From assembly GCA_018902545.1 (NCBI GenBank), contig JAHIQM010000019.1:62001-126000 (forward strand): a stretch of 64,000 nt of DNA, in the 5' to 3' direction. Position numbers and translations under genes: made by a program. Of the stretch, positions 1 to 64,000 are shown piece by piece (within the stretch, counting starts at the first letter, position 1; every line of letters starts with the position of its first letter). Source of the DNA: Pseudomonadota bacterium (GTDB lineage: Bacteria; Desulfobacterota; Desulfovibrionia; Desulfovibrionales; Desulfomicrobiaceae). A model generated the notes under the pieces. That model was not told the DNA's origin. It did no database searches and saw nothing but the letters and a program-made list of their open reading frames with translations.

Positions 1-178
1 TAGTTATGCTAGATATAGTCAATCATCAGAATATATTGAAGGATTTCGTGGGTACGGAGATGCATACATAACAAATATTATATATGATAACGTACTTGTC
101 CCTGAGCAAAATACGTCAATATTGCTTGGATTTAGCATTATCGCGTTGGCAGGAATAAGACGATTACGTCGTAATTAA
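1..178 (+). CDS. PEP-CTERM sorting-signal protein, C-terminal fragment
   Basis: This is the 3' end of a gene that starts before the window; the frame beginning at base 2 is open to a TAA at 176-178, about 58 residues. The last residues form a textbook PEP-CTERM tail: VPEQ, then a hydrophobic stretch (ILLGFSIIALAGI), then the basic cluster RRLRRN. Proteins with this tail are exported and processed by an exosortase-type enzyme, usually ending up at the surface or in exopolysaccharide. The visible part before the signal (SSEYIEGFRGYGDAYITNI) identifies no domain. The DNA is markedly more AT-rich than the genes that follow. Confidence 0.75.
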   Translation, partial: SYARYSQSSEYIEGFRGYGDAYITNIIYDNVLVPEQNTSILLGFSIIALAGIRRLRRN

Positions 179-426
179 TCTTTAGCACATAAAATGCTGG
201 GTCATAGAGGCTTGGGCGGGATCTGAGGGCTATCAGGCACCAGTTCAATCAAAGCTTTCTTCTCTTTATCTCCTAACGCAAAGTCATATCCCGATACCGG
301 TTCGCCTCGAACCAGTTCACATGTTTCTCCATTGCCATGCGATGCATGCCGAGGTCGCTTTTTCCATCACGGGCGACGTATGCCAGGGCCGATGGCACGG
401 AAATCGACTTTTTGGCTCTCGGTCAT
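179..426. other. Intergenic region with a possible degraded minus-strand ORF
   Basis: No intact gene is supported here. On the minus strand one frame is open from 422 to a TAG at 273-275 (49 codons) and reads like a real protein end (VARDGKSDLGMHRMAMEK, then HVNWFEANRYRDMTLR), but it has no credible start or ribosome-binding site. It may be the remnant of an inactivated gene; the family is not recognised. No clear terminator for either neighbour was seen. Confidence 0.3.
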
Positions 427-1545
427 TCACCCCGGTCTGTGGTCAGTGGACGTCTGGTTGCTATGGAAGGTGAGGTCGTGTGGGGCGGAATCGCCGAATT
501 TTTGCTTGATGGTGAGCACTTCGTCGAAGCTTTCCAAAAATAAATCGAGAAGTTCCGGGTCAAAGTGGGTGCCCCTGCCTTCCCGTAGAATGTCTGCGGC
601 CTCGGATGCGAAAAGTGGCGCCTTGTAGGGGCGTGGCGAGGTCAGAGCGTCAAACACGTCGGCCACGGCGCTTAAGCGTCCGAGGAGCGGGATGCCCGTA
701 CCCTTGAGACCGCCCGGGTAGCCCGAGCCGTCGAACCACTCGTGGTGCGTGCGAGCGATCTCTTCCGCCACCTGCAGGATGCGGTTCGGGGACTTGTCCA
801 GGATGCGCGCGCCGTGGAGGGTATGCGTGCGCATTATCTGCCATTCGCTCTCGTCGAGGGGGCCGGGCTTCATGAGGATGGCGTCGGGGATAGCAATTTT
901 TCCGATGTCGTGGAGGGGACTGGCGTGCAGGATGATGTCCACTTCGTCGCTTGGTAGACCCAGTTTTTGAGCCAGCATGGCGCAGTAGTTGCTCATGCGT
1001 AGCAAATGAGCCGCGGTTTCTGGATCCTTGGATTCAGCCGCCGCGGCCAGTCGGTAGACCATATCGAGATTGGATTCACGCAGTTCGGCCAGGGCCCTGT
1101 TCAAGGCCAAGGTCCTTTCCTCGACCATGTCGGCCAGTTCCGACTGGAATTTTCTGATCTTGTCCGATTTCTGCTTCATTCGCAGCCCGGCATCGACCCG
1201 TACGCGCAGTTCCAATGGGTCCAGGGGCTTGCTGATGTAATCCATGGCCCCGGCTTGCACGGCCTTGAGCCGCGAGCTTTTGTCGCCCAGGGTCGTGACA
1301 ATGATGACGGGCACGTCATCGAAATCTGGAATCTCGCGCATCCTGCGCAACAGTTCGAACCCGTTCATTCCGGGCATCATGACGTCACTCAGGACCAGGT
1401 CGATGTCGGCGCCCAGGTTCTTCAGGGCGTCGATTCCGTTGGACGCTTCCGCCACTTCGTGCCCCATGTGCACGAGGAAGGTCTTGAGCAGCAGGAGGTT
1501 GTGTGGCTCGTCGTCCACGATGAGTATTTTTTTACCAGCGCTCAT
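427..1545 (-). CDS. Response regulator with HD-GYP c-di-GMP phosphodiesterase domain
   Basis: RpfG-like protein of 372 aa. An N-terminal receiver domain (about residues 5-122) has the acidic pair DD11-12, phosphoacceptor D54 in SDVMMPG and K106 in SKPLDP. A coiled linker (about 125-165) joins an HD-GYP domain with LHDIGK (H212-D213) and HHEWFDGSGYP (267-277). HD-GYP proteins hydrolyse cyclic di-GMP in the cytoplasm. It is the last gene of the minus-strand signalling operon; its ATG overlaps the stop of the upstream kinase by four bases (ATGA), so it is translationally coupled and is the probable output of that phosphorelay. Residues after about 340 are a non-conserved tail. Confidence 0.93.
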   Translation of the reverse strand: MSAGKKILIVDDEPHNLLLLKTFLVHMGHEVAEASNGIDALKNLGADIDLVLSDVMMPGMNGFELLRRMREIPDFDDVPVIIVTTLGDKSSRLKAVQAGAMDYISKPLDPLELRVRVDAGLRMKQKSDKIRKFQSELADMVEERTLALNRALAELRESNLDMVYRLAAAAESKDPETAAHLLRMSNYCAMLAQKLGLPSDEVDIILHASPLHDIGKIAIPDAILMKPGPLDESEWQIMRTHTLHGARILDKSPNRILQVAEEIARTHHEWFDGSGYPGGLKGTGIPLLGRLSAVADVFDALTSPRPYKAPLFASEAADILREGRGTHFDPELLDLFLESFDEVLTIKQKFGDSAPHDLTFHSNQTSTDHRPG

Positions 1546-3524
1546 GGCATATCGCTCACTTGGAGGGTCTGGCTGCCTGGGACTCTCAGGGTGAGCCGCG
1601 TGCAGTTGTCTGTGTCGGAGGTCTCCATGTCGAGACGGTATCCCATGCTCGTGGCCATGAGCTGTGCGGAATATGTGCCCAGCCCCGTGCCAGATGATTT
1701 TCCAAACGTTTTGTACTTCTCGAAAAAATGCCCCCTGATCTGTTCCGGGACGGCGCCTTTGTTCGTCAGAGTCAGTCGCGTTTCGCCGTTATGACGTATT
1801 TCGCATTGAATAGCCTCGCCCAGGGGGGAGGCCTCAGTGGCGTTCTTCAGCAGGTTCGCAAACAGCGAGTAAAGCAGACTCTCCTCGGAATAGATGAAGA
1901 AGCTGTCTTGCTGCGTGGCGGTACTTCCGTTCACGGTAATGGTAAACTCAATGTTCTTCGATATCAGAATGGTTCTGTTCTGGCTGCTGAGCTTGAACAG
2001 TATGGCGATGAGGTCGACCGCCTCGGGCCTGTATTCGTAATTCCCTTTTTCCATCTTCAAGAGATCAAGGGACAGGTTTATCATGGCCAGCAGCCTGCGG
2101 CCCGAATCCTCGATGGCCAGGATCATGTCCCGCTGATCAGCACTCAGGTTCGGACTCTGCAAGATGAACTGTGGAAACCCGATGATGGCGTTGAGAGGGG
2201 TCTTGAGGTCGTGCCGCATGATGCGGTCCACGTCTTCCTTGAGTCTTTCCAGGTCTTTCTTGCCTCCGATGTCCTCTTTTACACCGATGAAATGGGTTAT
2301 GCGCCCGCGGTCATCAAAAATGGGGGAAATGGACGCCGACTCCCAGAAAAGTGTCCCGTCCCTGTTTTTGTTGAGCATCTCCCCGCGCCAAGTCTGCCCG
2401 CTTGAAATGACTCCCCAGAGATTGCGGTAGAAGACCTCGTCATGCTGGCCGGATTTGAGCATCCGCGGGTTCTGCCCGATGGCTTCCTGCGCGGAGTAGC
2501 CGGTGATCTTGGTGAAGTAAGGGTTCACGTAGATCATGGTCCCCTCAGTGTCTGTGATGACCACCGAGACCGGGGCGTTCTCCACGGCCTGCCTGAGCAC
2601 GCGCGACTCGGCCTCGAAATGTTTGCGCACGGTAATGTCCTGAAACATCATGTGCGCCAGGTTGACGCCGTGGTCCTGGAAGAGGATGGCCGAGATCTGC
2701 ACGGGCAGCCATGAACCGTCCTGGCGGCGGTAGCGCCGCTCGATGTTGACCACCTCGCCAGCAAGAAGAAACTCCCAGGACCGGTCCAGGGAATGGACGG
2801 CCAGGTCGTCGGGGTGGACGAGTTCTCTCAAGGGGATCTCAAGCAGTTCGTCCCGCGAAAACCCCAGGATGGACAGGGCGCGGGGGTTGGCGTCCTGTAT
2901 CAAGCTTTGCTCGTCGCAAATCAGGATTCCCTCCGCCGCCTGCTCGAACATCCGCCTGAAGCGTTTCTCGCTCTTGCGCAGGGCTTCTTCCGTGCCCCTG
3001 GTTCTGGCGAGCAGCGCGTCGAGGTCGGTGATCTGTTTGCGGACCTCGCGGATGAGCTGCCATTTCTTAGTCAGCGTGTGCGTCAGTTGGAGCACCTCGA
3101 TATTATCGAAGGGCTTCTTGAGGATGAGCAGACTGTCGGTTTGTCCGAGCTCCCTCTGGATTTCCTGCCAGGAATAGTCGGCATAGGCGGTGCACAGGAC
3201 CATCTGCAGGTCCGGACTTTCCTGCCGCAGGTGCCGGATGGTCTCCACCCCGTCCCATCCGGGCGGCATCCGCCCGTCGACGAAGGCCAGGGCGTACGGG
3301 CGACCTTCGGCCATGGCCTGGCGCAGCAGGGTGAGCCCTTCCTCTCCCTGGGAGGCGCAGTCCAGCTCGAAATGACCGCAGTACTCCGCATTCGGAGCCA
3401 GGCCGAACAGCGAGGCCTCCATCTGCGCGAGATCATCCCGGGTTTCCCTGTGCCGGCACAGGATCTTGCGGAAATCTTCATGGATGGCCAGATTGTCGTC
3501 TATGATCAGTATACGCGGGTTCAT
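1542..3524 (-). CDS. Receiver-PAS-PAS histidine kinase
   Basis: Cytoplasmic signalling protein of 660 aa with no membrane segment. The N-terminal receiver (about 1-150) carries D83 in FVDGRMPPGWDG and K137-K138 in LKKPFD, and is longer than usual because of an insertion around residues 25-55. Two PAS domains follow (about 185-305 and 310-425, the second ending in the PAC-like HFIGVKEDIG). A HisKA box then has H438 in RIMRHDLKTPLNAIIGF, and an ATPase domain has N box NLLKNATEAS and a glycine motif SGTGLGT. The start at 3524 was chosen over 3545 because AGGAGGTG lies just upstream and the ATG overlaps the preceding stop (ATGA). It probably relays phosphate between the Cache kinase upstream and the HD-GYP regulator downstream. 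Confidence 0.92.
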   Translation of the reverse strand: MNPRILIIDDNLAIHEDFRKILCRHRETRDDLAQMEASLFGLAPNAEYCGHFELDCASQGEEGLTLLRQAMAEGRPYALAFVDGRMPPGWDGVETIRHLRQESPDLQMVLCTAYADYSWQEIQRELGQTDSLLILKKPFDNIEVLQLTHTLTKKWQLIREVRKQITDLDALLARTRGTEEALRKSEKRFRRMFEQAAEGILICDEQSLIQDANPRALSILGFSRDELLEIPLRELVHPDDLAVHSLDRSWEFLLAGEVVNIERRYRRQDGSWLPVQISAILFQDHGVNLAHMMFQDITVRKHFEAESRVLRQAVENAPVSVVITDTEGTMIYVNPYFTKITGYSAQEAIGQNPRMLKSGQHDEVFYRNLWGVISSGQTWRGEMLNKNRDGTLFWESASISPIFDDRGRITHFIGVKEDIGGKKDLERLKEDVDRIMRHDLKTPLNAIIGFPQFILQSPNLSADQRDMILAIEDSGRRLLAMINLSLDLLKMEKGNYEYRPEAVDLIAILFKLSSQNRTILISKNIEFTITVNGSTATQQDSFFIYSEESLLYSLFANLLKNATEASPLGEAIQCEIRHNGETRLTLTNKGAVPEQIRGHFFEKYKTFGKSSGTGLGTYSAQLMATSMGYRLDMETSDTDNCTRLTLRVPGSQTLQVSDMP

Positions 3525-5572
3525 GCGACACCTCCTGGCGTGCATGGCAATTCGAGGGTGAAGGTTGCGCCATGTTCCGGTCCGTCACTGTGGGCGCCGA
3601 GACTGCCGCCGAGGTCCCTGGCCGCCAGGGCCCCGCTGTGCAGGCCGAAACCGTGTCCGTCCCTGCGCGTGGTGAATCCGTGCTGAAAAATGCGGGTCAG
3701 GTTGTCCGGCTTGATCCCCATGCCTTTGTCGGAGACCTCCATACGAACCCGCCCCGGGCCGGGGCTGAAGATCCGCAGGGTGACGGCCTTCTGTTCCAGA
3801 CTGCCCTGCGTGCAGGCGTACTTGGCGTTGTTGATCAGGTTGAGCAGGATCTGCAGCACCTTGTGCCTGTCCACGGTGACATCCGGCACCGGGGCGTAAT
3901 CGCGCACGATAGATATGTGATGCCTGTTCAAGGCCTCGATGTTGAGTTTGAGGGCGTCTTCCATGAGTTGTTCGGGCGACAGGGTTTCGGTGACGCCCAT
4001 GACCCGGCCGTAGGTCTGCTGCATGGTCACGATCTCCTTGATGTGGTCGATCCTGCCGTGCAGCGATCCGGTCTCAGCGCGCAGATTTTCATGTTCCTCC
4101 TGCAGGGCCTGCGCCAGGGCGCGGAGGTAGGCCGGAATCTGGAGGCCGCGCGGATCTTCGCTCATGAAGCGGCATATCTCCCCTTCAGCCTCGGTGAGCA
4201 TTGCGGCCACCCTGGCCACGTTCGACACGCGGGACTCCCGCAGCTGGTCGAGGATCATGTTGCAGGATACGTTGACGCTGTTGAGGACGTTGCCGACATT
4301 GTGCAGCACGCCGGTGGCCACCTCCGCCATGCCCGAGGCGCGGGACATTTCCAGGAGCGAGCTCTGGGCTTCGGCCAGTTCCGCCAGGGCCTTCTCCTTG
4401 GCCAGGACCTGTTCTTCCAATTCCCGGGTTCGCTCGCGGACCCGTTCTTCGAGCATGGACTTGGCTTCGAGCAGGGCGGCCGTCTGTTCCCGGACGTGGC
4501 GTTCCCTGTCCTGCAGGCGTTCGGTCATCTCATTGAAGGCCACGGCTACCTGGCCGATTTCGTTGCTTTGCCGCATGGCGATGCGGTGGTCGAGATTGCC
4601 TTCCTTGATGTGCCGGACGCCCGCCAACAGAAATTTGACGGGCGAGAGGAAGTTGCGGTTCATGAACACGGAGAGGGTCACGGCGAGGGCGAAAGCGACG
4701 AAAACGGCGCCGGCCACGAGGGTCTGCCAGCTTCTGTGGCTCGCGGCGTAGGCTTCGGATTGGGGCGCCTCGGTGATGATCATCCAGTTACTGTCGGGCA
4801 CCGGGATGGTCGTGCCCACGACTCTGACCCCCTGGAGATTGACGTATTCTCCAGCCCAACTGGCCGATGAGGTGCGCAGGAGGGCGAAGAGTTCGGGGTG
4901 GTCGTTGAGGCGCATGCCCCGGTCCGTGATGGAATGGTCCGAGTGGGCGATGATGGCCCCTTCGCGGTCGGCGATGAAGGACGAGCCCGCCAGGCCGAAA
5001 TGCAAGTTCTCTACGACCTGCTGGATGACCTCCATTCTGAGTCGCGCCGCCAGGACCCCGCTGTGCCTGACCGGGATGGAGATGACGATGTAGGAACTGC
5101 CGTCCGATGCCCGCTGCACGTCTCCGATATAGACCCGTCCCAGCCGGGCCTGGATGAACCAGTTGGACTGCGGGATGGTGAAGAGATTGGCCAGCTGCGC
5201 ATTGTCCCTTGGGCCGTGGGTCACGACCTGGCCCTGGGAGTCAAGAAGGATGATCTCCAAAAGGTCCGGTGAGTAGGTGACGAGGTCCGTCATTTCCCCG
5301 GCATCGAGCTGGTTGAGTTCGTCCAGTCCGAACAGGTCGATGAGGCGCAGGACGTGTATCTGGCGTTTGATGAAATTGTCCACGGTCTCTGCGGCGCGCA
5401 AGGCCGCTTCCTGCTGACGGTCCTGCCAGGCGTGCTTCTCGACGTGCTCGACGATGCGGCCGACCCCGAGAACGCTGCCAAGCATGGCCAAGCCCAGGGT
5501 GGCGCTGAAGATCAGCAGGATCTGCCTTTGCAGGCTTTTGCCGGGGTTCAGGCGGACGGCGTTTATGTTCAT
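3521..5572 (-). CDS. Membrane sensor histidine kinase (Cache-like sensor, HAMP)
   Basis: 683 aa. Membrane segments at about residues 15-38 and 283-305 flank a periplasmic domain of some 240 residues with Cache-like features (SPDLLEIILLDSQGQVV; YIVISIPV; SFIADREGAIIAHSD). HAMP (LDHRIAMRQSNEIGQVAVAFNEM) and a long coiled coil follow. The kinase core has an H box (EVATGVLHNVGNVLNS), N box (LINNAKYA) and glycine boxes (DKGMGIKPDN; GHGFGLH). The start lies 7 bases after the stop of a PotD-like lipoprotein gene and the end overlaps the next kinase. The context suggests it senses a small molecule directly or through the two upstream binding proteins. Confidence 0.9.
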   Translation of the reverse strand: MNINAVRLNPGKSLQRQILLIFSATLGLAMLGSVLGVGRIVEHVEKHAWQDRQQEAALRAAETVDNFIKRQIHVLRLIDLFGLDELNQLDAGEMTDLVTYSPDLLEIILLDSQGQVVTHGPRDNAQLANLFTIPQSNWFIQARLGRVYIGDVQRASDGSSYIVISIPVRHSGVLAARLRMEVIQQVVENLHFGLAGSSFIADREGAIIAHSDHSITDRGMRLNDHPELFALLRTSSASWAGEYVNLQGVRVVGTTIPVPDSNWMIITEAPQSEAYAASHRSWQTLVAGAVFVAFALAVTLSVFMNRNFLSPVKFLLAGVRHIKEGNLDHRIAMRQSNEIGQVAVAFNEMTERLQDRERHVREQTAALLEAKSMLEERVRERTRELEEQVLAKEKALAELAEAQSSLLEMSRASGMAEVATGVLHNVGNVLNSVNVSCNMILDQLRESRVSNVARVAAMLTEAEGEICRFMSEDPRGLQIPAYLRALAQALQEEHENLRAETGSLHGRIDHIKEIVTMQQTYGRVMGVTETLSPEQLMEDALKLNIEALNRHHISIVRDYAPVPDVTVDRHKVLQILLNLINNAKYACTQGSLEQKAVTLRIFSPGPGRVRMEVSDKGMGIKPDNLTRIFQHGFTTRRDGHGFGLHSGALAARDLGGSLGAHSDGPEHGATFTLELPCTPGGVA

Positions 5573-5579
5573 GCAAGGA

Positions 5580-6656
5580 TCACTTTACGGGAAAAACACG
5601 CTTGATCATGGACTCGAACATGGCTTCGCCATCCATGCCGAGTGGCAGGCTGGGTTCGGCGTGCTTCAAAGCTTCGGTCGAAGGGTACACCAGCGGGTTG
5701 TTGTAGATTTCTGGCTTGATGAACGGGACGGCGGCCTCGTTGGGTGAGGCGTAGTAGCTTTCGTTGACGAGCTGCCCCGAGATTTCCGGGCGCAGCAGAA
5801 AGTCCAGGAACAGCTCCGCCTCGCGCCGGTGGGGGCTGTTGGCGGGGATGACGAAAAATTCCATCCACAGGAAGGTGCCTTCCTCGGGCAGAATGTATTC
5901 GATGTTGGTCAGGCCTTCTTCCTGGGCTGTCATGGCGTCGAAGGCCCAGCCGTAAGCGATGGCCACCTCGCCGGCCGCCAGAGTGGGGACCACGGAGGGG
6001 ATTTTGTTGTCGATGAAGGTCACGTGGGGCTTGAGTGCGAGCAGATGCTGCAGGGCTTCTTCCCAATGCTCCCTGACCGGGGTGTTGACCGAGTAGCCCA
6101 GGGCCTTGAGGGCGATGGAGAGCAGGTTGCTCGGGATGGACCACAGGGCGATGTTGCCGGCGAATTCCGGGTCCCAGAGGTCGCTCCAGCGGGAGACGGG
6201 CCGAGTGACGAGGTCTGTGCGCACCAGGAGGCCGGTGGTGCCCCATCTGTACGGGATGGCGTAATGATTGCCCGGGTCGAAGGAGAGATCCCGGAAGTTT
6301 GACGAGACATGCCTGAAGTTCGGCACATTCCGGTAATCGATGGGCGCGAGCCGTCCCTCGCGGATCAGCTGCGGGATCATCTCGGGGTAGAGCAGGACGA
6401 TGTCGTAGACCTTGCCGGTCCGGATGTTCTGCACGGCCTCTTCCAGGGATTCGTAGACGATGTAGTCGATGGCGATTCCATATTCGCTGGTGAACCGGTT
6501 CATGACCGACTGGGGGATGTACTCGGCCCAGTTGTAAATAGTCAGTACTCTTGGTCCTGATTCTGCGGAGCCAGGTGCGTCCTTGGGGTTCTCTTCGGCG
6601 CAGCCGGCCAGGCTCAGGCACAGGAGCGCGAAAAGCAGGCGAATCATTGCGTCCAT
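5580..6656 (-). CDS. PotD-like extracellular solute-binding lipoprotein (copy 2)
   Basis: 358 aa, related to the spermidine/putrescine-binding proteins PotD/PotF. A short signal peptide ends in a lipobox, SLAGC, so the protein should be lipid-anchored facing the periplasm. The mature start LTIYNWAEYIPQSVMNRF is characteristic of the family; further family-like blocks are AIPYRWGTTGLLVRTD and VAIAYGWAFDAM. The ATG at 6656 is preferred because GAGGTG lies 6 bases upstream; a GTG at 6663-6665 is in frame. No permease or ATPase gene is adjacent, so a ligand-presenting sensor role is as likely as transport. It is paralogous to the gene directly upstream. Confidence 0.88.
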   Translation of the reverse strand: MDAMIRLLFALLCLSLAGCAEENPKDAPGSAESGPRVLTIYNWAEYIPQSVMNRFTSEYGIAIDYIVYESLEEAVQNIRTGKVYDIVLLYPEMIPQLIREGRLAPIDYRNVPNFRHVSSNFRDLSFDPGNHYAIPYRWGTTGLLVRTDLVTRPVSRWSDLWDPEFAGNIALWSIPSNLLSIALKALGYSVNTPVREHWEEALQHLLALKPHVTFIDNKIPSVVPTLAAGEVAIAYGWAFDAMTAQEEGLTNIEYILPEEGTFLWMEFFVIPANSPHRREAELFLDFLLRPEISGQLVNESYYASPNEAAVPFIKPEIYNNPLVYPSTEALKHAEPSLPLGMDGEAMFESMIKRVFPVK

Positions 6657-6666
6657 GGAGTACACC

Positions 6667-7788
6667 TCATTTTTCCGTATCCATCGCGTTCAGGAATTTA
6701 TTCCAGGTCGCGGCGAACAGGGCTTCGCCCTGGGGGGTCAGGGATTGGATGATGTTGACCTGCCGTAGCACCTCCTCCGGGGGGTAGACGGCAGGGTCGC
6801 CAAGTATTTCGGGCTTGATGAACTGTGCGGCCGGTTCGTTGGCCGACGCGTATCCTTTTTTGTTGACGATGGCCGCGGCGATTTCGGGCCGCATCATGAA
6901 GTTGATGAAGTTTTCGGCCATGCGCGGGTTGGCAGTCTTGGAGGAGATTACGTAGCTGTCTCCCCACAGGGCGGAGCCTTCGCGCGGCAAAATGTAGCGC
7001 ACGGCCGGATTGATCTCGCGCGCGATCTGGTAGTCGCTGGAATAGCCGTGGAGCACCACGACCTCGCCATCGAGAAGCCTGGGCAGCGACTTGCTGGCCT
7101 CGAGTTCGGTCATGACGATGGAGGGACGCAGGTCCAGCAACCGCTTCAGCGCCAAGGCGTGTTCCTGTGGATCTTCGGAGTTGAGGGGAAAGTTCAGAGA
7201 CAGCAGGGTCATGCCGATGATTTCCCGAGGCTGGTTGCGGAAGGCGATCTTGCCAGGAAAGTCGGCGTCCCAGAGATCGGCCCACTTAGTCAGGCCGTCT
7301 CCAACCAGGTCCGTGCGCACCAGCATCCCGGCGGTGCCGTAGTCGGCCGGGACTGAGTGCCGATTTCTGGGGTCGAAGGCAAGGTCGCGAAAGTTGGAGG
7401 ACACGTTTCTGAAGTTGGGGATGTTGGAGAGGTTAAGCGGCAGGAGCAGACCTTCTTCCGCCAGAGGCCGGATCATCTGGTTCTCGATGAGGATGACGTC
7501 GCAGACCATGCCCCCGCGCAGCCTTTCCGCCGCTTCTTCCGGGGACTGGAACGACTCGTAGACCACCTTTGCGCCAAATTCATCTTCAAATGCCTCAAGG
7601 ATGGGCTGCGGTGTGTCCTCGGGAAAATTGAAGAATATGAATTCGTCCGGCTGGCGCATCTGCGATGCGGTGTCGGTTTCCCGGGACCCGTCGCAGGCTG
7701 GCAGCGCGAGGTACAGCAGCGTAGCTGTTACCAGCAGAGCGCGGCGCAGCCTCGCGTTTTCGGTCGAGGGAGTTGCGACCCGGTCCAT
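6667..7788 (-). CDS. PotD-like extracellular solute-binding lipoprotein (copy 1)
   Basis: First gene of the signalling operon, a divergent paralogue of the next gene: both share blocks such as NIPNFRNVSSNFRDLAFDP, GTAGMLVRTDLV and KPEI-x-DPAVYP. From the ATG at 7788 it is 373 aa with a hydrophobic signal and lipobox LALPAC. The frame is open further upstream, with an alternative ATG at 7863 that would add a second hydrophobic stretch (LMLLLAPFFTILSC); none of the starts has a strong ribosome-binding site, so the N terminus is uncertain. The family binds polyamines or related cations; the ligand here is unknown. Confidence 0.85.
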   Translation of the reverse strand: MDRVATPSTENARLRRALLVTATLLYLALPACDGSRETDTASQMRQPDEFIFFNFPEDTPQPILEAFEDEFGAKVVYESFQSPEEAAERLRGGMVCDVILIENQMIRPLAEEGLLLPLNLSNIPNFRNVSSNFRDLAFDPRNRHSVPADYGTAGMLVRTDLVGDGLTKWADLWDADFPGKIAFRNQPREIIGMTLLSLNFPLNSEDPQEHALALKRLLDLRPSIVMTELEASKSLPRLLDGEVVVLHGYSSDYQIAREINPAVRYILPREGSALWGDSYVISSKTANPRMAENFINFMMRPEIAAAIVNKKGYASANEPAAQFIKPEILGDPAVYPPEEVLRQVNIIQSLTPQGEALFAATWNKFLNAMDTEK

Positions 7789-8372
7789 GTCCCTGGGATC
7801 GGAAATTCCGAAACAGGAGAGGATGGTAAAAAAGGGTGCAAGGAGCAACATTAGACGTTTCATGTGGTGGTGGCTGCCCATGAATTGATATTAGGATTAA
7901 GACGTACCGGTAAGCAAGGCGCAATTCGGGATACGTTTCTCCAACTTTGATTTTGTTTATTAGTTACGTATAATTGTCAAGGTGGTCGCATATTGCTGCA
8001 AACCGCTCGGATTGAGACTCATGGACATGCACAACCTTTGATAGCCGCGCGGGTAGGTTGCGTTGGGTTTGAAGAGAGCGCACTTCTTGTGCAGCCCCCT
8101 GGCCGAGAGACTCGCCGGTGCGCAGTTTTCAGGAGCTGATTCCAGTTTTTGTGGACAGTTCCGTCCTGCCTCGATGCCAGGAAAAATTTGCCTTCCGCCC
8201 AGCGCGTAGATCCGGCAAGGGGTTGCGGTCTATGTCGGTCTGGCACGAGGATTGTAATACGTTTATCGCGATATTGAAATTTCGTAAAAGCTGTATTGGT
8301 GCGAAGCACTTCGACATTGTCGCGCATGCGGCTTTTTGGCATCAGATACAGCGTTTTTTGCAAGGGGGGACC
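7789..8372. other. Divergent intergenic region
   Basis: About 580 bases separate the signalling operon (minus) from a plus-strand lipoprotein gene, and both promoters should lie here. An AT-rich stretch around 7945-7985 is a plausible promoter zone, but no convincing -35/-10 pair or operator could be fixed. Open frames in this stretch lack ribosome-binding sites and recognisable protein character. Confidence 0.4.
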
Positions 8373-8816
8373 ATGAATATTCGACTGGCAATAAAGAAGT
8401 ATGCGTGCGTCGTTGTGGCCCTGGCGATGGCTGCGACCCTTCTGACCGGGACTTTTGCCGCGTGCGCCAGCAGCGGGCAGGCCGACGAGGAAATCATCAT
8501 CGTGGCCAGGAATTATATCTTCATCGATGACATATCCGGTAACGGCGTTGTTATAGGCAGCAAGAAGGGGCATTTCAAGCCTACCGAGTTCAAGGGCACT
8601 GCGGGAACCGCGGTCCTGCTGTTCATGTACAACAGGATCTCCAGGGACAAATGCGTGCAACTCATTTCAAAGCTCTACGAGATAGAGCGAAACACAGTCG
8701 CGCCCAAGGTGGACAGTGTCCTGGCCTTCCTGGAGGAAAACGAACTGCTGCTGACCAGCAAGTACCCTAACCCGTCCAGGAATTACGGGATGAACAAGTT
8801 CAGACCCGAAGAGTGA
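8373..8816 (+). CDS. Small putative exported lipoprotein, unknown function
   Basis: 147 aa. The N terminus (MNIRLAIKKYACVVVALAMA) is a signal peptide followed by a cysteine in FAAC, close to a lipobox. The mature part contains VARNYIFIDDISGNGVVIG and a C-terminal helical segment (LAFLEENELLLTSKYPN) but matches no family I recognise. The ATG at 8373 is chosen because AAGGGGGGA lies 3-10 bases upstream and a signal peptide follows immediately; the frame is open further upstream without a good start. It stands alone, next to the integrated element. Confidence 0.7.
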   Translation: MNIRLAIKKYACVVVALAMAATLLTGTFAACASSGQADEEIIIVARNYIFIDDISGNGVVIGSKKGHFKPTEFKGTAGTAVLLFMYNRISRDKCVQLISKLYEIERNTVAPKVDSVLAFLEENELLLTSKYPNPSRNYGMNKFRPEE

Positions 8817-9284
8817 TGCGGCGCAATACGAAATCGTGCATCGCTTTTGGCTGCCCCTGAATGCTGTGCGCATGCCGGTGGCACGAGCAGGGGCGACTGG
8901 TCGCAAAGAGCGCATGCGCTGGAAGGGCCCGAGTCCGGCTTTTGCAGAATTTTCGATCCATGAAATGTCTCGCGCAGTGAAAGAGATTTAGCCTGCGAGT
9001 ATGGCTTCCCCCCGTTGCATCTACAAGGCATTTTCTCTTTTTGTCGGCACCGTGGACCTGGCCGGTTTGCCTGACCGGGAGCCCGGCCTGCCTGGCCTTG
9101 GGCGGGGTGCTCATGCTCTACAGCGGTGGAGTGTATTGCCTGCGCAAGAGGTGACGACGGGCGAAGACAGTTCACACGGCACCGAACACACCACATATTT
9201 TCTTACCAAGAAATAAAGAAATAAGTGAGCAGGTTTTTACTAATTTCTAAAAAATGATATTCGTGGAAACTTTTTTTGGAATGG
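8817..9284. other. Intergenic region left of the integrated element
   Basis: About 470 bases with no supported gene. Reading frames on both strands are short and lack ribosome-binding sites. The sequence becomes AT-rich after about 9190 as it approaches the tRNA-derived repeat. Before insertion this would have been the region downstream of the tRNA-Arg gene. Confidence 0.4.
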
Positions 9285-9316
9285 AAAAGGGGTTAGATTT
9301 TTACATCTAGCCCCTT
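9285..9316 (-). terminator. Original tRNA-Arg terminator, now at the left junction
   Basis: A hairpin with stem halves GGGGTTAGAT and ATCTAGCCCC is followed on the minus strand by TTTT. The same hairpin with three base changes follows the intact tRNA at 18750-18781. It is best explained as the native terminator of the tRNA gene, left behind beside the displaced 3' fragment after insertion. Confidence 0.6.
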
Positions 9317-9374
9317 GTTTTTATGTGGCGCGCCAGGGAGGACTCGAACCCCCGACCGATTGCTTAGAAGGCAA
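9311..9374. repeat. Left attachment repeat with tRNA-Arg 3' fragment
   Basis: 64 bases identical to 18776-18839. The part 9326-9374 equals the 3' 49 nucleotides of the tRNA-Arg gene: anticodon loop, variable region, T arm, acceptor strand and CCA. Identity stops inside the anticodon stem, where the element's own sequence begins (CAGAAAG). The fragment lacks the D arm and 5' acceptor strand and cannot be a tRNA. Counting three mismatches, the similarity extends left to 9285. Confidence 0.95.
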
Positions 9375-9501
9375 CAGAAAGTAGTATTTACGCCATTTTA
9401 TGCCTTGTGTTGTGGATTGCGCTTTGTAGTCAGTTTTTCAAGTGGTTAAGTCGTAAAATTAGGCTTGACCGTATCGGTCTTTTTATGCTCTTTATGGTCC
9501 T

Positions 9502-9524
9502 GTCGGTGGGGCAGATGGTGGGGC
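9502..9524. repeat. Subterminal direct repeat, left copy (candidate integrase arm sites)
   Basis: 23 bases identical to 18709-18731 near the other end. The repeat contains GGTGGGGC twice (9505 and 9517), and a third GGTGGGGC follows at about 9528. Tyrosine integrases of mobile elements bind short repeated arm-type sites flanking the core; position and repetition fit that role. The copy lies just upstream of the integrase start, so autoregulation is possible. Confidence 0.6.
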
Positions 9525-9554
9525 ATAGGTGGGGCGGATCGATACGGAGGCAGT

Positions 9555-10775
9555 ATGCCAGTAGGTAGAAAAAGGATTAAGGCTGAAGGCTATAACGGGG
9601 TCTTCCTTGTCGATAGCGTATCCCCTGCCAGTGGTGAGCCGGACCAGATAATTTACATCCGCTACAAGCTCGACGGCAAGCTCTACGAGGAAAAGGTGGG
9701 GCGTACTTCTGAGAAAGCGCCGAAGCCGGACCATAAAAAGTTCTGGAGTCCCTCTCTTGCCTCCCTCGTTCGCGCTAATCGGATGCAGAGAAAGGCGGCA
9801 ACAAACGCTCAACTGCGTGCTGAGAAGTTGGCGGCAAAAGAAGCCAAGGAGGGGCGCTGGACCGTTGGGCGCATCTTTAAGGAGTACCAAGACGCGCACC
9901 CTGATCAAGCTAGTATGAAGGCTTGGGTCAGCATCTTCAATACACATATCCTCCCGTCCGCCGTTTCCGGCAAAACTCCCGATGAACTTGTGACCCTGGA
10001 TATTGAGCGCCTACGTCGCGACGTGGCCAAGTCCAAGCACAAGCGCACAGGCAAGCCCCTTAGCGATCAGACCGTCAAGCACGTGCTGTCCCTTCTCAAG
10101 CGGATCTTGCGGTGGGCGGCAGACGCGAACCATATTCAAAGTCCCGTCCATCTGAAATTCAAGATGCCGTCTGTGGACAATGAATCAACCGAGAGCATGA
10201 CCCCGGAGCAAGCCAGCGCATATTTCCAAGCCCTGGATCGGGAAGCAGACCAAGACGCCGCCGCATACTTCCGTTTCATGCTGTTGACGGGCATCCGCAA
10301 GAGTGCGCTTCTAGCCCTGCGGTGGGAAGACGTTGACCTTGACCGAGCTTTCCTTGTCCTGCGTGGCCAAGCCGCCAAGAGTGGCAAGACGCAATCCATC
10401 CCCTTGTCTCCCGGTGCGGTGGAGGTGTTGAAGGGCATTACTCGCACGGATAGCCCTTTCATATGGCCCGGCAAAGATGGTGCGCAGAGAGCAGACTTTC
10501 AACGCACGGGGCGGCGGCTCAGGGACAAGGCCGGACTACCGAAGAATTTCCGACCCTGCCACGGATTGCGGCATTGTTTCGCGTCCTGGCTGGCCTCAAG
10601 TGGTCAGGTTGACCTCTACACTCTGCAACGCCTTCTCACGCACGGCAGCAGCGCCATGACGCAACGATATGCGCATCTGGCGGATGACGCCTTAAAGCGG
10701 GCGGTGGCTGTGGCGGATAGCATCATGGATTCGGGTCAGGGTGAAAATGTCGTAGAGATCAACGGCAAGAGATAA
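9555..10775 (+). CDS. int: Tyrosine-type site-specific recombinase (integrase)
   Basis: 406 aa. The C-terminal catalytic domain has the expected residues: R248 in LLTGIRKSALLALRW, K275 or K278 in AAKSGKTQSIPL, H336-x-x-R339 in CHGLRHCFASWL, H363 in LLTHGSS and the nucleophile Y372 in MTQRYAHL. A core-binding SAM-like domain lies about 100-200 and an arm-binding region about 1-70. The ATG at 9555 is chosen because GGAGG (9546-9550) sits 4 bases before it; the frame is open 30 codons further upstream. The gene reads away from the left att site, as in many tRNA-targeting elements, and should catalyse integration and excision at tRNA-Arg. Confidence 0.95.
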   Translation: MPVGRKRIKAEGYNGVFLVDSVSPASGEPDQIIYIRYKLDGKLYEEKVGRTSEKAPKPDHKKFWSPSLASLVRANRMQRKAATNAQLRAEKLAAKEAKEGRWTVGRIFKEYQDAHPDQASMKAWVSIFNTHILPSAVSGKTPDELVTLDIERLRRDVAKSKHKRTGKPLSDQTVKHVLSLLKRILRWAADANHIQSPVHLKFKMPSVDNESTESMTPEQASAYFQALDREADQDAAAYFRFMLLTGIRKSALLALRWEDVDLDRAFLVLRGQAAKSGKTQSIPLSPGAVEVLKGITRTDSPFIWPGKDGAQRADFQRTGRRLRDKAGLPKNFRPCHGLRHCFASWLASSGQVDLYTLQRLLTHGSSAMTQRYAHLADDALKRAVAVADSIMDSGQGENVVEINGKR

Positions 10776-10878
10776 CTTTCATCCGTCCGGCGCGGTGTCG
10801 GATGGAGAACGGGCCAAGGGGAAGCTGGCACTTCCCCACAAGGCCCTAACCACAACGTCCTATAGCAAGGAGGACACC

Positions 10879-11310
10879 ATGGCTTCACAAGCATTACAGA
10901 ACGACGCAGCGGCAATCAACCCTGAACTGACCGACCCACGCGAAGCATACGAGGCGATGCAAGGGCTTGTCAGGGAGACGGAAAACGAACTTGGGCGAAT
11001 CCATGGCGAACTGGACGTGCTGACCCAGGCATGGAAGGCTTTGACGTGGAATGAATACGAATTTGACGTTGACGCCTGGCATCGGCTCATGACCCGCACC
11101 GTGGCCCAGGTAGAAACGCTCCGGGCGTATGTTGAAGCGGAAGACTTCAAGAGCCATTTACACCCGACAGAAGAGGAGCGGACAGAAGCGGCCCGCAAGG
11201 ACAAGGCTGTAGATATTTTATTCAAAGGCGCAAGGTTGGTGATTGCCAACGAGCCCGGCGCGGCGAAGATTGCCGAAGCCGTGGAAAACGCCATGCCCGA
11301 GGAGGTGTAG
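10879..11310 (+). CDS. Element-encoded protein of unknown function
   Basis: 143 aa, acidic and predicted largely alpha-helical, with coiled-coil potential around YEAMQGLVRETENELGRIHG and AQVETLRAYVEAEDF. No known domain recognised. A strong AAGGAGG (10867-10873) precedes the ATG. The next gene starts two bases after its stop, so they form a small operon behind the integrase. Confidence 0.75.
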   Translation: MASQALQNDAAAINPELTDPREAYEAMQGLVRETENELGRIHGELDVLTQAWKALTWNEYEFDVDAWHRLMTRTVAQVETLRAYVEAEDFKSHLHPTEEERTEAARKDKAVDILFKGARLVIANEPGAAKIAEAVENAMPEEV

Positions 11311-11312
11311 CC

Positions 11313-11504
11313 ATGGAAGCAGCAATTCAAATCACGGAAGGCCGGAAGTTTGACGTTGAACTGTCCAAGATTTGTTTTAAGCTTGAATTCGTAGCCAACG
11401 CGCTGGAGAATGAAGACAATCCTGCGGGCGAAATTCTCAACGGCATCACAAAGGAACTCGACACGCTTGTGGACCAAGTGATCGGGGTGCTGGCTAAACA
11501 GTAG
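11313..11504 (+). CDS. Small element-encoded protein of unknown function
   Basis: 63 aa, helical and acidic (KICFKLEFVANALENEDN; GITKELDTLVDQVIGVLA). The ATG lies two bases after the preceding stop, and GGAGGTG inside the end of that gene serves as ribosome-binding site, so the pair is probably co-translated. No family recognised; similar small partner proteins are common behind integrases in mobile elements. Confidence 0.65.
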   Translation: MEAAIQITEGRKFDVELSKICFKLEFVANALENEDNPAGEILNGITKELDTLVDQVIGVLAKQ

Positions 11505-11957
11505 TCTAACCTCCGGCTGATCGTCGGCGGCGAAGTGAATAAGAAGGGCTGTCCAGATGGGCGGCTCTTTTTTTGCTGAAATTTCGTGAGAGAGACCATT
11601 CCACGGTCCTCTACAGCTGTCGAAAAGTCGAACAATTGCAAAAACTTGTCTGAAGTATAGAAAACGGTGTATAGCGGCCATTAGTTGTGCATGTGGCCGA
11701 CTTGGTGCGCAATGCAGGAATGACGTGCCTATCATGGGGGGGGCGCTCAACGCCCAACCAAGACGGGGTTCGCGATCACGTTTTTCTTTTAGGGATGGTC
11801 AAGACGGGGCAACATCACATATGAAGGCAGCAGTGGACGGCAACGTGCGTATAAACGCGAAAGACAGCCTTGATCTGTCCCTCCTTGCGCACTAAGATCA
11901 GAAACAAATCATGGTGAGTAACATTTAACCGCCGAAGTGCAGAGGTCTCAACGAAAT
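11505..11957. other. Intergenic region upstream of the first AlpA-like gene
   Basis: About 450 bases without a supported gene. It probably contains the promoter of the HTH gene at 11958; TATAGA near 11659 could be a -10 but no matching -35 is convincing. A G-run followed by the small hairpin GGGCG-CTCAA-CGCCC lies near 11745. Nothing else was recognised. Confidence 0.35.
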
Positions 11958-12152
11958 ATGATGCTGAATGAAAAACCGTTGAATGAGTTCCAGGTGGCAG
12001 AAATAGTGGGTTTGAAGGTAACAGCGCTTCGCTCTCGCCGTAACCAAGGTAAGCCGCCTGTGTTTTACAAGGTCGGTCGAGCCGTGCGTTACTATCCTAG
12101 CGACGTGCAAGGGTGGTTAGAGGCTGGTCGTGTTGACCCTATTGCGGAGTGA
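11958..12152 (+). CDS. AlpA/excisionase-type helix-turn-helix protein (HTH_17)
   Basis: 64 aa from the ATG at 11958 (an adjacent ATG at 11961 is possible). The fold signature is clear: LNEFQVAEIVGLKVTALRSR is the helix-turn-helix, then GKPPVFYKVGRAVRYYPSDV is the wing and DVQGWLEA the final helix. Such proteins act as excisionases or transcription activators in phages, satellites and integrative elements. The ribosome-binding site is weak. It is one of two related regulators in the element. Confidence 0.85.
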   Translation: MMLNEKPLNEFQVAEIVGLKVTALRSRRNQGKPPVFYKVGRAVRYYPSDVQGWLEAGRVDPIAE

Positions 12153-12183
12153 TGGAGGTATGCGAAGATCAGAAAAAAGAAAG

Positions 12184-12211
12184 TCCCGATCAGCAGTGCA
12201 TGCAGTCGGGA
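12184..12211 (+). terminator. Weak hairpin after the first AlpA-like gene
   Basis: TCCCGA (12184-12189) pairs with TCGGGA (12206-12211) over a 16-base loop that itself contains TGCATGCA; a loose T-rich run (ACTTATTTG) follows. It may terminate the upstream gene. The stem is short, so this is tentative. Confidence 0.3.
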
Positions 12212-12495
12212 ACTTATTTGTGTCGAATTGTAGAAACTTGTTGACTTTTGTGCTCGATTTTGAGATCCTGGAAGTTAGAGGGCGACACAAAACCGAGAAG
12301 TCTGGTACACTTCCCGGCTCGTGTGGCGAATCGCCGTGTCTGTCTCTCCCATCTTAGGCTGTGCTCGTATTGTGACGCAATTCTAACCAAGACCGCCGAC
12401 AGAAGATGTAAGCTACTAACCCACATGGTCGATTTTCGTCAATATTATTTATTCGAAAATTGAAATCTTCATTGTCGGCGGCAAGGAGCATTTTC

Positions 12496-12702
12496 ATGCA
12501 CTTGTCGGCCACGTCCACAAGTCCCGCCTTTCTTCGTCTACCGGCTGTTGCCTCCCGCCTTGGTGTTCATCCGAATACCATAGGAAACTGGGTGCGTGCT
12601 GGCCAATTCCCCCCACCAATCAAGTTATCTTCCCGGTGTCATGTCTGGAGTCCGCAAGAAATTGCGCGTTTCGTCGAACAGCAGATGGAGGGTGTCGAAT
12701 AA
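12496..12702 (+). CDS. Second AlpA-type helix-turn-helix regulator
   Basis: 68 aa. The motif FLRLPAVASRLGVHPNTIGN followed by WVRAGQFPPPIKL and W-SPQEIARFVEQ is the typical AlpA/HTH_17 pattern. AAGGAG at 12483-12488 supports the ATG at 12496 over an upstream TTG at 12460. In P4-like satellites AlpA activates the element's integrase and excision; here the gene sits upstream of the replication-type gene and may control that module. Confidence 0.85.
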   Translation: MHLSATSTSPAFLRLPAVASRLGVHPNTIGNWVRAGQFPPPIKLSSRCHVWSPQEIARFVEQQMEGVE

Positions 12703-12850
12703 GTAAATCCCTCAGTCAACACATGCCTTTTCATAGCTTAGCCTGATGGCCAATTTTCGCACTGGCTAGCCTTCGCGGGGCGAAGAGCGGGACTGTCTCA
12801 CCCGCCTGCCAGTGCACACTTTTAGAGACGCCACAAGAGACGGTGGAAAT

Positions 12851-13579
12851 ATGTCATTTGAATGGCCTGAATATCGGAGTACGAATAGTTACTTTTTAAT
12901 TCCTTCAACGATAATTGGCATTGAACGTGATGGTGAGCGAATTCCAGGATTGTGGGCGAAGTTTTCACGAGCAGAAAAAGCTGTATACCCAGTTTTGCTT
13001 TCACATAAACATTACACACATACAGTTAAAATTGGAGAAGAGCGGTTAGCAGGTCTATCTGGACTTAAAAGAAGGTCTTCTGCTTGTAATGCAACTGACT
13101 CTTTAGAAGAGCGTGGATTGATTATAGTCAATCGAGAAAGTTCAAGGAGGCATGTAAAATCATACACATTTGAAAATATTGATGCTCCGCGCAAAATTCC
13201 ATTTTACAGAGATGATATTTATTCTGGTGTTTGGGCGGTGCTAGGAAGGCGATGCCCAACAGCACAGGCGCTCTATCTGGCAATGCGTTTTCTTGCCAAG
13301 CCTAGGGCAGACCTTGACGATAATTATGATGCTTGGCCTAGAGATGATGGTGAATTCAGAGAATACTTGATGGAACGTACTGAAGATTTTTGTTTGGTAC
13401 GGCAGCATGAAATACTTGATTACGCCAGAATATCCCGCCGTTCATTCCCAACCGCCTTGGATGCTCTCATGAACGCCCACCTAGTTTACCCCCTTGAAAG
13501 ACGAAGTGGCTACTCCGTCAAACTGTGGTCGGACCAAGGATACAAGATGAGCTATTTAAAAACATTGAAAGTTGCCTGA
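12851..13579 (+). CDS. Winged-helix replication-initiator-like protein
   Basis: 242 aa. Residues about 35-105 resemble the winged helix of plasmid and phage initiation proteins: FSRAEKAVYPVLLSHKHY, then IGEERLAGLSGLKRRSSACN as recognition helix and SLEERGLIIV leading to the wing. A second HTH-like segment lies near the C terminus (LDYARISRRSFPTALDALMN). The ATG at 12851 has GGTGG 5 bases upstream; a GTG at 12812 is open but has no ribosome-binding site. The coding sequence is strikingly AT-rich compared with its neighbours. Four iterons directly downstream support an origin-binding role. A transcription regulator is the alternative. Confidence 0.65.
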   Translation: MSFEWPEYRSTNSYFLIPSTIIGIERDGERIPGLWAKFSRAEKAVYPVLLSHKHYTHTVKIGEERLAGLSGLKRRSSACNATDSLEERGLIIVNRESSRRHVKSYTFENIDAPRKIPFYRDDIYSGVWAVLGRRCPTAQALYLAMRFLAKPRADLDDNYDAWPRDDGEFREYLMERTEDFCLVRQHEILDYARISRRSFPTALDALMNAHLVYPLERRSGYSVKLWSDQGYKMSYLKTLKVA

Positions 13580-13631
13580 CAGTATTATCTGCAAGGGGGT
13601 GTGCGTACGGTATCGATACGGTATATGTTTG

Positions 13632-13708
13632 GCAACCAACCGCCATTAATGTGCAACCAACCGCCTTTAACGTGCAATCAACCGTCTTTAAATGTGCAAC
13701 CAACCGCC
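13632..13708. repeat. Four iterons, candidate replication origin
   Basis: The core GCAACCAACCGCC occurs at 13632, 13653 and 13696, with a variant GCAATCAACCGTC at 13674, each followed by a TTAA or ATTAA element. Spacing is 21, 21 and 22 bases, about two helical turns, so all copies face the same side of the DNA. This is the arrangement of initiator-binding iterons. They start about 50 bases after the initiator-like gene and are followed at once by an AT-rich palindrome. Confidence 0.75.
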
Positions 13709-13723
13709 ACCATTAATCCTTTC

Positions 13724-13739
13724 TTAATCTTAAGATTAA
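13724..13739. other. AT-rich palindrome, candidate DNA-unwinding element
   Basis: TTAATCTTAAGATTAA is a perfect 16-base palindrome embedded in an AT-only run that continues (TAAAAAAATTAATATA) to about 13756. A further imperfect stem (AGAGA/TCTCT flanked by GCGC) lies near 13757-13781. Next to iterons, this is the usual layout of a duplex-unwinding region of a plasmid-type origin. No gene is present from 13580 to 13945. Confidence 0.6.
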
Positions 13740-13945
13740 TAAAAAAATTAATATAGCGCATAGAGATGAACTCTCTGCGCATGTCTATTTTTCTTTGGGA
13801 TTAAGACAGCAAGCAACCATTCCTACCCGTCAATACTTCACTTCACCACAATGATCGAACCTGGACCGTGGCCGGAAACCATTCACCGTTTCCACCTGGT
13901 CCATCCCTTCCCCCTCAACGTCGGCGCAATGCCGAAGGACAAACA

Positions 13946-14137
13946 ATGTCAAACCACAAAGCTAGTTCAACGCCTATCAGTTCGGGCAAGAAACCCGTCA
14001 TCACGCCATTGGAGGCGATAGAAGCACACTGCGGGGCGTGCTCAGTCGATGAGCATGGTGGCGTCTGTGATTGTTTCGCAGAAAGCTGTCATCTGTGGCC
14101 GTTCAGATTCGGCACATTTTCGGGCGGTGCAGCATGA
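13946..14137 (+). CDS. Small Cys-motif protein, copy A
   Basis: 63 aa with the pattern TPLEAIEAHCGAC, then CDCFAESCHLWPFRFGTFSGGAA. Four or five spaced cysteines and the LWPFR-G ending suggest a small metal-binding fold. The next gene encodes a clear paralogue. Start at 13946 is supported by AAGGA (13935-13939); the frame is open further upstream without a good start. It ends in an ATGA overlap with copy B. Similar short proteins occur in phages and mobile elements; function unknown. Confidence 0.75.
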   Translation: MSNHKASSTPISSGKKPVITPLEAIEAHCGACSVDEHGGVCDCFAESCHLWPFRFGTFSGGAA

Positions 14138-14352
14138 GCGCATCTAACATCGAAAAACAGTCCCCCGCCTCTAAAACCCCTAGCAAGCCCCCCGTTTCCC
14201 GCAAAAAAACCATACGCACGCCCATTGCAAGTATCCGGGCCAAGTGCGTGGATTGTGCAGGTGGAAGTCGTGCCGAGGTCAAGTCCTGCGAACTGACAGA
14301 TTGCGCCCTGTGGCCCTATCGCATGGGCAAGCGGCCAGGCGGTGCAGCATGA
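14134..14352 (+). CDS. Small Cys-motif protein, copy B
   Basis: 72 aa, paralogous to the preceding protein: a Ser/Pro/Lys-rich head, then TPIASIRAKCVDCAGGSRAE followed by VKSCELTDCALWPYRMGKRPGGAA. The C-x2-C...C-x4-C-ALWPYRMG pattern predicts a zinc-ribbon-like or iron-binding fold. The start overlaps the previous stop (ATGA at 14134-14137), and its own final codons provide the ribosome-binding site for the next gene. Confidence 0.78.
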   Translation: MSASNIEKQSPASKTPSKPPVSRKKTIRTPIASIRAKCVDCAGGSRAEVKSCELTDCALWPYRMGKRPGGAA

Positions 14353-14516
14353 GGCAGTCCGACCTTCAAGAGCGCGTCCAAGTGCTCGAAGATGAATTGG
14401 CGTTGATGGGGTCCATGATTGATACCCAGGCGCGGAAGTTTGAGGCGGCGCTTGCTGAACTAGAGAACAGATTGAAGGGGCAGACCAAGCCCCATGCACA
14501 GGAGAAAATGAAATGA
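14349..14516 (+). CDS. Small coiled-coil protein
   Basis: 55 aa, almost all one predicted coiled coil: heptad-like LQERVQVLEDELALMGSMID then ARKFEAALAELENRLKG. It overlaps both neighbours by ATGA (14349-14352 and 14513-14516), showing tight translational coupling. It may be an oligomerisation or scaffold-type accessory protein, but nothing in the sequence assigns a role. Confidence 0.65.
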   Translation: MRQSDLQERVQVLEDELALMGSMIDTQARKFEAALAELENRLKGQTKPHAQEKMK

Positions 14517-15523
14517 CACATCCATATCAAAACGCATGGCAGCAAAGCCCCTGGTTAGGCGCTGCACCTTCTGGACCGCAGACCCCGACCGTCCCAAGTG
14601 GCCCCCCCATGCCGGGGTGGATGAAAACAGGCTATGGAATGGGTGAAGGTCGGTACGCCTCCCCGATCAACGAACCGAACAAAGCCCCCACTACCGCAAC
14701 CGGACAGATCCAGGCGCGAGAGTTGGCGGGTATGTTTGGATCGGTGGGAAAGAGTGCCTTGGGCAAAACAGCCCTGGGTACAGGCGCGGCGATAGCGGCG
14801 GGCTTCGCTCCGTCCTTTGGTGACGTAATCGGCAACCTTGCGGGAAACATTGCTAACCCTGGGACCATGGCGGGGCTTGCCGGGAACCTGACAGCACGGG
14901 CAGCAGGCTTCACGAATCCCACGGGCATGGTGGGGCGCGTTGCAAAGGCTATCAATCCGGCCCTGACAATGGGCCTGGGGCTGATGAGTCCGGCGCTTGG
15001 GCTTGGCTATGCGGCGTTGTCTCCCTTCGCCATGGATGCCCTGGGAGATATGACGAACAGCCGCAAGGACGAAAAGCACAAGGACGCCATGGAAGACGCT
15101 CATGGAACCTTCGGAGGTCGGGCAGCAGCGCGGGACTTCGGGGCAATGGCCCAGGTGGGCGGCTTCGGTAGTCTCGAAAGCATGGGCGCGGCTCATGGGT
15201 ACGGACCCGCAGATATGGCGCGGGGCATGAGCAACAAAGACGCAACCGCCGCAATGGGTGGCCGTAATCCCATGGGTACGTCCTACGGCGGGTGGGGCGG
15301 CATCGGTGGCCCTGATGGTGGAGCGCGTGGCGTAGATCGGGGCTATGGTCCTTCCATGGGCGGCTTCGCAGGGCTAGGCATAGGAAACCCTTCATCCTAT
15401 GGCGGAGGCTCTAGCGGTGGCAGCAGTGGGCGCGGTGGTGGTGTCGGTGGCCTTGGCCGTGGCGACTCTACCGGAACAGGCGGCGGCTTCGGAGATGGTC
15501 GTGGAGGTGTAAGTGGACTGTAA
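14513..15523 (+). CDS. Gly/Ala-rich protein with amphipathic core, possible virion or DNA-ejection protein
   Basis: 336 aa. Residues 1-65 are Pro/Ser-rich and look disordered (SGPQTPTVPSGPPMPGW). Residues about 75-185 are Ala/Gly/Leu-rich and weakly hydrophobic (GKTALGTGAAIAAGF; ALTMGLGLMSPALGLGYAAL). The last 120 residues are extremely glycine-rich (SSYGGGSSGGSSGRGGGVGG). Such composition is seen in phage minor virion and ejection proteins that insert into membranes, but no homologue is identified. The gene is coupled to its upstream neighbour by ATGA and its 3' end overlaps the next start by 11 bases. Strong codon bias and coupling support it as real. Confidence 0.7.
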   Translation: MTHPYQNAWQQSPWLGAAPSGPQTPTVPSGPPMPGWMKTGYGMGEGRYASPINEPNKAPTTATGQIQARELAGMFGSVGKSALGKTALGTGAAIAAGFAPSFGDVIGNLAGNIANPGTMAGLAGNLTARAAGFTNPTGMVGRVAKAINPALTMGLGLMSPALGLGYAALSPFAMDALGDMTNSRKDEKHKDAMEDAHGTFGGRAAARDFGAMAQVGGFGSLESMGAAHGYGPADMARGMSNKDATAAMGGRNPMGTSYGGWGGIGGPDGGARGVDRGYGPSMGGFAGLGIGNPSSYGGGSSGGSSGRGGGVGGLGRGDSTGTGGGFGDGRGGVSGL

Positions 15524-15974
15524 TTCAATTCCAGAAAATACTGGCAGAGATCAGGCCGGGAAGTTCATCAAGGGGCAGTCTGGGAACCCTACAGGCAAGC
15601 CCAAGGGGGCACTACACAAGGCGACACGCGCGGCCCTGGCGCTCATGGAAGGGCAGCTTGAAGAACTGACTCAGGTCGTTATCAACGCGGCCCTGGCTGG
15701 CGATATGACGGCCACGAAAATTGTTTTCGATAAGCTCATCCCGCAGGCGAAGGAAGCGCCAATTGAACCTGGTGCGGTGACGTTGCCGGAACTCTCAGGG
15801 GCTAGCGTGCCGGACGCGGTGGCGGCGATTGTGCACGCGGTGGCGGAAGGTTCACTTCCCCCCGGTCAGGGTCAACAGATCGTTGCCATGCTCGACGGCT
15901 ACAGGAAGGCAACCGAACTGGCAGAGATTGAGGCCAGGCTTACGGCCCTGGAACAATCAGCAGGGGGTGCATAA
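15513..15974 (+). CDS. DUF5681-like protein (possible small-terminase-type)
   Basis: 153 aa. The N-terminal motif GKFIKGQSGNPTGKPKGALH is the DUF5681 signature, found in many phage and prophage proteins near packaging genes. A helical middle (ALALMEGQLEELTQVVINAA) and a C-terminal coil (EIEARLTALEQSAGGA) follow. The start is GTG at 15513, preceded by GGAGGTG; it overlaps the end of the Gly-rich gene. If the DUF5681 link to terminase small subunits holds, it could redirect a helper phage's packaging machinery to this element. That is inference. Confidence 0.7.
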   Translation: MDCNSIPENTGRDQAGKFIKGQSGNPTGKPKGALHKATRAALALMEGQLEELTQVVINAALAGDMTATKIVFDKLIPQAKEAPIEPGAVTLPELSGASVPDAVAAIVHAVAEGSLPPGQGQQIVAMLDGYRKATELAEIEARLTALEQSAGGA

Positions 15975-16174
15975 TGGCACAGACTCACAAGACACGGCTG
16001 GATAGGCTTGAAATACGTGCAGGCGTTGGCGGTGGAGTTGGTCGGCTTATCGTCGTTCTGGAAGATCCGCACGGCAACCTAACAACTCTCGACGGCGAAC
16101 CGTGGACCAAGGATCAGGCCGGGGCGCTCGATACGGTTGTACGGCTTGTATCATACGCAGGGGGTGCGGCATGA
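15974..16174 (+). CDS. Small RLxRLE/DGxxW protein, tandem paralogue 1
   Basis: 66 aa. A short basic head (HKTRLDRLEIRAG) is followed by a predicted beta-rich part, LIVVLEDPHGNLTTLDGEPW, and a helix. The same architecture recurs in the two genes immediately downstream. The ATG overlaps the previous TAA by one base, with GGGGGTG as ribosome-binding site. Function unknown. Confidence 0.65.
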   Translation: MAQTHKTRLDRLEIRAGVGGGVGRLIVVLEDPHGNLTTLDGEPWTKDQAGALDTVVRLVSYAGGAA

Positions 16175-16392
16175 GTAAGATCAGTGAACGGTTGCAGAAA
16201 TTGGAGAAGGTCAACGCGGCATCATCCGGATTGCCTCAGCTCGTTTTATGGAAGGACATGGACGGGAGCTATTCGTATGACGGGCAGAGGTGGGCTAGCA
16301 TTGACGATATTTTCAAGGCATACCCGAACAAATACAATCCTGACAACGTTATGTCCTTCTCGTGGAAGGGTGCAGCGAAGGGGGAAGCATGA
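16171..16392 (+). CDS. Small RLxKLE/DGxxW protein, tandem paralogue 2
   Basis: 73 aa: MSKISERLQKLEKV head, then LVLWKDMDGSYSYDGQRWAS and a helical IDDIFKAYPNKYN segment. It aligns by eye with the genes on either side (R-L-x-x-L-E; W-x-D-x-D-G; D-G-x-x-W/M). ATGA overlaps join it to both neighbours. Function unknown. Confidence 0.65.
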   Translation: MSKISERLQKLEKVNAASSGLPQLVLWKDMDGSYSYDGQRWASIDDIFKAYPNKYNPDNVMSFSWKGAAKGEA

Positions 16393-16538
16393 ACAGATCG
16401 ACGATCGGACGCGTTGAGAAGTTAGAACAACAGCAAGCGGAACCAGGGCGATGGATTGAGTGGGAGGACGAGGACGGCACGATTGTGCTCTTTGACGGGC
16501 GCATGACTCACGAGGAAGCGCTGAAGCTCTTGGACTGA
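16389..16538 (+). CDS. Small RVEKLE/DGRM protein, tandem paralogue 3
   Basis: 49 aa: NRSTIGRVEKLEQQQ head, then WIEWEDEDGTIVLFDGRMTH and EEALKLLD. It starts in an ATGA overlap with the previous gene and is the last gene of the plus-strand run, about 90 bases before a strong terminator. Its clear similarity to the two preceding small proteins supports it as genuine despite its size. Confidence 0.62.
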   Translation: MNRSTIGRVEKLEQQQAEPGRWIEWEDEDGTIVLFDGRMTHEEALKLLD

Positions 16539-16629
16539 TAAGCGGGGTGGACTCCCTGCACTAGGATGCCCTTATTTCGCAAGAACTAGGCAGCTAGCTA
16601 GGGGGTTATCAACGCGGGACTAAACAATG

Positions 16630-16655
16630 GGCCGGGGCATCATCCCGGCCTTTTT
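16630..16655 (+). terminator. Rho-independent terminator of the small-gene operon
   Basis: GGCCGGG (16630-16636) pairs perfectly with CCCGGCC (16644-16650) over the loop GCATCAT and is followed by TTTTT. It closes the plus-strand run of the element just before the convergent minus-strand block. Confidence 0.88.
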
Positions 16656-16656
16656 C

Positions 16657-17295
16657 TCACAGTTCAATCAAGTCAGACTTTGCTAAGAACGCTTTTAGGT
16701 ATGCGGGTGGAATGTTTATTGTGGCTGATCGGTTATCGTATTTTGACTGATTGCCGTGGCCGTTTTCCATTAGCTTATCAACTGCATCCCAGTCATTGCG
16801 CGACATGGCTTTTTTCATTTCTGGGGTTGGCGTCATCACCGTCCCGCTTCCCTTGCTATTCAAAACTATTTTCATTCCAGTGGCTAGGCATTCATCGAGT
16901 AAGTATCTGTCAATGTCGAGTGCCCCAGATTCGAGAACAAAGCCATTTACGTCATCTTGTGATAGTAGATCTGTGTTAAGCTGTGTGTCTGTATTTTGTT
17001 CAACGGCGCTTCCTACCCATATCCCAGCGTACTGATAAATAAGTCTATATCCTGTTTCTCCATCTATGCTCTTAAATTTAATCAAAGAATATCTGTTGTA
17101 TGGGTTTTCATCTATCAACATTGCTGGACCTTCAACGAATGATTGGTTTTTTGTGCTATCGTCAAATACAGCTTTGGCTGATCTTTTTTTTGTTTGAGAG
17201 AAAATAGAGTTGTCTATGCCTTGCGGGGTCTGAGTTGTTACGCATCCGGAAAATAGGAATAACGACAAGAGAACAATGATAAGAGATTTGTGCAT
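16657..17295 (-). CDS. Putative lipoprotein, unknown function
   Basis: 212 aa. Signal peptide with lipobox FSGC (MHKSLIIVLLSLFLFSGC) predicts a lipid-anchored envelope protein. The body contains SLIKFKSIDGETGYRLIYQY and IDRYLLDECLATGMKIVLNS; no family recognised. It is the distal gene of a minus-strand AT-rich block inside the element, whose base composition differs sharply from the plus-strand genes and suggests separate acquisition. Confidence 0.72.
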   Translation of the reverse strand: MHKSLIIVLLSLFLFSGCVTTQTPQGIDNSIFSQTKKRSAKAVFDDSTKNQSFVEGPAMLIDENPYNRYSLIKFKSIDGETGYRLIYQYAGIWVGSAVEQNTDTQLNTDLLSQDDVNGFVLESGALDIDRYLLDECLATGMKIVLNSKGSGTVMTPTPEMKKAMSRNDWDAVDKLMENGHGNQSKYDNRSATINIPPAYLKAFLAKSDLIEL

Positions 17296-17344
17296 GTTTC
17301 TTTCCTTTTATAGATTGTTTGTCGCATAGGTGAGAAATTATGCC

Positions 17345-17560
17345 CTAGTCCGTGGCGTTGGCGGCATCGAAGAGCGTATCCACTAGCCCCTCAGCAAGTT
17401 GTCCGCCATAGTTCTCATTGAATCCATAGGCGTCGGAGTTGCCAGTGATAAGAATGGCGGTGGAACCGATGGCGTAGGCGGTATTTCGCGCACAGTCCCG
17501 CCACGTGCAGGAAGTGGTGGCGACAAGGCAGATTATTATGACGGTTTTATAAATATTCAT
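17345..17560 (-). CDS. Small putative lipoprotein
   Basis: 71 aa. The N terminus MNIYKTVIIICLVATTSC is a signal peptide with a lipobox-like cysteine (TTSC). The mature part (RNTAYAIGSTAILITGNSDA; YGGQLAEGLVDTLFDAA) is small and unrecognised. The stop of the upstream gene lies about 10 bases before its start, so they are probably cotranscribed. Confidence 0.6.
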   Translation of the reverse strand: MNIYKTVIIICLVATTSCTWRDCARNTAYAIGSTAILITGNSDAYGFNENYGGQLAEGLVDTLFDAANATD

Positions 17561-17569
17561 TGCTCAAAT

Positions 17570-17941
17570 TTACTTGCACTTAAATGCGTCTGCAAGCGCC
17601 ATGAATATGCAAAATCTTGCGCTTTCATGTAGTTGGTTGGGGTTATTTTTTAAAAAATTGGCGATAATCATTGCAGCTTGCCCGCCTTCAACCCCTTTTT
17701 CTGGAATACAATATGCTCCTGTTTTTGTAAGTGTCTCATATAATACGCTACTATCAAGGTACCCAGCAATATATCCAGTCCAAAATATTGAAATAGTCAC
17801 TTCATCCACAGACATATCTTTTTTTTCAATGTCAGCAATTATTGCATTGCATCCACGAAGCAATTCGTTTCCTGTGCGTTCTGCCAGAGCATTTGAAGAA
17901 AAAGAAAAAATAAGTATTGTCAACGCTACCAGTCGAAACAT
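17570..17941 (-). CDS. Rap1a/Tai-like exported immunity-type protein
   Basis: 123 aa with a signal peptide (MFRLVALTILIFSFSSNALA). The mature sequence fits the Rap1a/Tai pattern: LLRGCNAI near the start, FWTGYIAGYLDS, a YCIPEKGVEGGQAAM block, then FLKNNPNQLHESARFCIFMA and a final ADAFKCK. Characterised members are periplasmic immunity proteins that bind type VI secretion amidase or related effectors, though many family members have other or unknown roles. No matching toxin gene is adjacent, so it would be an orphan protective factor carried by the element. Confidence 0.7.
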   Translation of the reverse strand: MFRLVALTILIFSFSSNALAERTGNELLRGCNAIIADIEKKDMSVDEVTISIFWTGYIAGYLDSSVLYETLTKTGAYCIPEKGVEGGQAAMIIANFLKNNPNQLHESARFCIFMALADAFKCK

Positions 17942-17983
17942 AACGTTACCTCTTGAACAGAAAGTATTATTTGTTCTATGTAT

Positions 17984-18475
17984 TTATTCTTTAAACTGTT
18001 TGATTCTAAATATCATGGCCGTTCCATACGGGAATTCGCTATTGTTCGCATTTAAAACTTTTGCGAGTGGGTCTCCTAAATATGCGGAGTGCGTTAGAAT
18101 GAATCCATTCCCTTGCTTGGGGTAAATGACATATTGATCAATTTTATTGCTTTCATCCCCGAAAATGGCCATTAGTGAAATCATATCTTCAGAATATTTG
18201 ATAATATAGGCCGTCCATTCAAGATCTTGCTGGAATGCGTTTTCATTCTTCCCGTATGTGATGCTGATTTTGGCGGTTTTCCCGTCTGGATTAGTTGATA
18301 TGTGAAGCAGGGTGTTTTGGGGCATTTTGTCGGTTGTCTCTTCCCCGTTTAGGTTGCCGGTAGAATAGTCAATCCTCTTGCCCTCTTCATATCTAAAGAA
18401 AGCAGAATACGCATGTGCAGCGCCATACCAGAAGAGAATGGCAGTTGTGACGATCCCAATCAGTGTTGCTTTCAT
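17984..18475 (-). CDS. Exported protein of unknown function
   Basis: 163 aa with a signal peptide ending in YGAAHAYS. The body (TTDKMPQNTLLHISTNPDGK; IYPKQGNGFILTHSAYLGDP) looks like a soluble beta-rich periplasmic domain, not recognised. The ATG at 18475 is chosen over an upstream start because AAAGGGGG precedes it and a signal peptide follows directly. It is the first gene of the minus-strand cargo block; its promoter should lie between it and the right att site. Confidence 0.7.
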   Translation of the reverse strand: MKATLIGIVTTAILFWYGAAHAYSAFFRYEEGKRIDYSTGNLNGEETTDKMPQNTLLHISTNPDGKTAKISITYGKNENAFQQDLEWTAYIIKYSEDMISLMAIFGDESNKIDQYVIYPKQGNGFILTHSAYLGDPLAKVLNANNSEFPYGTAMIFRIKQFKE

Positions 18476-18749
18476 GGTAACCCCCTTTGATACCCCGTAG
18501 CAGGATTTTGCGGGGTGGTCAGCAATTAAAGTTGTCATACGCCGACAAGTTTTTCAAATTGGTAGTGCCTGCAGGTGTTAGACGATGATTCTCTGTTGAA
18601 TATGCAATGCGGTAATAATAGATGATGTCGCAGAGGCATGAAAAAGTGGCTCGGTAGGTCGATGTAGCTACGGCGGAAATTGAGTGCCTGAGAGGCGTTT
18701 TATGAGTGGTCGGTGGGGCAGATGGTGGGGCGCTAATTTGGGATATGAC
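18476..18749. other. Right inner end of the element
   Basis: About 270 bases with no gene. This region should carry the promoter of the exported-protein block and the right-end recombination sites, including the subterminal repeat at 18709-18731. No clear -35/-10 was identified. Confidence 0.35.
18709..18731. repeat. Subterminal direct repeat, right copy (candidate integrase arm site)
   Basis: 23 bases identical to 9502-9524, with two GGTGGGGC units, lying 44 bases inside the right att repeat. Two identical subterminal copies outside any shared gene suggest integrase or excisionase arm-binding sites. Confidence 0.6.
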
Positions 18750-18781
18750 AAAAGGGGTCAGACTTTTACATCTAACCCCTT
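18750..18781 (-). terminator. Terminator of the tRNA-Arg gene
   Basis: On the minus strand, a stem of AAGGGGTTAGA with TCTGACCCCTT (one mismatch region) is followed by TTTTG directly downstream of the tRNA 3' end. It is 3 bases different from the copy at 9285-9316, so it was probably carried in as part of the element's own tRNA-like att sequence. Confidence 0.65.
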
Positions 18782-18839
18782 GTTTTTATGTGGCGCGCCA
18801 GGGAGGACTCGAACCCCCGACCGATTGCTTAGAAGGCAA
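18776..18839. repeat. Right attachment repeat, inside tRNA-Arg
   Basis: 64 bases identical to 9311-9374. The repeat covers nucleotides 29-77 of the tRNA (anticodon arm through CCA) plus 15 bases downstream, so insertion preserved a complete tRNA. The likely crossover lies in the anticodon stem-loop, a common target of tyrosine integrases. Confidence 0.95.
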
Positions 18840-18867
18840 TTGCTCTATCCGCCTGAGCTACTGGCGC
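18791..18867 (-). tRNA. tRNA-Arg (UCU)
   Basis: 77 nucleotides fold as a standard tRNA: acceptor GCGCCAG/CTGGCGC, D stem GCTC/GAGC, anticodon stem ATTGC/GCAAT with loop CTTCTAA (anticodon TCT), T stem GGGGG/CCTCC with loop TTCGAGT, discriminator G and an encoded CCA. It reads arginine AGA/AGG codons. The gene is intact despite hosting the integrated element in its 3' half. Confidence 0.96.
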
Positions 18868-19156
18868 GCGTATGAGGAAAGCCTTGTTATTCAAGGGTTC
18901 TCAAAGCGTCAAGTGTTTTGTGGGCTTTGTCTTGCGGGCTGTGGCCGGGGTGCCCTCTCGTTTTGGTCGGAATCGTCGCAGGCCCGCGTGATGCGGCATT
19001 CCGATTTTTCGGCTAGCTGCTTTTGGGGGTTTTTCTGTTGCTCCCCGCCCCGGAACCTTCTATGAATTTTCTCCGGATTATGGCCCCTGGCCTATGCCCC
19101 CGCTTTAAGGCGGTGCGTGCCATGGCGACGTTTTTTAATTTTTTCGCCGAGAACCC
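18868..19156. other. Region between tRNA-Arg and folC
   Basis: About 290 bases. The tRNA promoter (minus strand) and any folC promoter should lie here; no clear boxes were fixed. Short reading frames overlap the tRNA and are not credible genes. Confidence 0.35.
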
Positions 19157-20380
19157 ATGACCTTCGCCACCTTTGCCGAATTTAAAACCCATCTGGACGG
19201 GCTCGGGCTTTTTTCCATGCAGCTTGGCCTTGAGCGCATGCACGAGGCCATGGGGCTCATGGGTCTTGCGCGTCTGCCTGCAGTGGTGGCGCACGTGGTG
19301 GGCACCAACGGCAAGGGCTCCACGTCCGGGTTTCTGGACGCCCTGGCGCGCTCCCACGGCCTGGCAACGGGGCTGTATGTTTCGCCGCACCTGACCTGCG
19401 TGCGCGAGCGCATCCGCGTGCGCGGAGGCATGCTCCCCGAGGTAGACTGGCTTGCAGCTGCGAACGCGGTCATGGACAGGTGCGCGGGGGTGGGGCTGAC
19501 CTATTTCGAGCTGCTCACCGTCATGGCGCTGTGGATCTTCGAACGTGAAGAGCTCGACCTGGTCGTGCTGGAGGCGGGACTGGGCGGGACCCACGACGCC
19601 ACCTGCGCCGTCCCGGCGGACCTTGCGGTGCTGACCCCGGTAGGGATGGATCACGAGCAGGTTCTCGGTCCGACCCTGGAGAGCATCGCCCGCGACAAGG
19701 CCGGTGCCCTGGGACGCTGTCCGGCCGTGACAGGCTTGCAGGAGCCCTGCGTGCTCGAAATTTTCCGGCAGGCCGGGGCGGGGCGGCCGCTTTGGAGCCT
19801 GGCGGACTGCCGGGCGGGGGACGGTTTTCGCATTCAGGCAGGTGCATCGTCCGTGCTCCTGACCCCCGCGACCCTGCCCGCCCAGCCTCCGTATCAGCTG
19901 CACAACGCCGCTCTGGCCGCCCTGGCCTGGAGCCGTCTGGCTGAGGCTCGGGGCTGGCAATTTGACGCCGATCTGTGTACGCAAGTGCTTGGCGAGACGA
20001 GATTTTCTGGCCGCTTTTGCCGCCATGGCCGGGTGCTGGTGGACGGGGCCCACAACCCCATGGGCCTGGCCGCCCTGTGCGAGGCGCTGGAAAGTGCGGG
20101 GGAGCATTTCGATCTGCTGGTTTTCCAGTCCATGCGCGACAAGACCCTGGAGCCGTCCATCGTCAAACGCCTGCGGGCCTTGGCTACACAGGTCGTTGTG
20201 CCCGGGCTGGCGCTCGACCGCGCCTGTGACGCAGTGGAGCTGGCCGCACGCTTCGGCCCTGGGGCCAGGGCGGTCCGGGATCTCCCAACCGCCTTGCAGG
20301 AGGACGGCACGGTGCTGCTGTGCGGTTCCCTGTACCTGGCGGGCGCGTACTACGAACTTTTTCCGGAACAGCTTTTGTAG
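19157..20380 (+). CDS. folC: Folylpolyglutamate synthase / dihydrofolate synthase
   Basis: 407 aa, full length. It adds glutamate to dihydropteroate or folates using ATP in the cytoplasm. The P-loop is GTNGKGS at residues 49-55, followed by TGLYVSPHLTCVRERIRV; further family blocks are LVVLEAGLGGTHDATCAV, the HEQVLG segment, and VLVDGAHNPMGLAAL. The ribosome-binding site is weak (CGAGAA). selA starts 9 bases after the stop, so they are probably one transcription unit. Confidence 0.95.
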   Translation: MTFATFAEFKTHLDGLGLFSMQLGLERMHEAMGLMGLARLPAVVAHVVGTNGKGSTSGFLDALARSHGLATGLYVSPHLTCVRERIRVRGGMLPEVDWLAAANAVMDRCAGVGLTYFELLTVMALWIFEREELDLVVLEAGLGGTHDATCAVPADLAVLTPVGMDHEQVLGPTLESIARDKAGALGRCPAVTGLQEPCVLEIFRQAGAGRPLWSLADCRAGDGFRIQAGASSVLLTPATLPAQPPYQLHNAALAALAWSRLAEARGWQFDADLCTQVLGETRFSGRFCRHGRVLVDGAHNPMGLAALCEALESAGEHFDLLVFQSMRDKTLEPSIVKRLRALATQVVVPGLALDRACDAVELAARFGPGARAVRDLPTALQEDGTVLLCGSLYLAGAYYELFPEQLL

Positions 20381-20389
20381 GGAGGTCCG

Positions 20390-21796
20390 GTGTCTTCTCT
20401 TTTCAGACATATTCCGTCCGTGGATCGTTTTCTGCTGGAACTGGAGGGGGATCAGGCCCTGGCCGGCCTGCCGCGCCAGTTGCTCAAGGATCTGGTGGCC
20501 GAGTTTCTGGACCTGTGCCGCGAGGAGATTCGCGCCGGAATCGTCACCGACGAGAGCGCCCTGTCTTTTGCGACCTTGGCGGCAAGAGCCGGGGCCTACG
20601 TACGGGCTCGCTCCCGGCCGCATTTCCGGCGGGTGGTCAACGCCACCGGCGTGGTCATCCACACCAACCTGGGCCGCTCCATCCTGGCCGCAGAGGCCGT
20701 GGCCGCCGTGGCCGAGGGGTGCCGCCATTACTCCAACCTGGAGATGGACCTGGACACGGGCCAGCGCGGCAGCCGCTATTCCCATGTGGAGAAGCTCTTG
20801 TGCCGCCTGACCGGGGCCGAGGCGGGGCTGGTGGTCAACAACAACGCCGCGGCCGTGCTGCTGGTCCTCGACACTCTGGCCAGAGGCCGCGAGGTCGTGG
20901 TCTCGCGCGGGCAGTTGGTGGAGATCGGCGGGTCTTTTCGCATCCCCGAGGTCATGAAGAAGAGCGGGGCCGTGCTGCGCGAGGTCGGGGCCACCAACCG
21001 CACCCACCTGCGCGACTACGAAGGGGCCATCGGCGCGGACACGGCCATGCTCATGAAAGTGCACACCTCCAACTACCGTATCATCGGGTTCCACAAGGAG
21101 GTCGAATTGCCGGAACTGGTCGCCTTGGGCCGCGAACGGGGCCTGCCGGTCTTCGAGGACCTGGGCAGCGGCAATCTGTTTGATTTTTCCCCGTATGGGT
21201 TCATGCCCGAGCCCACTGTGCAGCAGGTTTTGAAAAGCGGAGTGGATGTGCTCTCTTTCAGTGGCGACAAACTGCTCGGCGGGCCCCAGGCCGGGATCAT
21301 CGTCGGCCGTAAGGCGTACATCGATCTCATCAAGAAGAATCAGCTCAACCGCGCCCTGCGCATCGACAAGATGACCCTGGCCGCCCTGGAGGCGACCCTG
21401 CGCCTGTACCTCGACCCGGAATTGGCCCGACGCAAGGTGCCGACCCTGGCCATGATCACGGCTGGCCGCGAGGAGTTGACGGCCAGGGCCCGGCGGCTTG
21501 GGCGCAGGCTCTCCAAAGAGCTGACGGGGCTGGCCGAGGTGCGGGTCAAGCCCGGATTTTCGCGCGTCGGAGGCGGTTCCTTCCCGGAGCAGGACCTGCC
21601 TACCGCGCTGGTCGCTGTCAGACCTCTGTCCACGGACGTGGAGACCCTGCGCCAGGGCCTCTTGGCGGAGGACATCCCGGTAGCGGGGCGGGTGGAGGAC
21701 GGAGCGTTCTGCCTTGATCCGCGCACCCTCATGAACGAGGAGTTCGCGCTGGTGGCCGGGGCCTTACGGGCGGTTTTGGCAGGTGGGGCGAAGTGA
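20390..21796 (+). CDS. selA: L-seryl-tRNA(Sec) selenium transferase
   Basis: 468 aa PLP enzyme converting Ser-tRNA(Sec) to Sec-tRNA(Sec) with selenophosphate. The N-terminal region FRRVVNATGVVIHTNLGRS is diagnostic, and the PLP lysine is K294 in SFSGDKLLGGPQAG. The start is GTG, with GGAGG at 20381. Its presence implies the organism makes selenoproteins; selB and selC are not in the window. Confidence 0.96.
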   Translation: MSSLFRHIPSVDRFLLELEGDQALAGLPRQLLKDLVAEFLDLCREEIRAGIVTDESALSFATLAARAGAYVRARSRPHFRRVVNATGVVIHTNLGRSILAAEAVAAVAEGCRHYSNLEMDLDTGQRGSRYSHVEKLLCRLTGAEAGLVVNNNAAAVLLVLDTLARGREVVVSRGQLVEIGGSFRIPEVMKKSGAVLREVGATNRTHLRDYEGAIGADTAMLMKVHTSNYRIIGFHKEVELPELVALGRERGLPVFEDLGSGNLFDFSPYGFMPEPTVQQVLKSGVDVLSFSGDKLLGGPQAGIIVGRKAYIDLIKKNQLNRALRIDKMTLAALEATLRLYLDPELARRKVPTLAMITAGREELTARARRLGRRLSKELTGLAEVRVKPGFSRVGGGSFPEQDLPTALVAVRPLSTDVETLRQGLLAEDIPVAGRVEDGAFCLDPRTLMNEEFALVAGALRAVLAGGAK

Positions 21797-21842
21797 GGGC
21801 GGCATAATTGCCGGGACGCTTTTTTTCGGATGCTCGGATTGG

Positions 21843-21881
21843 ATTCCCGCCTACACCTGCAGGCCAGACGTGCGCGGGAAT
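21843..21881. repeat. ATTCCCGC/GCGGGAAT inverted repeat
   Basis: Perfect 8-base arms ATTCCCGC (21843-21850) and GCGGGAAT (21874-21881) enclose a segment with the palindrome CCTGCAGG. Similar 'ATTCCCGC...GCGGGAATGAC' units are widespread intergenic repeats in proteobacterial genomes. It lies between selA and hisC and could act as a transcript-end hairpin. Confidence 0.5.
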
Positions 21882-21947
21882 GACTCCTGGCCGCCGATCG
21901 ATCACACGCGCTCCGCAGAACAGCACAGGGCGCATCAAGGAGAATAT

Positions 21948-23063
21948 ATGACCAAGGTTCTGGTGCGGCCGGAGATGGCGGGGTTCAAGCCCTATTCCCC
22001 CGGCCTTTCCATCGACGAGATAAAGAAGCGTTACGGGCTGGCCCGGGTCATCAAGATGGCCAGTAACGAAAACCCGCTGGGCACGTCCCCGGTGGTCTTG
22101 GAACGGCTCAAAAATGCCAGCCCCCTGGCCTTCCGCTATGCCCAGGCCGGTTCCCCGGCCCTGAGCGAGAGGCTCGGCAGGCATCTGGGCGTCCCCGCGT
22201 CCTGCGTGGTGGCAGGCAATGGTTCCGACGAGATCATCGACCTGCTCCTGCGCGTGGTGGCCCGGCCCGGCGTGGACAATGTGGTGGCCTTCAAGCCCTG
22301 TTTCAGCATCTACGACGTGCAGTCGCGACTGTGCGGGGTGGAGTTCAGACAGGCTCCGCTGAACCCTGATTTTTCCTTTCCCTTTGACCGGCTTTTGTCC
22401 CTGGTCGATGAAAACACCGCCCTGGTCTTCGTGACCAATCCGGACAACCCCTCGGGCCATGCCTGTCCGGCGTCCGACCTGGCGGAGCTTGCGGCCTTGC
22501 TGCCCGAGCGCACGCTGCTGGTGGTCGATGAGGCTTACGTGGATTTCGCCGCCCCTCTGGACGTGTACTCCATGCTCCCGCATCTCGGCAGCATTCCTAA
22601 CCTGGTGATCCTGCGCACCTTTTCCAAAATGTACGGCCTGGCCGGACTGCGCCTGGGCTACGGGGTCATGCCCGAATGGCTGGCCGATCTCTTGCTGAGG
22701 GTCAAGCTGCCTTTCAGCGTAAACATCCTGGCCGAACAGGCCGGGCTTGCCGCTCTGGAAGATGACATCTTCGTGTCCGAGACCCTGCGGGTGGTCAGCG
22801 AGGGCCGTGCGATGCTGGAACGGGAGCTTTCCGCCCTGGGCTGCAAGGTCTGGCCGTCGCAAGCCAATTTTCTGATGTTCGCGCCGCCCATGGACGCGCG
22901 CACCCTTTTTGAGGCATTACTTGAGCGCGGGGTGATCATTCGGCCCCTGACCAGCTACGGCATGCCCGAGAAGCTTCGGGTCAGCATCGGCAACGAGGAC
23001 GAGAATCTGGAATTTCTGGCCAAAACAGCGGAGGTGCTGCGTGATAACCATCGTTACTCTTGA
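21948..23063 (+). CDS. hisC: Histidinol-phosphate aminotransferase
   Basis: 371 aa class I/II PLP aminotransferase of histidine biosynthesis. Signatures: IKMASNENPLGTSP near the N terminus, AGNGSDEIIDLLLR, FVTNPDNPSGHACP, LLVVDEAYVDF, and the PLP lysine K227 in RTFSKMYGLAGLRLGYG. The ATG at 21948 has AAGGAG just upstream; the frame is open earlier but without support. The end overlaps cmk by 23 bases. Confidence 0.93.
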   Translation: MTKVLVRPEMAGFKPYSPGLSIDEIKKRYGLARVIKMASNENPLGTSPVVLERLKNASPLAFRYAQAGSPALSERLGRHLGVPASCVVAGNGSDEIIDLLLRVVARPGVDNVVAFKPCFSIYDVQSRLCGVEFRQAPLNPDFSFPFDRLLSLVDENTALVFVTNPDNPSGHACPASDLAELAALLPERTLLVVDEAYVDFAAPLDVYSMLPHLGSIPNLVILRTFSKMYGLAGLRLGYGVMPEWLADLLLRVKLPFSVNILAEQAGLAALEDDIFVSETLRVVSEGRAMLERELSALGCKVWPSQANFLMFAPPMDARTLFEALLERGVIIRPLTSYGMPEKLRVSIGNEDENLEFLAKTAEVLRDNHRYS

Positions 23064-23715
23064 TGGCCCGGCTGGGGTGGGCAAGACCACCATCGCCCGG
23101 CAACTGGCGGATCGCCTAGGCATCGCCTATCTCGACACTGGGGCCATGTTCCGCTCCGTGGCGCTCTATTTCGGAGAAGGAAGCTGGGAAAAGCCCGTGG
23201 ACCAGCTGGTGCCCGAGCTCAACCGCCTTGATTTTGACCTGGAGGGGGAGGGGAGGCATTCCGAACTGCTCCTGAACGGCTATCCCCTGTCGCCGGACAT
23301 TCGCAGCGAGGAGGTGGGACTGTGGGCGTCGCACTTGGGCCGCATTCCGGTGGTGCGCGACTTTTTGCGCCGCAACCAGCAGGCCATCGGCCGCATCATC
23401 TCTCTGGTGGCCGAAGGTCGCGACATGGGCAGCGTCGTCTTCCCCACCGCCAGGCACAAGTTCTTCATGGACGCCTCCATCGACGTGCGCGCCAAGCGGC
23501 GCCACGCTCAGCTCAAGGCCATGGGCATGGAAGAGGGCCTGGAACGCATCCATGCCCAGATCCGCATCCGCGACGACCAGGACCGCAACCGCGTGGTCGC
23601 CCCGTTAAAACCTGCCCAGGACGCCGTGATCATCGACACCAGCGCGCTGGACGCGGATCGGGTGCTGGAAAAGATCGTGGAGCATATTCGGCAGAAAGGT
23701 CTCCTGGACGACTGA
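23041..23715 (+). CDS. cmk: Cytidylate kinase
   Basis: 224 aa. It phosphorylates CMP/dCMP with ATP. P-loop LDGPAGVGKTT at the N terminus, then YLDTGAMFRSVAL, the lid/NMP-binding stretch VAEGRDMGSVVFP, and RIRDDQDRNR. The GTG start lies inside the end of hisC with GGAGGTG upstream, so translation is coupled. Confidence 0.93.
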   Translation: MITIVTLDGPAGVGKTTIARQLADRLGIAYLDTGAMFRSVALYFGEGSWEKPVDQLVPELNRLDFDLEGEGRHSELLLNGYPLSPDIRSEEVGLWASHLGRIPVVRDFLRRNQQAIGRIISLVAEGRDMGSVVFPTARHKFFMDASIDVRAKRRHAQLKAMGMEEGLERIHAQIRIRDDQDRNRVVAPLKPAQDAVIIDTSALDADRVLEKIVEHIRQKGLLDD

Positions 23716-23820
23716 AAATTCATTTCCGGGATGGGTTGCTCCCCGATTTTGAAGGGCTTATGCAGTCGGCTACACGCCACTCTTCAAAATCGGTGAGTCT
23801 TACCGGAATGGATTTTCAGC
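23712..23820. terminator. Long nested inverted repeat, bidirectional terminator between cmk and mazG
   Basis: The inner arms CCGATTTTGAAG (23743-23754) and CTTCAAAATCGG (23782-23793) are perfect. The outer arms, CTGAAAATTCATTTCCGG at the cmk end and CCGGAATGGATTTTCAG at the mazG end, are nearly complementary. The stop codons of both convergent genes lie within the outer arms. It should fold into a long hairpin on either transcript. Confidence 0.65.
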
Positions 23821-24595
23821 GGTCTCTTTTGATTTCGTCCCAGAGCTCGTCCATCTCGGTCAGCGAGAGTTTATCGAGTTCCAGATCGCGTTCCCGGGCC
23901 AGTTTCTCCATGGCCGCAAAGCGCCGCAAAAACTTGGCGTTGGCCACGGCCAGGGCCGAGTTGGCCTTGATCCCGCGCCTTCTGCCGTACTCCACCAGCG
24001 AAAAGAGATAATCCCCGAACTCCTCTTCCTTGGCCGCCGCGTCATCCCCGGCCAAGGCGGCCTGCAGCTCGTTCCATTCTTCGGTCAGCTTGGCTTCCTG
24101 GTCCAGGTCGGAGGACCAGGTGAAGCCCGCGCGGGCGGCCTTGGAGTTGATGCGGTAAGCGCGCAGGAGCGGGGGCAGGCTTGCGGGCAGAGATGCGAAC
24201 ACGCCGGGATCCTTGTCCTTCTCGGCTTTCTCCGCTTTTTTGATTCTCTCCCAGTTGCGGACCACTTCGGCCACGTCGGCGGCCTTTTCCCCGTAGACGT
24301 GGGGGTGGCGGCGGATCATCTTGGCAACGTTGCCGGCCATTGCGGTCTGCAGGAAGTCCGGGATCTCGCGGTCATGGCAGCGGCCGATGAAGAGGAGCAG
24401 AAAGAGCACATCGCCAAGCTCCTCGGCGATCTCGGACACGTCGTCCTGGCGGATGGCCTCCACCAGTTCGAAACATTCCTCGATAAGATAGTCGCACATG
24501 GTCTGCGGGGTCTGCTCCTTGTCCCAGGGGCAGCCGTTCGGGCCGGTCAGGGTGTCGATGACGTCCAGGATCTGTTCGAAATTATTCTTTTCCAC
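23816..24595 (-). CDS. mazG: MazG-type nucleoside triphosphate pyrophosphohydrolase
   Basis: 259 aa, the usual length of the two-domain enzyme. It hydrolyses (d)NTPs to monophosphate and pyrophosphate. The N-terminal domain has GPNGCPWDKEQTPQTMCDYL and the metal-binding EECFELVEAI-x-EIAEELGDVLFLLL; the second domain has KLTEEWNELQAAL and EEEFGDYLFSLV. The end overlaps the cvpA-like start region, with cvpA transcribed first in the operon. Confidence 0.94.
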   Translation of the reverse strand: MEKNNFEQILDVIDTLTGPNGCPWDKEQTPQTMCDYLIEECFELVEAIRQDDVSEIAEELGDVLFLLLFIGRCHDREIPDFLQTAMAGNVAKMIRRHPHVYGEKAADVAEVVRNWERIKKAEKAEKDKDPGVFASLPASLPPLLRAYRINSKAARAGFTWSSDLDQEAKLTEEWNELQAALAGDDAAAKEEEFGDYLFSLVEYGRRRGIKANSALAVANAKFLRRFAAMEKLARERDLELDKLSLTEMDELWDEIKRDR

Positions 24596-25154
24596 CAGTG
24601 GTTCCTTTCATTTCGTTAAGTTTTTCCACAACCCGCTTCTCCCACTCCTGCTGCAGTTCTTTGCTTCGGATCAGGAACTGGTCGCGCATTTCCTTGGGCA
24701 GGGCGTTTGAAAGCATGGTGTTGAAGGTGTTGACGTAGGGTACGATGCTGGATTCGGTCAGCAGGGCCGACTTCGACGGCAGAAATGCGGTCAGGGCCAG
24801 GACGATGATGCTGCACAACAGCGCTCCCTTGAAAAGGCCGAGCGCGCCGCCTCCGATGCTGTCCACCCAGCCGAGCATGATCATCTTCAGGATCTTGCGG
24901 ATCAGGGAGGCGAGCAGGAACACTGCGGCCACCACGCCCAGGAAGATGCCAAGGTAAGCCACGAGGTTGGCCATGCCGGGCCCGCCCAGCAGGTCTTCGA
25001 GCATGGGGGAGAGCTGGGCGTGGTAGGTGTTTGCCAGCACAAAGCCGAGCAGCAGGCCCAGGATGGAGGCCACTTCCTTGACCATCCCTCGAAAGATGCC
25101 GCGCAGGCCCAGAAAGCCCAGAATCACGCAGAAGACGATATCCAGAGTGTTCAT
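24582..25154 (-). CDS. CvpA family membrane protein
   Basis: 190 aa with four predicted membrane segments (TLDIVFCVILGFLGLRGIF; VASILGLLLGFVLANTY; VAYLGIFLGVVAAVFLLASL; LGLFKGALLCSIIVLALTAF) and the conserved GWVDSIGGGALGLFKG. CvpA proteins are linked to colicin V production and envelope homeostasis. The ATG at 25154 has GGAGG upstream, so the longer open frame is not used. It overlaps mazG by 14 bases. Confidence 0.88.
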   Translation of the reverse strand: MNTLDIVFCVILGFLGLRGIFRGMVKEVASILGLLLGFVLANTYHAQLSPMLEDLLGGPGMANLVAYLGIFLGVVAAVFLLASLIRKILKMIMLGWVDSIGGGALGLFKGALLCSIIVLALTAFLPSKSALLTESSIVPYVNTFNTMLSNALPKEMRDQFLIRSKELQQEWEKRVVEKLNEMKGTTGGKE

Positions 25155-25318
25155 GCCAAACCTCCGTCGTTGTTGTGAGGGTCGGCTATCACAAAGCACG
25201 GCGGGCGGAAAGACCGGGATGGGCGCGACCTTGACAGTGCCCCACGCACCTCGTAGACACGAACCCTCGGCCCGTCCGGGCTTTTCGTCCGGTGGCCAAG
25301 AAACACGACGAGGTGACA

Positions 25319-25666
25319 ATGTACGATATCAGATTGGTGAAGCTGGTGAACGGCGACATGGTGCTCGGCAAATGGAACGAGGAGAAGGGCGTCATCGTGG
25401 ACCCCGCCATCCTGCAGACCATCCCCACGCAGCAGGGCGGCATGCAGATGCTCCTGCTCCCCTTCGGCTATCCCTTTGATCAGGAAATGAACGGGGAGAT
25501 CGAGCTTCGGCACGTCATTTATCAGTACAAGACCGTACCCGAGGAGCTCAAGACCAAGTATCTTGAGGCGACCACCAACCTGACCCTGTCCGCGCCCGGC
25601 GGCATGCGCAACCTGGGCGGCATGGGCGGTGGGGTGTCCGATTTCAGCAAATTCTTGAAAAAATAA
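25319..25666 (+). CDS. Small Sm-like protein, unknown function
   Basis: 115 aa. The first 60 residues (MYDIRLVKLVNGDMVLGKWN; GVIVDPAILQTIPTQQGG) resemble an Sm-like beta barrel; the end is Gly/Met-rich (GGMRNLGGMGGGVSDFSKFL). GAGGTG precedes the ATG at 25319; an in-frame GTG at 25292 is less likely. It is followed by a strong terminator and is probably a single-gene unit. The RNA-binding suggestion rests only on fold resemblance. Confidence 0.7.
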   Translation: MYDIRLVKLVNGDMVLGKWNEEKGVIVDPAILQTIPTQQGGMQMLLLPFGYPFDQEMNGEIELRHVIYQYKTVPEELKTKYLEATTNLTLSAPGGMRNLGGMGGGVSDFSKFLKK

Positions 25667-25687
25667 CGCAGCACGCGCTGCCGGGAC

Positions 25688-25714
25688 AAGGGTGGCCTTC
25701 CACCCTTTTTTTTT
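25688..25714 (+). terminator. Rho-independent terminator
   Basis: AAGGGTGG (25688-25695) pairs with CCACCCTT (25700-25707) over CCTT, followed by an uninterrupted T run to 25714. It terminates the Sm-like gene. Confidence 0.9.
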
Positions 25715-25744
25715 CCGCCCGGCCCGGCGCACCGACAAGGACCC

Positions 25745-28285
25745 ATGAAGGCTCTGCTCCCCCTATTTTCCCGCCCCAGCCATTATCTCGGCACCGAGAT
25801 CAACAGCGTCCACAAGGACTTGGGCTCTGTTCGCGTTCACGTGGCCCTGGCCTTCCCGGACCTCTACGAAGTGGCCATGTCCTATCTGGGGCAGAAGATC
25901 CTTTACGATACCGTCAACGCCACGGAAGAGTTCTACGCCGAGCGGGTCTTCGCGCCCACAGAAGACGTGGCCGGGGTGCTGCGCGCCCACGACACGCTGC
26001 TGGCCACCCTGGAAAGTGACACTCCCCTTAAAAGCCTTGACGCGGTGATGTTCAGCATCACCCACGAGCTGTGCTACACCAACGTGCTCTATATGCTCGA
26101 CTTGGGCGGGATTCCCCTCCGTGCGACGCAGCGCGTTGACGGGCACCCGCTGGTCATCGCCGGGGGCGGGTGCACCTTCAACGCCGAGCCTCTGGCTTCC
26201 TTTGTCGATGTCATGGTGCTGGGCGACGGGGAGGAGATTGTTCCCGAGATGCTCTCCCTCATGGTGCGGGGCAAGGACGAGGGCTGGGGACGCGTCGAAC
26301 TGATCCGCCGCCTGGCCGAAGTTCCTGGCGTGTACGTACCCTCGTTCTTTGCGGACGACGGCAGCGGGGCCATGGTTCCGGTGGATGCGGGGCAGCCGCA
26401 GGTCGAGAAGCGCATCGTGCTGGACATGAATGAGGTCTCCTTTCCCACGCGCCAGATTGTGCCCTTCGGCAAGCCCGTGCACGACCGCTACTCCGTGGAG
26501 ATAGCGCGTGGCTGCACCCGGGGTTGCCGCTTCTGCCAGGCGGGCATGATCTACCGTCCTGTGCGTGAGCGCGAGGTTGACGTGCTCGGGTCCATCATCA
26601 GCCGCGGCCTGGCTGATACGGGCAGCGAGGAGCTGTCTTTTCTGTCGCTGAGCACCGGGGATTTCAGCGCCCTGGAGGCCCTTTTTCTTTCGTCCTACAG
26701 CCATTGCCGCCAGGAGCAGGTCTCCATCTCCCTGCCGTCCCTGCGCGTGGGCTCGGTCTCCGAAGACCTCATGCGGCAGATGGGCAGAATCCGGCATACA
26801 GGCATGACCCTGGCCCCGGAGGCCGGCACCCAGCGCCTGCGGGACGTCATCAACAAGGGCGTGACCGAGGACGAATTGCTCGACCACACCTCCAAGGCCT
26901 TTCGCCATGGCTGGCAGCAGGTTAAACTGTATTTCATGATCGGGCTGCCCACGGAAACCCGCGAGGATCTGCACGGCATCCTGGACCTTTGCCTGAAGGT
27001 CGCGGCCAGCGCCGGAAAGAACGTCCGGCGATTGCAGGTCACGGCTGCGGTATCGCCCTTCGTGCCCAAGCCGCACACCCCGTTCCAGTGGGAGCGCCAG
27101 ATCTCCATGGCGGAGATCGAGGAGAAGATCGGCTACCTGAGAAACATCTTTCGCCCCTACAAAAAGCTCAAGCTCAAATGGCATCATTCGCACATGACTT
27201 GGCTCGAAGGGGTTTTTTCGCGCGGTGACCGGCGTCTGGCCCCGGCCCTGGAGGCGGCTTACGCCAAAGGAGCGCTCTTCAGCAGTTGGACCGACCACCT
27301 GCGCCTTGAACCGTGGCTGGAAGCTTTCGCTGAGACCGGCGTCGATGCTGAAAGTTACCTGCGCGAGCGTGACCCGGGCCAGCCCTTGCCCTGGGAGCAC
27401 CTCGCCTCCGGGGTGACCCGCAAATTTCTGCTCGCCGAGCGCCGCCGCGCCCTTGAAGGGGCCGCGACCCCGGACTGCCGCTACGAGGCGTGCCGGTCCT
27501 GCGGCGTCTGCACCCTGGACGGGCGAGAGTCCGAGTTGACGCGGCAGGCTGCGGAGCATGAGATCATCCCGGTCATCAACCGCGCCACGCGCGATCAGCA
27601 AGACGCAGTGCATGAGCCGCAGGAGCAGCCCGCAGGGTCAACCTCCGACCTGCATCACAAGGAGCAGCGCTTCCGCCTGTGGTATTCCAAGACCGGGCCG
27701 GCCATGTACTTGAGCCAGCTCGAACTGCAGCGGATCTTCGAGCGCGCCTTTCGCCGCGCGCGGTTGCCCTTGGCTTTCAGCAGCGGTTTTCATCCCGCGC
27801 CGCTGCTGTCCTTTGCCCGGGCCCTGCCCGTGGGTGTGGGCAGCGTGTGCGAGTGGATGGATTTTTTTGTGCGCGAACATCTCGATGTTTCGGATTTGTC
27901 CGCACTCCTTGGGCCCGAACTGCCCCAGGGTATGCGCGTGGTGAAGGTGGAGGAGTTGCCGTGCCAGCGCCGGTCCCCCATCGCCAACCGGGAGCGTTTT
28001 TCGCTAAGTTTTGCGCGTGCGGAAGATGCCGTGCGTTTCGCGAATCGGTTGCCGGGCTTCCTGGAGGCCGCGCAGTGGCCAGTGCCCAAACTGACCAAAA
28101 AAGGCGAACTCGGAGAGGTGGACGTTCGCCCCATGGTGCAGTCCATCGCTGCCGGGGAGGACGGTTTTGTTATTGATTTCGACTGGGAGACTCTCTATGT
28201 CAGCCCGATCTTCGCGCTGCAGGCTGTTGATCCGGAATTCACGCTGCTGCAGGGTAGGCTGATCAAGACGGCGCAGTTCTTTTAG
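25745..28285 (+). CDS. TIGR03960-like radical SAM protein fused to DUF2344 domain
   Basis: 846 aa. Residues about 1-230 form a cobalamin-binding-like N-terminal region (ALAFPDLYEVAMSYLGQKIL), and the radical SAM core has C257-x3-C261-x2-C264 in RGCTRGCRFCQAG with APEAGTQRLRDVINKG and KLYFMIGLPTETREDL. A Cys-rich stretch (CRYEACRSCGVC, about 575-590) follows. The last 200 residues (RLWYSKTGPAMYLSQLELQR) are a DUF2344-type domain. The exact reaction is not known; a role in RNA or cofactor modification is a guess. It is monocistronic with terminators on both sides. Confidence 0.88.
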   Translation: MKALLPLFSRPSHYLGTEINSVHKDLGSVRVHVALAFPDLYEVAMSYLGQKILYDTVNATEEFYAERVFAPTEDVAGVLRAHDTLLATLESDTPLKSLDAVMFSITHELCYTNVLYMLDLGGIPLRATQRVDGHPLVIAGGGCTFNAEPLASFVDVMVLGDGEEIVPEMLSLMVRGKDEGWGRVELIRRLAEVPGVYVPSFFADDGSGAMVPVDAGQPQVEKRIVLDMNEVSFPTRQIVPFGKPVHDRYSVEIARGCTRGCRFCQAGMIYRPVREREVDVLGSIISRGLADTGSEELSFLSLSTGDFSALEALFLSSYSHCRQEQVSISLPSLRVGSVSEDLMRQMGRIRHTGMTLAPEAGTQRLRDVINKGVTEDELLDHTSKAFRHGWQQVKLYFMIGLPTETREDLHGILDLCLKVAASAGKNVRRLQVTAAVSPFVPKPHTPFQWERQISMAEIEEKIGYLRNIFRPYKKLKLKWHHSHMTWLEGVFSRGDRRLAPALEAAYAKGALFSSWTDHLRLEPWLEAFAETGVDAESYLRERDPGQPLPWEHLASGVTRKFLLAERRRALEGAATPDCRYEACRSCGVCTLDGRESELTRQAAEHEIIPVINRATRDQQDAVHEPQEQPAGSTSDLHHKEQRFRLWYSKTGPAMYLSQLELQRIFERAFRRARLPLAFSSGFHPAPLLSFARALPVGVGSVCEWMDFFVREHLDVSDLSALLGPELPQGMRVVKVEELPCQRRSPIANRERFSLSFARAEDAVRFANRLPGFLEAAQWPVPKLTKKGELGEVDVRPMVQSIAAGEDGFVIDFDWETLYVSPIFALQAVDPEFTLLQGRLIKTAQFF

Positions 28286-28291
28286 CGGCGC

Positions 28292-28323
28292 AAAAAAAAG
28301 GCGAAGCATGGGCTTCGCCTTTC
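28292..28323. terminator. Bidirectional terminator
   Basis: AGGCGAAGC (28299-28307) pairs with GCTTCGCCT (28312-28320) over ATGG; A8 precedes and TTT follows, so the T run is strong for the minus-strand mucR-like gene and weaker for the radical SAM gene. Confidence 0.85.
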
Positions 28324-28345
28324 AATCTGGTGCAAGAGGGCAGGG

Positions 28346-28738
28346 CTACTTCTTGATCCGTTTTTCCCAGAGCTTCATGTCTTGCATCTTCTTGCGGCGG
28401 TCACGAGCCAGGGATTTGGCCACCAGAGACGTGCCCTTCTTGTAGCCCCACTTAACCCGGTATTCTTCGGGAGTGAGGCCATGAGTGGCTAGGTGGCGTT
28501 TGGTCAGCACTTTGAACGACTTGCCGCATTCCATGCAGATGATGCTTTTTTCGCGAATGGCTTTTTTCGCGTCATCAAGGGACATGACTGCTTCAGGTTC
28601 GGGCTGGTTTCCTTCGGCGACATTCTTGATTCCTTCGGTAAGGGAACGAATCATGGACGTCAGCTCTTCCTCGGTCATGTTGCGCACACTGGCTTGTGCT
28701 TTGACGATTTCGAGCGCTTGCTTTACATAATCTTCCAT
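28346..28738 (-). CDS. MucR/Ros family zinc-finger transcriptional regulator
   Basis: 130 aa. The C-terminal half carries the prokaryotic zinc finger: IICMECGKSFKVLTKRHLAT, then HGLTPEEYRVKWGYKKG. The N-terminal helix (MEDYVKQALEIVKAQAS) is typical for oligomerisation. MucR-type proteins bind AT-rich DNA and act as global silencers. GGAGGTTG places the start at 28738; a TTG at 28744 is less likely. It is divergent from a small gene across an AT-rich intergenic region it could regulate. Confidence 0.92.
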   Translation of the reverse strand: MEDYVKQALEIVKAQASVRNMTEEELTSMIRSLTEGIKNVAEGNQPEPEAVMSLDDAKKAIREKSIICMECGKSFKVLTKRHLATHGLTPEEYRVKWGYKKGTSLVAKSLARDRRKKMQDMKLWEKRIKK

Positions 28739-28865
28739 GTTCAACCTCCAACTATCGCGTATTTGTACTGTGCAGTGCTAGTTCTGTTCCGCAATTTTGT
28801 CAACACACGGCGTAAGTTTATGCCTCTGCATCCACGGTCGTGTGTGGGAATTATTTCAATTTAAG

Positions 28866-28883
28866 AATGATAATTGATAATTA
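28866..28883. promoter_or_regulatory. Possible Fur-box-like or AT-rich regulator site
   Basis: AATGATAATTGATAATTA contains two GATAAT hexamers and resembles half of a Fur box; it lies 20-35 bases before the plus-strand gene at 28902. AT-rich DNA is also the target of MucR-type proteins encoded just to the left. Sequence resemblance only. Confidence 0.25.
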
Positions 28884-28901
28884 CTCTACAGGGAGAAAAA
28901 A

Positions 28902-29384
28902 ATGACAATTCCGCACAATGCCTTGAATGACATGGCCCGGGTTTTTCATTTCGAATTTTGGCTTCGGTATTATTTCATCAAGGAAAAGGACGAAGGTCTT
29001 TATATTGAATTAAGCGCTGATCAGGCCAAGCAAATGCAGACTCAGTTCCCCGACTTTTGGGAACTGGCGGACAGCGTCCAAGGCCGACCTCTTTCCCCAG
29101 AACTGTCCCAGCAGTCGGTGGTGGAGTTTCTCCAGGTCCATCTCGAAGGCAAGAAATTCCCGGCCAATACTGTGCTCCAGGTTCTGGACAGCAAGGAATT
29201 CTCAGTTGAAATGTATCTGTTCAATACGTGGCTGGACCTGCATGAGGAACAACTCATGCAAAAGATCTTCGGCTTCGACTACTGGATGCTCATCTACGAC
29301 GAGTGGAAGACTACGGAAAAGGCACAGCAATTGACCCACTCCCTCAAACTTCAGATGCAGGGTGAGCACGGCTCTGTGAATTGA
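28902..29384 (+). CDS. Conserved-looking protein of unknown function
   Basis: 160 aa, acidic, no signal peptide or membrane segment. Aromatic-rich stretches (VFHFEFWLRYYFIKEKDEG; FGFDYWMLIYDEWK) suggest a compact globular fold. No domain recognised. GGGAG precedes the ATG by a few bases. It stands alone, divergent from the mucR-like gene. Confidence 0.7.
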   Translation: MTIPHNALNDMARVFHFEFWLRYYFIKEKDEGLYIELSADQAKQMQTQFPDFWELADSVQGRPLSPELSQQSVVEFLQVHLEGKKFPANTVLQVLDSKEFSVEMYLFNTWLDLHEEQLMQKIFGFDYWMLIYDEWKTTEKAQQLTHSLKLQMQGEHGSVN

Positions 29385-29440
29385 TGGTTCTGAAGCCATC
29401 CGTCCAGTTTTTCAATAGCTCCCGTTGAGGCAAGCGGCCC

Positions 29441-29605
29441 GCTGTCGGCATGGCCTTGAGACCCGCCGGAACTCCTTCGCCGACCTCGTAGAGTTGAATC
29501 GTTGCGTGCCGGGCGGAAAATAGAGGCAGCACGTCAGGCAACGATTCAACAAACGATGCCTGGCTCAGTCAGACAGCCGACGAGCCTCAAGACCATGCCG
29601 ACAGC
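29441..29605. repeat. Long two-tier inverted repeat in a 355-base intergenic region
   Basis: The outer arms GCTGTCGGCATGGCCTTGAG (29441-29460) and CTCAAGACCATGCCGACAGC (29586-29605) match at 19 of 20 positions; the inner arms GTTGAATCGTTGC (29493-29505) and GCAACGATTCAAC (29538-29550) match perfectly. The region 29385-29739 has no supported gene. It could be a structured RNA or the relic of a small inverted-repeat element. Confidence 0.65.
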
Positions 29606-29670
29606 GGCCCTTGAGGTGATTTGTCAGGTAGATGGCTGCGTCTACGAGGGGTGAAGGGAGAGTAAAAACG

Positions 29671-29713
29671 AAAGAAGCCCGCGCAGGTTGTGATGCCTGC
29701 GGGGGCTTCTTTG
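29671..29713. terminator. Bidirectional terminator
   Basis: AAAGAAGCCC...GCAGG pairs with CCTGC...GGGCTTCTTT around TTGTGATG, giving T runs on both strands. It terminates the minus-strand lipoprotein gene ending at 29740 and can stop transcripts from the left. Confidence 0.85.
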
Positions 29714-29739
29714 TATGGTGTGAACGAAAAAGGGATGGG

Positions 29740-30237
29740 CTATTGGAAGAGCGCTCCCTGGCTGGCGAAGAAGACCTGGGAAGTCCCGCTGGCTCCCAGC
29801 GTGTTCCGCTCGGCCGTCAGCTCCATGCGGTAGCCAAAAGAGATGTAGAGGGGACCGGAAGTGCCGAGTGACTGGGGAGTCAGGTGGAACTCGAAGGGTA
29901 CCCCGTTTTCCTGGTCCAGGCTGGTGGGCAGATACAGGCGCAGATCCTTGGCCAGGACGCGGCTGTTGTCATCGCTTAAGTAGATCTGCATCCACAAGTC
30001 CTGGATCCAGGTTGCCCACTGTGGGATCGCGCCCTCCACCGGCCGGGCCGTGCCGGAAACAATGAGCCGGTTGTCCTCCAGGCGGCTGGTATAGGAGAAT
30101 TCCCAGTAACGCATGGCCAGAGTTTCCTGCTGGCCGAGGGTCCAGGGTTTCTTGTCCAAGTGTACGACACTCAGGTGCGCGCAACCGACGATGAAAAGCC
30201 CTGTCAGGACAAGGGAAAGTATAAGCCGTGGACGCAT
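29740..30237 (-). CDS. Putative lipoprotein, unknown function
   Basis: 165 aa. Signal peptide with lipobox IVGC (LSLVLTGLFIVGCAHLSVV). The mature domain (MRYWEFSYTSRLEDNRLIV; YISFGYRMELTAERNTLGA) looks beta-rich. The ATG at 30237 has AAGGAGG upstream. It is last in an apparent aroK, YkgJ-like, lipoprotein unit. Family not recognised. Confidence 0.78.
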   Translation of the reverse strand: MRPRLILSLVLTGLFIVGCAHLSVVHLDKKPWTLGQQETLAMRYWEFSYTSRLEDNRLIVSGTARPVEGAIPQWATWIQDLWMQIYLSDDNSRVLAKDLRLYLPTSLDQENGVPFEFHLTPQSLGTSGPLYISFGYRMELTAERNTLGASGTSQVFFASQGALFQ

Positions 30238-30257
30238 GTTCGCCTCCTTGATTCGCA

Positions 30258-30854
30258 TCACAATTTGGGATTTCCCTGCACTATCATTTCGGCCAGGGTC
30301 AGATCAACCCGGGGCAGGGTGCGAATCTGCCTGGGGCCCACGAACTGCACTTCGAGTTCCATGAGCCGGGTGTACAGCGCCGTGCGGTCCAGCACGGGGA
30401 AGGAATCCGCGGCAGCGCACAGTTCCTGGCTGCGGAAACAGCCCGGAAAGTCCACGGCGCGGCCGTCGGGGTAGCGCAGCCGGTTGGGCACCCCGTGCAA
30501 TCGGCAGATCATCAGTCTGTGGGCGTAGGCCCCGCAGCGCCCCTCGTCGTTCAGAGGGCACATGATGGCCGGCCTTTCTCCCCGGGTCAGGGCCGCGGTG
30601 GCGTCGCGCACATAGAGGCGCGCCCGCTCTTCGTATTCGGCCCGGCGCTCCGCCGGCAACTCGGAGAGCCCGTGCAGCAGGTAGGCCCACTCGATGCGGG
30701 TGTGGTGCTGGAAAAAGCTGGTGCAGCAATTCTGGGGGCACCCGTCGCAGGAGAGATCCAGGGCCTGGGCATGCTCGGCGTAACGACTCTGCATGTCGGC
30801 ATAGAGAACGGCGAGTTTGCGGAAGGCCTGGGCGGGAAGAAGTTTCTTGATCAC
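30258..30854 (-). CDS. YkgJ-type Cys-cluster protein
   Basis: 198 aa. LSCDGCPQNCCTSFF gives the C-x2-C-x3-CC motif of the YkgJ/UPF0153 family, proposed to bind zinc or an iron-sulfur cluster; further cysteines lie in AIMCPLNDEGRCGAY, LMICRLHGVPN and PGCFRSQELC. Start is GTG at 30854 overlapping the shikimate kinase stop (GTGA). Function of the family is unresolved. Confidence 0.82.
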   Translation of the reverse strand: MIKKLLPAQAFRKLAVLYADMQSRYAEHAQALDLSCDGCPQNCCTSFFQHHTRIEWAYLLHGLSELPAERRAEYEERARLYVRDATAALTRGERPAIMCPLNDEGRCGAYAHRLMICRLHGVPNRLRYPDGRAVDFPGCFRSQELCAAADSFPVLDRTALYTRLMELEVQFVGPRQIRTLPRVDLTLAEMIVQGNPKL

Positions 30855-31372
30855 GGCTGGTCCTGTGCGATTTGAGAGAGGCCATCGATGATGGCGGAGC
30901 AGGACTGGTCGGGGGATGTCTGGTCGGTGCTTACCGTCATCTGGGCGAACCGTGCATACAGGGGCACTCGCTCGTCGTAAAGGTCTTTGACTGTCTGGCC
31001 GGGGCCGATGGCCAGACCCCGGGAGAGAGGGTTGGTCAGCCTGCCGGCGATGGTGTCGTAGGATGCCTCGGTGTACACGATGCAGCCAAGGCCCTTAAGG
31101 TGCGCCATGGCGGCCTCGGAATAGACCACGCTGCCGCCCGTGGCGATGACGCTGCGCTTGAGGTGCAGACGCAGGATCTGCTCGGCCTCGGCCTGCATGA
31201 AGGCGTGCAGGCCCAGATGGTCCTTGATGTTCTGCAGGGGCGCACCCCACCAGGACTCCAGAAGCAAATCCGTGTCCACGAAGGCCCAGTCGAGCCGCCG
31301 GGCCAATCGCCTGCCCAGGGTGGATTTGCCTGCGGCAGCCATGCCGATGAGGATGATGTTGTCGTAATTCAT
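30851..31372 (-). CDS. aroK: Shikimate kinase
   Basis: 173 aa from the ATG at 31372. It phosphorylates shikimate in the aromatic amino-acid pathway. P-loop LIGMAAAGKSTLGRRLA, then FVDTDLLLE (Walker B-like acidic pair) and VIATGGSVVYSEAAM (GG motif). An upstream in-frame extension is possible but unlike the family. The lid region is shorter and less conserved than in E. coli AroK, so a related small-molecule kinase cannot be fully excluded. Confidence 0.85.
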   Translation of the reverse strand: MNYDNIILIGMAAAGKSTLGRRLARRLDWAFVDTDLLLESWWGAPLQNIKDHLGLHAFMQAEAEQILRLHLKRSVIATGGSVVYSEAAMAHLKGLGCIVYTEASYDTIAGRLTNPLSRGLAIGPGQTVKDLYDERVPLYARFAQMTVSTDQTSPDQSCSAIIDGLSQIAQDQP

Positions 31373-31384
31373 GGTCTGATCCGG

Positions 31385-31418
31385 TAAAAAATGAAGCCCA
31401 AGCATAACGCCCGGGCTT
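31385..31418 (-). terminator. Terminator of the liv operon
   Basis: On the minus strand AAGCCC and GGGCTT (31413-31418 and 31394-31399) form the stem, followed by CAT and TTTTTT. It lies just after livF and separates it from the shikimate kinase gene. Confidence 0.7.
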
Positions 31419-31444
31419 GCTGGAACACGGAGGGGCTTTTGCCG

Positions 31445-32167
31445 TCAACCCCCGAGGTAGGCTTTCTTCACGTCGGGGTTGTCCATCAGATCCTTGGCGT
31501 TTCCCTGGGCGACGATGGCTCCGGTGTCGAGCACATAGCCCCGGTGCGCGAACTGCAGAGCGATGCGCGCGTTCTGCTCGATGAGAAGCAGCGTCATGCC
31601 CTGGGAATTGAGTTCCTTGAGGGCCCGGAACATGTCGTACATAAGGAGCGGCGCCAGGCCCATGGAGGGCTCGTCGAGCATGATGAAGTTGGCTCCGGTC
31701 ATCAGCGCCCGGCCCACGGCCAGCATCTGCTGCTCGCCGCCAGACAGGGATTCGCTGCGCTGCTTGCGGCGTTCGACCAGCCTTGGAAACAGCTTGTAGA
31801 CCCGGTCGTAATCCTTTTTGATAGCGTCGTGGTCCTTGCGGGCGTAGGTTGCCAGTTTCAGGTTTTCCTCCACGGTGAGGTTGCCGAAAATGTGGCGTCC
31901 TTCGGGAGCCAGGGCCATGCGCATCTTGGTCACTATCTCGTGCGGAGGGACAGAGAGCAGGCTTTGACCGTTGTAGGTGATGTCGCCTTCCACGATCTTG
32001 GGACCTTCGGGAGGGCCCAGGCGGGCGATGGACAGGAGGGTCGTGGTTTTGCCCGCGCCGTTGGCGCCGATGAGGGTCACGATCTCCCCCGGTTTCACGG
32101 TGAAGGATATGCCGTGCAGGGCCTCTGTATTGCCGTATCGTACTTTCAGATTTGTTATGGACAGCAT
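31445..32167 (-). CDS. livF: Branched-chain amino-acid ABC transporter ATPase
   Basis: 240 aa cytoplasmic ATPase. Walker A GANGAGKTTT, signature LSGGEQQMLAVGRAL and Walker B FIMLDEPSMGLAPL, with LivF-type LIEQNARIALQFAHRGYVL. Last gene of the livKHMGF operon; one base separates it from livG. Confidence 0.95.
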   Translation of the reverse strand: MLSITNLKVRYGNTEALHGISFTVKPGEIVTLIGANGAGKTTTLLSIARLGPPEGPKIVEGDITYNGQSLLSVPPHEIVTKMRMALAPEGRHIFGNLTVEENLKLATYARKDHDAIKKDYDRVYKLFPRLVERRKQRSESLSGGEQQMLAVGRALMTGANFIMLDEPSMGLAPLLMYDMFRALKELNSQGMTLLLIEQNARIALQFAHRGYVLDTGAIVAQGNAKDLMDNPDVKKAYLGG

Positions 32168-32168
32168 C

Positions 32169-32936
32169 TTAGATGTTCTCGTCTCCCAGGTAGGCCCTGA
32201 TGACCACGGGGTTGTTGCGGATGTCCTCGGGCGTGCCTTCGGCGATGGTCGCGCCGAAATCGATGACCTTGATCCACTGGCACAGGCTCATGACCACCGT
32301 CATCTGATGTTCGATCATCCAGATGGCCAGGTCGAATTCCTTGTGAATCCACTCGATGAGTTTGATCAGCTCCACCACGTCGGAAGAGGGCAGTCCGGCA
32401 GCGGGTTCATCCAGAAGCAGCAGCTTGGGCTTGATGGACAGGGCGCGGGCTATCTCCACCTTGCGTTGGGTGCCGTACGCCAGGTTGGGAGGGAATTCAT
32501 TCGCCAGTTCACGCATGCCCAGAAATTCCAGAAGCTCCATGGCCGTGCGGTCGATGGCGGCCTCGCGGTCGATATAGCGGCGGGTGCGCATGAGCGAGTC
32601 CATCAGGGAATAGCCTAGGCGGTAGTGCTGGGAGACCTTGATGTTGTCGAGCACGGTCATGTCGTTCCACAGTCGGATGTTCTGGAAGGTGCGAGCCACG
32701 CCAAGGGCCGTGACCTGATGCGGCTTCATGCCGCGCGTGTCCACTCCTCCGATTTTGATCGACCCGTCAGAAGGCTGGTAGAAGCCGCTGACGAGGTTGA
32801 AGACGGTGGTCTTGCCGGCTCCGTTGGGCCCGATGAGGGCGCAGAGTTCGCGCCCTTCGAGGTGCACGGACAGGTCGTTGACGGCCAGCAGCCCGCCGAA
32901 ACGTTGGGTCAGATTGGTGATTTCGAGCAGGGCCAT
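32169..32936 (-). CDS. livG: Branched-chain amino-acid ABC transporter ATPase
   Basis: 255 aa ATPase. Walker A GPNGAGKTTVFNLVSG; the signature is the LivG variant LAYGTQRKVEIARAL; Walker B LLLLDEPAAGL. It pairs with LivF to drive import through LivHM. One base separates it from livM. Confidence 0.95.
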   Translation of the reverse strand: MALLEITNLTQRFGGLLAVNDLSVHLEGRELCALIGPNGAGKTTVFNLVSGFYQPSDGSIKIGGVDTRGMKPHQVTALGVARTFQNIRLWNDMTVLDNIKVSQHYRLGYSLMDSLMRTRRYIDREAAIDRTAMELLEFLGMRELANEFPPNLAYGTQRKVEIARALSIKPKLLLLDEPAAGLPSSDVVELIKLIEWIHKEFDLAIWMIEHQMTVVMSLCQWIKVIDFGATIAEGTPEDIRNNPVVIRAYLGDENI

Positions 32937-32937
32937 G

Positions 32938-33954
32938 TTATTTGAACCTGTAGAAGCGCTTGAGTTTGGGGAAGATGTCCGAGAGTTCGCGGTTGCCCAT
33001 CAGCCCTTCGGGGCGGAACTGCATGAGGACGATGAGCAGCATGGGGATGGCCACCCACTTGAGCTGCTCCAGTGGCTTCAGAAATTCCAGCATCAGGGTG
33101 AAGATGGCTGCCGCCAGAATGGAGCCGGTCAGAGAGCCCATGCCGCCCAGGTAGACCATGACCAGGCACTCGGTGGAGCGCAGGATGGTGAAGGAGGCCG
33201 GGTTCACAAAACCGATCAGGTAGGCGTAGAGGCCGCCCGCCAGACCGGCCAGGCCGGAGGAGAGCATGAAGGCCACGAGCTTCATCTTGTTGGTGTTGAC
33301 GCTCATGATCTCGGCGGCCACTTCGTCCTGGTGGATGGCCATGACGCCTTTGCCGTAGGTGGAGTAGACGAACCGGCGCAGGATCCAGACGGTGAAGACA
33401 ACGCCGATGAAGATCCAGATCAGCATCCAAGGTATTGAGATCATTTCCTCCATGCCCATGACCACCTTCTTCATGCCCATGAATCCTCTGGGCCCGCCCA
33501 CGACGTCAATGTTCTCCAGGGCACTTTTGACGATATAGCCAGCGGCCAGGGTGATGACCGCCAGATAATCGCCGCGCGTCTTGAAGGAGGGGATGGCGAC
33601 CAGGAGACCGACCAGGGCCGCGGCGACGAACCCTGCGGCCAGGATCAGAGGAAAGGCGAGATACGCCAGGTCCATGGGCAGCAAGGGCTGGCCGAAAAAG
33701 GGGTCCGGGACGAAAAGATACACCCCAACCACGGACGAGGTGTATGCCCCCACGGCCATGAAGCCGGCATGGCCGACGCTGAACTCGCCCATGTAGCCGT
33801 TGACCAGGTTGAGGCTGGCAGCCAGGATCATGTAGATGCCCATGGTGCTCAGGATGGTTTGTTCATACTGACCCAGGATTCCGGTCTGGGTCAGGGCCAT
33901 GAGGCCAAGGAGCAGGGCGAAGAGCGCTGCGGGAGTGGTGAGGCGTGGACTCAT
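32938..33954 (-). CDS. livM: Branched-chain amino-acid ABC transporter permease
   Basis: 338 aa with about eight membrane segments. Family block: LNLVNGYMGEFSVGHAGFMA near the N terminus and the permease loop GLAGGLYAYLIGFVNPASFT followed by YLGGMGSLTGSILAA. Three bases separate it from livH. Confidence 0.94.
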   Translation of the reverse strand: MSPRLTTPAALFALLLGLMALTQTGILGQYEQTILSTMGIYMILAASLNLVNGYMGEFSVGHAGFMAVGAYTSSVVGVYLFVPDPFFGQPLLPMDLAYLAFPLILAAGFVAAALVGLLVAIPSFKTRGDYLAVITLAAGYIVKSALENIDVVGGPRGFMGMKKVVMGMEEMISIPWMLIWIFIGVVFTVWILRRFVYSTYGKGVMAIHQDEVAAEIMSVNTNKMKLVAFMLSSGLAGLAGGLYAYLIGFVNPASFTILRSTECLVMVYLGGMGSLTGSILAAAIFTLMLEFLKPLEQLKWVAIPMLLIVLMQFRPEGLMGNRELSDIFPKLKRFYRFK

Positions 33955-33957
33955 GAT

Positions 33958-34884
33958 TTAAATCTTCGTGGTTCTGGGCTTGCCGAAAAGCCCGGTTGGT
34001 TTCCAGGAAAGAATGCCCAGCAGGATGGTGAACGAGATCAGGTCGCGCAGTTCCGAACTGAAGGTCGCGGCCACGAAGACTTCCAGAAAGGCCAGCAGGA
34101 AGCCGCCGATAAAGGCTCCGCGAATGTCCCCGATGCCGCCGACAACTGCTGCGATGAAGGCTTTCCAGCCGACCAGGGCGCCCATGAACGGATCAAGGAC
34201 CGGGAAATTCATGGCATAGAGCAGTCCGGCCAGTCCGGCCATGGATGAGCCGAGGAAAAATGTGAAGACAATGACGATGTCGAGCGGAATGCCCATCAAG
34301 GGCACGGCGAACTTGTCGTAGGACACTGCGCGCATGGCCATGCCGATCTTGGTCCGGGTCACGATCCACTGCAGTAGCCCGAAGACCAGAAAACAGGTCA
34401 CGATGGAGGCCAGCTTGAGGCTTGTGACCGTCGCTCCGCCGATTTCGAACAGAACTCGCGGCACCAGATTGGGGAACGCTTTGCGTGAGGCTCCGAGCAT
34501 GGACAGATTGCCGTACTGCAGGATGATGCCCATCATCAGCGCCGTGATGACCACGTACAGCCGGTTCGCACCCTTGAGACGCAGGGGGCGGTAGGCCACG
34601 CGTTCTATGAAGATGCCCACCCCGGATGTCAGGAGCATGGTCAGCGGTACGGTCAGGGCCAACACGATCCAGCCGGGCATCCCGGCGTCGATGAGTCCGT
34701 AGTGCCCAAGAAAAGCCGTGGCGCAGAAGAAGGCGATGTAGGCCCCGACCATGAAAATGTCGCCATGGGCAAAGTTGATGAGCAGCAGGACCCCGTAAAC
34801 CAGGCAATAGCCCAGGGCGATGAGGGAGTAATAGCTGCCGAGCTGCAGGGCGTTGACTCCCTGTTGGATGATGGTCTCAAGCAT
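33958..34884 (-). CDS. livH: Branched-chain amino-acid ABC transporter permease
   Basis: 308 aa inner-membrane permease. Typical LivH start with QLGSYYSLIALGYCLVYGVL and NFAHGDIFMVGAYIAF; loop GIFIERVAYRPLR and the conserved AAVVGGIGDIRGAFIGGFLL near the end. It pairs with LivM to form the channel. A hairpin separates it from livK. Confidence 0.95.
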   Translation of the reverse strand: MLETIIQQGVNALQLGSYYSLIALGYCLVYGVLLLINFAHGDIFMVGAYIAFFCATAFLGHYGLIDAGMPGWIVLALTVPLTMLLTSGVGIFIERVAYRPLRLKGANRLYVVITALMMGIILQYGNLSMLGASRKAFPNLVPRVLFEIGGATVTSLKLASIVTCFLVFGLLQWIVTRTKIGMAMRAVSYDKFAVPLMGIPLDIVIVFTFFLGSSMAGLAGLLYAMNFPVLDPFMGALVGWKAFIAAVVGGIGDIRGAFIGGFLLAFLEVFVAATFSSELRDLISFTILLGILSWKPTGLFGKPRTTKI

Positions 34885-34920
34885 GATCAGATCCCTGTCG
34901 GTTGGGAATGGCGAAATGTC

Positions 34921-34948
34921 GGAGGGCGGTCCGCATGGGCCGCCCTCC
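34921..34948 (-). promoter_or_regulatory. Intercistronic hairpin between livK and livH
   Basis: GGAGGGCGG (34921-34929) and CCGCCCTCC (34940-34948) form a perfect 9-bp GC-rich stem directly after livK with no T run. Such hairpins usually protect the 3' end of the abundant binding-protein mRNA and lower expression of the downstream permease genes. Confidence 0.65.
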
Positions 34949-34964
34949 GGGAATCAACCAGAAC

Positions 34965-36131
34965 TTACGGGCAGACGGTCTCGTGGTAGGTGAATTCACC
35001 CGCATCGTCGATCTTGACGATGACGGCGCACTTGGCAGGGTCGCCGATCGTGCCGTCGAAGCTCATGGTGCCGGTGATGCCTTCGAAGCCGCGCATGGAG
35101 GCCATGGCCTCACGCAGGGAGTCGCGGTCCTTGGACAGATCGCCGGACAGGGCGCCCATGTTCTTAATGGCGGCCAGGGCCATGTTGGTGGCGTCCCAGG
35201 TCAGGGCGCCGACGTCATCGGGAATCTGGCCGTACTTGGCGTTGAAGGTGTCGATGAATTCCTTGGTCGCGCCCTTGGCACCGGCGGCGGCGTAGTGGGT
35301 CACGAAGTACTGGCCCTTGCAGTCATCGCCGCACAGGCCCATGAGTTCGGCGGAGCCCCAGGAGTCGGAACCCAGGATCGGGCCCTTGAAGCCCAGTTCG
35401 CGGGCCTGGCGGACGATCAGCGGCACTTCGTTGTAGTACTGGGGAGTGAAGAGGACATCGGGTTTGGTTCTGATGATCTTGGTCAGCTGGGCGGAGAAGT
35501 CCACGTCCTTGGTGGTGAAGGTTTCGTAGGCCACGACGGAGCCAGCGCCGTGCAGCTCTTCGAAGCTTTTCTTGAAGAATTCGGACAGGCCCTTGGAATA
35601 GTCCTGCGCCACGTCGAAAAGGACGGCGGCGGTCTTGGCGCTCAACTGCTCGGTGGCGAATTTGGCGGCCACGGGGCCCTGGAAATCGTCCAGGAAGCAG
35701 GCCCGGAAGACGTAGGGGCGGTCCAGGGTGGTCTTGGGGTTGGTGGACCAGGGGGCGACCATGACAGTTTTCAGATTGTTGGCCACTTCACCGGCGGGCA
35801 CGGCGCGACCGGAACCCATGGGGCCGACCATGGCCAGAACCTTTTCGCCTTCGATCAGCTTCAGGGCGGCGTTGACGGCGGATTCGGGCTTGGTCTCGTT
35901 GTCCACGTAGACGAACTCAAGCATGTACTTCTTGCCGCCGACATCAACGCCACCTGCGGCGTTGATCTGCTCCTTGAGCATTTCGGCGGACTGCTTCGCC
36001 ATTTCACCCACTTTGGGGATGTCGCCGGTCAGCGGGATGTTGAAACCGATTTTGATGGTCTCTGCCCCAGCGGCCGCGGCAAAGAGCAGCACGCATACCA
36101 TGGCAAGTAAAACACGGGCGGATTTCTTCAC
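34965..36131 (-). CDS. livK: Branched-chain amino-acid-binding periplasmic protein
   Basis: 388 aa with a Sec signal peptide (LLAMVCVLLFAAAAGA). The mature start ETIKIGFNIPLTGDIPKVGE is the family signature; YVDNETKPESAVNAALKLIE and VMVAPWSTNP follow. The start is GTG at 36131, 6 bases after GGAGG; a TTG two codons earlier is less likely. First gene of the liv operon, with a long regulatory upstream region. Confidence 0.93.
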   Translation of the reverse strand: MKKSARVLLAMVCVLLFAAAAGAETIKIGFNIPLTGDIPKVGEMAKQSAEMLKEQINAAGGVDVGGKKYMLEFVYVDNETKPESAVNAALKLIEGEKVLAMVGPMGSGRAVPAGEVANNLKTVMVAPWSTNPKTTLDRPYVFRACFLDDFQGPVAAKFATEQLSAKTAAVLFDVAQDYSKGLSEFFKKSFEELHGAGSVVAYETFTTKDVDFSAQLTKIIRTKPDVLFTPQYYNEVPLIVRQARELGFKGPILGSDSWGSAELMGLCGDDCKGQYFVTHYAAAGAKGATKEFIDTFNAKYGQIPDDVGALTWDATNMALAAIKNMGALSGDLSKDRDSLREAMASMRGFEGITGTMSFDGTIGDPAKCAVIVKIDDAGEFTYHETVCP

Positions 36132-36215
36132 AAACAACCTCCATAAAGTAAGTGTTACAAAGTGATGGTTTTTCTAATGTAAAAAACCAAAAAAAGAAAG
36201 TTATTTTAGGGGCGT

Positions 36216-36297
36216 GCGCGCAATATGACAAAATTGTGCGCCTCGCCAAAGATCGCCGTGATTGCGCACCTTTAGGTCCGGGTTGATTGTGCAATCA
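36216..36297. promoter_or_regulatory. Inverted repeats upstream of livK, candidate operators
   Basis: Two imperfectly related palindromes lie in the 436-base region between divergent livK and gmhA: GCGCGCAAT (36216-36224) with ATTGTGCGC (36233-36241), and TGATTG-TG-CAATCA (36284-36297). ATTGCGCACC at about 36270 is a third related half-site. The spacing and position 85-170 bases from the livK start fit regulator binding; the regulator is unknown. The rest of 36132-36567 shows no gene. Confidence 0.35.
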
Positions 36298-36567
36298 TCA
36301 TGCCTTTTTCCGGTCACGGGCGGACGCTGCCGATAATTGGTGGCATGGCGTATGGCAATACCTGATAATCGGTATTTTCCAGTTCTAAAAGTCTGCTTTT
36401 CGGTGGGCAGGCTGATGTCGAAATTGTCAAACCGAATCTGGGCGAATGGGAATTATTTAACAAATTTGCAAAAATCGCCTTGCATGGTGCAGGGAAGAAA
36501 CCCTTGCCAAAGGCCAGGGGGGGACTTAGAAACCATGGTCCTGTTCAACGAGTACGTGGAGGTGGCC

Positions 36568-37191
36568 ATGACGGAGCGAGTGCACAAGATCATCACTGAT
36601 CATGCCCATGACGGCGCCGAGCTGCGCAAGACCTTTTTCGCGGACCATGCCGCGCAGGTGGCCGAAGTGGCCCGGGCCATGGCCCTTTGCCTTACTGCCG
36701 GGGGAAAGATCCTTTTTTGCGGCAATGGTGGCAGCGCTGCCGACGCCCAGCATTTTGCGGCCGAGCTGGTCAACCGCTTCATGATGGAGCGTCCGCCCTT
36801 GCCAGCCATCGCCCTGACTACGGACACTTCGGCCCTGACCGCTATCGGCAACGACTATTCGTTCGATCGGATTTTCAGCAAGCAGGTCCAGGCGCTGGGT
36901 CGCCCCGGGGACGTGCTGATCGGGATTTCCACGTCGGGCAAGAGCGCCAACGTCAACGAGGCCTTGCGCGTGGGCCTGGAAAACGGGCTGGTCACTGTGG
37001 GGCTTGGTGGAGGAAACGGGGGGCCGATGCTCGCCCATTGTCATCATGCCCTGATCGTGGCGGACTCACGCACGCCCCTGATTCAGGAAATTCACGGGGC
37101 CATCGGTCACCTTTTGTGCGGCCTGGTGGACTATTATCTGTTTGAAGCGGTTGCCGAGCTCGAACCCTTTCTGGGCTCGGAGCAACCTTAG
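36568..37191 (+). CDS. gmhA: Sedoheptulose-7-phosphate isomerase (SIS domain)
   Basis: 207 aa. Converts sedoheptulose 7-phosphate to D-glycero-D-manno-heptose 7-phosphate for LPS core heptose. SIS motif ILFCGNGGSAADAQHFAAEL, NRFMMERPPLPAIALTTDTS, then LIGISTSGKSANVNEAL and IQEIHGAIGHLLCGLVD. The ATG at 36568 is chosen for GGAGGTGG upstream; an ATG at 36535 is also in frame. Confidence 0.93.
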   Translation: MTERVHKIITDHAHDGAELRKTFFADHAAQVAEVARAMALCLTAGGKILFCGNGGSAADAQHFAAELVNRFMMERPPLPAIALTTDTSALTAIGNDYSFDRIFSKQVQALGRPGDVLIGISTSGKSANVNEALRVGLENGLVTVGLGGGNGGPMLAHCHHALIVADSRTPLIQEIHGAIGHLLCGLVDYYLFEAVAELEPFLGSEQP

Positions 37192-37199
37192 GAGGAAAA

Positions 37200-37442
37200 A
37201 TGCCCATCTTTGAATATGTCTGCAATTCCTGCCACAAGGAATTCGAGGAAATTGTGCTTGGCGGGGAGCAGCCCGTCTGTCCGGCCTGCGGCACCGCCGA
37301 CACGACCAAGCTTATTTCGCGCGGCGTGTTCCGGACCGGAGGTCCCATCGTCATGGGCTCCCCCAGTGCGAGCGCCATCACCACCAGAGGCAAGAGCGGT
37401 TGCGGCCCCTGCACCGGCGGCAATTGTTCCAGCTGCGGCTAA
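37200..37442 (+). CDS. FmdB-like zinc-ribbon protein
   Basis: 80 aa. [19 protein letters not shown] and [16 protein letters not shown] form the paired C-x2-C zinc ribbon of the FmdB family. The tail [14 protein letters not shown] adds a second Cys cluster typical of deltaproteobacterial members. AGGAGG precedes the ATG, 8 bases after gmhA, so they are cotranscribed. Probably a regulatory or metal-binding protein. Confidence 0.85.
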
Positions 37443-37462
37443 AATGTAAGGACGTATTTTTG

Positions 37463-38398
37463 ATGAACACCATCCGTATCGCCACCCGGGGCAGCAAGCT
37501 GGCCCTCTGGCAGGCGCACCACATCTCCGGCCTGCTCCGCGCCCAGTATCCGGGCCTGACCGTCGAGCTCAACATTATCAAGACCAAGGGTGACAAGATC
37601 CTGGACGTGCCCCTGGCCAAGATCGGCGGCAAAGGCCTGTTCGTGAAGGAGATCGAAGAGGCTCTCCTGGCGGGCGAGGCCGACATTGCCGTGCATTCCA
37701 TGAAGGACGTGCCAGCCGAACTGCCCGAAGGCCTGAAGCTCGGTATCATCCCGGAACGCGAGCAGCCCACCGATTCCTTTCTGAGCGTCGCCTATGCCGA
37801 CGTGGCCTCCCTGCCCGCCGGAGCCCGCGTCGGGACCAGCAGCCTGCGTCGTCAGACCCAGCTCATGGGTATGCGCCGAGACCTGTGCATCCTCTCCCTG
37901 CGCGGCAATCTGGACACGCGGGTGGGCAAGCTCATGGCTGGTGAGTTCGACGCCATCATCGTGGCCACCGCGGGCATGAACCGCCTTGGCCTGACCGCCC
38001 CGCAGATGCAGGAACTGGCCCCGCCCGTGTTTTACCCGGCCGTGGCCCAGGGCGCCCTGGGCATCGAGTACCGCGTCGACCGCCCGGAGCTGGACGAGAT
38101 GCTGGCCTTTCTGGATCACGCCTCCTCGCGGATCTGCGTACAGGCGGAGCGCTCCTTCCTGTTTGGCCTGGATGGCGGCTGCCAGGTACCCATCGCCGGG
38201 TACGCGACCCTTTCCGGCGACGAGATCACCCTGACCGGCCTGGTGGCCGACCTCTGCGGCGAGCGGGTCATCCGCCGCCAGGCCTCGGCCCCGTCATATG
38301 CGGCCGTGGAGCTGGGGGCCGACGTGGCCAGGGCCGTGTTGGCCGACGGTGGCCAGGAAATTCTGGACGAGGTTTACCGGAGCGGTGCGGCCCTCTGA
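37463..38398 (+). CDS. hemC: Hydroxymethylbilane synthase (porphobilinogen deaminase)
   Basis: 311 aa. Condenses four porphobilinogens into hydroxymethylbilane for heme, siroheme and corrinoids. Motifs: [53 protein letters not shown] and [14 protein letters not shown]; the dipyrromethane-cofactor cysteine lies in [18 protein letters not shown] lies 11 bases before the ATG. Confidence 0.96.
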
Positions 38399-38425
38399 CC
38401 CGTTTTTTGTTCCGGCCTGAATGCG

Positions 38426-38459
38426 AAAGGGCAGGCGGTTATCCCGCCCGCCCTTTTTT
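38426..38459 (+). terminator. Rho-independent terminator after hemC
   Basis: AAAGGGC-A-GGCGG and CCGCC-C-GCCCTTT form a stem with one A-C mismatch around TTATC, followed by T6. It also separates hemC from convergent cobT. Confidence 0.85.
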
Positions 38460-38480
38460 AACGCTCTGGCCTCGACACAT

Positions 38481-39539
38481 CTATTCCCCGCTGCTCACGC
38501 CTGCCGCCGAGAAGGTGGCCATCTCGTTGTAGAGGTTGGCCGCGCTGCGCAGGATGAAGATCGCCATGGCCGCTCCGGTGCCTTCACCCAGGCGCATGCC
38601 CAGGTGCAGGAGGGGGCTTGCGTCCAGGCGCTCCATAACGGCTGGGAAGCCCGGCTCGGCCGATGCGTGGGAGAAGAATGCGTATTCGGACACCAGCGGG
38701 CAGATGGCTCTGGCTGCAACATAGGCGCTGGTGGAGATGAATCCGTCCACCACCACCGGCTTGCCAAGGCTCGCCCCGCCCAGGATCATCCCGGCCAGGG
38801 TGGCGATTTCAAAGCCCCCGAGGGCGGCCAGGATATTTATGGGGTCACCCTTGGCGATGGTCGGCCCGTGCAGGGCCAGGGCTTTTTCGATGACCCCTGC
38901 CTTGTGGCGCACCCCGTCGGCTCCAAGCCCCGTGCCGGGTCCGGTGATGTCCTGCGGTGCCAGACCCAGATAGGAGCAGAAAAGGGCCGTGGCCGGGGTT
39001 GTGTTGGCAATGCCCATTTCTCCGGTGCCCAGGGTGATGATGCCCTCCGCGTGGGCCTCTTCGGCCAGGGCGATTCCATTTTCAAGGGCGCGCACGCACT
39101 CCTCGCGGCTCATGGCCGCCTCTGTGCTCAGGTCCCTGGTTCCGGGCGCGACCTTTCGCTGGACAAGGGCGGGATGATCGGGAAACTTGCCGCCCAGGCA
39201 GCCCGCGTCCACGACCTTCAGATCCACCCCGGCGGTACGGGTCAGCACGTTGATGGCCGCGCCGTTCATGACGAAATTGGTGACCATCTGTCGGGTCACT
39301 TCCTGGGGGAAGAGACTCACGCCCTGGCGGGCGACCCCGTGGTCCCCGGCGCAGGTGTAGATGCGGGCCGGGTCCACCCGTGGCGGGTTGCCGCCGCCGA
39401 TGGCCACCAGCCTGCAGGCCACCTGCTCCAGCACGCCGAGGCTGCCTCTGGGTTTGGTCTGCAAATCCTGGTGGGCCTGGGCCGTGGCGAAAAGGGTCGG
39501 CTCAAGGGGTCGAATCCGGGCGATGGTGGATTGAAGCAT
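38481..39539 (-). CDS. cobT: Nicotinate-nucleotide:dimethylbenzimidazole phosphoribosyltransferase
   Basis: 352 aa. Activates the lower ligand for cobalamin assembly. Family blocks: TKPRGSLGVLEQVA-like stretch (LQTKPRGSLGVLEQVACRLV), ICAGDHG-type YTCAGDHGVARQGVSLFPQE, NFVMNGAAINVL, GEMGIANTTPATAL and the C-terminal LRLGEGTGA catalytic glutamate region. No cobalamin riboswitch is visible upstream; no other cob gene is adjacent. Confidence 0.95.
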   Translation of the reverse strand: MLQSTIARIRPLEPTLFATAQAHQDLQTKPRGSLGVLEQVACRLVAIGGGNPPRVDPARIYTCAGDHGVARQGVSLFPQEVTRQMVTNFVMNGAAINVLTRTAGVDLKVVDAGCLGGKFPDHPALVQRKVAPGTRDLSTEAAMSREECVRALENGIALAEEAHAEGIITLGTGEMGIANTTPATALFCSYLGLAPQDITGPGTGLGADGVRHKAGVIEKALALHGPTIAKGDPINILAALGGFEIATLAGMILGGASLGKPVVVDGFISTSAYVAARAICPLVSEYAFFSHASAEPGFPAVMERLDASPLLHLGMRLGEGTGAAMAIFILRSAANLYNEMATFSAAGVSSGE

Positions 39540-39605
39540 GGCTATGAAGACTCCGGAATTTCACGTTATTTTATTGGCGCATGGATGCCGCCAAAGGGCT
39601 ACAGG

Positions 39606-40061
39606 ATGGTGAAAACGATGACAAGGGATTTGAATGATTGTGGGCCGATCCTGGTCAGCGCTTGCCTGCTGGGGATTTATTGCCGCTACGATGGGCGCTG
39701 CGAGACGGACGAAAGGGTCATGGGGCTGGCCGATGAGCACGTCCTGATTCCGGTCTGCCCTGAGCAGCTGGGCGGGCTGCCCACGCCGCGTCAGGCCGTG
39801 GAATTACTTGACGGCCGCGCTGTGACCAAAGACGGCAATGATCTGACCGAGGCCTTCGCACGCGGGGTCGAACAAGCGCTGCGTGTGGCCCGCCTGAACA
39901 AAGCCCGGGCGGCCGTGCTGCAGCCGCGTTCACCCAGCTGCGGCCGGGGGGTGATCTACGACGGCACTTTTTCCGGGACGCGCGTGCCGGGCAATGGGGT
40001 GCTGGCCCAGGCTCTGGCCGACGAGGGCATGCTCGTACTCGTACCCGACGATCTCGGCTGA
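39606..40061 (+). CDS. DUF523 family protein
   Basis: 151 aa. ILVSACLLGIYCRYDGRCE near the start and VLQPRSPSCGRGVIYDGTFS, then RVPGNGVLAQAL, are the DUF523 signature, with conserved cysteines likely to bind a metal or cluster. The ATG at 39606 has AAAGGG 7 bases upstream; the very long open frame upstream is the antisense of cobT and is not coding. Function of DUF523 is unknown. Confidence 0.88.
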   Translation: MVKTMTRDLNDCGPILVSACLLGIYCRYDGRCETDERVMGLADEHVLIPVCPEQLGGLPTPRQAVELLDGRAVTKDGNDLTEAFARGVEQALRVARLNKARAAVLQPRSPSCGRGVIYDGTFSGTRVPGNGVLAQALADEGMLVLVPDDLG

Positions 40062-40131
40062 TTCGGCTCTTTTCTTTTTCCAGGGATGGATTATCTAATA
40101 AGATGATTAAGCCTGATGAAGGGAGGGTGCG

Positions 40132-40452
40132 ATGGCAAAGACGGCAAATAGGCGCGCATATCCGCGTCTGCACAGGGAGAACAGAATCCGTTACAGCATG
40201 CTGGGCAGCGAGGAATACCACGACGCGACGCTTGTGGACGTGGGCGAGGGCGGGTTGTGCATGGAAGTCAGCAGGCCGCTCAAGACCGGAACCATGATCT
40301 ACGTCCAGCTGCTCAACGTAAACGCAGAGGTTTCCGGGCTGGCCGCGCACAGGAGTTCCCACGGGCGCGTACGCTGGACCAGGGATCTGGGCTGCACGGA
40401 CCAGACCCGCTTTGGGATCGGGGTGGAGTATACGCACCCGGTCTGTCACTGA
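40132..40452 (+). CDS. PilZ domain c-di-GMP-binding protein
   Basis: 106 aa. The c-di-GMP motif is present: RRAYPRL (R-x3-R-like) near the N terminus and LVDVGEGGLCMEV (D/N-x-S/G-x-x-G) 30 residues later, then GRVRWTRDLG. A stand-alone PilZ protein, likely an effector of the c-di-GMP level set by proteins such as the HD-GYP enzyme at 427. AGGGAGGGTG precedes the ATG. Confidence 0.88.
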   Translation: MAKTANRRAYPRLHRENRIRYSMLGSEEYHDATLVDVGEGGLCMEVSRPLKTGTMIYVQLLNVNAEVSGLAAHRSSHGRVRWTRDLGCTDQTRFGIGVEYTHPVCH

Positions 40453-40474
40453 TGAACGGTAACCAGGAAAGAAC

Positions 40475-40810
40475 ATGTCCGCATTTGAACAGGAGCTTGA
40501 GGCCACCGCAGAACTGCTGAAGAACGGGAAGATAGCCAAGGACCAGGCGCGGGCATACGTCAAGTCCCTGGCCTGGTTTCAGGAAAACAGGGCCGCGATT
40601 GAGGCTGCCGGCTGGAGCGTGGCCGAACTGTACCGCATCGGCACCCTGACCTTTCCCTATTCCGAATGGGGGCCGGGCTGGCTGACCTTGTGGAACAATG
40701 AAAAATGCCTGCCCCGGCTGGGCGACAAGGGAGACATTGAGTTCGTGCTGCGCGAAGCGGGAGGCGATGTGGTTCAGACCTGCCGCTTGAACAAGAATTA
40801 CCTGTCCTGA
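40475..40810 (+). CDS. Small protein of unknown function
   Basis: 111 aa, soluble, helical N terminus (FEQELEATAELLKNGKIAKD) and Trp-rich middle (YSEWGPGWLTLWNNEKCLPR). AGGAAAG precedes the ATG. It follows the PilZ gene by 22 bases, suggesting one transcript. No family recognised. Confidence 0.7.
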   Translation: MSAFEQELEATAELLKNGKIAKDQARAYVKSLAWFQENRAAIEAAGWSVAELYRIGTLTFPYSEWGPGWLTLWNNEKCLPRLGDKGDIEFVLREAGGDVVQTCRLNKNYLS

Positions 40811-41878
40811 TTACTGCCCGATATTTTGGGTGTCGTCCCCGACGACCTGCTCCACCTCGGGCTGCGGCTCGCTGGAGCGCTGCGCAACGGCGTCCGCCGT
40901 CCTGACCAACAACTCCCCGGCCCTGGCCACGTTTGCAAGTCCCGGATCTTCCTGTCCTCGGCGGTACACCCACTGCGCCAGATAGATTAGCTCCGTCGCG
41001 TCCATGTCCTGTGGGTTGGCAGTGCTGACAATGGCCTGCAGCAGGCGCTGGCGCGAGATCTCACGGGTCTGAATGGTGGTCTTGATGCGGGCGCTGGCCT
41101 CGTTTCTGACCGAGATCGAGGCATCCTCCGGTATGTTCCAGAAGGCCAAGTGCGCCTGGCTTACGCTCTCCATGTCATCGAGATATTTCGTCACCAGAGG
41201 CCGAATGGAGTCCGACTTTGCCACGGCGGCGACGGTCTTGCCGATGGCTTTGAGCCGTGCGGCGAGAAGAGTGAGCATCTCCTTGCGCTGCTCTTCGCTG
41301 ACGACAGCCATCTGACCGGAGGGCAGGGTATGGGTGACGGATTGCAGGGCCTGCTCCAGGCTGTCCAGGAAGAGCGGCGTATAGGCCGCATGCAGGAAAT
41401 CGAGCATCGGCCCTTGCAGCACATGGGTGAAGACGATCTTGCGCGCGGCCAGGGTGTCCGCAGGATCGACGCCCAGGCCGTTGAAATCGACGCCGTAGCG
41501 GATGTTCAGGGACTTGACGTTGAGGTCGAATCGTCCCTGTGCTCCGGGGTTGTCCTTGGTCTTGGCGGGGAGGTAACGGGACACCAGATAGGCGCTTGCG
41601 TCTTCCACGAAATCATGGCGCACGATTTCGTCGGCCGGATAGACCGGCCTGGTGGCGTTGCCTGTTTCGGTGGCGTTGTCGTCCGTGCCGTTGACGGCTG
41701 CCGTGGCGTTAATCGGCATCAGGGGATCCGAAGGTGACTGCTGAACCGTGCTGACCTGCCAGCGCTGGGGGGCCACTTCCGTGGCCACGGGTTCGGGGGA
41801 AAAGCTGTCACGGTTTTGCATGAACCAGTAGCCGCCGGCCAGGGCCAGAATGAATGCGATGGCGAGGATGCGTTTCAT
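40811..41878 (-). CDS. Membrane-anchored protein of unknown function
   Basis: 355 aa. One N-terminal membrane anchor (ILAIAFILALAGGYWFM), a Pro/Thr-rich linker rich in N-A-T, then a helical domain (LEQALQSVTHTLPSGQMAVV; MLTLLAARLKAIGKTVAAVA). Ends in an acidic tail. No recognised domain. Its start lies 6 bases from the pfk stop, so it is probably the second gene of a pfk operon. Confidence 0.72.
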   Translation of the reverse strand: MKRILAIAFILALAGGYWFMQNRDSFSPEPVATEVAPQRWQVSTVQQSPSDPLMPINATAAVNGTDDNATETGNATRPVYPADEIVRHDFVEDASAYLVSRYLPAKTKDNPGAQGRFDLNVKSLNIRYGVDFNGLGVDPADTLAARKIVFTHVLQGPMLDFLHAAYTPLFLDSLEQALQSVTHTLPSGQMAVVSEEQRKEMLTLLAARLKAIGKTVAAVAKSDSIRPLVTKYLDDMESVSQAHLAFWNIPEDASISVRNEASARIKTTIQTREISRQRLLQAIVSTANPQDMDATELIYLAQWVYRRGQEDPGLANVARAGELLVRTADAVAQRSSEPQPEVEQVVGDDTQNIGQ

Positions 41879-41884
41879 GGTAGT

Positions 41885-43198
41885 CTATGCCTGCTTGGCG
41901 CAGTTAAACATGGATTGGGGTTGTCCGGTGGATTCCATGACCGATCTCCAATAGTTGGAGAAGATGTTCAGCTTGCGCCGTTTGGCGGTGACCAGGTCCA
42001 GGGGCAGGTAGAGGTAGCGCTCCTGTAGTTTGGAGACCACCATCCCGGTCTTGCCCGCCATGGCGGCATGCACGGCGTGCTGGCCAAGAAAGCCGCAGTA
42101 GATGCGGTCGTTGGAGTTGGCCGGGATGGAACGGATGATGTAGCTGGGATCGATGTATTTGAGGGTGTAGGAAAAATCAGTGGCCGCAAAGAATTTTTTG
42201 ATCTCCGATCGCAGCACGTCGCAGATGTCGCCCAGGATGGGGTTGCCCGAAAGGTCGACCTGATTGTTGATGTGGCAGAGGTCCTGTCCCGCGCCTTCGG
42301 CCACCACGATCACGGCATGCTGGCGCTGCTCCAGGCGCTCCTTGAGCTTGACCAGAAAGCCTTCGGGGCCATGCAGTTCGAAGGGTGCCTCGGGGACCAG
42401 GACGAAATTGACTTCCTTGAGGGCCAGGCTGGCCTGGGCCGCGATGAAACCCGACTCCCGGCCCATGAGCTTGACCATGCCGATGCCCGCCGGCGCGCCC
42501 AGGGCTTCAATGTGGGCGCAACGGATGGCTTCCGTGGCCTTTTCCACAGCCGTGTCGAAGCCAAAGGAGCGGGTCACGAAGTTGATGTCGTTGTCGATGG
42601 TCTTGGGGACGCCGATGATCGAGATCTTGAGCCCCCTGCGCAGCACCTCCTGGGTCACGGAGCTGGCCGCCTTCATGGTTCCGTCGCCGCCGATCATGAA
42701 CAATACGGAGATGTTCATGCGCTCCAGGGCGTCCACGATATCCTCCGGGGCCTGTGGCCCGCGCGAAGAGGACAGGATCGTGCCCCCGAATTCGTGGATG
42801 TCGCGGACATTGTCCGGGGTGAGTTCCATGACGTCGTGCTTGTACTTGGGAATGAAGCCCTGCAACCCGTAGCGGATGCCGTAGGTGCCGGAGACATGGT
42901 AGTTGTGGTGGGCGCTCATGACGATGGCCCGGATGACGTCGTTGATGCCCGGGCACAACCCGCCGCAGGTCACGATGGCGCATTTGGTCTTGGGCGGGTC
43001 GAAGTAGATATTCTTCCTGGGTCCGGCTTCCTCGAACTCGCAGACGGTGTTGGCGGCCGCGTCATCGATGATGTCGCCGGAAATATAGAGGGGCATCTTC
43101 GTCGCGTCGTCGATGTGATGACAATAGGGCAGGGGGTTGTCGACCCTGCAGGGGCCAAGGGTCGGAACGGAAGTATCGAAGAGTGGCGCGTTGCCCAT
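41885..43198 (-). CDS. pfkA: ATP-dependent 6-phosphofructokinase (long type)
   Basis: 437 aa. Glycolytic phosphorylation of fructose 6-phosphate. CGGLCPGINDVIRAIV, the GGDGT motif (FMIGGDGTMKAAS; the G rather than D favours ATP over pyrophosphate), catalytic PKTIDNDINF and MGRESGFIAAQASLAL. The long N-terminal extension (about 85 residues) matches the group found in spirochaetes, plants and deltaproteobacteria. GGAGAAG supports the ATG at 43198 rather than earlier starts. Confidence 0.93.
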   Translation of the reverse strand: MGNAPLFDTSVPTLGPCRVDNPLPYCHHIDDATKMPLYISGDIIDDAAANTVCEFEEAGPRKNIYFDPPKTKCAIVTCGGLCPGINDVIRAIVMSAHHNYHVSGTYGIRYGLQGFIPKYKHDVMELTPDNVRDIHEFGGTILSSSRGPQAPEDIVDALERMNISVLFMIGGDGTMKAASSVTQEVLRRGLKISIIGVPKTIDNDINFVTRSFGFDTAVEKATEAIRCAHIEALGAPAGIGMVKLMGRESGFIAAQASLALKEVNFVLVPEAPFELHGPEGFLVKLKERLEQRQHAVIVVAEGAGQDLCHINNQVDLSGNPILGDICDVLRSEIKKFFAATDFSYTLKYIDPSYIIRSIPANSNDRIYCGFLGQHAVHAAMAGKTGMVVSKLQERYLYLPLDLVTAKRRKLNIFSNYWRSVMESTGQPQSMFNCAKQA

Positions 43199-43307
43199 TA
43201 CTTCTCCATGGGTTGCAGTCGTGGAAAAAGGGGCTGAAATGAAAATAGCTTCCTGTTTGGTAAGCCAGGGAGGCTCAAAAAACAAGAAGCTTGCAGATTG
43301 GAATATG

Positions 43308-44222
43308 TCAGGCGGAGCGCGCGGCCTTGAATGCGGGGATGATGTCGGCCAGGGCCCCTTCGATACGCGGGAAGTCGAACTTGAAATCCAGGCGCTCCAG
43401 GGCCGCGGGCTGGCAGCGCTGCCCGGTCAGGAGCATGCTGGCCGCTTCGCCCAGGATCAGGCTGAGCGCGAACGCGGGCACGGGCAGAAAGGCTGGCCGT
43501 TTCAGCGCGGCCGCCAGAGCTTTGGTGAAGTCGGCGTTGGTCACGGGCTCCGGGGCGCAGGCGTTGAAGGGGCCGGAGGCGGCCGGGGTCTCCAGCAGAA
43601 AGCTCATGATCCGCACCAGATCATTGATGTGAATCCAGGAGAACCATTGCCGCCCGTGCCCGATCCTGCCTCCAAGGCCCAGGGAGAAGGGCGTGATCAT
43701 CTTGGCCAGCGCGCCGCCTTGTCCCAGGACCACGGACACGCGCGGGATGACCACCCGATGCCCGAAACTCTGGGCATGCAGGGCCTCTTCCTGCCAGGCT
43801 TTGGTCACTTTGGCCAGGAAACCGTTGCCGCGCGGCGTGTCTTCCGTGCAGATGGCGTCCCCGGTGTCACCGTAATAGCCGATGGCGTTGGCGCAGAGCA
43901 GGGTCTTGCCCGTGGTGGCGGACAGAGCGTCGACGATGTGCCGCGTGCTCATGGTCCGGGAGCGCATAATGCCGTCCTTCCCGGCCTGGGTCCAGCGGGT
44001 CATGACCGGGCTCCCGGCCAGGTTGACCACCGCGTCGTGCTTGGCGATCAGTTCCTGCCAGGGGCCGGGCACGGTCGGGTCGGCCTTGATGACCGCTGCC
44101 CCGGGGGAGACCTTCGCCTTCCCGGACCTGGCGGCCACGGTGACCTCGTGTCCGCGTTCAAGAAGATGGGGCACCAGATGCCCGCCTACGAATCCGGTCG
44201 CTCCGAAAGCCAGGATCTTCAT
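43308..44222 (-). CDS. TIGR01777-type SDR epimerase
   Basis: 304 aa NAD(P)-dependent SDR-like protein. Rossmann start ILAFGATGFVGGHLVPHLLE, then VVNLAGSPVMTRW and the DUF1731-type C terminus (FKFDFPRIEGALADIIPAF). YfcH-like proteins have no settled substrate. Adjacent to nifU on the same strand, probably independent. Confidence 0.9.
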   Translation of the reverse strand: MKILAFGATGFVGGHLVPHLLERGHEVTVAARSGKAKVSPGAAVIKADPTVPGPWQELIAKHDAVVNLAGSPVMTRWTQAGKDGIMRSRTMSTRHIVDALSATTGKTLLCANAIGYYGDTGDAICTEDTPRGNGFLAKVTKAWQEEALHAQSFGHRVVIPRVSVVLGQGGALAKMITPFSLGLGGRIGHGRQWFSWIHINDLVRIMSFLLETPAASGPFNACAPEPVTNADFTKALAAALKRPAFLPVPAFALSLILGEAASMLLTGQRCQPAALERLDFKFDFPRIEGALADIIPAFKAARSA

Positions 44223-44237
44223 GACTTCCTCCCGCCT

Positions 44238-44840
44238 CTACAGGCCGAAGTGTTTCTGGATGTATTCCGACATGACCGATTGCGCGTTTTCGTGACATTC
44301 CCCGCAGCCGGTGCCGATCTTGGTCATGTCCTGCAGTTCGGAAAAGCTGCGCACTCCGTCAAGCACCGCGTGCTCGATGTCTTCGTCGGTGACCTGCATG
44401 CACTCGCAGACTATTTTCGCGCCCTTGGTCCTGATGCGGTCCTCCATGCCGTTCTTGCCGTAATAGTCGTCTATGGCGGCGCGCAGGGCTTTGTCGCCAA
44501 GGACCGAGCAATGCACCTTGTTGTCCGGCAGGCCGTCGAGCTCTTTTAAGATGTCCTTGGCGGTGATGGCGTAAGCCTGGTCCAGGGTCATGCCGATGAC
44601 CATCTCCGAAAGGATGGAGGTGCTGGCGATGGCGCTGGCGCAGCCGTACGTGCGCCACTTGCAGTCGGTGATGGTCAGCTTGTCGGGGTTGACCTTGATG
44701 TAGACCATCATCTCGTCGCCGCACTTGATGTTGCCCGTCAGGCCGATGCCGTGGAAATCAGCTTCGTTGTCCTCGCGCAGGATGTTGCGCGGGTTCATGA
44801 AGTGGTCCTTCACCTTGTCCGAATAGGTCCATTTTGCCAT
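44238..44840 (-). CDS. nifU: NifU-like Fe-S scaffold with BFD-type domain
   Basis: 200 aa. An IscU-type N-terminal domain (residues about 1-125) has C in NIKCGDEM, C in TYGCASAIAS and C in KVHCSVLGD. The following domain has CECMQVTDEDIEHAV and GTGCGECHENAQ, a [2Fe-2S] BFD-like site. The C-terminal Nfu domain of azotobacterial NifU is absent, so this is the two-domain form. AGGAGA gives the ATG at 44840. It starts one base after nifS and works with it. Confidence 0.93.
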   Translation of the reverse strand: MAKWTYSDKVKDHFMNPRNILREDNEADFHGIGLTGNIKCGDEMMVYIKVNPDKLTITDCKWRTYGCASAIASTSILSEMVIGMTLDQAYAITAKDILKELDGLPDNKVHCSVLGDKALRAAIDDYYGKNGMEDRIRTKGAKIVCECMQVTDEDIEHAVLDGVRSFSELQDMTKIGTGCGECHENAQSVMSEYIQKHFGL

Positions 44841-44841
44841 C

Positions 44842-46026
44842 TTATCTTCTCCTGTACGCAGTGGACATGGTCCGGATGCGGTCGATGATGGGGGGGAGAT
44901 GATGCAGCATGTACTGCACGTCATCAAGGGTGTTTTCCCGGCCCAGGCTGATGCGCACCGAGCCGTGGGCGTTCTCCACGGGCACTCCGGTGGCCATGAT
45001 GACGTGCGACGGATCCAGGGAGCCCGAGGCGCAGGCCGAACCCGTGGACACGGCGATGCCAGCCAGGTCGAGATAGAGCAGGATGGCCTCCCCTTCGGCC
45101 CCGACGAATGAGACGCTCAGGGTGCCCGGCAGGCAGTGCTCGGGGTGGCCCATGAACAGCGTGTCGGGAATGGCTTTGGCGATGCCGTCCTTTAAAATGT
45201 TTTTCAGTTCAAGCAGGCGCTTTTCCTCTTCTTCCATTTCAAGGGCGCGCAGTTCCACCGCCTTGCCCAGCCCGATGATGCCCAGGGAGTTTTCCGTGCC
45301 CGCGCGGCGGCCGTTTTCCTGGTGCCCGCCGAGGATGAGCGGGCAGTAGGGCGACCCCTTCTTGACGTACAGGGCACCGATGCCTTTGGGGCCGTATAAT
45401 TTATGGGCTGAGATGGTCAGAAAGTCCACGTCCAGATCGCGCACGTCCACGGGAATCTTGCCCACGGCCTGCACCGCGTCGGTGTGGAAGAGGGCTCCGC
45501 CTTCATGCGCAATGCGGGCTGCGGCCTTGATGTCCTGGATGGTGCCGATCTCGTTGTTGGCCATCATGATCGAGACCATCCCGACCTTGTCGGTCACGGC
45601 ACGCCGCAATTCTTCCAAGTCGATGCGGCCGTACTTGTCCACGGAAAGGTAGGTCACCGCGTGGTTCTTGCGTCCCAGGTCGCGGGCCGTGTTCAGCACG
45701 CAGGGGTGTTCAATAACCGTGGTCACCAGGCCGCTTCGTCCGCTCAAAGCGCAGAAGCAGCGCGTGCTGTCGCAATGCAGCAGGGACAAAACGGTGTTGT
45801 TGGCCTCGGACCCACTGCCGACGAACAGGATCTCGTCCGCCTCGGCGCCGATAAAGGAGGCCACCTTTTCCCGCGCTTCCTCGATTTTTTCCCTCGCCTC
45901 GCGGCCAAAACCGTGCATGCTGGAAGGGTTCCCAAATATTTCAAGCCCTTCGATCAGGGCTTCTTTGACGCCCGGATGCAGGGGTGTGGTGGCATTGTTG
46001 TCGAAATAAACGGTTCTGTGTTCCAT
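44842..46026 (-). CDS. nifS: Cysteine desulfurase
   Basis: 394 aa PLP enzyme delivering sulfur to NifU. VYFDNNATTPLHPGVKEAL at the start, PLP lysine in LTISAHKLYGPKGIGALYV, and the active cysteine in STGSACASGSLDPSHVI. Internal Cys-rich insertion near residues 85-95 (CDSTRCFCALSG). Forms an operon with nifU. Confidence 0.95.
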   Translation of the reverse strand: MEHRTVYFDNNATTPLHPGVKEALIEGLEIFGNPSSMHGFGREAREKIEEAREKVASFIGAEADEILFVGSGSEANNTVLSLLHCDSTRCFCALSGRSGLVTTVIEHPCVLNTARDLGRKNHAVTYLSVDKYGRIDLEELRRAVTDKVGMVSIMMANNEIGTIQDIKAAARIAHEGGALFHTDAVQAVGKIPVDVRDLDVDFLTISAHKLYGPKGIGALYVKKGSPYCPLILGGHQENGRRAGTENSLGIIGLGKAVELRALEMEEEEKRLLELKNILKDGIAKAIPDTLFMGHPEHCLPGTLSVSFVGAEGEAILLYLDLAGIAVSTGSACASGSLDPSHVIMATGVPVENAHGSVRISLGRENTLDDVQYMLHHLPPIIDRIRTMSTAYRRR

Positions 46027-46068
46027 TACGGCTCCTGATTTCGTAAAATTACGATGAAACTTTAATCC

Positions 46069-46824
46069 CTAATTAGGTCCTGTCCACCCCGAGAAAGGGC
46101 GAATCAGGCCAGGAGAGGGCGGCTCAGGCTCTTTGTCTGTTTCGTGCCACAGTTCATCCTGCCAGTCGAAGAGCTGGTGCGGATGGAATCCGGCCTTGTA
46201 GGCCATGCGCTCGCACCCGGGCACGACATAGCCCAGGTAGTAGTGGGACAAACCCATCATTTTCGCTTCCTCGATCTCGCGCAACACACTGAAAATTCCG
46301 GGACTTAAGTGCGAGGCGGCAGGATCGAAGATGAAGTACACGGAACTGAGGCCTTCGCTGCCCTGGTCCAGATATCCGGCCCCCATCAAGCGTCCGCCGT
46401 CCACGTAGCGGGCGAGCAGGGTCGGGCAGGAAGGGGAGTGCAGGTTGGCGATGAATTCGTCAAAGGAACTCTCTTGTCCGAAACGGACCTGCGAATGTGT
46501 ATGATACAGGTCAAAAAGTTCCTTTTCGTAGCGCACCGGCCCGAAATCGACGCGCACGTGTCCGCAGCGGCGCAGGACGCGTTTCTGCCCCCGGCTGGGC
46601 GAAAAGCGCAGCACGGGAACGCGCAGCGGGGTGCAGGCCCTACATCCCGGGCAGGACGGGCGAAAGAAGTAATGGCCGAACTTGCGCCAGCCTCGGGACA
46701 GGAACCATGACAATTCGATGCTCGTCAGATTGCCCGCGAAAAAAAAGGAATACACCAGGGTTCTGTCCGGCAGGTAGGGACAGGGCGCGGGGTCCGAAAG
46801 CTCAGGATGAGAGTAGAGAATCAT
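46069..46824 (-). CDS. bpt: Aspartate/glutamate leucyltransferase
   Basis: 251 aa. Bpt-type N-degron enzyme transferring leucine to N-terminal Asp/Glu. CPYLPDRTLVYSFFFAG, the Cys cluster RPSCPGCRACTPLRVPV, VRFGQESSFDEFIANL and YYLGYVVPGCERMAYKAGF are family motifs. It implies an N-end-rule route with ClpS/ClpAP elsewhere. Confidence 0.92.
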   Translation of the reverse strand: MILYSHPELSDPAPCPYLPDRTLVYSFFFAGNLTSIELSWFLSRGWRKFGHYFFRPSCPGCRACTPLRVPVLRFSPSRGQKRVLRRCGHVRVDFGPVRYEKELFDLYHTHSQVRFGQESSFDEFIANLHSPSCPTLLARYVDGGRLMGAGYLDQGSEGLSSVYFIFDPAASHLSPGIFSVLREIEEAKMMGLSHYYLGYVVPGCERMAYKAGFHPHQLFDWQDELWHETDKEPEPPSPGLIRPFSGWTGPN

Positions 46825-46892
46825 GATCCGCCCCGAAGCTCCTTGCCCGGATGGACGGCCGCTTGGTCCGCTTCGTCCATCCGGTTCATGCC

Positions 46893-48563
46893 CTACTTTG
46901 CCGCCTTGGCCCAGGAATCCCGCAGTGTGACCGTTCTGTTGAAGACCGCCCGCCCGGGGGCGTGATCGAAGCGGTCCGCGCAGAAAAAGCCCTGTCGCTC
47001 GAACTGGTAGCGCGCCTCGGGCTTGGCCTGGGTCAGGGATTCTTCCACCTTGCAGCCGGTCAGGATCTCCAGGGACGCCGGGTTGACCTGGGTCAGGAAA
47101 TCAGCGTCCTTGCCCGGAGACTCCACGGTGAAGAGGCGCTCGTAGAGGCGCACTTCGGCCTGGGCGCAGTGCCTTGCGCTGACCCAGTGCAGGGTGCCCT
47201 TGACCTTGCGGCCGTCGGGGGCATCGCCGCCCCGGCTTTCGGGATCGTAGCTGCAGATCACGGCCTTGATGGTCCCGTCGGATTTTTTGAGCACATCCTG
47301 GCAGGTCACCAGATAGGCCCCGCGCAGGCGCACCTCCTGGCCGGGAGCCAGGCGGAAGAATTTGGAGCAGGGGTTTTCCATGAAGTCGCTCTCTTCAATG
47401 AACACTTCGCGGGAAAAGCCCACTTTCCTGGTGCCCATGCCAGGGTTCTTGGGGTGGTTGGCCAGTTCGAAGAATTCTTCCTGGTCCGCCGGGTAGTTCT
47501 CGATGATCAGCTTCACCGGCCGCAGCACGGCCATGGCCCTGGGCGCGTCCGCGTCCAGACTTTCGCGGACGCAGTTTTCGAGCACGCCCATGTCTACGCA
47601 ACTGTCCGAGCGACTGATCCCGATGCGTTCGCAGAAGTCGCGGATGGCCGCAGGCGGGAAACCCCGGCGGCGCAGGCCCGAGATGGTGGGCATGCGCGGG
47701 TCGTTCCAACTCGTGACCACCGAATTCTCAACCAGGGTCTTGAGTTTGCGCTTGCTGGTCACCGTGAAGTTGATGTTCAGACGGTTGAATTCGTACTGCA
47801 CGGGCCGGCTGGGCACGTCGAGCTGGTCAAGGATCCAGTCGTAGAGGGGCTTGTGGTCCGCGAACTCCAGGGTGCAGATGGAGTGGGTGATGTGTTCGAG
47901 CGAGTCCGACAGGCCGTGGGCGAAATCGTACATCGGGTAGATGCACCACGCATTGCCCGTGTTCTGATGCTCCTGATGCAGGATGCGGTACAGGGCCGGG
48001 TCGCGCATGTTCATATTCGGCGAGGCCATGTCGATCCTCGCGCGCAGGATGTGCGTGCCCTCGGGAAATTCCCCGGCGCGCATACGCCCGAAGAGATCCA
48101 GGTTCTCTTCCACGGAGCGGTCGCGGTACGGGCTGTTCTTGCCGGGCTCGGTCAGCGTGCCTCGATACAGGCGCATGTCTTCGGCGGACAGGGAGCAGAC
48201 ATAAGCCTTGCCTTTGCTGATCAGTTCCACCGCGAATGCGTAGAGCCGCTCGAAATAGTCGGAGGCGTGGTAGAGGTGTTTCCCCCAGTCAAAGCCGAGC
48301 CAGCGCACGTCTTCTTTAATGGACGCCACGTAGACCGGGTCTTCCTTGCCGGGGTTGGTGTCATCGAAGCGCAGATGGCAGCGTCCGCCGTAGTCGCGGG
48401 CCAGACCGAAGTTCAGGCAGATGGACTTGGCGTGGCCGATGTGCAGGAACCCGTTGGGCTCCGGGGGAAAGCGGGTGAAGACGCGGCCGTCGTTTTTGCC
48501 GTTTTTTAGATCTTCTTCGATGATGGCGCGCAAAAAATTCGAGGGTGCGGATGGCGTGTCCAT
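46893..48563 (-). CDS. glnS: Glutaminyl-tRNA synthetase
   Basis: 556 aa class I synthetase. [20 protein letters not shown] (HIGH motif), [16 protein letters not shown]-like stretch, and KMSKS-equivalent in [12 protein letters not shown]. The C-terminal anticodon-binding beta barrels are present ([18 protein letters not shown]). AAGGA precedes the ATG. Presence of GlnRS means Gln-tRNA need not be made by amidation. Confidence 0.96.
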
Positions 48564-48589
48564 GATAATCCTTGAATGCTGGGGGATGT

Positions 48590-49162
48590 CTACGGGTTAT
48601 GGGTCAAAGTGCTTACGGACAGGGGCAGGGGTTGGCAAGTCCGGCCCTGCACATAGGCCAAGAGAGCGTCGCGGGTGCTTGGAAAGGCCAGGTTGTTCCA
48701 GGGTATTTCGTCGCGGGTGAAGAGGTCCAGGTCTTCGGTTTCCTCTCCCGCCTTCGGTTCGGCACTGTCCAGGTGGGCGCTGTAGACGATGATGACCGGC
48801 GGCCACCCGGCGTAGGAAAAGACGCCGACCAGTCCGTCCAGGGTGATGTCGAGGCTCACTTCCTCCCGAATCTCGCGGATGGCGGCCTGCTCGACAGGTT
48901 CGCCCTCGTCCACGTAGCCGCCGGGCAGGAGCCACTTGTCCGAGTCGCCCTCGCGTTTGCGGCGCATGAGCAGGATCTTGCCGCCGATCTCAAGGATGAC
49001 ACAGGTCACGACCTTGGGGTCCAGATAGACAACGCCCGAGCATTTTGAGCAGATCAGGCGTTCGGGCTCGTCCGGGCGCAGGCGTTGCAACTCCAGGGAC
49101 GCGCCGCAGGCGGGACAGAAGCGGTAGCGGTCGTGACGGATGGGACCGGCGGTGGTGGTCAT
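48590..49162 (-). CDS. Nudix hydrolase with N-terminal zinc ribbon
   Basis: 190 aa. Zinc ribbon [10 protein letters not shown] and ICSKCSGV at residues 15-42, then the Nudix box [20 protein letters not shown] followed by EVSLDI; the usual glycine near the end of the box is serine. Substrate unknown; NudC-like pyrophosphohydrolase activity is possible. The start overlaps the end of the nitroreductase (ATGA). Confidence 0.88.
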
Positions 49163-49680
49163 GAGTAGGTGTTGGTCCTGATCGTGTGATCCTTGAGGGT
49201 TTCGCGGGAGTGCCCGGCGAGGGATTTGGCCGGATACCCGATGCTGATGATGGATTCAACCCGCAAATGGGGGGGGATGCCCAGAATCTGCCGCACGCGG
49301 TCCTCGGCGGACCTGTCCTGGTCGTGGGCACGCAGGCGGATCTGCACCCAGCAGCTCCCAAGTCCCAGGCTCTCGCAGGCCAGCTGCAGGATGATGGAGG
49401 CGATGGCGCAGTCTTCGATCCAGGTGTCGGCCTTGTCCTCGTTGCCAAGCACGACCACGCCCAGGGCCGCGTCGCGCAGGAAGTGCGCGCCGTGGGGCTT
49501 GGCCGTGGACAGGGCTTGAAGAAGGTCCTTGTCCGTGACAAAGACGAATTCCCAGGGGTCGAGGCCCCGAGACGAGGGTGAACGCAGCACTGCTTCCTTG
49601 AGCTGGTCCAGTATTTCGGGCGCAATGGCCTGCGATGTGTAATGGCGGATGCTGCGGCGCCTACGCAAAATATCGAGCAT
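49159..49680 (-). CDS. Nitroreductase family protein
   Basis: 173 aa FMN-dependent oxidoreductase. RRRRSIRHYTSQAI at the start (FMN phosphate contact), SRGLDPWEFVFVTDKDLL, DCAIASIILQLACESLGLGS and IISIGYPAKS near the end. Coupled to the Nudix gene downstream. Substrate unknown. Confidence 0.9.
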   Translation of the reverse strand: MLDILRRRRSIRHYTSQAIAPEILDQLKEAVLRSPSSRGLDPWEFVFVTDKDLLQALSTAKPHGAHFLRDAALGVVVLGNEDKADTWIEDCAIASIILQLACESLGLGSCWVQIRLRAHDQDRSAEDRVRQILGIPPHLRVESIISIGYPAKSLAGHSRETLKDHTIRTNTYS

Positions 49681-49819
49681 TGTTCAATTCTCCCTTGCCG
49701 CTTCCGGAAACAAGCGGCTCTGACAGTCTTTCGCGCTCCTTGATCAGCGCGGACGCATACCGTATCAAAGCCCTCATTGGGCGGCAATCGCCTAATCACC
49801 GTACTTTCAAGGAGCGACA

Positions 49820-50263
49820 ATGGATGGACTGATTCTCGTCTTGACAGCACTGGCCGGGTGTCTCATGCCCGTGCAGCCAGCCGTGAACGCGGTCGCGGCA
49901 CAGCTGATGGGCAGTCCGTATCTGGCCTCGTTTTTTTCCTTCCTGACCGGCACGCTGGTGCTGGGTCTTTTGTGCCTGGCACTTCGGCTGCCCTGGCCTG
50001 ACGGGAAAATTCTGACCGCCCTGCCGTGGTGGGTCTGGAGCGCCGGAACCATGGGCGCCTTTTTCGTGACCATGACCATCGTGGCGGTACCGCATCTGGG
50101 TGCCATGAGCGTCATGGCCCTGCTTGTCGCGGGTCAGATGGGCATGTCCATGGTCATGGACCATTTTGGCTGGCTCGGCATCCCGGCCCAGCCCATCTCG
50201 CTGGGCCGGATTCTGGGCGCGATCCTGCTTTTCGCCGGGGTGGTAATGATCCGCAAATTTTAA
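49820..50263 (+). CDS. DMT-type (YdcZ/DUF606) membrane transporter
   Basis: 147 aa with about five membrane segments (LILVLTALAGCLMPVQPAVN; LASFFSFLTGTLVLGLLCLA; ILGAILLFAGVVMIRKF). The P-x-Q-x-x-x-N pattern and SFLTGT fit DUF606. AAGGAG precedes the ATG. First gene of a plus-strand run; substrate unknown. Confidence 0.85.
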   Translation: MDGLILVLTALAGCLMPVQPAVNAVAAQLMGSPYLASFFSFLTGTLVLGLLCLALRLPWPDGKILTALPWWVWSAGTMGAFFVTMTIVAVPHLGAMSVMALLVAGQMGMSMVMDHFGWLGIPAQPISLGRILGAILLFAGVVMIRKF

Positions 50264-50273
50264 GGAGCGTCAC

Positions 50274-50618
50274 ATGAAAACAGTTCTGTTCGTATTCAAT
50301 GGCGACCCGATGTGCTTCATCCATGTGCTCCTGAACGCCCTCGATATGCACGCGGCCGGTCACCAGACCTGTATCGTCATGGAGGGGGCGTCCGTGGCGC
50401 TGGTCCCGGCCCTGGTAAAACCGGAGCATCCCCTGGCCAACCTGTTCACGAAGGTCCGCGCGGCGGGGCTGCTCGACGGCGCTTGCAAAGCCTGTTCCGT
50501 GAAGCTCGGCGTGGCCGCCGAGGTCGAGGCGGCGGGCGTCGCGCTTATCGGAGAGATGCACGGGCATCCGTCCATGCGGTCATATATGGATGCCGGGTGG
50601 CAGGTCATCACGTTTTGA
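50274..50618 (+). CDS. DsrE-like sulfur-relay family protein
   Basis: 114 aa, DsrE-like flavodoxin fold: TVLFVFNGDPMCFIHVLLNA, HQTCIVMEGASVALVPALVK and the Cys pair in DGACKACSVKLGVAAEVE. Such proteins often handle persulfide sulfur; the cysteines CKAC would be the candidate site. AAGGAG precedes the ATG. Confidence 0.78.
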   Translation: MKTVLFVFNGDPMCFIHVLLNALDMHAAGHQTCIVMEGASVALVPALVKPEHPLANLFTKVRAAGLLDGACKACSVKLGVAAEVEAAGVALIGEMHGHPSMRSYMDAGWQVITF

Positions 50619-50658
50619 ACTTGGTGCGCCGGGAAGCTCTACTTATGCCGGAGGCACG

Positions 50659-51174
50659 GTGATCATTCGAGTCGGATCACTCAATCCGGTCAAGCTTGAG
50701 GCCATCCGCGCGGTCATGACCGTCCGTTTTCCGCAGGCCGGTTTCCAGCCCGTGGGTGTGGATTCCGGGGTCTCGGTCCAGCCCATCGGCCTGGACGAAA
50801 CCTTGCGCGGGGCCAGAAACCGGGCCCAGGCTGCCTTTGCGAACTGCGACCTGTCCGTGGCCCTGGAGTCGGGGCTCATCCCCGTGCCGCAGACCACTAC
50901 CGGCTACATGAACCTGACGGCCTGCGCCATTTTTGACGGCCGGGAAATGTATCTCGGGCTGGGCCCCGCCTTCGAGTTGCCCTCCGAGGTGACCCGCCTG
51001 GTGGTGGAGGAGGGCCTGGAGCTGGACCCTGCCGTGCGCCAGGCCGGGCTTACGGACAACGAACGCATCGGCTACGCCCAGGGCATCATCGGCGTCCTGA
51101 GCGGCGGTCGTGTGACGCGCATGGATTACAGCCGTCCTGCGGTATCGATGGCCCTGGTGCGCATGGGCCTTTGA
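50659..51174 (+). CDS. Inosine/xanthosine triphosphatase (YjjX-like)
   Basis: 171 aa. GSLNPVKLEAIRAVM at the start, VDSGVSVQPIGLDETLRGAR, ALESGLIPV and the closing GIIGVLSGGRVTRMDYSRPA match the YjjX/NTPase family that removes non-canonical purine nucleotides. GTG start at 50659 with GGAGG upstream. Confidence 0.9.
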   Translation: MIIRVGSLNPVKLEAIRAVMTVRFPQAGFQPVGVDSGVSVQPIGLDETLRGARNRAQAAFANCDLSVALESGLIPVPQTTTGYMNLTACAIFDGREMYLGLGPAFELPSEVTRLVVEEGLELDPAVRQAGLTDNERIGYAQGIIGVLSGGRVTRMDYSRPAVSMALVRMGL

Positions 51175-51203
51175 TTTTTTAACCATTTGCCAAAGAGGAA
51201 AAT

Positions 51204-51614
51204 ATGTCCCGCTCATATCTGGTCTACCGCTGCAAGAAAGGAGAAGTGCTCAAGAAGCCCGAGGCCGTCATCGCCCTGTGGGACGAGGATCTGCCCCGTT
51301 TCTCCGAAATCCTGGACGAGGCTACCGCGTCGCGTCCGTCCAAGGCTCGCAAACCCGATGAATACTGGGAGATAGTGACCAAGGACAAGGCCGATCCCTA
51401 TGATTGGGACAAGGTCGTGGCCCCGGTGAAAAACAAGGAGCACGACCCCCTGGGCGACATGTGGAAGGAGCGCGCCAAGATCGAAAAGCTTGTGGAAGAG
51501 GGCGCGACCCTGGAGCAGGCTCTGGACGTCATGACCCCGTTCAGCCACTCCTATAGCTACGAATCCGAAGCGCCCAAGGATCTTCTCCCCAAGATGAGCG
51601 AAATCAAAGAGTAG
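51204..51614 (+). CDS. Protein of unknown function
   Basis: 136 aa, highly charged, helical (EDLPRFSEILDEATASRPSK; KERAKIEKLVEEGATLEQAL). GAGGAAAA precedes the ATG. No signal peptide and no recognised domain. It lies in the same-strand run between the ITPase and another unknown gene. Confidence 0.75.
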   Translation: MSRSYLVYRCKKGEVLKKPEAVIALWDEDLPRFSEILDEATASRPSKARKPDEYWEIVTKDKADPYDWDKVVAPVKNKEHDPLGDMWKERAKIEKLVEEGATLEQALDVMTPFSHSYSYESEAPKDLLPKMSEIKE

Positions 51615-51689
51615 TCACCGACGCTGCCAAGCGTGTCGTTTTTTGCCTCTTGCGACGGGGCGTTTACTTATCAAAAGAAGGAAGTACGG

Positions 51690-52100
51690 ATGGATAACGC
51701 AATGGCGGAACTGGAAGAGTTCATTTCCCAGTGGGATGTGTGCGACGCCAGGGACGCGTTTCTGGTTTTCCGGCAGACTCTTGAGGCCGTGGAGGGCGTG
51801 CGCCTTGATTTCAAGGTCCGCCCTGGAATCACCTTTTCCCTGCGCGGCGCGCATCCTGCCCAACAGGGACGGGAGCTGTTCGTCCTGATCGACGTCATCG
51901 ACGACGATCCCGAGCAGCGCTGGCTCTCGGTCTGCTTTTACGACGAGATGGTCACCGATACGCAGGAGCAGGGCGACAGGGTCCCCGGCGGGCTGATGGG
52001 TGAGAATGCCCGCTGCTTCAACGTTGACGAGGCTGACGAGGATCTCGTGGCCTACGTGGCCGAGCGCATCCGCGAGGCGGGAGCGAACGCGGCGAAGTAA
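51690..52100 (+). CDS. Protein of unknown function
   Basis: 136 aa, acidic, alpha/beta-looking (VRLDFKVRPGITFSLRGAHP; ELFVLIDVIDDDPEQRWLSV; LVAYVAERIREAGA). AAGAAGGAAG precedes the ATG at 51690, chosen over an upstream open stretch. Not recognised; may be a conserved lineage-specific protein. Confidence 0.75.
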   Translation: MDNAMAELEEFISQWDVCDARDAFLVFRQTLEAVEGVRLDFKVRPGITFSLRGAHPAQQGRELFVLIDVIDDDPEQRWLSVCFYDEMVTDTQEQGDRVPGGLMGENARCFNVDEADEDLVAYVAERIREAGANAAK

Positions 52101-52156
52101 CCCTGTCGCCGGGCCCTGACCATCGGCCGGGCGCAGACATTTTCGGGGAGCTGCAC

Positions 52157-53119
52157 ATGAGGCGTATCCTGGCCGCCGACATCGGCGGGACGAGCAGCCG
52201 GTTCGGGCTGTTTGAGCATCTGCCCGGCCGGGAGCCGGAGCTTCTGGAGTCCCGCAGCATTCCCACCGCCTCGGTGCGCTCCCTGGCGGAGCTACTGGCC
52301 CGGCTCGTGGATGCGGGTCTGGACTTTGTGCCCGCAGCGGCGGACCGCATCGTGCTGGCCGTGGCCGGACCCGTGCGGGACGGGGTGCGTTGCGATTTGA
52401 CCAATGCCGCCTGGAGCATCGACCTGCGCGATCCAAAGGCCGGATTGCCGCGTGAGCGCACCGTGCTGATCAACGATTTCGTGGCCCAGGCTCTGGGCTG
52501 CCGGACGGGATACGCGGCCGGGTCCTCCATTGTGATCCAGCCGGGAGTTCCCATCCCGGCGGTCGTGGCGGCGGTGGGCCCGGGAACCGGGCTTGGCCTG
52601 TGCGCCCTGGTCCCCTTGCCTGGCAAGACTTCGGGCTGCCTGCCCCTGCCTTCCGAAGGCGGCCACGCGCCGCTGGCCTTTGTCACCCCGCGCGAGTTCG
52701 AGTTCCTGCGTTTTCTGCAGGAGCGCACCGGCCACTCCCATGCCTTCGGAGACATCGTCGTCTCGGGGCGGGGGCTGACCGCCATGCACCAGTTCCTTAC
52801 CGGCCGGACCCTGTCCCCTGCCGAGGTGGCGGGCGAAATCGGTCCGGACAGCGAAACCACCGCGTGGTTCGCACGCTTCCTGGCCCGCGCCTGCCGCGCC
52901 TACACCCTCTCTGTGCTGGCCTGGGGTGGCCTGTTCCTGTGCGGCGGGATCGCGGCCAAAAATCCCTTTCTGGTCACCCACCCCGAATTCCTGCGCGAAT
53001 TCACCGATTGCCCGGCCTATGGTCGTCACCTGGCCGAAGTGCCCATCCGGCTGGTCACCGCCCCGGACACTGGGCTGCACGGTGCGGCCAGCTTTGGGCA
53101 GGCGCTCCTGCAGGAATAG
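52157..53119 (+). CDS. glk: Glucokinase
   Basis: 320 aa. ILAADIGGTSSRFGLFE phosphate-binding start, VLAVAGPVRDGVRCDLTNA, catalytic aspartate in VLINDFVAQALG, GPGTGLGLCALVP and SEGGHAPLAF. Phosphorylates glucose with ATP. The C-terminal region (LFLCGGIAAKNPFL) is complete. GGGGAG precedes the ATG. Confidence 0.95.
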   Translation: MRRILAADIGGTSSRFGLFEHLPGREPELLESRSIPTASVRSLAELLARLVDAGLDFVPAAADRIVLAVAGPVRDGVRCDLTNAAWSIDLRDPKAGLPRERTVLINDFVAQALGCRTGYAAGSSIVIQPGVPIPAVVAAVGPGTGLGLCALVPLPGKTSGCLPLPSEGGHAPLAFVTPREFEFLRFLQERTGHSHAFGDIVVSGRGLTAMHQFLTGRTLSPAEVAGEIGPDSETTAWFARFLARACRAYTLSVLAWGGLFLCGGIAAKNPFLVTHPEFLREFTDCPAYGRHLAEVPIRLVTAPDTGLHGAASFGQALLQE

Positions 53120-53253
53120 GCCGCCGACGCATCCCACGTTTTTGTACCGTAGCTTGCTACGAAAATGTCGTCTTCTTTTCCCCTGATGATATGAAAAACA
53201 GTCGGTTATGACTGGCACAAGAGATGCTTCAGCCTCCTCAACAGGAGGCAGCC

Positions 53254-54204
53254 ATGCCCGTTATCAGCACGCCCTTCGGAGTTCTTGAAACCCTTCCAGG
53301 CATCGAATTTTTTCCAGGCGGCGTCGTCAGTTCCTGCATCGCCGCCCGGGCCTGTCCTCTGACCACACCCCTTGGCACCCTTGTGCCCCAGTTCAACGCG
53401 GCCAGCCTGCGCAAGCGGCAGTTGCCCGCCATTTCCTTTCATCAAAACGGCATGATCCGCAATCTTCCCCTGGAGGATCAGGTCACAGTGCCCACACCTT
53501 TGGGTCTCATGCCCGCCGAACAGGTCACTTTTTACGACAATGGGGCCGTAAAGCGCGTCTTCCCCTTGAACGGAACCTTGAGCGGGTATTGGACCCAGGA
53601 GGACGAAGCCTCCCTGGCAACTCCTGTGACCCTGGATACCCCCATGGGGCTGGTCGAGGTCACGCCGGTCTGCATGTACTTCGGCCCGGAGGGCAATCTG
53701 CGCAGCCTGACCTTGTGGCCCGGAATGGTGCTCGATGTGCCCACTCCGCTGGGCAGCATCCCTGTGCGTTCGGGGGTTGCGTACTACGACAGCGGGGTGC
53801 TGCGCTCCGTGGAACCGGTTCGGCCCGTGTCCGTGCCCACGCCCCTGGGCGAGCTTCTGGCCTATGATCAGGACGCCATCGGCATCAGCGGAGACCAAAA
53901 CTCGCTGCGCTTTTGCGAAAACGGGGCCCTGCTCGGGCTGACCACGGCGGCGCACGCTTTTGAAGTGGAATTGGAGAACGGCCGCAAGAAGTTCCTCACG
54001 CCGCCCTTGCGCCGTCATCCCTGTGATGGCGAACGCATGGAGGCTGGGCCCATTAACCTTGAATTCCGTCCGGGGTTCGTCAGTTTCACATTCGCCGATT
54101 CCCCGCGCATCGTGGTCAAGGCCGAAGGGGTCACGGCGTCCCGATTTTTCCCGCCCCTGCCGGCGCTGTCTCCCATGTGCTCCATGGGCGCGGGGCAGTG
54201 GTAG
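53254..54204 (+). CDS. TPLG/NG tandem-repeat protein
   Basis: 316 aa with about six degenerate repeats of 32-48 residues. Each begins with T-P-L/F/M-G (STPFG, TTPLG, PTPLG, DTPMG, PTPLG, PTPLG); most then carry an aromatic-N-G-x-L-R-S segment (SFHQNGMIRNL, TFYDNGAVKRV, YFGPEGNLRSL, YYDSGVLRSV, RFCENGALLGL). The NG-LRS part recalls YwqK/MORN-like repeats; the alternating TPLG unit is unusual. The C-terminal 80 residues are not repetitive. AGGAGG precedes the ATG. No signal peptide. Function unknown. Confidence 0.82.
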   Translation: MPVISTPFGVLETLPGIEFFPGGVVSSCIAARACPLTTPLGTLVPQFNAASLRKRQLPAISFHQNGMIRNLPLEDQVTVPTPLGLMPAEQVTFYDNGAVKRVFPLNGTLSGYWTQEDEASLATPVTLDTPMGLVEVTPVCMYFGPEGNLRSLTLWPGMVLDVPTPLGSIPVRSGVAYYDSGVLRSVEPVRPVSVPTPLGELLAYDQDAIGISGDQNSLRFCENGALLGLTTAAHAFEVELENGRKKFLTPPLRRHPCDGERMEAGPINLEFRPGFVSFTFADSPRIVVKAEGVTASRFFPPLPALSPMCSMGAGQW

Positions 54205-54235
54205 GCTCTTTGAATCAAACCTTAAAGGAGGAGTT

Positions 54236-54487
54236 GTGAACGTCAGTTGTCTGGAAAAAGTGGTGGAGTACGCGTCCATGCCCTTGCATGGGACGCTCTC
54301 GCGCAAGCTCAGAAAAGGACTCAAGGTTCAGATCAATGAAGGCCGGGTCTACGAAAAGGCCGTCTTGTTCCTGGGTTCGGATTTTTTGCGCGTGACCGAA
54401 AAGGAGGACGGCATGTCCGTCAACACCTATTACGGATGGGAGGAGATCGCCTCCATCCGCACCTACAGCACGGAACCGGAGGAATGA
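54236..54487 (+). CDS. Small protein of unknown function
   Basis: 83 aa. LSRKLRKGLKVQINEGRVYE and FLRVTEKEDGMSVNTYYGWE suggest a small beta-barrel; not recognised. GTG start at 54236 with AAAGGAGGAG directly upstream. It follows the repeat protein by 31 bases. Confidence 0.68.
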   Translation: MNVSCLEKVVEYASMPLHGTLSRKLRKGLKVQINEGRVYEKAVLFLGSDFLRVTEKEDGMSVNTYYGWEEIASIRTYSTEPEE

Positions 54488-54495
54488 AAGCGGGG

Positions 54496-54519
54496 CCCGG
54501 CCACCCGATAGGGGCCGGG
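54496..54519 (+). terminator. Hairpin after the plus-strand run
   Basis: CCCGGCC (54496-54502) pairs with GGCCGGG (54513-54519). Only TTC follows, so this may be a transcript-stabilising or Rho-assisted end rather than a full intrinsic terminator. Confidence 0.4.
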
Positions 54520-54577
54520 TTCACCTGTGCATTGAGGCCGGGATTCTTTATTCAAAGCGATTATGGTTGCCACGCCT

Positions 54578-54862
54578 TTACGCCGCCGTCTTGAGAGTGA
54601 CCTGCATTCCGGCTTTCGTCGCCAGAATGATCAACATTTCAAGACTGAACTTCTCCCACTTGCCTCTGATCAGATCGGAAACTCTGGACTGGCTGACGCC
54701 AAGTATTTCAGCCGCTTTGACCTGCGTAAGCTTCTGTTTTTTGATGAATTTGCGCAGATCGGCCATAAGGTCCGCGCGCATTTGAAGAATGGCCGCTTCT
54801 TCGGGAGCATAGCCAAGATCGCTGAAGACGTTTTCGGATGAATCGACGATGGGCTCAGTCAT
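54578..54862 (-). CDS. HTH antitoxin of a type II toxin-antitoxin pair
   Basis: 94 aa. The helix-turn-helix KLTQVKAAEILGVSQSRVSD and LIRGKWEKFSLEMLIILATK match HTH_37/XRE-type antitoxins. Its ATG overlaps the toxin stop by four bases (ATGA), the toxin-first order common in HigBA-like pairs. It should neutralise the toxin and autorepress the operon. Confidence 0.88.
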   Translation of the reverse strand: MTEPIVDSSENVFSDLGYAPEEAAILQMRADLMADLRKFIKKQKLTQVKAAEILGVSQSRVSDLIRGKWEKFSLEMLIILATKAGMQVTLKTAA

Positions 54863-55185
54863 TGGTCACCTCCGATTTGTTGAAACCGTTTACGGGCCAG
54901 TTCAATATCGTTTTTATTTGTTCTTTGCCCTTTCTTTTGAAAAGCGTGCAGCACGTAGACAGCGTCCGACAGTTTCGCAACGTAAATTACTCGCCACTCA
55001 CCCAGCACGTGAACCCGAATTTCCTTCACGCCGGAGCCTATCGACAACATCGCCTTCCAATCCCGAGGTTCCAGTCCGTTCTGGATCGCGCGCAGTTCGA
55101 AACCCGCGACTCTTCGGGCTTCCTCGGGAAAATTGCGGAGATCGTCGAGACTCGACCCGACGAATTTCATGGCCTTTGTGCTCAT
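54859..55185 (-). CDS. Gp49/HigB-like toxin
   Basis: 108 aa from the ATG at 55185 (an ATG at 55170 is a close alternative; ribosome-binding sites are weak). The fold signature is RRVAGFELRAIQNGLEPRDW, GVKEIRVHVLGEWRVIYVAK and VLHAFQKKGQRTNKNDIELA, typical of phage-derived Gp49-like RelE-superfamily toxins that act on ribosome-bound mRNA. The open frame upstream is not used. Promoter palindrome lies just upstream. Confidence 0.87.
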   Translation of the reverse strand: MSTKAMKFVGSSLDDLRNFPEEARRVAGFELRAIQNGLEPRDWKAMLSIGSGVKEIRVHVLGEWRVIYVAKLSDAVYVLHAFQKKGQRTNKNDIELARKRFQQIGGDQ

Positions 55186-55191
55186 GGATGT

Positions 55192-55213
55192 ATTATATAA
55201 GTTTTTATATAAT
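55192..55213. promoter_or_regulatory. Operator-like palindrome of the HTH/Gp49-like module
   Basis: ATTATATAA (55192-55200) and TTATATAAT (55205-55213) are perfect 9-base arms with a 4-base spacer, 7 bases upstream of the toxin start. The sequence is AT-rich and overlaps a plausible -10. It is the likely binding site of the HTH antitoxin. Confidence 0.6.
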
Positions 55214-55407
55214 TTGCAAGTCCATGCTGCCTGCCAGTTTTTGTTTTGCGATGGAGACGCCTGAAGTATTTTGGCAGCGCTTTTCGATCCGGTGTTGTCC
55301 AAAACCAGCATGTAGCAGGAGTTTGTTCTGCATGCTTTGCTGAAATTTGAAAATTTCGAATTCGCCACCGATTGGGTAGTTCTCGGAATTGCCAAAATGT
55401 TCGTGCT

Positions 55408-55429
55408 GGTATATACTTCAGTATATACC
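55408..55429. promoter_or_regulatory. vapBC operator-like palindrome
   Basis: GGTATATAC (55408-55416) and GTATATACC (55421-55429) are perfect 9-base arms around TTCA, 17 bases before vapB. This is the usual place where VapB or the VapBC complex represses its own promoter. Confidence 0.7.
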
Positions 55430-55445
55430 AAAAACAGAGGTACAC

Positions 55446-55673
55446 ATGCAGACCGCCAAACTTTTCAACAATGGCCGCAGCCAGGCAGTCAGGCTACCCA
55501 AGGAACTGCGTTTTTCCGGCGAAGACGTCTACATCAGGAAGATCGGCAACATGGTCATTTTATTGCCCAAGGACGACCCGTGGTCGCCGCTGATGAACAG
55601 CCTTGATCAGTTCTCCGCCGATTTTATGAGCACAAGGGAGCAGCCGCCGCTTGATGCGCGGGAAGAGCTGTGA
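55446..55673 (+). CDS. vapB: VapB-type antitoxin
   Basis: 75 aa. The N-terminal AbrB/SpoVT-like DNA-binding fold is QTAKLFNNGRSQAVRLPKEL, then VYIRKIGNMVILLPKDD; the C terminus is the toxin-binding tail. AGAGGT precedes the ATG at 55446. It overlaps vapC by four bases. Confidence 0.92.
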   Translation: MQTAKLFNNGRSQAVRLPKELRFSGEDVYIRKIGNMVILLPKDDPWSPLMNSLDQFSADFMSTREQPPLDAREEL

Positions 55674-56077
55674 TCATCTATCTGCTGGACACGAACATCT
55701 GCATTTACGTCATCAAACGCAGACCGCCGCAGGTGCTGGAGCGTTTCCGGCAGGCGGCTGTTTCAAGTATCGGCATTTCATCTATCACGTTCAGCGAACT
55801 GATGTACGGATCGGCCAAAAGCTTGCGCCCAGAGCAGAATCGGATCGCTCTGACGCAGTTCGTGGCGCCACTTGAGGTTGTGCCCTATGACGACATGGCG
55901 GCACAGCGCTACGGGGATCTTCGGGCCTGCTTGGAGCGCCAGGGCACGCCTATCGGCTCTCTGGACATGCTCATCGCCGCCCACGCCCTGGCGCTTAATT
56001 GTGTTCTGGTGACCAATAACGTGAAAGAGTTTGCGCGTGTTCCGCAGTTGCGAATGGAGAATTGGGCAATGGAGTGA
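55670..56077 (+). CDS. vapC: VapC PIN-domain toxin
   Basis: 135 aa. PIN nuclease: YLLDTNICIYVIK (first acidic residue), ITFSELMYG (E), GSLDMLIAAHAL (D) and LVTNNVKEFARV (last acidic region). VapC enzymes cleave tRNA or rRNA. GTG start overlapping the vapB stop. Neighbour of a second toxin-antitoxin pair transcribed divergently. Confidence 0.93.
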   Translation: MIIYLLDTNICIYVIKRRPPQVLERFRQAAVSSIGISSITFSELMYGSAKSLRPEQNRIALTQFVAPLEVVPYDDMAAQRYGDLRACLERQGTPIGSLDMLIAAHALALNCVLVTNNVKEFARVPQLRMENWAME

Positions 56078-56096
56078 GGGAGGTGGAGGTCGCCGC

Positions 56097-57374
56097 TTAA
56101 CCCGCCGCCTTGCGCAGGGCCGACAGGAAGCGTGAGCGCAGTTTTTCGCCAAGGAGCGCGCGTTTGACCGGCGGGAGTTTGAGGAACCCGCCGACGAGAG
56201 CGCGCATGAACTCCTGGGTGCGGCTTTGGGGGTTGTCGAAGATGAAGGTCTGGAAGGTATCGCGCTCCAGGGCCTGGAGCATGACTCGCTCGAAGCTGTC
56301 TTCGGGGTGATACACCTTTTGTGGCCGGGTTTTGAGCGTGATCGCCCCTGTGGGGCATTTCAGGGCGCAGACCCCGCAGCCCAGGCAATGTTCCTTTATA
56401 TCCGCCAGTTTTTTCGGCTTGCGGTCTTCCTGACCGGGAATTTTCTCCACGCTCACGGCGTTCACCGGGCAGGCCTTGGCGCACAGGCCGCAGCCCGTGC
56501 ACAGGGCCTCGTCGGCCACGGCCACGACGCTGGCCGTGACCAGAATGCCCGTGTAGCCGGTTTCGCGCACGCCGCGAAGCAGGTTGCAGCAGCACCCGCA
56601 GCAATGGCAGATGAAGCCCGCATCGCGTCGCACGTTGTCGGCGGACAGGGTCAGGCCCTGGTCGCGGGAGCGGGCCAGGATGTCACGCATCTGCGCCTTG
56701 TCGATGGGTTTGGCGAAGCCGTTGCGGATGAGAAAGCGTGCTCCCGTGCCCATGGACGTGCAGGTGTCCATGGGCGTGCGGCAGGGTTCGTGTCCAAGGT
56801 GGTGCTTTTCATGACGGCAGGAGCACAGGCCAAGGGAGAATTCCGTGTTTTCCTCGATGAGGACCGAAGCCTTTTCGTAGCCCAGGATCTCCACGTGTTC
56901 GCCCAGGGCTTCTTCGTGGGGCAGGGCGCGCATGACCGAAGTGCGTTGCCCGTCCCCGAAATTGGCGTGCAGAAAATCCTTTTCCCCGAACATGTAGGCC
57001 TGAAAAAGCTCCGCCCAACGCGCTTGCGGAAGATTCGGGCCAGCGCGCATCATGGTGAATTCAAAAAAGCCGATGACGATGGGGCTGACCATGTACTGGT
57101 ATTGCGCGCCGTCCCAGATATCGATGACCAGCCCTTTGGCGCACAGTCCTTCGAGCATGGGCCGCAGGACATGTTCCGATTCGCCCAGCATGGCTGCAAT
57201 GCGTTTCAAGGTCGAGGGGCGGTAGGGCAGGCGGGCGACCAGTTCGGCCTCCGGCCTGGAATAGAGTTCTTCCACCAATTGCCGGAAAACCGCTGTCCAC
57301 GGCGTGCGCACCGGGGCCTGGTCGAGGCGGTGTCCGAGTTTGCGGTAGATGTCCTTGCTGGCGATGTGTCCCAT
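56097..57374 (-). CDS. 4Fe-4S ferredoxin-type oxidoreductase-like protein
   Basis: 425 aa. The C-terminal half has two 4Fe-4S motifs: CTGCGLCAKACPVNAV and CLGCGVCALKCPTGAI. Before them is an unusual Cys-dense segment, FICHCCGCCCNLLRG, and LGLCSCRHEKHHLGHEPC. The N-terminal part (RPSTLKRIAAMLGESEHVLR) is a winged-helix-like domain. Cytoplasmic; an electron-transfer or redox-sensing role is likely but unassigned. Confidence 0.82.
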   Translation of the reverse strand: MGHIASKDIYRKLGHRLDQAPVRTPWTAVFRQLVEELYSRPEAELVARLPYRPSTLKRIAAMLGESEHVLRPMLEGLCAKGLVIDIWDGAQYQYMVSPIVIGFFEFTMMRAGPNLPQARWAELFQAYMFGEKDFLHANFGDGQRTSVMRALPHEEALGEHVEILGYEKASVLIEENTEFSLGLCSCRHEKHHLGHEPCRTPMDTCTSMGTGARFLIRNGFAKPIDKAQMRDILARSRDQGLTLSADNVRRDAGFICHCCGCCCNLLRGVRETGYTGILVTASVVAVADEALCTGCGLCAKACPVNAVSVEKIPGQEDRKPKKLADIKEHCLGCGVCALKCPTGAITLKTRPQKVYHPEDSFERVMLQALERDTFQTFIFDNPQSRTQEFMRALVGGFLKLPPVKRALLGEKLRSRFLSALRKAAG

Positions 57375-57571
57375 GATGATCCTTTTTGTGCGGTCAACGA
57401 CCGCTATTCCCTCGGCTTATCCGGAATTGCAAGTCTCGTTTTCTTCAATCTTTTCTTCCGTCGCGTCGCGCTGCGTTGACAAGAGTCCCGAACTGGTTCA
57501 GGAATTGGTCCTACCAATTTTTTTTTTTCGGGTCCTGGGCGGCTTGGCCCGCGGGGCTTCAGGGGGATATC

Positions 57572-58369
57572 ATGATTGAAGTACTTGCCTTGTATCTGGT
57601 CGTGGGTGCGGTGGCGGGGGTGCTGGCCGGTCTGCTGGGCATCGGCGGGGGGCTGGTCATTGTGCCCATGCTGGTGTTCTGCATGGAATTACAGAACCTG
57701 CCGCACGAACTGGTCATGCACCTGGCCCTGGGCACCTCCATGGCCAGTATCATGTTCACCTCGGTTTCAAGCTTCATGGCCCATCATCGCCGTGGCGCGG
57801 TGGAGTGGGACGTGGTCAGGCGCATCGCGGCCGGCATCCTGGTCGGGACGTTTCTCGGTGCCTGGGTGGCCGCGCAGTTGAGCACCGGCGCGCTCAAGAT
57901 ATTCTTCGTCATTTTCCTTTACTACGTCTGTTACCAGATGCTCTCCGGCAAGAAGCCCAAGCCGTCGCGCGTGATGCCGGGAGCGGCGGGCATGTTCGGG
58001 GCGGGCAATGTCATCGGGGTGGTCTCGAGCCTGGTGGGCATCGGCGGGGGAACCTTGTCCGTTCCGTTCATGGTCTGGCACAACATTCCCATCCATCGGG
58101 CCATTGGCACTTCCGCCGCCATCGGCTTTCCCATCGCCGTGGCAGGAACCGTGGGCTACATCCTCAACGGCTTGGGCTCGGAGAATCTGCCGCCGTTTTC
58201 CCTGGGCTACGTGTCCCTGACCGCGCTTGTCGCCATTGCGGTCATGAGCGTCATCACCGCCCCGCTGGGCGTACGCCTGGCCCACAGCCTGCCCGTGGAC
58301 AAATTGAAGCGCGTGTTCGCGCTCATCCTCTTTCTGGTGGGCACGAAGATGCTCATTTCCCTTTTCTGA
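57572..58369 (+). CDS. TauE/SafE-type (TSUP) sulfite/organosulfonate exporter-like permease
   Basis: 265 aa with 7-8 membrane segments. Two inverted-repeat motifs are visible: GVLAGLLGIGGGLVIVPML and GVVSSLVGIGGGTLSVPFMV, plus HLALGTSMASIMFTSVSSF. AGGGGGA precedes the ATG at 57572. The family moves sulfite, sulfonates or other sulfur anions; substrate unproven. Confidence 0.9.
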   Translation: MIEVLALYLVVGAVAGVLAGLLGIGGGLVIVPMLVFCMELQNLPHELVMHLALGTSMASIMFTSVSSFMAHHRRGAVEWDVVRRIAAGILVGTFLGAWVAAQLSTGALKIFFVIFLYYVCYQMLSGKKPKPSRVMPGAAGMFGAGNVIGVVSSLVGIGGGTLSVPFMVWHNIPIHRAIGTSAAIGFPIAVAGTVGYILNGLGSENLPPFSLGYVSLTALVAIAVMSVITAPLGVRLAHSLPVDKLKRVFALILFLVGTKMLISLF

Positions 58370-58584
58370 CAGCTTGGCCGTTCTGACTTTGGAAAACAAA
58401 GCCAGGCCTTTCTTTATCGGCGGCAGGTCTGCCCCGCGCGCAGCCAATCCTCCTGCGCCGGGCAATGCAGGTCAATTGCACAACGAATATTTTGCGCATG
58501 ATCACTCATTTTGGTAGGACAGTGGACGCGGATTTCGACCTTGAAACCTACTTGTCCATGACGTCAAAAAGCAAGGAGACGAAG

Positions 58585-59112
58585 ATGGGAACTCTCTGTT
58601 CAGCATGCATGTCCACGCCTCTTCGGCGGTTTGCGGTGATGCATTTTTTTGTGGCGGTCTGCCTGTTTTTCATCGTGGCCGCACCTGTCCGTGTGGCGGC
58701 AGAGCTGCCAGGCGCGGTCAGCCTGCCGCAATCCATCGCTGGTATGGAGTTGGTCCAGACCATCGAAGGCGCCGAAGCCGCCGCGATCATCGACCGCCTG
58801 CATCATGGCACCGTAGCCACGCGGGCCAATGCCATCGGCGAGTATGCGGGCGGCGGGAGATCCGCTACCTATTACGTCTCCCTCTATGACAATCCCAAGC
58901 AGGCCGTGCAAGCCATGGAGGATATGGCTGCGGTCATGTCCGGGGGTGGACATGGTTTTTCGCATTTGATGAAGCGCACTGCGGCCGATCGGGAGTTCTA
59001 CATGGCCTTGGGCCAGGGTCAGGCCCATTATTTTTTCGCCAGGGACGCGGAACTGGTCTGGCTGGCGGTGGATATGGATGTCGCAGAAGGGGCTGTGAAG
59101 GAAGTGCTGTGA
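58585..59112 (+). CDS. Secreted protein of unknown function
   Basis: 175 aa with an N-terminal signal peptide (FAVMHFFVAVCLFFIVAAPV-type stretch, cleavage near VAA). Mature part IEGAEAAAIIDRLHHGTVAT and YYVSLYDNPKQAVQAMEDMA. AAGGAG precedes the ATG at 58585. No family recognised; it stands alone. Confidence 0.72.
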   Translation: MGTLCSACMSTPLRRFAVMHFFVAVCLFFIVAAPVRVAAELPGAVSLPQSIAGMELVQTIEGAEAAAIIDRLHHGTVATRANAIGEYAGGGRSATYYVSLYDNPKQAVQAMEDMAAVMSGGGHGFSHLMKRTAADREFYMALGQGQAHYFFARDAELVWLAVDMDVAEGAVKEVL

Positions 59113-59164
59113 GGAAATTTGCCGCGTGAATGTGGCCGAGTCGGCTTTGGGTGGCCCGGAAGGA

Positions 59165-59878
59165 TCAGTATTTTTTCAGGATGGCTTGGTACTCGCCGTT
59201 TGCCTTGATGCGTGCCAGTCCCTCGTCAAGCATTTCCATATAATGCCTTGCCTCGGGATGCTGCCTGGAAAAGGCCACGTAGCTCCTGCTGGGTTCACTG
59301 GGGAACGCGGCAACGACTTCGTTCTGCAGATTCATGTCATTGAGTAACAGGTTGGCGGTCTTTTCAAAAAGAATGACCGTGTCCACGCGGCCGACCTGCA
59401 GCATCCGGATGATCTGGTCATGTCTCTTGCCCCAGACCTTAAATATCCGGTTGTTTGCGTGGAAAAGCTCGCCGTATTCATACCCCAGTATCACTCCCAC
59501 CTTTTCGCCGCTTTGCAGTCCTGTTGAGCTTGGCGCTTCCAGCAAGCGCGAGCGGTAATGGTAATAGTGGGCCTGGGCCAAGAAGAGCATCTCCCGGCCC
59601 CAGAGAAAAGCATCCTCGCGTGACGGCTCCCTGGCCACGTTGAACCCGCCGACATAATTTCCGGCTTGAACTTCCTGCAGCAGGCGCGCGTAGGGGATGG
59701 CCTCGAAGGTCACCTTAATGCCCACGGCGCTGAACGCCGCCTTGACGATGTCGACGGACATGCCCGTTTCGTCGGGATTGGCGTAAGGCTCCCAGGCGTC
59801 CTCCACAGCCAGGGTCAGGGCATGGGCGCTGGAGATCATGGTGAAGAGCAGCAGCACCGCTCGTATCATATGGGTCAT
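59165..59878 (-). CDS. Periplasmic SBP_bac_3-type solute-binding protein
   Basis: 237 aa. Signal peptide (MIRAVLLLFTMISSAHA), then LAVEDAWEPYANPDETGMSV and DIVKAAFSAVGIKVTFEAIP, the amino-acid-binding SBP_3 pattern; EVQAGNYVGGFNVAREPSRE follows. No transporter is next to it, so like the PotD-like pair it may be an orphan binding or sensory protein. Start uncertain (59878 or 59869; weak ribosome-binding site). Confidence 0.82.
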   Translation of the reverse strand: MTHMIRAVLLLFTMISSAHALTLAVEDAWEPYANPDETGMSVDIVKAAFSAVGIKVTFEAIPYARLLQEVQAGNYVGGFNVAREPSREDAFLWGREMLFLAQAHYYHYRSRLLEAPSSTGLQSGEKVGVILGYEYGELFHANNRIFKVWGKRHDQIIRMLQVGRVDTVILFEKTANLLLNDMNLQNEVVAAFPSEPSRSYVAFSRQHPEARHYMEMLDEGLARIKANGEYQAILKKY

Positions 59879-59977
59879 GAGTTTTTGAGTATTCCTTTGT
59901 ATTTGCTTCACGAGCGTCTCAATACGCACGAGTCTGAATCTGCACAAGGATGCCGGGGTTAGGCGCTCGCCGGTGCT

Positions 59978-60709
59978 TTACATGTACCAGCGCCAGCTTT
60001 GTCCGGCCCTGAACAGTTCGCGCAGGGTGAGGGGTCTGTTCCCGGCGATCTTTTTGGCCAGGTAGATGAAGAGGTAGGCCGTCTGCAAGGCGTCGCCCAG
60101 GGCCTCGTGGGCCGTGAAGCGGGGCAGGTCGAATTCGCGGGCCAGGTCGGTCAGGACGTAGGAAATGCTGAGATTATACTGCTCATAGTGCGAGGGCGTG
60201 CGTTTCTCGCGCCACAGCATGGCCATGCGCATGGTGTCCAGGCAGGGGTTGGTCATCGGTTGGCCATGGTTCTTCTTGCAGGCCCGGTTGATGAAACTCA
60301 TGTCCAGGCCCACATGGTGGCCGACGATGAGGGTGCCCTTGCAGAACTCGATCAGTCCGGGAAGCACCTCGGCCAGGGGCGGGGACTTGGCAATGGCTTC
60401 CGGGGTGATGCGGTGGATGAGGGTGCTCGTTTTGGGCAGGGGGATGCTCGGACGCACCAGGGCGCTGAAGCTCTCGCCTGGCACAATGGCCAGCCCGCGC
60501 ACCCGTACCGCTCCGATGGATACAATTTCCTCCCTGCGTGCGGAGAGGCCGGTCAGCTCTGTATCCAGCACTGTATAGACATAGTCGTCGAGGAGGCGCG
60601 TCTGGGCGATTTCGCGGCACAGATTGTTGTTTTCGTCCAGCGCTGCCAGGTTCGACGCTTGGGCCCCAAGGCCCAGCAGATTTTTCAGGGTGGAGAGGTT
60701 CATGCTCAC
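59978..60709 (-). CDS. DEDDh 3'-5' exonuclease (DnaQ-like)
   Basis: 243 aa. Exo I VLDTELTGLSARREEIVSIG (D and E), Exo II LIVGHHVGLDMSFIN (D), Exo III TAHEALGDALQTAYLF (H and D). Resembles the epsilon subunit of DNA polymerase III. GTG at 60709 overlaps the upstream stop by four bases; an ATG at 60703 is also possible. Coupled to the DUF294 gene, a known association. Confidence 0.9.
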   Translation of the reverse strand: MSMNLSTLKNLLGLGAQASNLAALDENNNLCREIAQTRLLDDYVYTVLDTELTGLSARREEIVSIGAVRVRGLAIVPGESFSALVRPSIPLPKTSTLIHRITPEAIAKSPPLAEVLPGLIEFCKGTLIVGHHVGLDMSFINRACKKNHGQPMTNPCLDTMRMAMLWREKRTPSHYEQYNLSISYVLTDLAREFDLPRFTAHEALGDALQTAYLFIYLAKKIAGNRPLTLRELFRAGQSWRWYM

Positions 60710-62619
60710 GCCATGTTCAGCCTGAAGACTTCGCGCAGCTCCCCGTGCAGGGCCGTGGTCACGCCGAAGGCTTCACGCAGGGTTCGTTTTTCCAGGGACG
60801 AGAGGGTGCCCGGATCAATGCGGTTGTCCGGGGTGACGCCCTGCTCCATCTGTTCGAGCTGGTGCATGAGCCGCGAGTGCAGCAGGAATTCGAAGGATTC
60901 CCGCGCCTCGTGGTACAGGTCGCGGGAGAGGTGGCCTTCCTGGTGCAGCAGGTCGAGTCTGCCGAGGGTGCTGGTCTCCCGGATTCCGTGGTACAGGGCC
61001 ATGACCCGCGCAAAATCCATGAAGGGCAGCAGCCCCCTGGTCTTGATGTCCAGGGTGTTTTTGTGAGCCCCGTCTTTCTCGACCATGAAATTTTTGAAGA
61101 AGGTCAGCGGTGGCTTGGCGTTCAGGCAGTCGGCAGCCAGATAGCGCAGGAAGAGGTCCTTCCCTGCACAGGCCTTGGTCACATGCTGGCGCAGGTTCTC
61201 AGCCAGATCCTTGTGTCCGTGCACGCCCCGGAAGTCAAAGAACACGGAACTGGCCAGGACGCGCTCGGGCTCGGGTGCAGCGGTCCAGGTGTTGATCCGG
61301 TTTTTCCAGACATCCAGCGAGCCTCGCCACTGTGGGTTCGAGGCCATCATGTTGCCCGGACAGCGCGGGAAGCCGCAATTTATGAGATGGCCGACCATGC
61401 GTTCAGTGAAGGCCGAGAAATACGTCTCGGCGGCCCGCTCCAGAAAATCCACCCCGCAGTTCTCGATGACCAGGGCATTGTCCTGGTCCGTGGCGAAGGT
61501 CTGTTCGCGGCGGCCCTCGCTGCCCATGAGCAGCAGGCAGAACTTGGCCGGAGGGGGCCCCAGTTCGCGCAGCATCAGTTCCAGGAGCTTGGAAATGATC
61601 TGGTCGTTCAAAATGGAAATCATGCGCGTGATGTTGCCCGCCTTGGCCCCCTGCTGGACCAGGGTGCGGATGACCGGGGTGATGCTGTCGTGCAGGGGAT
61701 AGAGCCCGGGGATGGTCGTGCGCGATGCTATTTCCCGGAACACGGACATGGGCGAGCGGCCCTGCAGGAGCATGATGTCATGGGAACTGACGACGCCCTG
61801 CAGCCTGTTGCCTGACTTGACCACGAGATGGTGGATGTTCTTTGACATCATGGCCAGGAGGGCGTCGAAGCATACCGCGCCGGCGTCGATGCATTCCACG
61901 GGCGTGGTCATGATGGTTTCGGCCGGAGCCTGCAGGTCCAGGCCCAGGGCCATGGCCTTGCGCAGGTCAGTGTCGGTGATGATGCCGCAGATATCCCCAG
62001 AGGGTTCACGGAACAGGAGTGAGCCCGTATTGTGCCGGATCATCTCCTTGGCGGCGGCCTGGATGCTCAGGCCAAAGGGCACGCTGACCGGTTCGCGGGA
62101 AACGAGGTCGCCCACGGGATTACTGAAAAGGTGCAGGCTGTGGTCTTCGTGAGCGGGCTGGGTCTTGCAGCGCATTTCCTCGAAGGCCTTGGAGAGAAAG
62201 GTATCGGCGAAGGATTTGAGGTAGAAGCGCGGGATGGCGGGATTGAGGTGCACGGCTTCGAAAAAGCGGTCACGCGGGATCTTGATGACGAAGGTGTCTT
62301 CCACGGTTTCGGCGTCCATGGCCGCCTTTTCCCCATTGAACAGGGACAGGGCGCCCAGTGAGGCGCCCTCGGTGCGGATGTCCATGAGGATACCCTCGTC
62401 TTCGATAAAGAGGCGGATGGCCCCCTTCTGCACCAGATACAGACCATCGACCTCGCTCACCCCCCGGCGAAACAGCCTTGTCCCTGCCGGGAAGAAGTCC
62501 ACCAGGCAACTGCGTGCCAGGCGGACCAGGCTCTGCCGCTCCAGTTCGGAGAAGGGCAGGGTGGTTTCAAGAAAGGTGACGATGCTGTCGTATCCCGCAG
62601 GCTGGATTCCCGCGTTCAT
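60706..62619 (-). CDS. cNMP-binding / CBS / DUF294 nucleotidyltransferase-like protein
   Basis: 637 aa. Order: cyclic-nucleotide-binding domain (about 15-130; RRGVSEVDGLYLVQKGAIRL), two CBS motifs (about 165-285; CGIITDTDLRKAMAL and LQGVVSSHDIMLL), a DUF294 nucleotidyltransferase-like region (LMGSEGRREQTFATDQDNAL) and a helical C terminus. Predicted cytoplasmic regulator. The same arrangement, next to a sodium:solute symporter and an exonuclease, is widespread; it may modify or control the transporter. Confidence 0.9.
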   Translation of the reverse strand: MNAGIQPAGYDSIVTFLETTLPFSELERQSLVRLARSCLVDFFPAGTRLFRRGVSEVDGLYLVQKGAIRLFIEDEGILMDIRTEGASLGALSLFNGEKAAMDAETVEDTFVIKIPRDRFFEAVHLNPAIPRFYLKSFADTFLSKAFEEMRCKTQPAHEDHSLHLFSNPVGDLVSREPVSVPFGLSIQAAAKEMIRHNTGSLLFREPSGDICGIITDTDLRKAMALGLDLQAPAETIMTTPVECIDAGAVCFDALLAMMSKNIHHLVVKSGNRLQGVVSSHDIMLLQGRSPMSVFREIASRTTIPGLYPLHDSITPVIRTLVQQGAKAGNITRMISILNDQIISKLLELMLRELGPPPAKFCLLLMGSEGRREQTFATDQDNALVIENCGVDFLERAAETYFSAFTERMVGHLINCGFPRCPGNMMASNPQWRGSLDVWKNRINTWTAAPEPERVLASSVFFDFRGVHGHKDLAENLRQHVTKACAGKDLFLRYLAADCLNAKPPLTFFKNFMVEKDGAHKNTLDIKTRGLLPFMDFARVMALYHGIRETSTLGRLDLLHQEGHLSRDLYHEARESFEFLLHSRLMHQLEQMEQGVTPDNRIDPGTLSSLEKRTLREAFGVTTALHGELREVFRLNMA

Positions 62620-62670
62620 AGATTGTCCTTTGGTTGCGGGGCCGGAAGGCCGGCCCCATTTTTTTGGTTG

Positions 62671-64000
62671 TTAGTGGTCAATGGCCGCGCCCGCACCGCG
62701 CGGGATGCGCACGCTCTCGACCATCTCCTGCACTGCGGCCGGCGGGGCCTTGGTGATCAGGGACACGCCGATGGTCACCGCGAAGTTGATGACCATGCCC
62801 ACGGTGCCGATGCCTTCGGGGCTGATGCCGAAGAACCAGGGCGAGACGCCCATGAACTTGGTCTGCACGATGTAGAGCATGGTGAAGCCGATGCCGCTGA
62901 TCATGCCGCTTATCGCTCCTTCCTTGGTCGCGCGCTTCCAGAAGATGCCGAGCACGATGACGGGGAAGAAGGATGACGAGGCCAGGCCGAAGGCCAGCGC
63001 CACCACCTGGGCCACGAAGCCGGGCGGGTTGATGCCGAAGTACCCGGCGATGATCACGCCCACGCCGATCATGATCCGGCCCACCAGCAGGCGCATCTTT
63101 TCCGAGGCGCCCCGATCGATGATGCGATAGTAGAGGTCGTGCGAGATGGACGAGGCGATGACCAGCAAGAGCCCGGCCGCCGTGGACAGGGCCGCGGCCA
63201 GGCCGCCCGCCGCGACCAGAGCGATGACCCAGGGCGGAAGTTGCGAGATTTCGGGTGTGGCCAGGACCATGATGTCGTTGTCTATGTAAAGTTCGTTGGC
63301 GTTGTCGAGGGGCGGGTTGGTGACCAGTCGCTGGCCGTGTTCACCCGTTTCCCCGCTGTAGGCGGGCTTGCCCGCGAAGGCCGCACCGGCGCGGTAGGTG
63401 ATGATGCCGTCGTTGTTCTTGTCCACCCAGGCCAGAAGTCCGGTCTTCTCCCAGTTGCCGAACCAGGCCGGAACGGAGGAGTAAGGCGTTTCGCTCAGGG
63501 CGTTGGTCAGGGTGTAGCGGGCAAAGGCACCCAGGGCCGGGGCCGTGGTGTACAGGATGGCGATGAAAAGGATGGCGTAAAAGGCCGAGAGACGTGCGGC
63601 GCGCACGCTCGGCACGGTGTAGAAGCGGATGATGACGTGTGGCAGGCCCGCCGTGCCGACCATGAGACACATGGTGATGGCGAAGACGTCGATCATGGGC
63701 TTGGAGCCGGGGCCGAAGGCACTGGTGTATTCCGCGAAGCCCAAGTCCGTGCCGATCTGGTTCAGGGTTTCGAGCAGGTATTTGCCCGAATCAGGCCCGT
63801 CGATGAGGGTTCCGCCAAATCCCAGCTGCGGGATGGGGTTGCCGGTCAGGTTAAATGAAATGGCCACGGCCGGAATGATGAAGGCCGTGATCAGGACACA
63901 GTACTGGGCGACCTGAGTCCAGGTGATGCCTTTCATGCCGCCGATGGCCGCGTAGAAGAAGACCAGGACCATGCCGATCATGACGCCGGTATTGACGTCG
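62671..64000 (-). CDS. Sodium:solute symporter (acetate-type), N terminus beyond the window
   Basis: At least 440 codons; the frame stays open to the right edge, so the start is outside. Many membrane segments; family blocks include the SSF core YAAIGGMKGITWTQVAQYCV, TVPSVRAARLSAFYAILFIA and GLAAALSTAAGLLLVIASSI then SHDLYY. It resembles the VC_2705/ActP group that imports small monocarboxylates. It is upstream of the DUF294 and exonuclease genes, suggesting a joint operon. Confidence 0.9.
   Translation of the reverse strand, partial: DVNTGVMIGMVLVFFYAAIGGMKGITWTQVAQYCVLITAFIIPAVAISFNLTGNPIPQLGFGGTLIDGPDSGKYLLETLNQIGTDLGFAEYTSAFGPGSKPMIDVFAITMCLMVGTAGLPHVIIRFYTVPSVRAARLSAFYAILFIAILYTTAPALGAFARYTLTNALSETPYSSVPAWFGNWEKTGLLAWVDKNNDGIITYRAGAAFAGKPAYSGETGEHGQRLVTNPPLDNANELYIDNDIMVLATPEISQLPPWVIALVAAGGLAAALSTAAGLLLVIASSISHDLYYRIIDRGASEKMRLLVGRIMIGVGVIIAGYFGINPPGFVAQVVALAFGLASSSFFPVIVLGIFWKRATKEGAISGMISGIGFTMLYIVQTKFMGVSPWFFGISPEGIGTVGMVINFAVTIGVSLITKAPPAAVQEMVESVRIPRGAGAAIDH

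Follow-up and report, generated by a model that had tools for sequence, protein, structure and literature searches.

A probable iteron-type replication origin behind a predicted Pi/RepE-like initiator gene in a tRNA-Arg-integrated, phage-satellite-like element

An integrated element of 9.5 kb was identified within the 64-kb stretch of DNA analysed here (the window, referring to the whole stretch). The element is bounded by 90-nt direct repeats that are 87/90 identical: the left, att-like repeat (9285..9374) carries the 3' part of a tRNA-Arg sequence, and the right repeat (18750..18839) overlaps a complete tRNA-Arg gene (18791-18867, minus strand). Just within both element ends lie identical 23-nt repeats (9502-9524 and 18709-18731), which are possibly integrase arm or excisionase sites. 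Read from the left, the plus strand carries genes for a tyrosine integrase (9465..10775; PF00589, E 1.4e-24; phrog_1, E 4.5e-49), a small helix-turn-helix (HTH) protein of the excisionase/regulator type (11937..12152; HTH_17, E 3.5e-05, just below the cut-off; phrog_66, E 1.3e-07) and an AlpA-like protein (12460..12702; PF05930 Phage_AlpA, E 1.8e-06, above the cut-off). These are followed by an int-alpA RNA (Rfam RF02996; 12759..12828, plus strand; 55.5 bits against a gathering score of 35.8, E 1.3e-09), which lies between the AlpA-like gene and a gene for a putative replication initiator, Rep (12851..13579, plus strand). Past Rep and the repeats behind it are a small gene (14349..14516), a gene for a 336-aa protein (14513..15523) and a DUF5681 gene (15513..15974; PF18932, E 2.6e-11) with relatives in 2 phage records, all on the plus strand. 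Two small cysteine-containing open frames and a set of minus-strand genes are also inside the element, and the minus-strand cargo includes a gene for a Rap1a-like immunity protein (17570-17941; PF18602, E 5.2e-13).

Judged by its gene content, the element is likely to be a phage satellite. Viral, phage-like contig L066 encodes a 34% relative of the 336-aa protein (7971-8993), and we read the neighbours of this relative, from their translations, as tail and internal virion proteins. Among the ten element proteins scanned, no packaging or transfer machinery and no helicase or helicase-loader gene (Pfam, PHROG) was recognised, and no primase (Pfam). No helper phage was identified, and a search of the element's own genome for the 336-aa and DUF5681 genes returned only the element's own copies. 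The int-alpA RNA was considered as a fixed leader of rep and was rejected as such. At the gathering score it occurs near rep only in the window and in 1 of 20 further loci (L041), with a weak one in L019; within the genus, 8 of 16 genomes have matches at E ≤ 0.001, and in several cases the match follows an integrase gene. This RNA marks a wider element family, not the Rep–iteron replicon.

Past the Rep stop codon, which ends at 13579, four iterons (13632..13708, plus strand) have cores that start at 13632, 13653, 13674 and 13696. The 13-nt core, GCAACCAACCGCC, is present in three exact copies and, at 13674, in one copy with 2 mismatches; the start-to-start spacing is 21, 21 and 22 nt. This array, as described in the original prediction, was borne out: when the 64-kb window was scanned for sets of four 13-mers spaced by 17-26 nt, it scored best (37/39), and the 25 best starts all fell within 13628-13653. 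Elsewhere in the window, the core (≤2 mismatches) occurs as one lone site at 20990. The first core starts 52 nt past the stop codon; the array had been placed 50 bases after an initiator-like gene, and its position directly after the gene stands, with the distance amended. The gap that separates Rep from the iterons contains TACGGTAT twice in direct orientation, spaced by 11 nt, together with a small palindrome, GTATCGATAC (13605-13626). The DnaA box has the motif TTWTNCACA, and no site with ≤1 mismatch to it was found from the Rep stop to 14500. We know of no requirement for such a box that would extend to every iteron origin.

The iterons are followed by an AT-rich stretch (13713..13755, plus strand) that is a candidate unwinding element. 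It holds four copies of TTAAT (13713, 13724, 13736 and 13748; spacing 11, 12 and 12 nt), the first of which begins 4 nt beyond the end of the last iteron core. No other 45-nt segment of the 64-kb window is as AT-rich as the one that starts at 13711 (87%). Of 5000 dinucleotide shuffles of the 52-nt region, none chained four identical 5-mers at a spacing of 11-13 nt, and none of 2000 did so when any three-wide spacing range within 6-20 was admitted. When three copies in exact 12-nt phase were sought with 3 mismatches allowed, 5 overlapping matches were obtained, all at the AT-rich stretch, compared to 0.12 expected per window. The best array of four 6-nt units past the Rep stop starts at 13712 and scores 17/18, which was equalled by 0/170 other 300-nt windows (first 26 kb); with a setting of 3 x 8 nt, the row was not significant (13/200 shuffles; best match elsewhere).

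The same stretch had been predicted to hold a 16-base AT palindrome within an AT-only run, as part of the origin. The palindrome, TTAATCTTAAGATTAA (13724-13739), is indeed a perfect 16 bp; it contains C and G, however, and the AT-only run, at 13735-13755, is 21 nt long and overlaps just the last 5 bases of the palindrome. The window has only 2 AT-only runs of at least 16 nt, this one included. Palindromes of at least 16 bp arose in 40/5000 shuffles of the 52-nt region, a weak significance on which we rejected the palindrome as a functional part. It also lacks support as an origin component because tandem 12-nt repeats explain the AT-rich stretch better. The stretch is thus better read as four TTAAT repeats than as a palindrome. 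A stem-loop after the repeats (13756..13780, plus strand) was not above background and was not called as a terminator. By eye it had seemed to be conserved 3' of the repeats in other loci; of the 22 regions compared, L095 alone came up to the 95th percentile in a test that omitted seven loci (L050-L053, L094, L096 and L097), and it was rejected as a conserved feature.

Rep is a protein of 242 aa when read from the ATG at 12851; its open frame also permits a GTG at 12812. Its assignment as a putative initiator draws on a weak Pfam match, on the PHROGs of its homologues and on structure alignment. The only Pfam match was HTH_36 (E 0.0088, below the cut-off), and no PHROG matched the window protein. 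Rep_3, the Pfam plasmid initiator family, was absent from the matches of Rep (to E 0.1) and of 13 aligned homologues (to E 0.01). No close relatives were found by a pattern scan of genome and viral contig collections, a method that detects close relatives only, and tblastn gave none in plasmid and phage records. Viral contigs gave no relatives when searched with alignments A1, A3 and A4 or with the L036 protein; from genome contigs, A1 recovered one locus (L035), a distant homologue on a contig of an uncultured delta-proteobacterium. With a three-sequence alignment, matches to Rep were obtained in 25 of the 348 genomes of the order, its own genome counted. All 13 aligned Rep proteins matched HTH_36 at E ≤ 0.01; 11/13 matched phrog_270 ('replication initiation protein'), 8/13 matched phrog_678 ('O-like') and 8/13 matched a DnaD-like loader family.

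The structure of Rep, modelled from two sequences with modest confidence (pLDDT 64, pTM 0.67), was predicted to comprise a winged helix (~34-106) and, besides it, another domain that is mostly helical. Foldseek alone gave no match of this model to the PDB below E 0.001; among viral structures its best match was an HTH protein (TM 0.50), and the matches included one lambda GpO-type protein. Foldseek's 1000 best PDB chains were re-aligned and ranked. The top alignment was to Pi with iteron DNA (2nra_C; Z 8.1, 177 residues, rmsd 4.4), where a Z near 8 may reflect a common arrangement, according to the tool's own warning, and the model has a pLDDT of 64. Ranks 2-13 were taken by RepE54 entries, by co-crystals titled as the same series and by a Rep with single-stranded unwinding-element DNA (8ac8_A), and an RctB fragment ranked 23rd (Z 7.2, 162 residues); for most other proteins, only 61-87 residues were aligned. 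The re-aligned list would also accommodate other fold families. A second model, of the L035 homologue, was poor (pLDDT 46) and was left unused. Pi and RepE, both plasmid initiators, thus give the best structural alignments of the Rep model, across ~175 residues and with modest support.

The DNA past the Rep stop was compared by eye in 22 loci, after exclusion of the five weakest of 26 matches. Repeat statistics were then obtained for 21 regions including the window (L053, with a short frame, was dropped), with other 300-nt windows of the same loci as background (n = 1763) and the 99th percentile as threshold. With settings that, here and in the shuffle and outside-order tests below, were fixed only once visual inspection had revealed the layout, iteron arrays exceeded this threshold in 8/21 regions compared to 14/1763 background windows, and ~12-nt rows (4 x 6) exceeded it in 9/21 compared to 4/1763. 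Shuffle tests mostly agreed with these results. At least one of the two tests was passed by 13/21 regions and both by the window, L038, L039 and L049; the 12-nt row of L008 is not independent because it overlaps the L008 iterons. The remaining 8/21 regions (L003, L035, L042, L043, L047, L050, L051 and L052) passed neither. At the same thresholds, loci from outside the order yielded iterons in 2/7 cases (L093 and L095) and 12-nt rows in 1/7 (L092), with neither in 4/7 (L091, L094, L096 and L097); the 12-nt row of L091 exceeds all 56 of that locus's own background windows.

Both kinds of repeat vary in sequence among these loci. Iterons were, for example, GCAACCAGTACCC in L036, TGGGAAATAGATGCCC in L041 and CCGGCAATGAG in L049, spaced mostly at 20-24 nt with some longer gaps. 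A second row at ~12 nt follows the iterons in many loci, with cores, picked by eye, such as AAGGAC (L036), AAGGAT (L038) and AAGTAT (L045 and L049). Overall, the order of Rep, iterons and ~12-nt repeats recurs in a number of distant homologues, not in all. A window-like integrase gene lies upstream in the same orientation in 9 of the 21 non-window loci; a tenth, L047, has it downstream on the other strand. In 6/21, one or other of the two small HTH/AlpA-type proteins has a relative. Sites like the TTWTNCACA box were seen on the minus strand within the iterons of L008 (two exact) and L037 (three near-exact). Upstream of the Rep homologue in L012, an R1162-like plasmid antisense RNA (RF00043; 3626-3698, minus strand) scored 46.6 bits, below the gathering score of 55.

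A sibling element (L007; G009), from another genome of the same genus, carries a different replication module in the same place. It has in common with the window element the 336-aa gene (65%), one small cysteine-containing gene, a small lipoprotein-like gene and the 14349-14516 gene (45%, E 1.4e-12), and it encodes Prim-Pol and DUF927 in the slot occupied in the window by Rep and the iterons. The Prim-Pol gene is split by a two-gene transposon (L007 14203-16501) that, from the translations, we read as IS21-like. In L003, Rep is followed by another relative of the 14349-14516 gene (35%, E 1.0e-08); in both L007 and L003 this relative lies directly 3' of the replication module.

These results make it probable that 13632-13755 is the replication origin of the 9.5-kb tRNA-Arg-integrated element and that 12851-13579 encodes its initiator, of the Pi/RepE type. 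The origin reading is supported because the iteron array and the AT-rich stretch both exceed chance, because the order of Rep, iterons and ~12-nt repeats recurs behind several distant homologues, and because the predicted Rep structure aligns best with Pi and RepE. The iteron-type origin layout of the original prediction is thereby partly supported, with tandem AT-rich repeats in place of the palindrome. What the sequences establish directly is the repeats with their significance, a layout that returns behind a sizeable share of the homologues, both ends of the element and the primase-helicase module in the sibling's slot; the binding of Rep to the iterons, melting, replisome recruitment, and replication after excision together with its timing are inferred. 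Rep would be a two-winged-helix protein of the Pi/RepE kind that binds the four iterons, ~two helical turns apart, on a single face of the DNA. The resulting assembly would open the adjoining AT-rich stretch of four ~12-nt repeats, to which the helicase and replisome of the host would be recruited. Rep may in addition bind a single strand of the 12-nt repeats, as its counterparts do in RK2 and F, and the short gap that separates the iterons from the 12-nt row would fit an RK2/F-like machine. Excision driven by integrase and excisionase would come first, followed by replication; given the 90-nt att-like repeats at a tRNA gene and the integrase and AlpA-type genes, it is reasonable to suppose that the element replicates after excision.

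An origin of the phage lambda O type, dependent on the helicase loader of a helper phage, is an unlikely alternative to which the O-like and DnaD-like loader matches of 8/13 aligned homologues each, the single lambda GpO-type protein among the viral structure matches and the lack of a recognised helicase or loader gene among the ten proteins scanned would be suited. At lambda ori, four iterons lie beside AT-rich DNA and the initiator O is a winged-helix protein, but the iterons are inside the O gene, whereas all four cores in the window are past the stop codon of Rep. The window Rep itself has no O-like PHROG match, and its best two-domain structure alignments are with plasmid initiators, as far as the model can be relied on. 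We regard it as quite unlikely that the locus is a former origin in an element now reduced to a remnant, past excision or replication: the integrase, AlpA-type and Rep genes are open, the att-like repeats remain 87/90 identical and 3/4 iterons are identical, even if the element is of small size and its ten scanned proteins included no recognised packaging or transfer machinery.

A third alternative, in which the gene would encode a transcriptional regulator with the four repeats as its tandem operators and no origin would be present, appears highly unlikely. The repeats lie 3' of the gene, not 5', and in several loci are followed by AT-rich 12-nt rows; the sibling carries a primase-helicase in the same slot, and Pi, RepE and RctB align with the second domain of the Rep model. 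In favour of this alternative, the winged helix of the first domain is of a generic kind, with GntR, MarR-like and CodY regulators among the PDB-chain profile matches, and the structure lists contain many regulators that align over 61-87 residues. That the palindrome is instead the functional part, such as a cruciform nick site for rolling-circle replication, is hardly credible, since its perfect 16 bp are equalled in length in 40/5000 local shuffles, a rolling-circle Rep was not named among the ten proteins scanned and the homologues share the 12-nt phase instead.

The best reading is an iteron-type replicon, with a predicted two-winged-helix Rep, four iterons and a repeat-built unwinding element, in a phage-satellite-like element. 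A broader proposal, which we offer as a possibility rather than an expectation, is that an initiator family of the two-winged-helix Pi/RepE fold, unrecognised by sequence, drives a family of integrated, phage-satellite-like elements that extends beyond this order to other families within the phylum. The origin design would be constant (iterons at 20-24 nt, the last one near a ~12-nt row) and both repeats rewritten in each element, as if Rep read the iterons in double-stranded form and the 12-nt repeats in single-stranded form, and the cassette would be exchangeable with a primase-helicase. If the origin reading is correct, it would provide a compact replicon for a group of integrated elements with previously unassigned replication, and its homologues would form a natural series of initiators and origins whose protein and two repeat kinds vary together. 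On the same condition, the comparison with the sibling suggests that these elements swap plasmid-type and primase-type replication cassettes.

No description of this Rep family was recognised by title or the start of the abstract in a literature search that covered mostly papers outside subscription. In the available text on the plasmids RK2, F and R6K, a two-winged-helix initiator acts at iterons that adjoin an AT-rich, tandemly repeated unwinding element (PMC4081077, PMC4980987); the RK2 unwinding element has four 13-mers, all of which TrfA needs, and the Rep proteins of RK2 and F bind one strand of the unwinding element (PMC4081077). The window shares iterons at approximate multiples of the helical turn and an adjoining tandem-repeat AT-rich element, and its Rep may have the two winged helices, as predicted on a model of modest confidence. 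Unlike these plasmids as described there, it lacks a match of Rep to a Pfam plasmid Rep family, has a ~12-nt unit and no DnaA box that we could find, and lies in an integrated element.

Gram-negative PICIs, according to the available text, carry an integrase gene, AlpA, rep and an origin 3' of rep in which iterons adjoin an AT-rich region (PMC6092414), and the window likewise has an integrase, AlpA and the rep-then-origin order at an attachment site. PICIs have a Pri-Rep and two iteron sets that flank the AT-rich region (PMC6092414), whereas in the window Rep is a predicted winged-helix protein, a single iteron set lies to one side of the AT-rich stretch, and that stretch itself holds repeats of another kind.

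The nearest precedent in the sources available is the rep-oriV of SGI1 (PMC7433901). Its Rep has RepA_C, which is absent from the Pfam matches of the window Rep to E 0.1, and its oriV has a putative DnaA box, whereas the window's origin region yielded none. IncC plasmids mobilise SGI1, whereas the window element carries phage-related genes. In SGI1, rep is followed at once by an oriV with four iterons and AT-rich DNA that holds short repeats, the excised form replicates, and related islands have an unrelated replicase/primase-type gene instead of rep (PMC7433901). The window presents the same succession of a putative rep, four iterons and AT-rich short repeats in an integrated island. The apparent swapping of cassettes parallels that of SGI1-like islands and would bear on the exchange of parts between satellites and plasmids.
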